DNA of 26,516 nt from a virus. Below, in pieces: positions 1-26,516 of this stretch; the stretch's first letter is position 1, and every line of letters begins with the position of its first letter. The stretch spans positions 1 to 26,516 of the IMG/VR virus record IMGVR_UViG_3300025767_000108; one strand, given 5' to 3'. The notes beneath the pieces were generated by a model. The model worked only from the letters and a program-made list of their open reading frames with translations. It did not search any database and was not told where the DNA came from. Made by a program: the position numbers and the translations under genes.

Positions 1-438
1 TTCTTCTTCACCAATTTTTGGAAGATGATCGTAATCACTGTCATCGCTGCCATCGATCATATCCATGGCATCTTGTGCTACCATAGAAGCACGGTTTGGA
101 CCGCCGCCTTCGCCTTCGCCAAAGTCCTCTGGCTCAAGAGTTCTAAGTACTTTGAATGCATTTGTTACTACTGGGTCGCCCATTTCAACGACTTCGTCAA
201 ACAGATCATTTAGTTCGTCAACAACAGCATCGTGACCGTGCATTCCTCTTTGTATTTCTTGTGCAAAATCATGTAGGTGTTCTTGCATACCAGTTACGGT
301 GTCTTTCATTCCACCTTCAACTACACTGTCTATACTTTCTAGTAGTGACTTCATTGAGCCTTTTTGCGCTACGCTAGATGCTGTACCTTGGGCACTTTCA
401 ACACCGTCAAGGGCAGCTAACATTTTTTTCATATCCAT
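1..438 (-). CDS. Acidic phage protein of unknown function, 3' end beyond window
   Basis: An open frame of 146 codons runs from an ATG at 438 to the left edge with no stop, so the C-terminus is missing. The start is supported by an AAGGA-type ribosome site about 10 nt upstream and a late-promoter-like GATAAATA at 513-520. ATGs also occur two and five codons downstream. The visible protein is strongly acidic (runs of D and E near residues 107-113 and 130-146) and Met-rich, with no membrane segment or signal peptide. Residues 29-35 read MKSLLES, an LxE-Ser arrangement like T4 gp21 protease sites, but it is internal and may be chance. It is the last gene of the gp19-gp4-gp16 block, so a virion or assembly role is inferred. 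I do not recognise a family with confidence. Confidence 0.75.
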   Translation of the reverse strand, partial: MDMKKMLAALDGVESAQGTASSVAQKGSMKSLLESIDSVVEGGMKDTVTGMQEHLHDFAQEIQRGMHGHDAVVDELNDLFDEVVEMGDPVVTNAFKVLRTLEPEDFGEGEGGGPNRASMVAQDAMDMIDGSDDSDYDHLPKIGEEE

Positions 439-512
439 AATATTAAGTTCCTTTAACTTTATTTAGAAATAGTGCCAATTGCAACTAAAAAATTCCTAAA
501 ATTATACTAGTG

Positions 513-520
513 TATTTATC
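513..520 (-). promoter_or_regulatory. T4-type late promoter element (GATAAATA)
   Basis: The minus strand reads GATAAATA, one mismatch from the T4 late consensus TATAAATA. It lies 74 nt upstream of the ATG at 438 and overlaps the stop codon of the preceding 47-aa gene. The same octamer stands before several other genes in the window. Confidence 0.55.
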
Positions 521-662
521 AATTTAAATTAATTTTAATGCCAAGGTGAGTCGAACTGCCCGGAATAGGCTTGGAAATCATTACATCTTCTGCTTTTATT
601 GTAGCTGGGTCTGTACTTGAACCTGTACTTTGTGCTTTTCCTGTTCTAATTATTTTTTTCAT
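519..662 (-). CDS. 47-aa conserved-looking small protein
   Basis: A short ORF (ATG at 662-660, TGA at 521-519) encodes 47 residues beginning MKKIIRTGKAQ and ending HLGIKINLN. It starts 2 nt after the stop of the 162-aa gene, so translational coupling is likely. No clear Shine-Dalgarno is visible beyond the A-rich end of the upstream gene. The composition looks like a real protein: a basic N-terminus, a T/S-rich linker, and an ordered-looking end with I/V/P/G. It has no recognised domain. It fills the gap between two late-expressed genes on the same strand. Function unknown; an assembly role is only inferred from position. Confidence 0.6.
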   Translation of the reverse strand: MKKIIRTGKAQSTGSSTDPATIKAEDVMISKPIPGSSTHLGIKINLN

Positions 663-664
663 TA

Positions 665-1153
665 TTATTTGGCAATTTCGTATTTTCTGGTCTCAAGTTC
701 TTTTAACATGTTTTGGTTGTACTTGTCGCCAAACACTTCTTCTTGCTTTTCCTCAGGATATTCAGTGCCTGTGATTGGCTCGTATTCTGACTCTTTTTCG
801 TCCTGGGCTGCTTCTCTGGCTATTTCTTCTGGATCATTTTTGTTAATAACTACAATATGACTTTCTGGAAGACCGCAAACATCTGCTAGCATTGCAGACA
901 ACTGATGTGGTGTTGTAGGATAGTTTGTAGCAATATCAATAATATGCACTTCAGTGTTTTGTACATTTTGTGCAAAACCTGCAGGTTGTTCCTGGATTGG
1001 AGTTCTTTTTGGCTTGCTCATGCTTTCTAATCCGTGCTTGTCAAGATTTGATTCAATACGATTAATACAATCGTCTGTCAGTTCGCCGGCAATTTTAAAA
1101 CGAAATTCGTAAGGTTGAGTTGATTCCATTAAGTATTCTACAAAACTTTTCAT
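665..1153 (-). CDS. Putative head-associated protein with capsid-targeting N-terminus
   Basis: The frame is open from an ATG at 1195, but the better start is the ATG at 1153 (162 aa). That ATG has an AAGGA site 10 nt upstream, and a late-promoter element (1179-1186) lies inside the longer version. From this start the N-terminus is MKSFVEYLMES. This closely follows the T4 internal-protein targeting sequence MKTYQEFIAEA, with a predicted prohead-protease (gp21-type) site after Leu-Met-Glu at residue 10. The rest has a compact region with the sequence SKPKRTPIQE around residues 45-54, then an acidic, E/D-rich tail with a Tyr-Asn-Gln segment near the end. It resembles a conserved uncharacterised protein of marine T4-like phages. 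The head-core or internal-protein role is inference. Confidence 0.8.
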   Translation of the reverse strand: MKSFVEYLMESTQPYEFRFKIAGELTDDCINRIESNLDKHGLESMSKPKRTPIQEQPAGFAQNVQNTEVHIIDIATNYPTTPHQLSAMLADVCGLPESHIVVINKNDPEEIAREAAQDEKESEYEPITGTEYPEEKQEEVFGDKYNQNMLKELETRKYEIAK

Positions 1154-1178
1154 TGTGTTCTTATCCTTGTTATAGCAG

Positions 1179-1186
1179 TATTTATC
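1179..1186 (-). promoter_or_regulatory. T4-type late promoter element (GATAAATA)
   Basis: GATAAATA on the minus strand begins 33 nt before the preferred ATG at 1153, with an AAGGA ribosome site in between. It overlaps the stop codon of the gp16-like gene (1185-1187). It supports the downstream start of the capsid-targeted protein. Confidence 0.6.
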
Positions 1187-1649
1187 ATTTAACATCGTCT
1201 TTGTTTCTTAGCATTTCAAGTAGTGCGTTCCTGTCTAATTCTTGTGCAAATCCAGGTTCATCGTCGTTGTCTAGTTTTGCTTGTTTCTCCTGCATTTCTA
1301 AACGCCTACGTTTAAGATCTAGATCTAATGCTTTAAGTTTTTTATCAATCTTGCTTGTCTTAGCAGTAATAGCATGTCCTAGCAATTTACTAGCTGCATC
1401 AAAAATTGGAGCACTAAACCTTGGCTCTACATTCATTCCTAAGTCCATTAAGTCATCATAATGCACTAATGCTTTACTAGCCAGTGTATCCATTTCTTCG
1501 TCACTTGTGCTAAGGTCGGTGATACTGCTAGGATTGTCCGGTAATTGGCGTTCAATTGTTTCTAATTCTCTACTAGCATCTTGATACTCATCGCTGCTCA
1601 AAGCAGGATTTTCTTCCAAATCAAAAAATTCTTCTAGTTTTTTGGTCAT
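1185..1649 (-). CDS. gp16: Small terminase subunit, gp16-like
   Basis: The product (154 aa) would act with the large terminase (gp17 type) in recognising and feeding concatemeric DNA into proheads. Its layout fits T4 gp16 (164 aa): an acidic N-terminal third, a helical core, and a K/R/E-rich coiled-coil-like stretch ending in a short acidic C-terminus. The core around residues 62-110 includes LMDLGMNVEPRF and AITAKTSKIDKKLKALDLDL, typical of marine T4-like gp16 proteins. The start overlaps the gp4 stop (ATGA arrangement) with an AAGGTAAG ribosome site upstream. Oddly, no large terminase follows; gp17 normally lies directly downstream. Identification rests on the helical core pattern only. Confidence 0.68.
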   Translation of the reverse strand: MTKKLEEFFDLEENPALSSDEYQDASRELETIERQLPDNPSSITDLSTSDEEMDTLASKALVHYDDLMDLGMNVEPRFSAPIFDAASKLLGHAITAKTSKIDKKLKALDLDLKRRRLEMQEKQAKLDNDDEPGFAQELDRNALLEMLRNKDDVK

Positions 1650-2086
1650 CTTTTTTTCTTACCTTGTTGATATATGTCTGCTTCTGTAACAACTCTAAAT
1701 ACAATTCCTTGTTGTTTACACCATGCTGTTGCCGCTTCCCATTTTGCATAATTTACTGCCACGGCTGCCTTGTCTCTTTGGCTTTTGGCATTTTCCATTG
1801 TAGTCTGGCTTTTGGGCTTTACTTCAATTAATTCTGCTCTGCGCTTTCCGCGCTTGTCCTGATACACCATAAAAAAATCCGGAACATATATTGTATTCTT
1901 TCCTGTTAACGGATTCTTATATGGAATAGTTATACTTTCACTAGCCCATTGAATTACATTAGGATGGTTATCACAGAATTGCATAAACGTAAATTCCCAG
2001 CCGCTTCTATATGTAGGTTCTTTTTTTCCTGCATATTTTTCTGGGTGCCTTAAAGTAAACTTACCTTGTGCATATTTTCTAGCCAT
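1646..2086 (-). CDS. gp4: Head completion protein gp4 (TnsA-like nuclease fold)
   Basis: The 146-aa product matches the gp4 (gp50/65) head-completion family, which acts at the filled head before tail joining. It carries a PD-(D/E)xK nuclease pattern: Glu31 in the SGWEF segment, Pro69-Asp70 in VPDFF, and Glu88-Val-Lys90 in LIEVKPK. The length is about the family norm (T4 gp4 is 150 aa). It begins one base after the stop of the 123-aa gene and overlaps the gp16-like gene by 4 nt, so the three are probably co-translated. The C-terminus is basic (QQGKKKR). All expected catalytic positions are present. Confidence 0.9.
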   Translation of the reverse strand: MARKYAQGKFTLRHPEKYAGKKEPTYRSGWEFTFMQFCDNHPNVIQWASESITIPYKNPLTGKNTIYVPDFFMVYQDKRGKRRAELIEVKPKSQTTMENAKSQRDKAAVAVNYAKWEAATAWCKQQGIVFRVVTEADIYQQGKKKR

Positions 2087-2087
2087 T

Positions 2088-2459
2088 TTATTTTCTTATA
2101 TTTCTTGCAACACTTGGAGGTATTACTTGTGTTTGCTCAAATCCAATCTTACTTGTATTTCTTCTAGTTTTATTAAACAATGCAATTAATGCTTTTTTAA
2201 AACTTTCCTTGTTGCCTCTAAAACTTTTAAAATCATCTAAAATTGTCATCGGATCTACGTTGTATTCTTTAGAAATTTCAAATAATGTCGACGCTAATGC
2301 TGTTGCTGCATTACTATCGCCGCTTGTCATACCTAAAAAATATGCTGTAACTGCATCATTTGTGCCAGGAGAAACCGAGTGACTATTTTCGTGATAATTA
2401 GCAAAAAAATCGTTTTCACTTGGAGTTGAAGTTACTTCAGTTGGAAGATTCGAATTCAT
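2088..2459 (-). CDS. 123-aa conserved marine T4-like phage protein
   Basis: This protein has a T/S/N-rich, probably disordered N-terminus (residues 1-35), a helical core with NAATALASTLFEISKEY, and the sequence DPMTILDDFKSF followed by a basic segment ending RNIRK. The core resembles a small uncharacterised protein that marine T4-like phages often carry beside tail-tube genes. The start has an AAGGA site 8 nt upstream and a late-promoter-like GGTAAATA just before that. It stands between the tube-fold protein and gp4 and is followed at one base by gp4. A structural or tail-completion role is inferred from position; the function is unknown. Confidence 0.8.
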   Translation of the reverse strand: MNSNLPTEVTSTPSENDFFANYHENSHSVSPGTNDAVTAYFLGMTSGDSNAATALASTLFEISKEYNVDPMTILDDFKSFRGNKESFKKALIALFNKTRRNTSKIGFEQTQVIPPSVARNIRK

Positions 2460-2477
2460 ACAATAAGTCCTTTAAGA

Positions 2478-2485
2478 TATTTACC
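2478..2485 (-). promoter_or_regulatory. Late-promoter-like element (GGTAAATA)
   Basis: GGTAAATA on the minus strand lies 18 nt upstream of the ATG at 2459, with AAGGA between them. It shares the TAAATA core of the T4 late promoter and is the same variant seen before the sheath gene. It sits directly after the stop of the preceding gene. Confidence 0.4.
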
Positions 2486-3910
2486 TTAAATTGGTGCTGA
2501 GCCTATAGGGTCTGTTCCTCGATACACTTGTACTACCGCATCGGGATTGTTTCCAAAATTTAGTGTTGCAAGTTGATTTGCAACAAAGCTTACAACAGAA
2601 CTCTCAGCAGCTTCTCTTGTAGAAGAATTAGGTGCTTCGCTAATTTTTTTTTCAAGCGCACCCGATTCAGATAGTGTAACTTTAATAACAAGTTGATCGG
2701 AAGTTAATGATCGATCTTTAAACGTATATTCAGGTCCTGCTACTTCGTCCAGTGCGATTTGATATTCTGTCGTTGTTGATGATGTATCTAATTTGAACTC
2801 ATATGTAGGCTGAGCTGATTGACGATCTTGAGGTATTGTAGTATTTGTATCTATTGTTTGTTGCAATTCAGTGTTTATAGACAATTCTTTATTGTTGCTG
2901 TTAGTTTTATTTAGATTTTGAATATACTGGGAACCAGATGCAGAAGAATTAGTTTTTGATAGTTCTGAAAACAAAGGAGTATTATTGCTAACAATTGCAC
3001 GTTCAATATCTTTTTTAACTTGATCAAATTCTGCACTGCGATTAGCATAGTCTGTAAGTATTTCGCCGACTTTACCAGGAGAAAAATCTCCAGTTCTTTG
3101 CTTTATTTCGAGCACAGATAGCACAGTGTTAATAATTGGAGTATCTGGTAATTTATCTTTAATAAAATCTAATATAAAACTACTTGCTTCATTTTTTAAT
3201 TGTGTATAGTTAACATCGTAGTTAACAGTGTTGTTTATACCAAAATTTGGAATGTTGTCAGTACCTCCTGTACTATAAAGTACAGTTTCGTATTCAAGTG
3301 TTAAAGATAGTTCTTGTGTTCGTCCTACATCTGCATAGTCATGCTCAGTAAATCCTGCACTAGTAATTACTGGATTAATTAAACTTTGTTTGCTATAAGT
3401 TTTATCTCCCATGCTGTAAATATCAACACTGTTAATAAAAGGCACTTGAGATTTATTATCTAATCCGTAACGACGACTAAAAGGAGAATCATTATAAACA
3501 TCGTCGTACTGGAAAAAGTTGCTGCCTGGGTAATTGCTGTCAGCACTGTAGTATTGATTGTATGCTATCCACATACTTCTGACGTTTTGTGCAATATCGT
3601 CACGAAAACTTATTTTTATAGGTTGATATTCAACTTTCTTTTTTACAATACGTTTTCTGTTGTATTGATTAAAAGTTTGTGTTTCAAATCTAACTTCAGG
3701 TAAATCAGTTGAACGAACTAATACTGCAATATCCTTTGTTTGGATACTATTAGTTCGTTCAACGATGCTATTAAAAGACATGTTAACATGAAAGCTGCTG
3801 CCTTTGTATGGCGCCTTAATGTAACCTGCATCACTAGCAAATGTTTTTGCTGCGTGATGATAGTCACGCAATTGGAAAAATTCTCCAGCGATGTTATTTA
3901 AATTTGCCAT
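2486..3910 (-). CDS. Tail-tube-fold baseplate/tube-cap protein (gp48/gp54-like)
   Basis: The 474-aa product has an N-terminal tube-like domain. Residues 66-105 (DLPEVRFETQTFNQYNRKR, then basic strands ending ISFRDD) parallel the gp19 stretch at residues 57-95 (RPQIDFDDITLDVYNSK to ITLLDD) encoded just upstream. In T4, gp48 and gp54 are enlarged gp19-fold proteins that connect baseplate and tube, and marine T4-like phages carry similar proteins. The middle (about residues 315-365) is an N/S/T/Q-rich linker, and a separate C-terminal domain follows. The start is 20 nt after gp19, with no strong ribosome site, which suggests co-expression. Whether it is the gp48 or the gp54 counterpart cannot be decided here. 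Confidence 0.72.
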   Translation of the reverse strand: MANLNNIAGEFFQLRDYHHAAKTFASDAGYIKAPYKGSSFHVNMSFNSIVERTNSIQTKDIAVLVRSTDLPEVRFETQTFNQYNRKRIVKKKVEYQPIKISFRDDIAQNVRSMWIAYNQYYSADSNYPGSNFFQYDDVYNDSPFSRRYGLDNKSQVPFINSVDIYSMGDKTYSKQSLINPVITSAGFTEHDYADVGRTQELSLTLEYETVLYSTGGTDNIPNFGINNTVNYDVNYTQLKNEASSFILDFIKDKLPDTPIINTVLSVLEIKQRTGDFSPGKVGEILTDYANRSAEFDQVKKDIERAIVSNNTPLFSELSKTNSSASGSQYIQNLNKTNSNNKELSINTELQQTIDTNTTIPQDRQSAQPTYEFKLDTSSTTTEYQIALDEVAGPEYTFKDRSLTSDQLVIKVTLSESGALEKKISEAPNSSTREAAESSVVSFVANQLATLNFGNNPDAVVQVYRGTDPIGSAPI

Positions 3911-3929
3911 TTGTTAAACTTTAGCTTAA

Positions 3930-4571
3930 TTAACTAGTTGCTGTATTTGTTGTCGGATCTGGTCTAGTTGTAGCGTTACCAACACCACCTTCAAGAGCTT
4001 CGCCACTAGCAATTTGAATTGCGTTGTCGAAGCGTAGTGTTAGTGAAATTGTTACTGGCTCGCTGGTATTGTAAGCAACTGAGTTATAGTTTGCGTTTTG
4101 GATAAAGCAACCGTACATTTCCCATTGCTCGACGATACTTGGTTCTTTTTGACCGTTACCGCCATCTAGCATTTGACATAGTGTTGTAAATTTATAATCA
4201 GCACCGCTTGCTGCACTTGCTTGCTCGAAGAAGTCAAATTGCTTTTGAAGTTGCTCGCCGACTTGTCTGCTTACTCGACCAGATTGGTCATCAAGCAATG
4301 TTATTGTGATATCTGACCATGTGTGACGTCCAGCCATTCTAATTTTACTGTTGTAAACATCTAATGTAATATCATCAAAATCAATTTGAGGTCTTGTAAA
4401 ATCTCTAACTTGTTTTGTTAGTTCCATTGTGTCGCTTGCTGCGCTTGAACCAAAACCTTGGAACGATACTCTAAAACGGTATTGTAACTTCGGCATCAAC
4501 AAGCCTTGTGTTGCTGATGTTTGACCTGCTTCTACCGGAACTGTAAATCTTTGTAGTGTAGACACTGACAT
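3930..4571 (-). CDS. gp19: Tail tube protein gp19
   Basis: This subunit would stack to form the inner tube of the contractile tail. The 213-aa protein (T4 gp19 is 163 aa) has the expected pattern: an N-terminal strand region (QYRFRVSFQGF, residues 30-40), the conserved loop and strands RDFTRPQIDFDDITLDVYNS (56-75), GRHTWSDITITLLDD (81-95), and a C-terminal region with EPSIVEQWEMYGCFIQNANY and a final strand-rich segment. The last 20 residues are G/T/N/P-rich. The start has an AGGAG ribosome site and its own late promoter (4612-4619). A terminator separates it from the sheath gene, so the two highly expressed tail genes are transcribed independently. Confidence 0.9.
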   Translation of the reverse strand: MSVSTLQRFTVPVEAGQTSATQGLLMPKLQYRFRVSFQGFGSSAASDTMELTKQVRDFTRPQIDFDDITLDVYNSKIRMAGRHTWSDITITLLDDQSGRVSRQVGEQLQKQFDFFEQASAASGADYKFTTLCQMLDGGNGQKEPSIVEQWEMYGCFIQNANYNSVAYNTSEPVTISLTLRFDNAIQIASGEALEGGVGNATTRPDPTTNTATS

Positions 4572-4611
4572 TTTTAAAATTCTCCTAATAACTTTAATTA
4601 TTCTATGTTAA

Positions 4612-4619
4612 TATTTATC
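4612..4619 (-). promoter_or_regulatory. T4-type late promoter element (GATAAATA)
   Basis: GATAAATA on the minus strand lies 40 nt upstream of the gp19 ATG, in a non-coding AT-rich gap downstream of the sheath terminator. It is one mismatch from TATAAATA. Confidence 0.6.
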
Positions 4620-4674
4620 AGATTTCCTATTGGTTTTTTAACCAAAAAAGTTATTTTCTAAAGAAAAGCCATAA

Positions 4675-4701
4675 AATAAACCCCCTTAAAGGGGGTTTAT
4701 T
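4675..4701 (-). terminator. Rho-independent terminator after the sheath gene
   Basis: A perfect inverted repeat (AATAAACCCCCTT and its complement around one central base) lies 25 nt beyond the sheath stop. The GC core is five base pairs of C/G, extended by A/T pairs. On the minus strand it ends in a T-rich run, and the plus-strand side is also T-rich, so it could act in both directions. Confidence 0.85.
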
Positions 4702-4725
4702 AAACTTTATTTTTATTTTGTAGTT

Positions 4726-7700
4726 TTAGATACCTGCTTCGATGTCGCCGGTGTTTCTAATTCTTACTGGGATGTAAATAAACTCAATTGCTTTGACTGG
4801 TTCAATCGCAACATCAATATACAATTCGTTACGATCAATTCGGTCTGAAGTATTGTTTGAGTCATCACATACAACAATGTAATCATAGATACCACGTTTT
4901 GCAACTAGATTGTTGCAGAAACTTTCTACTACTGCCTTTGCTTGGTCTCTTGTAACCTTATCATTTGGTTCAAACAAGAATGAACGTACAATTTTATCTA
5001 ATTGTGTTCTCATATATGCTGTTAGGCGTGCAACGTTTACTCTATCTAAAGCACTTGTATTTGCATTACGTGTTTTTTGACCAAATGCTACAATACCAGT
5101 TTGTGGTGTTTGCATAATTGGGTTAACACGATTTTCATATAGTTGATCACGCACACCTTGTCTTACACCGATTGAAACAAATTCACTTTGTGCATTTAAA
5201 TAACCAAGTTTTGTAGCATTATCAATAAGGCCTCGTCTTGTTCCTGCTGGTGCAAACCATGGGAATGAGACTTGATCATTGCGTATCATCATACGCAAAA
5301 CACCATAACTACTTGGCATTGCAATGCTATTACCGGTTAAATCATTTGCAAGTAATGCTGGGTACCAAACACCTACATATGGATCTGCAATTGTTAATGA
5401 CGTTTCTGCATCATTTGCAACTGCGCCCGAGTTTGCTAGCCAATCACCAAGGTCTGTACCTTCACTTGCAATACGCATTGAACTATCGCCGATAACAAAC
5501 GCAGTTTGTTTTCTATCGTTGTTTAGCTGTACCATGTTACTAATTAGCTCTGGATATCCTGGTGCTGCAATTAAGTTAAACTCTCTTTGCTCTTCACGTA
5601 TTTCTGTATTAGCATCAATGGCTGCCTTCATTGCTGCGGTAATAAGGTGACGCTGCGCTTTCCGTCCAAAATTTGCATGTCCGTTTTCACGTGCGCCGCT
5701 AACTGAAACCCATGCATTTTTTTCTGTTGGAAGTGTTTCGCCTGGGAAGTCTTCGACGTTAAAATAGTTAGTACGGTATTCTTTTACGTTAAAACTACTA
5801 CGTCTTGTATTAAACAGTAGTGTGCCTTTTGGATATAGGGTTGGACTTGGACAATCTAAGTCTACTGTACTAAGCAATAATAGATCTTCAATTGATGTAA
5901 TTGTGCCTGTAACAACGTCGGTTGTTGTATCACCCATAAAACGTGCATCAGCAAATAAAATGCCATCTTCAGATGTTTGGTCTGCATTAGAAATTTCTAC
6001 CCATTTGTCAATTCCGGATACTGATTCATAACGATAAATTTTTGGATAGTTATCTAGTTCGTTTGTGTCAATCCAAAGATCGCCATAAGCAATTGCACCT
6101 AAGTCACTTTGCTGTGTCGGTTCAGTTGCACTAAAAATTGGACCTTTGTCGTCTGTATTAGAAAGATTAAAACCTCTTGCATCGCTTGTAACAGTTCTAT
6201 AACCAACCCAGTTAGTACCATCGTTAATCATAATATCTGCTTCGTCTGCATCGCTCCAATACCAAGCTGTTTTGTTTGTTGGATCTGCACTTGGATATGT
6301 TGTGCTTGATGCATATGATGTTGCAATTGCCCAATTACTGCCAATCCACTCAGAATTATTACCTTGGCGAACGTTATCTGCGCCGCCGAGGCCGGACCAG
6401 CCTGCTGTATCTGTTGGTGTACCAGAAGTATCTTTAACTATGATCGAGCCGCCTTGTGTATGTTTTAAAACAGGAGCACCAAAAGAGTTAACTTCAGCAC
6501 TTACACCAGTAATGCCTAATGCAAGAATATCTTGTACAAGATCTGTTGCTGTTGTACCGCTTAATGTAACTGTAACTGGTGTTGTAAATGTACTTACATT
6601 TTTTTGACTAGCCTGAATAGTAAATGTGTTACCTGCAACCAGTGTTGGGTTTTGATGACCTTCAATGATTGTTGTGCCAGTTGCTATTCTTTCAAACAGT
6701 CTATATGTTACAGTATCATTTTCACTTGTATCATATTGATAATAAACACTACCAACCGGGATTGCACTACCGCCAGATGTAGGATCCATTGCTTTAAGTG
6801 CGGCTGCATCGTTTTCGTACAGATTACCATTGATTGTTTGCCAAACATCGCTTATAGAATTATATCTAGACAATGCAAAATTTGCGCCGAAATCAACACT
6901 TGTAGTTTTAACCCAAACTGATCCAGTTGGACGTGGTGTTGTATTGGTACTTTTCCATTCAGGAACACTTGTATGTGCTGCTTGAGCTACTGCCGGGCAA
7001 GCATATGTGCCTGCTGCAATCCCAATATCTTCTAAAGGCGTTCCTGTATCATTTGCAAGAACAACTGAATCATTAGTTGCAGTATTATCTACATAAATTT
7101 CCAATCTGCCGTCAATTTCTGTGGCTGTAATACCAGTAATTGCAGCATTGTTAATATCTGTTGCTGCTTGAGACATAGTTGTACCTGTTAAAGTAACAAT
7201 TGCTCCGTTAATACTAATTGCATCAGTTGCAGTAAGTACCGGACTAACTTTAGTGCCTGTAACTGTTGCCCAACTGTTCATCCAACTAGTACTACCTACT
7301 AGTACCCAAACATTTGATCTATTTTTATAATACACTGGAAGTGCATTATTTGTAGCAACTACAACGTAGTCGCCAATTTGACCAATCGACGGTTTTGGAG
7401 CGCCGCCACTTAAATCAGTAGTTTTTGAAATTATTGATAATGCTACTGATGTAAAAGAATTTGTATTTTTGCTCCATACATGTAGACCAAATCTACTCGA
7501 TGCTAAATCTAACCAATATGTCATGTCTGCTGGTGCTGCGGTTGGTCTTCCGCTTAATCCAATTAATTGACCTAAGTCAACGTCTGCTCTTAATACATAT
7601 GCACGACTTGATGATCCTAACAAACTGTATGCAGTTTGTAGACCGTATTCGTTAAGTTCGTACCCATGTAATGCACTGCCAGAAGTGCTTGTGTAAAAAT

Positions 7701-7917
7701 TAGGTGTGCCAAAGAAGTTTACTACGTCCCTTTGACTTGTTAGTACATATAAATCGCCGGCATTTTTAGCAAGTGTACCTTCGGCTAATGTGCCAGCGGG
7801 TGTTGTTTTATTACTTGCAGTTGCTACAACGACTAGTGGTACCGTTGCGGATGATGTCGGAGCATACTGACTTTCGTCAACTATACTTACTTCAACTCCT
7901 GGAGATACTATTGCCAT
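4726..7917 (-). CDS. gp18: Tail sheath protein gp18, enlarged by a central insertion
   Basis: This is the contractile sheath subunit. The first 130 residues (MAIVSPGVEVSIVDESQYAP, then a YVLRADVDLGQL segment) and the last 350 (NLIAAPGYPELISN, FPWFAPAGTRRG, YIDVAIEPVKAIEFIYIP) are typical of T4-family sheaths. At 1063 aa it is much longer than T4 gp18 (659 aa). The excess lies at about residues 215-650, rich in T/S/G/N, and would project from the sheath surface. Two segments there (about 230-275 and 428-495) resemble hook-IN-type repeats. Four short Y-x(n)-W-V motifs occur near residues 197-206, 350-360, 563-572 and 627-641. The start has an AAGGA site 7 nt upstream and a late-type element before it. 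The gene is followed by a terminator. Confidence 0.93.
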   Translation of the reverse strand: MAIVSPGVEVSIVDESQYAPTSSATVPLVVVATASNKTTPAGTLAEGTLAKNAGDLYVLTSQRDVVNFFGTPNFYTSTSGSALHGYELNEYGLQTAYSLLGSSSRAYVLRADVDLGQLIGLSGRPTAAPADMTYWLDLASSRFGLHVWSKNTNSFTSVALSIISKTTDLSGGAPKPSIGQIGDYVVVATNNALPVYYKNRSNVWVLVGSTSWMNSWATVTGTKVSPVLTATDAISINGAIVTLTGTTMSQAATDINNAAITGITATEIDGRLEIYVDNTATNDSVVLANDTGTPLEDIGIAAGTYACPAVAQAAHTSVPEWKSTNTTPRPTGSVWVKTTSVDFGANFALSRYNSISDVWQTINGNLYENDAAALKAMDPTSGGSAIPVGSVYYQYDTSENDTVTYRLFERIATGTTIIEGHQNPTLVAGNTFTIQASQKNVSTFTTPVTVTLSGTTATDLVQDILALGITGVSAEVNSFGAPVLKHTQGGSIIVKDTSGTPTDTAGWSGLGGADNVRQGNNSEWIGSNWAIATSYASSTTYPSADPTNKTAWYWSDADEADIMINDGTNWVGYRTVTSDARGFNLSNTDDKGPIFSATEPTQQSDLGAIAYGDLWIDTNELDNYPKIYRYESVSGIDKWVEISNADQTSEDGILFADARFMGDTTTDVVTGTITSIEDLLLLSTVDLDCPSPTLYPKGTLLFNTRRSSFNVKEYRTNYFNVEDFPGETLPTEKNAWVSVSGARENGHANFGRKAQRHLITAAMKAAIDANTEIREEQREFNLIAAPGYPELISNMVQLNNDRKQTAFVIGDSSMRIASEGTDLGDWLANSGAVANDAETSLTIADPYVGVWYPALLANDLTGNSIAMPSSYGVLRMMIRNDQVSFPWFAPAGTRRGLIDNATKLGYLNAQSEFVSIGVRQGVRDQLYENRVNPIMQTPQTGIVAFGQKTRNANTSALDRVNVARLTAYMRTQLDKIVRSFLFEPNDKVTRDQAKAVVESFCNNLVAKRGIYDYIVVCDDSNNTSDRIDRNELYIDVAIEPVKAIEFIYIPVRIRNTGDIEAGI

Positions 7918-7950
7918 GTTTAATTCCTTATCTTTTTAGTTATACTGTAG

Positions 7951-7958
7951 TATTTACC
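7951..7958 (-). promoter_or_regulatory. Late-promoter-like element (GGTAAATA)
   Basis: GGTAAATA on the minus strand lies 33 nt upstream of the sheath ATG with AAGGA in between. The first two bases differ from TATAAATA, but the TAAATA core is intact and the spacing matches that of the other elements. Confidence 0.45.
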
Positions 7959-8014
7959 AACACTTAGGAAAATAACTGTTTTTAACAGAACCTTTAAAAC
8001 CTTTAAATAGTGTT

Positions 8015-8359
8015 ATGAACAAAAAAATATGTGAAATTTGCAACGAAAACCATGTAACCGTTAATTACAAGCGTAATGACAAAGTTTATTACCGTAAAAA
8101 GTGCTATAATTGTATTAAAAAAGAAAAAGAAAGTAACACAAAAGTCAAACAACTTTTGAAAAAAAGTGGATATGTAAAAAAATTAAAATGCGATCGGTGT
8201 GGATTTCAATGCAAAACATCAAAACAAACTGAAATATATTATGTTGACGGGAACTCGCATAATGTAAACTTAAACAACTTAAGAACACACTGCTTGAATT
8301 GTAATGCAGAAGTTACATCTAATCCTGCAAAATATAAAAATATAATAGCAGACTTTTAG
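8015..8359 (+). CDS. HNH-like zinc-ribbon protein with degenerate active site
   Basis: The 114-aa product has four CxxC pairs: Cys6/9, Cys30/33, Cys59/62 and Cys93/96, consistent with two zinc sites. The second half follows the HNH plan CxxCGF...VDGN...NNLxTxCxNC found in small phage HNH proteins. The catalytic His normally before VDG is replaced (Tyr75-Tyr76), and the residue after the last CxxC is Asn97, not His. Asn87/88 remains. It may therefore bind DNA or zinc without cutting, or use another residue. It is alone on the plus strand between sheath and neck-type genes, lacks a clear ribosome site, and its 3' end overlaps the convergent basic-protein gene by 4 nt. It looks like a mobile or moron-type insertion; the function is unproven. 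Confidence 0.7.
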   Translation: MNKKICEICNENHVTVNYKRNDKVYYRKKCYNCIKKEKESNTKVKQLLKKSGYVKKLKCDRCGFQCKTSKQTEIYYVDGNSHNVNLNNLRTHCLNCNAEVTSNPAKYKNIIADF

Positions 8360-8691
8360 AGTTTTGGTTTTGCTGGTTTACGTGCTTTGTTTAAAATTTT
8401 AGTTAGCAATGAACTAGGATCAATCCTCTTTGTTCTTTTAGCTCTACGTGCTTGTTTAATTTTTGTTTTAGCACGAGTTTTTTTCATTTGTATACGCTTT
8501 GAAATATCAATTGGTGCAAAGCACTGTGAAATTTTACTTACACGTCTGCCTGCTCTAGGTCCAGATCCGCATACAAACTTTTGTGTTGTTTTAACACCGC
8601 CACCTTTAGTGTTTTTACTTCGAGCAAAGACCATTCCTGCTTCATTAATTTGTTCTTCAACTGATTTATTTGTAAACTCGTTTAATCTCAT
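8356..8691 (-). CDS. Small, very basic protein with capsid-targeting-like N-terminus
   Basis: The 111-aa protein starts MRLNEFTNKSVEEQINEAG. The first residues (M-R-x-x-E-F) and the Ile15-Asn-Glu17/Ala18 junction fit the targeting peptide and (L/I)xE cleavage rule of T4 prohead protease gp21. The predicted mature part holds a CGSGPRAGRRVSKISQC segment and a lysine/arginine-rich C-terminal half (KKTRAKTKIKQARRAKRTKR), suited to nucleic-acid binding. Similar small basic proteins occur in marine T4-like phages without assigned function. The ATG follows the neck-type gene by 4 nt, with an AGG site 8 nt upstream, so it is expressed with it. Inferred role: DNA-associated internal head or structural protein. 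Confidence 0.8.
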   Translation of the reverse strand: MRLNEFTNKSVEEQINEAGMVFARSKNTKGGGVKTTQKFVCGSGPRAGRRVSKISQCFAPIDISKRIQMKKTRAKTKIKQARRAKRTKRIDPSSLLTKILNKARKPAKPKL

Positions 8692-8695
8692 CTTT

Positions 8696-9451
8696 TTAAC
8701 CTATTACAAACCACATCGGAGATCCACCGTCGACATAATTAGATAAATCATTTATTAATTTGTCTATTTCGATATCTGCCTCTGCTTTTAGTGCAGCACC
8801 GTTTAGTACAGTGCCGCCTGCTGGGCCAGCAATAGTAGCAAACTTTTCTCTTGCTTCGCCTAATGATTTTTTAAGCAATGCTTGGGTATACCCTTTAATC
8901 CACGGATATGCTTGCACATCTTGCAATAGTGTAACTTGAGGCTTATGGTTGTGTGCCCATAGTAACACTTGTTCTTCATCGCTACGTGGTCTTCTTACTA
9001 ATGTTAATTTTTTACTAACTGAATTAAAGGTATAATTAATATAGCCGCCAAACATTTTGCTACTTTGTTCCTGAAATTGTGCAAAAAATTCGTAGTTTGC
9101 TAATCCGCCAACACGCCCATTGCTTAACATATACATGTTTAAGAAACCTGCTTCAAATGGCTCAAATTGTGTAGCATTATCTGTACTGGCACTGCCGATG
9201 CTTCTTCTAAAGACTTGTTGAACTGTCTGTACTTCTGAAGGAAGAATATATTCTTGTTGATCTTTTATTAAATCTAAGAATAGGTAACTTTCTTCAACAC
9301 TGTTACTACTTCGTTGTCTAAAAATTTCAATTGATTGTTTTAGTGCATACTCGTAGTGATTAGGGTCGAGTTCAACGTCAACCATATCACCACCGAGGTT
9401 GTAGTATATACTTTTAAATAGTTCGTTTTTTAAATCATCAAGTTGTGCCAT
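8696..9451 (-). CDS. gp13: Neck/structural protein, gp13-position
   Basis: The 251-aa product begins MAQLDDLKNELFKSIYYNLG and continues with VDVELDPNHYEYALKQSIEI and QRSSNSVEESYLFLDL. It then has a strand pair (EYILPSEVQTVQQVFRR), a middle with LTLVRRPRSDEEQVLLWAH, and the end SPMWFVIG. This is the pattern of a conserved virion protein of marine T4-like phages, probably the gp13 neck component that sits under the portal. The frame is open 8 codons further to a TTG at 9475. The ATG at 9451 is preferred because it matches the usual N-terminus, although no ribosome site precedes either. A CATAAATA element ends 5 nt before the ATG. Neighbours on both sides are virion or assembly genes. The exact gp number is uncertain. 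Confidence 0.72.
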   Translation of the reverse strand: MAQLDDLKNELFKSIYYNLGGDMVDVELDPNHYEYALKQSIEIFRQRSSNSVEESYLFLDLIKDQQEYILPSEVQTVQQVFRRSIGSASTDNATQFEPFEAGFLNMYMLSNGRVGGLANYEFFAQFQEQSSKMFGGYINYTFNSVSKKLTLVRRPRSDEEQVLLWAHNHKPQVTLLQDVQAYPWIKGYTQALLKKSLGEAREKFATIAGPAGGTVLNGAALKAEADIEIDKLINDLSNYVDGGSPMWFVIG

Positions 9452-9478
9452 ACTATTATTTATGGCAATTGACAAATA

Positions 9479-10669
9479 TTAAAATGCTTTTAGGATCACA
9501 GTATCACTATTAAATCTACCATTTAATTTAATTCCTACAGCGTTAATAGTATCTAAGTAAGTTCTAAGTTTAACTTTTCCAAGTTTTTTAAACTCTTTGA
9601 GCTGTTCTTCGGGCTTTCTGAGATTTTTTTGTACACTGTTCTTTTCATCAAAGAACAATAATGTAGTGCCTTTGACTTGAATTTGCTGTCCATCTTCAGC
9701 TACATATTTTCCAAGTTTTCTTGTTTTTACATTAAACACCCAAATTTCCTGAGCGCCAACTATTTCAACAGGATTGATGCTTACAATTTGATACTTGTCA
9801 TCCTTGTCTTTGTATTTGAGTTTTGCAATTTGTTTTTCTTTACTAACTGGTGCTTTTTTGCGTGGCTTGCGTGTTGCTTTACTAGATTCAATAATCATAT
9901 CGCAGGCGCTCATTAGGTTTTCGATACCTTGCATAAATTTCTTAGCATGAGTTTTACTAATGTGATCGTAGCCTTCTTTTAGTTGCACTGCAAGATCTTG
10001 ATCGTGCTCATCTTTAATTTTTTTGATTTCGCTAGATGTTGGAAGTTTTTGTATTAGTTGTGCTTCTTCAAACTCTCCTTGATAGTACTTTTTAACCTTC
10101 CTAGCATGAGCTTGTGTTATATTATGTTTAGCAAAGTGTCCGGCAAAGTCAAAACTTTTAGGATCAAAGTTTTCTTTAAGTGATATACTTTCGTCTAGCC
10201 ATTCTTCAATATCCTCACAGGCAGACTGTGCTTGTTCTGCTATACGCTCTTGTATACTTGGAACGTACACATTCTTTTTATCTTTTTCTTCAGCTTTCTT
10301 TTCTTCAACAATTGCAGCACCTTTTTCTGCTAAAGATTCAATCCAACTGTCAATTTTACCGTCGTATTCTTTAGGAATCAAATTCGGGCTAACGTCTAAT
10401 AATTCAGCAAGTACTGCATAATGGCTTTGTTGCAAATGCCAGTCTGGAAGTTTGTTAATAGACTTTACTATGTCTTTGCTGTATTTGCTAGCAATGTATG
10501 ATTTAATCTTAACTACCCAATCTTTGCTTTCAATTTCGTAATGTACGAAATGTTTTGCTTTAAACCAAGTATCAGTAGGCATTAGTCCATAAAGACTAAC
10601 TCTCCGTGGACCGCGTACTGTTTTTTTCTTGGGTTTTGCTGCTGCCTTACTTGCTTTTGCTTTTGCCAT
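9479..10669 (-). CDS. 396-aa conserved marine T4-like phage protein
   Basis: The N-terminus is Ala/Lys-rich (residues 1-22, ending KKKTVRGPRR). It is followed by a helical, charged region (to about residue 230) and a basic linker (ATRKPRKKAPVSKEKQ). The C-terminal domain of about 130 residues is more strand-rich, with VSINPVEIVGAQEIWVFNV, VKGTTLLFFDE and the end DTVILKAF. That C-terminal domain is the part I recognise from uncharacterised or structural proteins of cyanophage-type T4-like genomes. It has an AGAGG ribosome site 9 nt before the ATG and follows the 57-aa gene by 13 nt, so both lie behind the sigma70-type promoter at 10889-10917. The basic stretches suggest contact with DNA or RNA. 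Function unknown. Confidence 0.85.
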   Translation of the reverse strand: MAKAKASKAAAKPKKKTVRGPRRVSLYGLMPTDTWFKAKHFVHYEIESKDWVVKIKSYIASKYSKDIVKSINKLPDWHLQQSHYAVLAELLDVSPNLIPKEYDGKIDSWIESLAEKGAAIVEEKKAEEKDKKNVYVPSIQERIAEQAQSACEDIEEWLDESISLKENFDPKSFDFAGHFAKHNITQAHARKVKKYYQGEFEEAQLIQKLPTSSEIKKIKDEHDQDLAVQLKEGYDHISKTHAKKFMQGIENLMSACDMIIESSKATRKPRKKAPVSKEKQIAKLKYKDKDDKYQIVSINPVEIVGAQEIWVFNVKTRKLGKYVAEDGQQIQVKGTTLLFFDEKNSVQKNLRKPEEQLKEFKKLGKVKLRTYLDTINAVGIKLNGRFNSDTVILKAF

Positions 10670-10682
10670 GTAATATTACCTC

Positions 10683-10856
10683 TTATCGATACTTATTAAC
10701 AATTAATTGCCAAACAGTATCATTGTCAGAAATTTTAATTTCTTTGTCATCTACATCAAACATTTCGCAAAACAATTCGCCAATATTCAACGGTCCTTGA
10801 TAAATGTCAGCTTCAGATATAAAATCTAACCATTCGTTTTGTTTTATTTTTTCCAT
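10683..10856 (-). CDS. 57-aa acidic small protein
   Basis: This short ORF (ATG at 10856-10854, TAA at 10685-10683) encodes MEKIKQNEWLDFISEADIYQ and 37 further, mostly acidic and hydrophobic residues ending QLIVNKYR. An AGG-containing ribosome site lies 10 nt upstream, and a sigma70-type promoter begins 33 nt upstream. It is the first gene of the leftward unit. Residues 12-16 (FISEA) resemble the cut site of T4 targeting peptides (IxE before Ala), but the rest of the N-terminus does not fit well. No domain is recognised. Good signals at both ends make it a likely real gene. Confidence 0.7.
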   Translation of the reverse strand: MEKIKQNEWLDFISEADIYQGPLNIGELFCEMFDVDDKEIKISDNDTVWQLIVNKYR

Positions 10857-10888
10857 ATCGATAGTTACCTAATTTTGAACACATTTAA

Positions 10889-10917
10889 ATTGTAACAGTA
10901 AAACGCAACACTGTCAA
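10889..10917 (-). promoter_or_regulatory. Sigma70-type promoter, leftward
   Basis: The minus strand reads TTGACA (10917-10912), a 17-nt spacer, and TACAAT (10894-10889). The -35 box is perfect, the spacing is optimal and the -10 box has one mismatch to TATAAT. Transcription would start about 25 nt before the ATG of the 57-aa gene. This is the only clear host-type promoter seen in the window, and it points to early or host-polymerase expression of the 57-aa and 396-aa genes. Confidence 0.8.
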
Positions 10918-10929
10918 CCAATAAAGATG

Positions 10930-10937
10930 TATAAATA
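10930..10937 (+). promoter_or_regulatory. T4 late promoter (TATAAATA), rightward
   Basis: A perfect TATAAATA lies 24 nt before the ATG of the gp14-like gene, with GAAGAAGGA as ribosome site in between. It heads the plus-strand operon gp14-gp15-Nudix and lies 12 nt from the -35 box of the divergent sigma70-type promoter. Confidence 0.8.
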
Positions 10938-10961
10938 CATAGTAGAAGAAGGATTTTGCAT

Positions 10962-12128
10962 ATGCCAAGACTAAGTTTGTGGAAAGAACACAAAGGCAAC
11001 GACTATAAATTTTTCAACAATCGTGCTAGAGAACAATTCACCATTGGTGGAACTTGTATCAACATTCACAAATACTTAGGATCCGATAATACCGGAGAAG
11101 AATCTGCGGCTGCTCCTCATTACGAAACGCAGAGTGAGCAAAATATTCAAGACTTGCTATTCTTAGAAAACAGAGATAGAAAGTACGATCAAGATATTTT
11201 CGAACTTAGGGGTCATTATAATGTAAATGATACAGACTTTGATTTAAGTCAGTTTGGATTATTTTTACAAAATGATACATTGTTTATTACTTTTCATTTA
11301 ACAGATATGATCGAACGTCTAGGAAGGAAACTTATGAGCGGAGATGTAGTAGAATTGCCGCATTTACGTGATGACTTTCCTCTCGACGAGGATATACCTG
11401 TTGGATTAAAAAAATATTATGTAGTACAAGATGCAAGTCGTGCTGCCGAAGGTTATAGCCCTACATGGTGGCCACATCTTTGGAGGATAAAAGCAACTCC
11501 ATTGGTCGACAGTCGAGAATATAACGATATTATTAAAAACATATCCGACGAAGAGACTAACAATCCAATCGGAGAACTACTACAAACTTACAACAAGTAT
11601 ATTAATATTAACGATGCTATCGTCGAAGAAGCAATTGAAGAAGTCCCTGCTAGTGGATATGATGTTAGTGAATATTATACTACGCCTACTAACAAAGACC
11701 GTACAGTTAACTTCTATGATGTTCCAACTGCTGACGATAGTGTAGTTACAACTGACAGTGGAAAATACACTGCTGATTTAGATTTTTTAACTCCCGAACA
11801 TCGTGCACAATCGGGGCATTTAATAGGAGATTCATCATCTCCTCCAAATTCTATGCCTATTAAGTCTGGTACTAGTTTTCCAAGCGATCCACTCGAAGGC
11901 GACTATGCTCTTAGACTAGACTTTACTCCTAACCGTTTATTTAGATATAGCGGAACAAAATGGGTTAAAGTTGAAGATAATCTCAGAGCAAGTTATAGAA
12001 ACGATAGCAACGAAACACTATTAGGATCGTTTAGAAATAACAATAGCGAGTTTAACACCAACGACGGGCAAACTTTTATAAGCAGACAGCGTTTAAGTGA
12101 TGCAATTAAACCGAAAGCGGACAACTAA
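10962..12128 (+). CDS. gp14: Neck protein gp14-like
   Basis: The 388-aa product probably forms part of the neck closing the filled head. After an N-terminal segment (MPRLSLWKEHKGNDYKFFNN), the region at about residues 55-145 follows the T4 gp14 plan: TQSEQNIQDLLFLENR, then LSQFGLFLQNDTLFITFHL, then SGDVVELPHLRDD. A WWPHLWRIKATPLVDSREY stretch follows. The C-terminal 90 residues (GDYALRLDFTPNRLFRYSGT and KWVKVEDN) form an extension beyond T4 gp14 (256 aa). The ATG at 10962 is chosen over the TTG at 10956 because AAGGA lies 8 nt upstream. The stop overlaps the gp15 start (TAATG), so translation is coupled. Confidence 0.8.
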   Translation: MPRLSLWKEHKGNDYKFFNNRAREQFTIGGTCINIHKYLGSDNTGEESAAAPHYETQSEQNIQDLLFLENRDRKYDQDIFELRGHYNVNDTDFDLSQFGLFLQNDTLFITFHLTDMIERLGRKLMSGDVVELPHLRDDFPLDEDIPVGLKKYYVVQDASRAAEGYSPTWWPHLWRIKATPLVDSREYNDIIKNISDEETNNPIGELLQTYNKYININDAIVEEAIEEVPASGYDVSEYYTTPTNKDRTVNFYDVPTADDSVVTTDSGKYTADLDFLTPEHRAQSGHLIGDSSSPPNSMPIKSGTSFPSDPLEGDYALRLDFTPNRLFRYSGTKWVKVEDNLRASYRNDSNETLLGSFRNNNSEFNTNDGQTFISRQRLSDAIKPKADN

Positions 12129-13510
12129 TGGCACAATTTTACTACGATAAACAGATTAGAAGATTTATAACACAAATTGTTACTGTGTTTAGTTATTTTG
12201 AAGTTGAATTCGGCGAAGATAATAGCAACAACCCAATATATCGTCGTGTTCCTGTAACATATGCAACCGGAGATAAAATGGTTGCTAGTATACTAAGAAA
12301 TAATAGCGAAAACACTATATTAAATATTCCGGCAATGAGTGTGTATCTAACTGGATTAGATTATAAACAAGATAGAATGCAAGATCCAAGTTTTGTTGAT
12401 AAGTTAAATCTTAGACATAAGAAATACAACAAAGATACTGGCGAATACTATAATGCTCCTGGCAATGCATTTACTGTTGAGAGATACATGCCAGTTCCAT
12501 ACGATTTAAAATTTAATGTAGATATTTGGACTAGTAGCACAGAACAAAAACTACAACTACTAGAACAGATTTTAGTTTTGTTTAATCCTGATTTTGAAAT
12601 TCAAAGCACAGATAATTACATTGACTGGAGTAGTTTAAGTTACATGAAATTAGAAAACGTAAACTATAGTAGCCGCAGTGTTCCGGCAGGAAATCCTGAG
12701 GATGTGCTTGATATTGCAACACTAAGTTTTAGTTGTCCAATTTGGATTAATCCTCCTAGTAAACTTAAAAAACTAGGAGTTATTCATAGTATCATAACAA
12801 GTTTATATAATAGCTCAACAGGGGAAGTTAATACAGATATAATCGATTCTGGGAATCTAATGTCTAATAGAATCTATACTACGCCAACAGGACATAACTT
12901 GTTAATATTAAACGGACAAGCAAGCATATATCAAAGCGGAGGTATTACTAATCCTAGCAACGAAACAACACTAGAAGAAACTATAAAAAATACACAATGG
13001 ATGCCGTACGTTTCAACATTCGGTGAATTAAAAAATGGTATCACACAACTTAAATTAAGAAAAGATAATCCCGACACTATTAGCGAAATTGTTGGCACTG
13101 TTAGTTTCCATGCTAGCGACCCTACAATATTAACGTTTGAAGTTGATGAGGATACTGTACCATCAAACAGCCTAAGACCGGTTGATGCAATTATCGATCC
13201 TACTAGAAGTGGTCCGGGCACTGGAGGATTGCCTGTTGCATTAACTGGACACCGATATTTGCTACTCGAAGATATTCCAGATAATGCAAGTGCTTGGGCA
13301 ACTGGAAATAAATATCTTGTTGCTAAAGAGTACGATATTGTGGAATACAATGGCAACGAATGGGTTGTTGCATGGGAAGCAAATGATAGTGAAGTATTTG
13401 AATATGTTACCAACTTAAAAACAGGTATACAATATAAATGGAATAAAATGAACTGGGTTAAAAGCTGGGAAGGTGAATATCCTGCAGGCACTTGGAGCTT
13501 AGTATTTTAA
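12128..13510 (+). CDS. gp15: Tail sheath stabiliser / tail completion protein gp15, C-terminally extended
   Basis: gp15 caps the sheath and tube and joins the tail to the neck. The first 225 residues fit the T4 gp15 family closely: MAQFYYDKQIRRFITQIVTV, YRRVPVTYATGDKM, RYMPVPYDLKFNVDIWTSS, QLLEQILVLFNPDFEI and SFSCPIWINPPSK. T4 gp15 has 272 residues; this one has 460. The extra 235 residues contain a region with GHRYLLLEDIPDN, then YNGNEWVVAWEA and YKWNKMNWVKSWEGEYPAGT, a tryptophan-rich strand-like module. The gene follows gp14 with a 1-nt overlap, the same order as in T4, but on the strand opposite to gp18-gp19. Confidence 0.9.
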   Translation: MAQFYYDKQIRRFITQIVTVFSYFEVEFGEDNSNNPIYRRVPVTYATGDKMVASILRNNSENTILNIPAMSVYLTGLDYKQDRMQDPSFVDKLNLRHKKYNKDTGEYYNAPGNAFTVERYMPVPYDLKFNVDIWTSSTEQKLQLLEQILVLFNPDFEIQSTDNYIDWSSLSYMKLENVNYSSRSVPAGNPEDVLDIATLSFSCPIWINPPSKLKKLGVIHSIITSLYNSSTGEVNTDIIDSGNLMSNRIYTTPTGHNLLILNGQASIYQSGGITNPSNETTLEETIKNTQWMPYVSTFGELKNGITQLKLRKDNPDTISEIVGTVSFHASDPTILTFEVDEDTVPSNSLRPVDAIIDPTRSGPGTGGLPVALTGHRYLLLEDIPDNASAWATGNKYLVAKEYDIVEYNGNEWVVAWEANDSEVFEYVTNLKTGIQYKWNKMNWVKSWEGEYPAGTWSLVF

Positions 13511-13517
13511 TTAAAAT

Positions 13518-14015
13518 ATGACTAAAACAAATATTAAAAAATATGTAAAAGCAAGCGGCGTTCTTTTTCTTTCAATAAAAACAAAAAGATTTTTATTTTT
13601 AATGAGAAGCGACGATAGTTATACTAACACCTGGGCAACAGTAGGTGGTAGATCGGAACACAACGAAAGCATTGTACAAAGTTTAAGTAGAGAAATTCAA
13701 GAGGAAATTGGATTTCTTCCGATTGTAAGAAAAACAATACCAATTGATTTATATGTTAGTCCTGACAGAATGTTTGAATTTCATACATTTATTTGTCTAG
13801 TAGACAACGAATTTATTCCAATCCTAAACGAAGAACACAGTGGATATGCTTGGAGCAATATTAACAATTATCCTAAACCTTTGCATCCTGCACTGTTTAG
13901 TAGTTTCAAAAATCAAGAACTGATAACAAAAATAGAAAATGTAATTAAATTACTAGAGGTCAGCAGTAGTAATGAACTCTCTGAGGTTAATAGGTTTGTA
14001 GTTAGGCAAAGTTAA
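13518..14015 (+). CDS. Nudix hydrolase
   Basis: A full Nudix box is visible at residues 44-66: Gly44, Glu50, Arg58-Glu59, Glu62-Glu63, Gly65 (GX5EX7REUXEEXGU, all positions matched). Such enzymes cleave a nucleoside diphosphate linked to another group, using divalent metal bound by the box glutamates. The preceding strands (SGVLFLSIKTKRFLFLMRS, then TWATVGG) complete the expected fold. Context resembles GDP-mannose or nucleotide-sugar Nudix proteins (SREIQEEIGF, FEFHTFICLVDN), but the substrate cannot be read from sequence. It starts 7 nt after gp15 without a clear ribosome site, so it is expressed with the late neck operon. Its last 20 codons overlap the convergent DUF115-like gene. Confidence 0.93.
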   Translation: MTKTNIKKYVKASGVLFLSIKTKRFLFLMRSDDSYTNTWATVGGRSEHNESIVQSLSREIQEEIGFLPIVRKTIPIDLYVSPDRMFEFHTFICLVDNEFIPILNEEHSGYAWSNINNYPKPLHPALFSSFKNQELITKIENVIKLLEVSSSNELSEVNRFVVRQS

Positions 14016-14687
14016 TAGTTTTCTATAGTTATCTTCTACTATAGGCGTTACTCTATAAAATGTAACTTCTGGATACGATTCAATGACATTGAATAAATTT
14101 TTAAGCCACTTACCATCAAAACATTCCTCGCCTGTTTTTGGATAATGTTCTGTATTAAGATAGATACTATTAATTCCATGTGGATCCGGCTGACCGTCAT
14201 ACCCAAACAAAAATACTTTTTTAGCGCCATGAAATGCTGCAAGATATGCTGCACTAGATCCTGCATCCATTCTATTATTTCCTGGCATTAGATTCATATC
14301 GGGATACTTTCTAGCAATTTCTTGGTATGCATAAGTTATATCATGCAAGTCCTTGGGCATTTGTGCAGTTAAAAGGTGGTGTGTAGTAATCAAAAAGTCA
14401 GGTTGCCATTCTCTCCAAATGCCATTGCAGCCATAGATTACATTGTAGTATCTAAGAATTTTAAGACTGTTGGTGTTTTTAATCTTATTAAGACTGTAAT
14501 CTGCTCTACTATTGCCATTTCCTAAACAAATTGCATTTCCGCTTGGATTTGTAAAAGTAATCTTTGGTCTAATAAATCTTCTATCTGCTTTACCGCCTCC
14601 TAACGAAACGTTAATCCATTCACCTTGGTAGTCCTTGCTATACAAAGCCTGGATAGTACTTTTACGATCAAACGATATACTTTTCAT
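13953..14687 (-). CDS. DUF115/MptE-like Rossmann-fold protein, possible glycan-related enzyme
   Basis: The 244-aa product has an ICLGNGNSR loop (residues 53-61), YGCNGIWREWQPDFLITT (85-102), and AGSSAAYLAAFHGAKKVFLF followed by GYDG (142-165). A NSIYLNTEHY segment follows, then a final FYRV strand. This pattern recalls the DUF115/Maf-type and related sialyltransferase-like proteins, which bind nucleotide-linked sugars, and occurs in uncharacterised marine phage proteins. No signal peptide or membrane segment is seen. The start overlaps the end of the short-fibre gene (TAAAATG), so it is expressed with the fibres. A role in modifying a sugar on a virion or host surface is inference. The last 63 nt overlap the Nudix gene on the other strand. 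Confidence 0.78.
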   Translation of the reverse strand: MKSISFDRKSTIQALYSKDYQGEWINVSLGGGKADRRFIRPKITFTNPSGNAICLGNGNSRADYSLNKIKNTNSLKILRYYNVIYGCNGIWREWQPDFLITTHHLLTAQMPKDLHDITYAYQEIARKYPDMNLMPGNNRMDAGSSAAYLAAFHGAKKVFLFGYDGQPDPHGINSIYLNTEHYPKTGEECFDGKWLKNLFNVIESYPEVTFYRVTPIVEDNYRKLLTLPNYKPINLREFITTADL

Positions 14688-14688
14688 T

Positions 14689-16119
14689 TTATACTTTCAA
14701 TACACATTCTACTAGTTTTTCTTCTTCTGCGCTATTAGATTCAAGTGCAATGCCTACTAATGCCGATGTCGGAAGTGTTGTGCTTACGCCATTTTCCCAT
14801 GCATATACTGCCTGGCCTTTTAAAACTGGACCTTTTACTCTTACTGGCAAACGTCCTTTAAGACCAATGTACTGACCTTCTGCTTCGCTGTTCATCATAT
14901 ATGCTGGATCAGTTGAAACTACACCGATGCAGAAGTTGCTTGCGGTAGCTGGTACTACTTCACAACAATCATCGGTGCCTACTGCTACTGCTGTTCCGGC
15001 TAATAAATCTACAGCGCCGGATGTATATTTTTCTGCCAAGTCAGCATATTGTGCACTCGTGGCAGTTCCATTAAATACTCCTGTAGCATCAACATTGCCA
15101 TTGGCTTTTATATCGCCAAATACTTCAAATTCATAACTGTTGCCCGAGTATGTTCCAAAACGTGCTTGGGCTGTATAACTGTTTGCTGTACTGCTAGATT
15201 GGTCAATATATAAAGGTATCCCTCCGCCTACATCTTGTTTTCTAAATCTGGTTCTGTATCTGCCGTCAGTGTATCCACCTCCTGTTTCAAAAAACAACCC
15301 TGTGGTTGAGTTGCTAACGTCTGCCGCTGCTTGTAATACAATATTTCCTGTTTTTGTATCATCTGCATCACTGCGTAAAAACTGTGTGCTATCAAGACTG
15401 TCTAATGTAGAAGCATTTCCACCGTCGGCACTGGTAATATATCCTGCATCATTTGTAAATGCACTTACATTTGTTGGTACAGTAGGTATTGTAGGTTTAT
15501 TACTAAAGTTATTATAGTTTAAGTAATAACTGCCTTCTTGACTGTCGAGTAAATCGGCATCAAGTCCACTTGAAGTTCCATCTACAGTTTTAATTTTAGT
15601 AAGAACATCTGCTGCGGTATAACTCGATGAATCTAGTTTAGCACCAATTTGTGTAGAAATTGTTGTGCTAAAGTTAGCATCATCGCCTAGTGCGGCTGCT
15701 AGTTCGTTTAGTGTATCCAATGTGCCCGGGGCGCTGTCTGTAATACTTGCTATAATAGTACTAGAAGTGCCATAACCGTTACTACTTAGATATGTAGCAA
15801 CATCGCTATCACCGTAGCTACTAACAACGCCAGTTAGGTTACTACCGTCTCCATAAAATGTGTTTGCTCTAACGTTAGCATAACTGCTTACAGTTATATT
15901 GCCACTGGTACTGCCATCTTCTGCGGTGTTTACAATTGCTAACTCATCTGCACTTTCGTCCCATATAATAGCAACATTAGTATCGCTGCCACGCTCAATG
16001 ACTATACCACTATCTTTGTCGTTGGCGCCGGTTTGTCCGCTGTTCAATCTAATTAGCGGGTCGCTAATGTCTGTTTTATCAAAGTTAACTTGACTTGCCC
16101 TGGGTCTCATAAGAGCCAT
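14689..16119 (-). CDS. Short tail fibre-like structural protein
   Basis: The 476-aa product shares modules with the 2126-aa fibre encoded upstream. Residues 18-80 (SGIVIERGSDTN, IIWDESADELAI) match the N-terminal module of the giant, and residues 125-150 contain APGTLDTLNELAAALGDDAN, common in phage fibres. The last 120 residues (YADLAEKY, GVVSTDPAYMMN, LKGRLPVRVKGPVLKGQA) match the giant's C-terminal domain. In between are T/G/S/D-rich strands, typical of a beta-structured fibre. The start has AGGAG 9 nt upstream and a perfect late promoter. No trypsin-like or sialidase chaperone domain was seen. It may be a companion or a deleted copy of the long fibre. Confidence 0.82.
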   Translation of the reverse strand: MALMRPRASQVNFDKTDISDPLIRLNSGQTGANDKDSGIVIERGSDTNVAIIWDESADELAIVNTAEDGSTSGNITVSSYANVRANTFYGDGSNLTGVVSSYGDSDVATYLSSNGYGTSSTIIASITDSAPGTLDTLNELAAALGDDANFSTTISTQIGAKLDSSSYTAADVLTKIKTVDGTSSGLDADLLDSQEGSYYLNYNNFSNKPTIPTVPTNVSAFTNDAGYITSADGGNASTLDSLDSTQFLRSDADDTKTGNIVLQAAADVSNSTTGLFFETGGGYTDGRYRTRFRKQDVGGGIPLYIDQSSSTANSYTAQARFGTYSGNSYEFEVFGDIKANGNVDATGVFNGTATSAQYADLAEKYTSGAVDLLAGTAVAVGTDDCCEVVPATASNFCIGVVSTDPAYMMNSEAEGQYIGLKGRLPVRVKGPVLKGQAVYAWENGVSTTLPTSALVGIALESNSAEEEKLVECVLKV

Positions 16120-16150
16120 TTTGTTGATCTCCTAACAAATTATCTACTAG

Positions 16151-16158
16151 TATTTATA
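16151..16158 (-). promoter_or_regulatory. T4 late promoter (TATAAATA)
   Basis: A perfect TATAAATA on the minus strand lies 31 nt upstream of the short-fibre ATG, just past the terminator of the giant fibre gene. The short fibre and the DUF115-like gene are therefore probably one late transcript. Confidence 0.75.
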
Positions 16159-16172
16159 TAAAAAAACAAGTC

Positions 16173-16200
16173 AAAAAAATAGCACCCTAAGGTGCTATTT
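16173..16200 (-). terminator. Rho-independent terminator after the giant fibre gene
   Basis: On the minus strand a 10-bp stem (AAATAGCACC and its complement, 4-nt loop) is followed directly by a run of T. It begins 28 nt after the giant fibre stop and precedes the late promoter of the next gene. Confidence 0.88.
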
Positions 16201-16227
16201 CTTATTTTATGTTGTGTTAAGTATAAC

Positions 16228-19200
16228 TTAGAAGCGGCCTACTGCTACTTCAATTACACCTTCGCCACCTGCGTGTGCTTCTAGTGCTTTACCAATCACT
16301 GTACCAACTTTTGGATCCGCTTCAGCTCTCGCCATACCGTTTCCTGCTGCTACCATGATGTCACCTTTTGCAACTGCACCGGTTACTTTACATGGTACAC
16401 GACCTTGTAGAGCTAGTGCAACAACGTGATCGCCTGCGCAATCAGCGTTCATTAAGTGTGCTGGGTCTGTTGATACAACACCTGCTACACGACGATCCAT
16501 GTCAGCTGCATTTGCTGTTACTTCTGCGTCTCCGCCGAATGAAACAACTGTACCTGCTTCGTATGCTGCGTCTGCTGTGTAGTTTTCTGCAAGGTCAGCG
16601 TACTGAGCTTGTGTTGCAGTTGCGGTTACTGTACCTGCACTAAAGTTACCACTTGCGTCACGATAAACAATAGTATTTGCTGTGTTTGCACTTGTAGCGT
16701 TTGATGCAACAGTAAATGTTCCACCTTCACTACTTACACTACCACTAATACCATTACCGCTTGTAGCACCTGCGCCAACGTAGTTACCAGTTGTATCTGT
16801 ACCTAGCGCAACACTGTTTGCTGCTACTGTCGCTGTGATCGTAACATTAGCCGAACCGTCAAACGATGCTGAACCAGACAAATCACCACCTAGCGAGATT
16901 GTACGTGATACGCCAAGTGCTGATGCTGTTGAAGCATTACCACTCAATGTGCCAGTGATTGTACCTGCGTTAGTGATGTTGTTACCACCCATGTTAATCG
17001 CACCGCTCATTGTACCACCTGCTAGTGGTAGTTTTGTTGCGATTGAGTTAGTAACGGTTGTTGAGAAGTTAGCATCATCACCTAGTGCTGCTGCTAGTTC
17101 GTTCAACGTGTCTAGTGTACCTGGTGCCGAATCAACTAGATTTGCTACGGCTGTATCAGTGTATGTGTTTGCGTCTGCTTCTGCTTGGTCTGCGTATGCT
17201 TGTGTTGCTAGTGTAGCACCGTTTACTGTTACTGGAACAGTTAGTGCTAGACCTGTTGCTGTTAGAGCAAAACGCTGTGCACCATCAACGCTAATACCAA
17301 CTGTACCTGTGCCTAGGTCGGCGATTTCAATTTCTGAGTCGCCTTCGGTAATAGCATCAGTAGCAATTGCTGCGATTTGTGTATCAACATAGCCTTTAGT
17401 TGTTGCGTGGCCATCTGCTGTTGGAGTACCAACGTTGATAATTTGGTTATTATCAGCGTCAATTTTGTCACCAAATACAACTGCGTTACCACCTTGGTCG
17501 GTGATCTTTTTACCAGTTGACATTTGTAGTGTACCCGACATGTTAACAGTAGTTGATGATTGCAGTGTTAGTACACCAGAACCAGATACTTTTGTTGTCA
17601 ATGATTGATCTTCGTCTGCAGAAACAACGATTGTACCTGAGTCTGATTCAACAACTTTTTGACCGTCAATGTAAAGTGAACCTGATGATAGATACAAGTC
17701 ACGCCATTTTAGACTTGATGAACCAAGGTCGTAACCTGTTACACCATTTGAGTCAATGTTTGGCATTAGACCTGCGTCAGTAAAGTTAGCAATTACAGTG
17801 TTGTCAACTTTGATCTCGATGTTACCATCTGAGCCTGTATCAGTCACTGTGATCGCTGTGTCGCCGCCATTAACTTCGATTGAATCGTGTGTGTGCGAGT
17901 CGTTAACAACTGTTGTTGTCATTGTTACGTCTGTGCTACCGTCAATGCTTACACTACCGCTTACATCGCCTGACAATGTAATTGTACGAGCACTTACCCA
18001 TTTGTCTGCACTATCTGCACCTTCAACTGTAGCAGTTGTAGTTAGGATTCTAACATCAATGTTATCGTTAGTTGCTGGTGCTTCTGTAAATGTTAGTGTT
18101 GTACCACTTACACTATACGAAGTACCAGGATCTTGTACGATACCGTTGATTGCTACCATAACGCCTGCTGATGTTGAGCTTTCACTAAGAGTGAATGCTG
18201 TTGTACTATCGTCACCATCAAAACTATCTGCTGTGATGATTGTAAAGTCAGCACCTGCAATTAGCCATTCAGAACCGTTGTAGAACTCCATCTTATCAAG
18301 TGTTGTGTTGAATCGTGTCATACCTTCAGCTGCTGAACCTGGACGTTGAGCAGTTGTACCTGATGGAATAATCATCGAGTCTGTTGAGTTGATGTGTAGT
18401 GATGCGCCTGCTGTTGGTGTTGCTGTTTTAATACCAACATTACCGCTACTACCTTCAACAAACAATGCGTTTGCTTCGCCTGTACCTTCAACACGGAAGT
18501 CAACATCTGCGCCTGCTTCGTTAACAATAATCGCACTTGCTGCTGATGCTTCAAGTATTAGATTACCAGTACCAGTGATACTGTTTGCGTCGATGCCTAC
18601 GTTATCAATTGCCGCTGCCGTTGTTGTTAGTGTAGTACCATTGAATGTCAAGTTACCACTGTCTTCAACTGCGCCTGATGTACCAGCTAGTAATACACGA
18701 CCATCAGTTAGATCACTGATTGTTGCGCTTGCTAGTGTACTTTCGCCAGTAACACCTAATGTACCACCAACTGTTACGTTGCTGCTAAATGCACCTGTTG
18801 TAGCACCTGATAGTGCGCCGCCTGTTAGGGAAGCTGTACCATCTGTTAGTGTACCACCTGTTAGTGTGCCACTAAATGTACCGTTAACAGCACTTGTAAT
18901 TGAGCCACTTGCTATTGAAGCTGTGCCATCAGTTAGTGTACCACCTGTTACTGTACCACTTGCTGTTACATTAACAGCACTTGTTAGTGAGCCACTTGCT
19001 AGTGACGCTGTACCATCAGTGATAGTAGCACCTGTTACTGTAGTAGAAGAAGTTATAGCACCTGTTACATCAAGTGTTGAACCGTCCCATGCTAGGTCAG
19101 CACTGCCTTCAACTGCACCGTCTGTACCAGCAAACATGATGTGTGTTGCTGTAACATCGCTAACTGTTGCGCTTGCGAATGTTGCTTCACCAGTTACACC

Positions 19201-22200
19201 TAGTGTACCACCAACTGTTACGTTAGTTGTAGTTGTCAATGCACCTGTTACTGCTAGTGTACTGCCATCAAATGCTAGGTTAGCATTATCTTCTAGCTCG
19301 CCTGCTGTACCTGCTAGTACAACACGACCTGCTGTCAAGTCACTTACCGCTGCGCTTGATAGTGTTGCTGCGCCAGAACTTAGTGTACCTGTTGTAGCAA
19401 TATTACCTGATGTGTTTGCTACTGTGAAAGCACCATCTACATCAATACCACCATCTAGACTTGCTAGACCAGTTACATCTAATGCGTCACCCAATGTAGT
19501 TACACCAGTTGCGCCAAATGTGCCACCTACTGTACCGTTACCAGTTACAGTTAATGTTGCGCCACCTAGGTCACCACTTGCGTCTACATCACCAGTTACA
19601 CTTAGTGCACTACCGTCAAATGTCAAGTTACCACTATCTTCGATAGCACCACTTGTACCTGCTAGTACAACACGACCACTTGTCAAGTCACTTACTGTAG
19701 CACTTGTTAGTGTAGTTTCACCTGCACTTAGTGTACCAGTTGTAGCAACGTTACCTGAAGTATCTGCTACTGTAAATGCGTCATCAACGTTGATGCCACC
19801 ATCTAGTGAAGCAAGGCCAGTTACATCTAGTGTACCAGTTGTAGTAACGTTACCTGATGTGTCTGCTACTGTGAAAGCACCGTCTACATCAATACCGCCG
19901 TCTAGTGAAGCAAGACCAGTTACGTCAAGTGTCGAACCTGCTGTTACTGCACCTGTTACACTTAGTGTAGTTGATACTGTTGCTGCGCCTGTTACTGCTA
20001 GTGTAGAACCATCAAATGTCAAGTTACCACTGTCTTCAATTTCGCCAGTAGCACCTGCTAGTAGTACACGGTTGTCAGTTAGGTCTGTTACACGCAAGCT
20101 ACCAAAAGCTGCACTACCTAGTGAACCACTCATTACACTTGCTGAGTCTGTTGCGTCAGCAATAAACACAAATTCAAGAGCACTGTCATCCATACCAAAG
20201 AATGCTGTTTTAGCAGCACCATCATTGTATAGAGCTGTAATACCACGGTCTAGACCGTCGTCGCTGTCTTCACCAAGTTGGAATAGTGGGTCAGCAATTG
20301 TTACAACAGTACTATCAACAGTTGTTGTTGTACCTGTAACGTTCAAGTTACCAGCAATAGTAACTGTACCGCCTGCACCTGCTGTTGATGGATCGATGAT
20401 GATTTCTGAGTGTACACTACTGATTGTATCACCGTCAATTGTGATGTTATCAATTGTCATAGCACCAGTAACATCTAGGTCTGTACCATCCCATGTTAGG
20501 TTATCGTCAGTGTCTGTAGCACCACTTGCGTTAGTAATTAGTACACGGTCTGCTGTTAGACCTGCTAGTGTCAAACCAGCAATGTTAACACTACCAGTAC
20601 CGTTTGGTGTGATGTCAATGTTACCATTTGTGTTTGTTGACGAAATTACATTGCCGTCAAAGCCTAGGTTGTCAACTTGTAGATCACCAGTAACGTTAAC
20701 GCCACCAGTTACACCCATATCTGTGCCATCCCAAGTAAAGTTAGCATCGTCTTCTAGTGAACCTGCTGTACCAGCAACAACAATTCTGTTGTCTGTTAGG
20801 TCACTTACTGACATACTTGAAGCAACAACTTCACCTGTACCATTTGGTGTTAGGGCGATGTTGCCATCGGTGTTTGTTGATGTAATTGCGTTACCATTGA
20901 TGTTAATGTTGTCAACGTCTAGGTCGCCAGTTACGTCAATGCCGCCTGTTACAGCAACGTTTGTACCGTCAAATGTTAGGTTTGCACTGTCTGTTAGTGA
21001 ACCGCTTGCACCTGCAAATGTAAGACGTGTTGCTGTCAAATCACTTACTGTAGCACTTGCTAGTGTTGCTTCACCTGTTACACCTAGCGTTCCGCCAACT
21101 GTTACATTACTACCAAAAGCACCTGTTGTTGCACCTGTTAGTGCGCCACTTGCTAGTGATGCTGTACCGTCAGTTAGTGTACCACCTGTGATTGTACCAC
21201 TTGCTGTTAGGTTAACTACACCTGTTAGTGAGCCACTTGTTAGTGATGCTGTACCATCTGTGATTGTAGCACCTTCAACTGTACCAGAAGCAGTTACGCC
21301 ACCAGTTACAGTTAATGCTGAGCCATCAAATGTCAAGTTACCACTATCTTCAATAGCACCACTTGTACCTGCTAGTACAACACGACCGCTTGTTAGATCG
21401 CTAACAGTTGCACTTGCTAAAGTTGCTTCACCAGTTACACCCAATGTACCGCCAACTGTTGCATTAGCTGTAATACTTGCTGATGCTAGTGTCGATGCAC
21501 CTGCTGTTAGACCTGCTAGTGTAGTATCACCAGTTACACCAAATGTGCCGCCAACTGTAGCATTACCTGTGATAGTTGCAGTTGCACCGCCTAAGTCGCC
21601 GCTTGCAGCAACATCACCAGTTACAGTTAATGCTGAGCCATCAAATGTCAAGTTACCACTATCTTCGATAGCACCACTTGTACCTGCTAGTACAACACGA
21701 CCACTTGTTAGGTCACTTACAGTTGCACTTGCTAATGTTGCTTCGCCAGTTACACCAAATGTGCCGCCAACAGTTGCATCACCAGAAATACCTGCTGCGC
21801 CAGTTACAGTTAATTCTGAGCCATCAAATGTTAGGTTTGCACTGTCTTCTACTGCACCGCTTGCGCCTGCTAGTACTACACGACCACTTGTTAGGTCGCT
21901 AATTGTTGCAGTTGACATAACAACTTCACCAGTACCGTTTGGTGCAAGTGTAATGTTGCCATTTGCTGCATCTGCAATAGTGATTGAACCGCTGTCTGTA
22001 CCAGCGTTTGTGTTCATGATTAGATCGCCTGTACCATTTGTTGTAATGGTTGCGTCTGCATTTGCATCACCGACAACAAATGTGTCTGCTACTGCTTTGA
22101 CATCACCTGTACCGTTTGGTGATAGTGTAACGTCACCGTTTGTATCGGTGCTTGAAATATCGTTGTTTGATAATAGGAGATTACCTACTGCTAGGTCTCC

Positions 22201-22608
22201 TGTTAGAGCCAAACCGCCGACTTTAAAATCTGCATAACTTGCGATTGATACATCACCTGCAGTGGTACCGTCTTCTGTTGAAAGAATAGCTGCGAATTCA
22301 TCGGCACTTTCGTCCCAAATAAACGCTGCGTTTGACGCTGTTCCACGTTCGATAACAATCCCGGAGTCTGCTGATGGCGTACCACTTTCACCACGTGAAA
22401 GAACCATCAATGGATCGGCGATTAGAGTATTAGTGGTATCTACAGTCGTGGTTGTACCGTTGACTGTAAGGTTACCAGTAATTGTTAGGTTACTACCGTA
22501 GGTAAGATCATCTTGTAGAAGACCACCCGTAACCGTATTGTTAACCAGTTTGGCGCCCGTAATAGTAGCGTCAATAATCTGGTTATTTCTAATTCTAGTT
22601 GCTGGCAT
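16228..22608 (-). CDS. Giant repetitive tail fibre/adhesin, 2126 aa
   Basis: The N-terminal part (MPATRIRNNQIIDATITGAK, then LTVNGTTTTVDTTNT and IADPLMVLSRGESG) is the type found on marine T4-like virion fibres and probably attaches to the tail. Residues 235-1340 are eleven degenerate copies of a 35-residue unit (SDLT...R..LAG...EDS.NL.FDG..L.VTG) mixed with other repeats. Residues 1410-1530 hold a module shared with the 437-aa protein. Further on come YDLGSSSLKWRDLYL, phage-tail repeats (LPLAGGTMSGAINMGGNNIT) and a C-terminal domain from about residue 2000 (YADLAENY, GVVSTDPAHLMN). Composition is G/T/S/A/V/D-rich with almost no Cys or Trp. The start has AAGGA 7 nt upstream. Function is inferred as host binding. 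Confidence 0.85.
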   Translation of the reverse strand: MPATRIRNNQIIDATITGAKLVNNTVTGGLLQDDLTYGSNLTITGNLTVNGTTTTVDTTNTLIADPLMVLSRGESGTPSADSGIVIERGTASNAAFIWDESADEFAAILSTEDGTTAGDVSIASYADFKVGGLALTGDLAVGNLLLSNNDISSTDTNGDVTLSPNGTGDVKAVADTFVVGDANADATITTNGTGDLIMNTNAGTDSGSITIADAANGNITLAPNGTGEVVMSTATISDLTSGRVVLAGASGAVEDSANLTFDGSELTVTGAAGISGDATVGGTFGVTGEATLASATVSDLTSGRVVLAGTSGAIEDSGNLTFDGSALTVTGDVAASGDLGGATATITGNATVGGTFGVTGDTTLAGLTAGASTLASASITANATVGGTLGVTGEATLASATVSDLTSGRVVLAGTSGAIEDSGNLTFDGSALTVTGGVTASGTVEGATITDGTASLTSGSLTGVVNLTASGTITGGTLTDGTASLASGALTGATTGAFGSNVTVGGTLGVTGEATLASATVSDLTATRLTFAGASGSLTDSANLTFDGTNVAVTGGIDVTGDLDVDNININGNAITSTNTDGNIALTPNGTGEVVASSMSVSDLTDNRIVVAGTAGSLEDDANFTWDGTDMGVTGGVNVTGDLQVDNLGFDGNVISSTNTNGNIDITPNGTGSVNIAGLTLAGLTADRVLITNASGATDTDDNLTWDGTDLDVTGAMTIDNITIDGDTISSVHSEIIIDPSTAGAGGTVTIAGNLNVTGTTTTVDSTVVTIADPLFQLGEDSDDGLDRGITALYNDGAAKTAFFGMDDSALEFVFIADATDSASVMSGSLGSAAFGSLRVTDLTDNRVLLAGATGEIEDSGNLTFDGSTLAVTGAATVSTTLSVTGAVTAGSTLDVTGLASLDGGIDVDGAFTVADTSGNVTTTGTLDVTGLASLDGGINVDDAFTVADTSGNVATTGTLSAGETTLTSATVSDLTSGRVVLAGTSGAIEDSGNLTFDGSALSVTGDVDASGDLGGATLTVTGNGTVGGTFGATGVTTLGDALDVTGLASLDGGIDVDGAFTVANTSGNIATTGTLSSGAATLSSAAVSDLTAGRVVLAGTAGELEDNANLAFDGSTLAVTGALTTTTNVTVGGTLGVTGEATFASATVSDVTATHIMFAGTDGAVEGSADLAWDGSTLDVTGAITSSTTVTGATITDGTASLASGSLTSAVNVTASGTVTGGTLTDGTASIASGSITSAVNGTFSGTLTGGTLTDGTASLTGGALSGATTGAFSSNVTVGGTLGVTGESTLASATISDLTDGRVLLAGTSGAVEDSGNLTFNGTTLTTTAAAIDNVGIDANSITGTGNLILEASAASAIIVNEAGADVDFRVEGTGEANALFVEGSSGNVGIKTATPTAGASLHINSTDSMIIPSGTTAQRPGSAAEGMTRFNTTLDKMEFYNGSEWLIAGADFTIITADSFDGDDSTTAFTLSESSTSAGVMVAINGIVQDPGTSYSVSGTTLTFTEAPATNDNIDVRILTTTATVEGADSADKWVSARTITLSGDVSGSVSIDGSTDVTMTTTVVNDSHTHDSIEVNGGDTAITVTDTGSDGNIEIKVDNTVIANFTDAGLMPNIDSNGVTGYDLGSSSLKWRDLYLSSGSLYIDGQKVVESDSGTIVVSADEDQSLTTKVSGSGVLTLQSSTTVNMSGTLQMSTGKKITDQGGNAVVFGDKIDADNNQIINVGTPTADGHATTKGYVDTQIAAIATDAITEGDSEIEIADLGTGTVGISVDGAQRFALTATGLALTVPVTVNGATLATQAYADQAEADANTYTDTAVANLVDSAPGTLDTLNELAAALGDDANFSTTVTNSIATKLPLAGGTMSGAINMGGNNITNAGTITGTLSGNASTASALGVSRTISLGGDLSGSASFDGSANVTITATVAANSVALGTDTTGNYVGAGATSGNGISGSVSSEGGTFTVASNATSANTANTIVYRDASGNFSAGTVTATATQAQYADLAENYTADAAYEAGTVVSFGGDAEVTANAADMDRRVAGVVSTDPAHLMNADCAGDHVVALALQGRVPCKVTGAVAKGDIMVAAGNGMARAEADPKVGTVIGKALEAHAGGEGVIEVAVGRF
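18790..19040 (-). repeat. TDGTASL/TASGT repeats in the giant fibre gene
   Basis: Three to four copies of a unit ATITDGTASLxSGxLT...VNxTxSGTxTGG occur here, about 75 bp each. A second set with the same unit lies at about 21120-21280. The two sets are separated by about 2 kb of other repeats, which suggests block duplication within the gene. Confidence 0.75.
19420..19940 (-). repeat. Three copies of the LDVTGLASLDGG unit in the giant fibre gene
   Basis: The segment LDVTGLASLDGGI followed by DVDGAFTVADTSGN and xTTGTL occurs three times, near 19430-19480, 19765-19840 and 19865-19935. The latter two are adjacent and differ by a few bases, so they look like a recent tandem duplication. Confidence 0.75.
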
Positions 22609-22659
22609 ATGTTTTTCCTTTTTTTACTATATAGTATTTTCATATATCATATGTAAAAC

Positions 22660-22667
22660 TATTTATC
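22660..22667 (-). promoter_or_regulatory. T4-type late promoter element (GATAAATA)
   Basis: GATAAATA on the minus strand lies 51 nt upstream of the giant fibre ATG, in the AT-rich gap between fibre genes. It would allow the giant fibre gene to be transcribed apart from the upstream fibre pair. Confidence 0.55.
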
Positions 22668-22703
22668 GTAAAATTGGAAAAATTTAACTATACTATTGTA
22701 GAA

Positions 22704-24017
22704 TCAATCAATCTCTTTTAACACAAAAGAATACCTTTTTCCTGTCGTGTTGTTAATTAAATACAGATTTTCGTCGCCTTCTTGTATAGTCCAGTCACCG
22801 TTAGTACCGTCAACATCGTTTCCCTGTTCTTTGTTCATATTACTAAGATGCAAATCTGTTGTATATACATTATTCCAACGAAATGTAGTTGAACCTAGAT
22901 CGTGTGTAGCATCAACATCAGGTAAAACGTCAGTGTTTATTTCAACATTTGTGCTCGAAACTGTAGCATAAAGACTGCCATTTGATATAGTCGAATCTAG
23001 TGTAAATGCTGACGAAACGTATCTGACTTCGATTGCATCGTTTGTTGCAGGAGCTTCAGTAAACGTTAGTGTTGTGCCACTTACACTGTATGCATTGCCT
23101 GGACTTTGGACTACACCGTTTGCTGTAACAATAATCGATGTACTAGTTGTACTTTCGCTAAGAGTAAATACTTTAGTAGTATCATCTCCACTAAATGTAT
23201 CAACCGTAGTAATATCCACTTGTTCAGTTAGTATTACCCATTCAGTACCGTTATAAAATTCTAAATTACCAGTGGTTGTGTTTATTCTCAAGTCACCTGC
23301 GTTTCCGCTTGGGCGTTGGGCTGTAGTACCACTCGGGATAGTTACAGCATTAGTGCCAACAATTTCTACTTGTCCTGTGCCGTTTGGATCTAATCTAATA
23401 TCAGCATCTGTATTAACACTACTCAATATGTTGTTACTGACCTGTAAGTTACCTAAACTAGCATCTTCGCCTGCTGCGGCTCCAACTCCAAATGTACCAA
23501 TGTATCTAGCACCTGCAATATAAACACTTTTACCAGAAAAGTTTACTCCATTAGGCAAATTGTCGCCGATAAAGTTTAGCACACCTGACTGGTAATCAAA
23601 AAACCATTCGTCGTTGTTGCCTGAACCTGTAACAAACACCTTATTGCTAATGTCTTCAGCATTGGCTGCATCCCCGCTGGTGTGAATATAAACATTAACA
23701 AGATAGGTACTACCAAATTCTGGTGGGATCCAGTCTGTCGAATTGGTTTTCCAAGTTCTGTTGCCGGTTGCTGTAATGTCTTCTGTACACTCAACTGTAG
23801 TAGCACCGGTGTACACTCCAATAATGCTATTTGAAGCACTTGGCTTAACTGCTGGAATATCACCTGCTTGTTGCCATACTTTATCACCACGTAGTAGCAA
23901 AGGTGACGCAATACTTTCGTTGGCTGCTAGTTTGTTGGCGTTTGTGTCTGTTTTTGTTGTACCAAACCCTATTTTCTTAAAGAGGTAGTCAACTTTTTGT
24001 GTGTCTGAAATAGCCAT
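22704..24017 (-). CDS. 437-aa fibre-like structural protein
   Basis: The N-terminal part (MAISDTQKVDYLFKKIGFGT, then SPLLLRGDKVWQQAGDIP) is a form found in marine T4-like phage structural proteins. A strand-rich middle follows (VNVYIHTSGDAANAEDISNK, FDYQSGVLNFIGDNLPNG). Residues 222-340 (PSGTTAQRP, NLEFYNGTEWV, SVSGTTLTFTEAPATND) match a module of the giant fibre. The C-terminus has DLGSTTFRWNNVYT and GDWTIQEGDENLYLINN, ending with a short helix-like tail; this end is also common in marine phage fibres. The ATG overlaps the preceding stop (TAATG) with a strong GGAGG site 7 nt upstream, so it is coupled to the PKD-type protein. It is probably an adaptor or fibre component. Confidence 0.8.
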   Translation of the reverse strand: MAISDTQKVDYLFKKIGFGTTKTDTNANKLAANESIASPLLLRGDKVWQQAGDIPAVKPSASNSIIGVYTGATTVECTEDITATGNRTWKTNSTDWIPPEFGSTYLVNVYIHTSGDAANAEDISNKVFVTGSGNNDEWFFDYQSGVLNFIGDNLPNGVNFSGKSVYIAGARYIGTFGVGAAAGEDASLGNLQVSNNILSSVNTDADIRLDPNGTGQVEIVGTNAVTIPSGTTAQRPSGNAGDLRINTTTGNLEFYNGTEWVILTEQVDITTVDTFSGDDTTKVFTLSESTTSTSIIVTANGVVQSPGNAYSVSGTTLTFTEAPATNDAIEVRYVSSAFTLDSTISNGSLYATVSSTNVEINTDVLPDVDATHDLGSTTFRWNNVYTTDLHLSNMNKEQGNDVDGTNGDWTIQEGDENLYLINNTTGKRYSFVLKEID

Positions 24018-26516
24018 TAACTTGCCTCCCCAATACTAATACTGGTTATACTTTGTCCGCTAGCAAGAGCAATTCTTACCAGCACTATATTTCCTGTAGC
24101 GTTACTCATATTTTCAGCACCCAATGTCATAGTATATCCACTGTTTAAACTAGACCCTGTTGGCACAACGTCAGCACCAGTTAGCGCACAATTGTCGCTG
24201 CCATTGCCGCCAGCCCCAGTGTTACTGCCAGGAACGCCAGACCCTGCATACTGTCCTGTGGTGTCTAGCCAACCGTTTAATCCACTAGCACTATCAATAC
24301 TAGTGCCTGGTGCTGCTATCCACATGCCTGTAATACCTGTGCTACTAGTAATATCAATATCAAAGTTAGCAACAACTTGTCTACGGAAAGCAAAAGTAAA
24401 ATACTGTGTTCCAGTATCGGCACTTCTGTCTGGGCCTACTGGCAAGAATCCTGTGCTGTAGTCTTCGGTGTTGTGTTCCAGTACACCTAATCTAATTGTT
24501 GCTTCTTTTGTGCCTTCTACACCAGGATCGCTACTTTCGCTGTAAGGAGCATTGGTATAGAAATTAGTGCTGCCTGTGTAACTTGGAGTGTCTGTAGTTG
24601 CTGATAAGAAGTCTGCGATTCTTATACCATCATCTGTATAAGTGCCATTTCCTAATCCATCAGCAACAGGAATTACTAGTTCATGTACGCCAGTTTGGCT
24701 ACTACGATGTACTTGTACTTTTTCACTAAAGTTTGAATAACTGCTGGTACCGTTTACATTTTTAACACGTATCTTAGGAGACTCAATGGTTCTTACACTT
24801 GAAGTTGTAACATCTACTGTTAGATCTCCTAGCGCATATGCGCTGCTAGTACCAGTGTTAACATTTGGAATGCCTCCGGTTAAGAAAGTAACCGCGCCAT
24901 CAATTAATGCGTAGGTGTAATTTTCATTTTGTATAGCAGTACTGCTGGTGCTTTCGTAATTTGTACCAGGATCAATTTCAACAATGTCTGATTGATTTGT
25001 GTATGCTTGCCCAACTAAATTATTCACTGTAACACCGCTTACAGTTAATTTAGGACTGCCTGTGTTATAATAAGGAACACCCGATACATACCTGTATGTA
25101 CCTGCTGTGTGTTCGCTTAATGTACCTGCACTACCGAAACTAGGCAGTGATGTCATATCATCACGCATAACTGTTACATAGTTTGTATTACCTGTGGTAC
25201 TATGCTCAATGCGCTCGTCATTGACACCTACGCTGTAGCTGGTTAGTGATTGTGTAATCTTACTATCAAAAGTTTGATAGAAGCCTGTTGGGTATGTACT
25301 ACTGCTAATAGTATCATTAGCGTCACGCTGGTCTGTAATAACCAATGAACTGAATGTACCGTTTTCGTTTAACGAAGCTGAAAATGTTGTGTTACCCGAA
25401 TCAACTCCGTTAATCACTGCGGTTACTGTACCACTAACACCATCGTAAGCATTTGATGCTATGCTGGTATCAATTGTGCCTGAAGTAAATCGCCTTGCTG
25501 TTGTAGTTGTTAAATCTGCACCTGCGCTTAGTGGATTTGAGTCGCTGTTGTCTGTGAACCCTGCTGCTAATCTTGGTAGTGTACCTTGGTAACTATCACT
25601 TAGTGTAATACTTTTGCTGCTCAATCCTGCTGGAGCAGCCGGAACACTGTTTAATTGGAATACTATACTATCTGTATCAGTTTGTGCTGTTATATCTGGT
25701 GTACCATTGGCTGTAAATTGTAGTGTACGATTGCCAATAGTTTCACCTGTATAATCGTGTTCGATTACAGCACCAATACTACCTGCACTTGAACCGTCTT
25801 CGGTGACGGTATCGTTGCTGCTAGTATCGTTCCAATCATACACATAATCGTCGCCGTTTTGTGTAGTGTTGGTTACACGCACCAATGCTCGGTTAACACC
25901 GTCGTAGCCTACACCATCATAAACATCATATTGGTTATCACCGCTGCGATCACTGACAGTAATTGCTGTACCTGAAATAGTTGCTCGTACATCTGGTTCA
26001 ACGTGTACCGTAAAGTCACTACTCTGGAACGGGCTGCTAGTATGGTTACTAAACACTTCTAGTCTTCCGGTATAGTCTTGAGCAGTGCCATTTGCTTGAT
26101 CACTACTGCTCAAACTATAAGTATGTCCAATAGTTCTACTGGTGTCACCTGCACTGTTAGAACCAGTGTTAACTGTTTGAGTAGTGCCATCTCCCCATGT
26201 ATATCTATAGTAGATACCATAGGTACTATAACTACCAATTGTATTTTCTGTCGTATTTGTAAATGTAATAGGAAGACCGCTTGTAGACTGCTCGTTGATG
26301 CCTGTAGTAGCGTTTAGCGTTACAGTTGGCGTATGCGTATCATAGATTTTAAATGTTTCGTTATCATCAACTGGTGTTGTGCCCGGCTGCGCAGTAGTAT
26401 GACTATCTAGTGTTAGTTCAACTGTGCGCTGTACTTCTTGCTCTGTACTTGCTGTAAATGTATGAGCAATACGTCCGCCACCTACTCCGCCTGGATCACC
26501 ATCATTGGAAACTACA
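24017..26516 (-). CDS. Large structural protein with PKD-like domains, 5' end beyond window
   Basis: The frame is open from the stop at 24019-24017 to the right edge without a stop, so the N-terminus is missing; the TTG at 26113 is inside the gene, not a start. The visible part has about 832 residues. Two regions have PKD-like Ig features: RYTWGDG with GHTYS near 26120-26215, and DYVYDWNDTSSND with IEHDYTGETIGN near 25730-25850. The middle is T/S/G/N/D-rich beta-type sequence. The C-terminal domain (DIDITSSTGITGMWIAAPGT, GLNGWLDTTGQY, YTMTLGAENMSN) is a form I recall from marine T4-like structural proteins. The stop overlaps the 437-aa gene start. It probably binds the virion surface or the host; the role is inferred. 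Confidence 0.78.
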   Translation of the reverse strand, partial: VVSNDGDPGGVGGGRIAHTFTASTEQEVQRTVELTLDSHTTAQPGTTPVDDNETFKIYDTHTPTVTLNATTGINEQSTSGLPITFTNTTENTIGSYSTYGIYYRYTWGDGTTQTVNTGSNSAGDTSRTIGHTYSLSSSDQANGTAQDYTGRLEVFSNHTSSPFQSSDFTVHVEPDVRATISGTAITVSDRSGDNQYDVYDGVGYDGVNRALVRVTNTTQNGDDYVYDWNDTSSNDTVTEDGSSAGSIGAVIEHDYTGETIGNRTLQFTANGTPDITAQTDTDSIVFQLNSVPAAPAGLSSKSITLSDSYQGTLPRLAAGFTDNSDSNPLSAGADLTTTTARRFTSGTIDTSIASNAYDGVSGTVTAVINGVDSGNTTFSASLNENGTFSSLVITDQRDANDTISSSTYPTGFYQTFDSKITQSLTSYSVGVNDERIEHSTTGNTNYVTVMRDDMTSLPSFGSAGTLSEHTAGTYRYVSGVPYYNTGSPKLTVSGVTVNNLVGQAYTNQSDIVEIDPGTNYESTSSTAIQNENYTYALIDGAVTFLTGGIPNVNTGTSSAYALGDLTVDVTTSSVRTIESPKIRVKNVNGTSSYSNFSEKVQVHRSSQTGVHELVIPVADGLGNGTYTDDGIRIADFLSATTDTPSYTGSTNFYTNAPYSESSDPGVEGTKEATIRLGVLEHNTEDYSTGFLPVGPDRSADTGTQYFTFAFRRQVVANFDIDITSSTGITGMWIAAPGTSIDSASGLNGWLDTTGQYAGSGVPGSNTGAGGNGSDNCALTGADVVPTGSSLNSGYTMTLGAENMSNATGNIVLVRIALASGQSITSISIGEAS

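Follow-up and report, generated by a model that had tools for sequence, protein, structure and literature searches.

A conserved virion protein of RaK2/PA5oct-type jumbo phages begins with a candidate T4-like capsid-targeting sequence

The window analysed here is a stretch of 26,516 nucleotides, positions 1 to 26,516 of IMG/VR virus record IMGVR_UViG_3300025767_000108. Near its left end, on the minus strand, lies gene X (665..1153, ATG at 1153 and stop at 665), which encodes a conserved virion protein of 162 amino acids. It is preceded on the same strand by a gene for a conserved small protein (1185..1649), recognised by its profile match to PHROG 16202 and part of a conserved gene order, and by a gene for a gp4-type, TnsA-like head completion protein (1646..2086; PF08722, E=3e-25; PHROG 218, E=2e-43), used here as the synteny marker. 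The mechanical open reading frame of X is a longer version of 176 amino acids that begins at 1195. The original prediction placed the start at ATG 1153, giving a product that begins MKSFVEYLMES, with a GATAAATA late element and an AAGGA ribosome-binding site ahead of it and within the longer frame. Both signals are present on the minus strand, at 1179-1186 and 1164-1168, respectively, and AGGA or GGA occupies the place equivalent to the latter in most homologues. ATG 1153 is the correct start of X, since it comes after the end of the preceding gene, whose stop is at 1185, AAGGA precedes it, and all 148 distinct homologues (63 plus 85 further) align to it.

Two annotated homologues appear to have wrong starts. 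That of Atu_ph07 (FDI40_gp113; L186:9001-9087) looks 29 codons too short, which hides MKTLQDYLTES and its own GATAAATA, and RaK2 ORF047 (L188:2929-3000) looks 24 codons too long. Database searches of virion spectra could miss the true N-terminus, and X homologues in known phages gain a corrected start from this analysis.

X matches PHROG 14802, "virion structural protein" (category head and packaging), with E=1.4e-6 over residues 2-144; isolate homologues in this family are PA5oct EST35_0202, CBB_210, RaK2 ORF047 and 121Q gp557. Among isolated jumbo phages, members of the RaK2/PA5oct group have homologues (PA5oct, MIJ3, CBB, GAP32, RaK2, 121Q, Munch, Atu_ph07, Phosso and Vibrio phage 2.275.O), and so do many contigs of uncultured viruses. 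Two tail tube genes, the gp4-type head completion gene, usually a small unknown gene, and X follow one another in a common order, with terminase slightly beyond; the window shares this order with PA5oct, CBB, RaK2, GAP32 and 121Q, and additional genes intervene in Phosso and Atu_ph07. At 78 of 79 loci the distance from gp4 downstream to X does not exceed 4 kb. Published mass spectrometry places X homologues in the virion: EST35_0202 was detected in virions of PA5oct, and CBB_210 in mature virions with 13 unique peptides and 60.5% coverage (PMC5259590). The original prediction described X as not known as a head protein, which is half right, since virion membership, along with the head and packaging category of PHROG 14802, was already on record and the place within the particle had no assignment. 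The body of X has no match to the T4 IPI, IPII and IPIII families (PHROG 5341, 7857 and 4363) and is not a member of them; its sequence has no match in the PDB and no usable one in Pfam. Our literature search found no paper pairing capsid targeting with RaK2, PA5oct or Atu_ph07 and no report of a mature N-terminus for the X family, and a PA5oct virion peptide list was not found among open papers.

X was further predicted to have a late promoter of its own, and the homologues bear this out. TAAATA stands at -45 to -12 of X in 63/63 homologues and before X in 85/85 held-out ones (148/148), whereas the controls, upstream of the neighbouring gp4-like gene and within X, gave 0/61 each; as the homologues are mutually related, these counts are non-independent events, and the same-locus controls answer for kinship. 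The element is TATAAATA-like and lies a fixed short distance before the X start, as expected of a T4-type late promoter, and all seven large relatives (7/7) encode a late sigma factor of gp55 type. T4-like late promoters were proposed earlier for the RaK2-like phage CBB (PMC5259590). Across the whole window ATAAATA is not enriched (8 seen, 9.4 expected), which would suit an AT-rich DNA background as the source of TAAATA and a chance origin for the N-terminal likeness described below; this explanation is already contradicted by the counts in homologues versus controls and by the profile statistics of X, and we regard it as very improbable. Seven of the eight copies read in the sense direction and precede a gene start by 81 nt at most; 1.3 would be expected there, and none of 2,000 simulations reached seven.

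Copies of ATAAATA stand just before the tail-tube gene, a neck-like gene and several fibre genes (4612, 9457, 16151 and 22660 on the minus strand, 10931 on the plus strand), and these elements likely outline the late transcription units of the fragment. The gene downstream of X (1-438, minus; MDMKKMLAALDGVES...MKSLLES) has its own GATAAATA 81 nt upstream. Its N-terminus is strongly conserved in L002, and it has no family match.

The first ten codons of X (1124..1153, minus) encode MKSFVEYLME, the proposed capsid-targeting sequence (CTS), and the predicted cut, after LxE, would fall between E10 (1124-1126) and S11 (1121-1123). Most homologues begin M-K-x-F/Y-x-x-Y-L/I-x-E. Among 63 homologues, positions 1, 2, 4, 7, 8 and 10 are conserved and 3, 5, 6 and 9 variable, with weighted conservation of 0.86 for K2, 1.00 for F/Y/L/I4, 0.94 for Y/F7, 0.83 for L/I8 and 0.84 for E10; of 85 held-out homologues, 73 have E10 and 75 fit the motif if position 8 may be any hydrophobic residue. 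In T4 IPIII the first ten residues are enough for packaging, and suppressor mutagenesis assigned targeting mainly to residues 4 and 7 and processing to residues 8 and 10 (PMC9026906). The X decamer has residues of both kinds, and these are partial or lost in some lineages. N-terminal conservation by itself was discarded as evidence, because neighbouring genes show it too.

A decamer profile was built from the X family alone, with T4 left out of training. Over 1,280 T4 start codons, the profile places IPIII and IPII (MKTYQEFIAE/A) jointly at rank 1 with 14.8 bits, in effect a single test because the two share one CTS, and IPI at rank 5. None of 400,000 random decamers reached the T4 CTS score (14.7). 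Over 9,874 starts of four jumbo genomes the best non-X start scored 9.6, and since X was in the training set it is this empty background that is informative. PHROG 2667, "internal head protein", was matched by 3 of 54 X members at E<=1e-3 (best 4e-5); the two matches inspected span residues 1-45, and T4 IPII and IPIII reach PHROG 2667 solely via residues 1-19. The conservation pattern, the profile rank and the random decamers together uphold the predicted resemblance of the X N-terminus to the T4 capsid-targeting peptide. A strict motif search of four whole jumbo genomes returned X and no further CTS protein, and so gave no set of internal proteins targeted along with X.

Rank 3 of the 1,280 T4 starts, just under IPIII and IPII, is a 54-amino-acid T4 protein that begins MKTFKEFIKEDMV (PHROG 1823, L170:18952-19116). 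By its first residues, it is possibly a further capsid-targeted protein of T4.

A T4-type S77 prohead protease is encoded by 8 of 14 relatives searched, including 7/7 records above 150 kb; no protease was recognised in the 26.5-kb window, which is a fragment. In five relatives the major capsid precursor has LSE/A, LTE/A, LSE/N, LTE/S or LVE/N at a single conserved position, where propeptide removal is expected. The relatives' protease therefore probably reads LxE like T4 gp21, whose specificity is given in PMC9026906.

Alignment of residues 1-11 had been offered by the original prediction as its check, with homologues that lack LxE named as counting against it; the pattern is kept in most homologues, and LxE is absent in a minority of lineages. 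Homologues in PA5oct, Phosso, RaK2, XbC2 and Munch have no LxE, and E10 is missing in PA5oct (YDAS), Phosso (LSSV), L022, L069, L326 and other uncultured relatives. RaK2-like phages have the N-terminus MNKLQKILT(E/D/S) or similar, which scores near zero on the X profile; CBB_210 is nevertheless in the virion. Positions 4 and 7 stay hydrophobic in nearly all homologues without E10 or with a RaK2-like N-terminus, which fits targeting minus cleavage and also fits a plain structural helix. One refinement of the targeting reading, for which we judge the chances even, is that X is targeted in all lineages and cut in some, and would be packaged uncut in PA5oct, Phosso, RaK2 and Munch. It would account for residues 4 and 7 being retained where E10 is lost and for the presence of PA5oct X in the virion despite its having no LxE; in T4, Asp at position 10 stops processing with targeting retained (PMC9026906), and giant phages differ in which head proteins undergo processing (PMC5694885).

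AlphaFold2 models of X, made from 108 sequences, have a helix (residues 4-10) followed by a loop (11-14); the alpha/beta body that starts at residue 15 is ferredoxin-like, and another helix covers 143-155. Confidence is modest to moderate (mean pLDDT 64-68). Codons 11-14 (1112..1123, minus) would thus be a linker between the N-terminal helix and the first beta strand (15-22), again at moderate confidence. Foldseek matched ferredoxin-like folds weakly (ribosomal protein S6, TM about 0.35); its remaining matches are uncharacterised phage proteins, including that of Atu_ph07. That AlphaFold2 predicts the N-terminal helix with moderate confidence favours a reading in which the helix stays in place as a permanent docking or folding element, for instance for neck, portal or terminase partners, and resembles the T4 CTS through convergence on a short amphipathic helix that ends in E. 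In line with such an element, the hydrophobic residues at 4, 7 and 8 are mostly kept even without E10, and X neighbours tail-tube, head-completion and terminase genes, away from the portal, core, protease and capsid cluster, which counts against head targeting. Yet register, length, anchoring at the start and E10 all match the T4 CTS, an equal score was reached by 0/400,000 random decamers and by no other start of the four jumbo genomes, and the relatives encode the matching protease; we hold a permanent helix to be unlikely.

Other [LI]xE sites occur at conserved places in X, IQE at 53-55 in 92/108 sequences and LKE at 150-152 in 83/108; depletion of LxE in the X body, considered as support for cleavage, was rejected, the body being enriched instead. 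Together with the LxE at 8-10, these sites could mark X as a scaffold-like core protein cut at several places, like T4 gp67 and gp68, and not retained as an internal protein. We think this improbable: CBB_210 is detected in mature virions with the coverage given above, the additional sites sit in a predicted strand and a predicted helix, and the surroundings of the protease gene in relatives already supply a scaffold-like gene and further small core-like ones.

The observation underlying the original prediction is confirmed, and its interpretation, packaging into the prohead, mostly holds. We consider it likely that X is a structural protein made late and that a T4-type N-terminal CTS of ten residues, cleaved in most lineages, takes it into the prohead. 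Late in infection, the gp55-type sigma factor would read GATAAATA and X would be made from ATG 1153. Residues 1-10 would form a short amphipathic helix, with F4 and Y7 presumably binding the prohead core. The S77 protease would then, in most lineages, cut after L/I-x-E at residue 10, and mature X would begin at S11 and stay in the head, probably in its interior. For the phage of the window itself, capsid targeting of X is probable and cleavage between E10 and S11 somewhat less so. Entry into the particle is predicted because the N-terminus matches the T4 address tag. X is one syntenic gene that the entire clade retains, and so is probably a general internal head component and not a host-specific accessory.

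Two further starts in the window were considered as CTS candidates, 8356-8691 (MRLNEFTNKSVEEQINEA) and 10683-10856 (...EWLDFISEA), and dropped, as neither scores on the X profile. The first of these genes (minus) encodes a very basic protein of 111 amino acids that starts MRLNEFTNKSVEEQINEAGMVF and has an INE/A site. Among named phages, a relative turned up solely in Salicola phage SCTP-2; the protein could be another processed internal head protein. Between it and the sheath gene, on the opposite strand, a small cysteine-rich HNH-like protein (8015-8359, plus), seen by eye, looks like a homing endonuclease or a remnant of one. Also by eye, a NUDIX-like protein (plus) lies beside a convergent gene (minus) between fibre genes at 13518-14687.

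Jumbo phages have dozens of virion proteins without a known place or role, and X is one of the more widely shared. For this protein the head interior is now a location that can be tested, a way in is proposed and the mature N-terminus is predicted; the results also suggest that the T4 head-targeting code extends well beyond T4. A broader proposal, to which we give slightly less than an even chance, is that one conserved protein carries a T4-compatible head address of ten residues, recognised by a prohead-core surface common to T4 and the RaK2/PA5oct/uncultured jumbo clade; some lineages would keep targeting and lose cleavage, and the address could bring foreign cargo into jumbo heads, as in T4. 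If true, the X decamer might serve as a tag with which to load proteins into very large phage heads.

X resembles T4 IPIII and IPII in M1-K2, aromatic residues at 4 and 7, L/I8, a variable position 9, E10 and a small residue at 11, as well as in the T4-type late element and, in its relatives, an S77 protease of probable LxE specificity; it differs in a body of unrelated sequence and in the loss of E10 in some lineages. T4 internal proteins are variable accessories, whereas X is a single conserved syntenic gene whose product is predicted to be cleaved. Its promoter is like the T4-type late promoter (TATAAATA, gp55) in placing NATAAATA or CTAAATA a constant distance ahead of the start and in the gp55-type sigma factor of relatives, and unlike it in a first base that may be G, C, A or T across the X family. 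With PHROG 14802 X shares homology, gene order and virion homologues in PA5oct and CBB; existing records of that family are silent on location, targeting and processing. DarB of phage P1 likewise has an N-terminal signal that sends a protein into the phage head, but of about 30 residues and another sequence. The head proteins of SPN3US carry long N-terminal propeptides that also guide proteins into the head, of other sequence and up to about 127 residues, whereas the proposed propeptide of X is ten residues long and T4-like.
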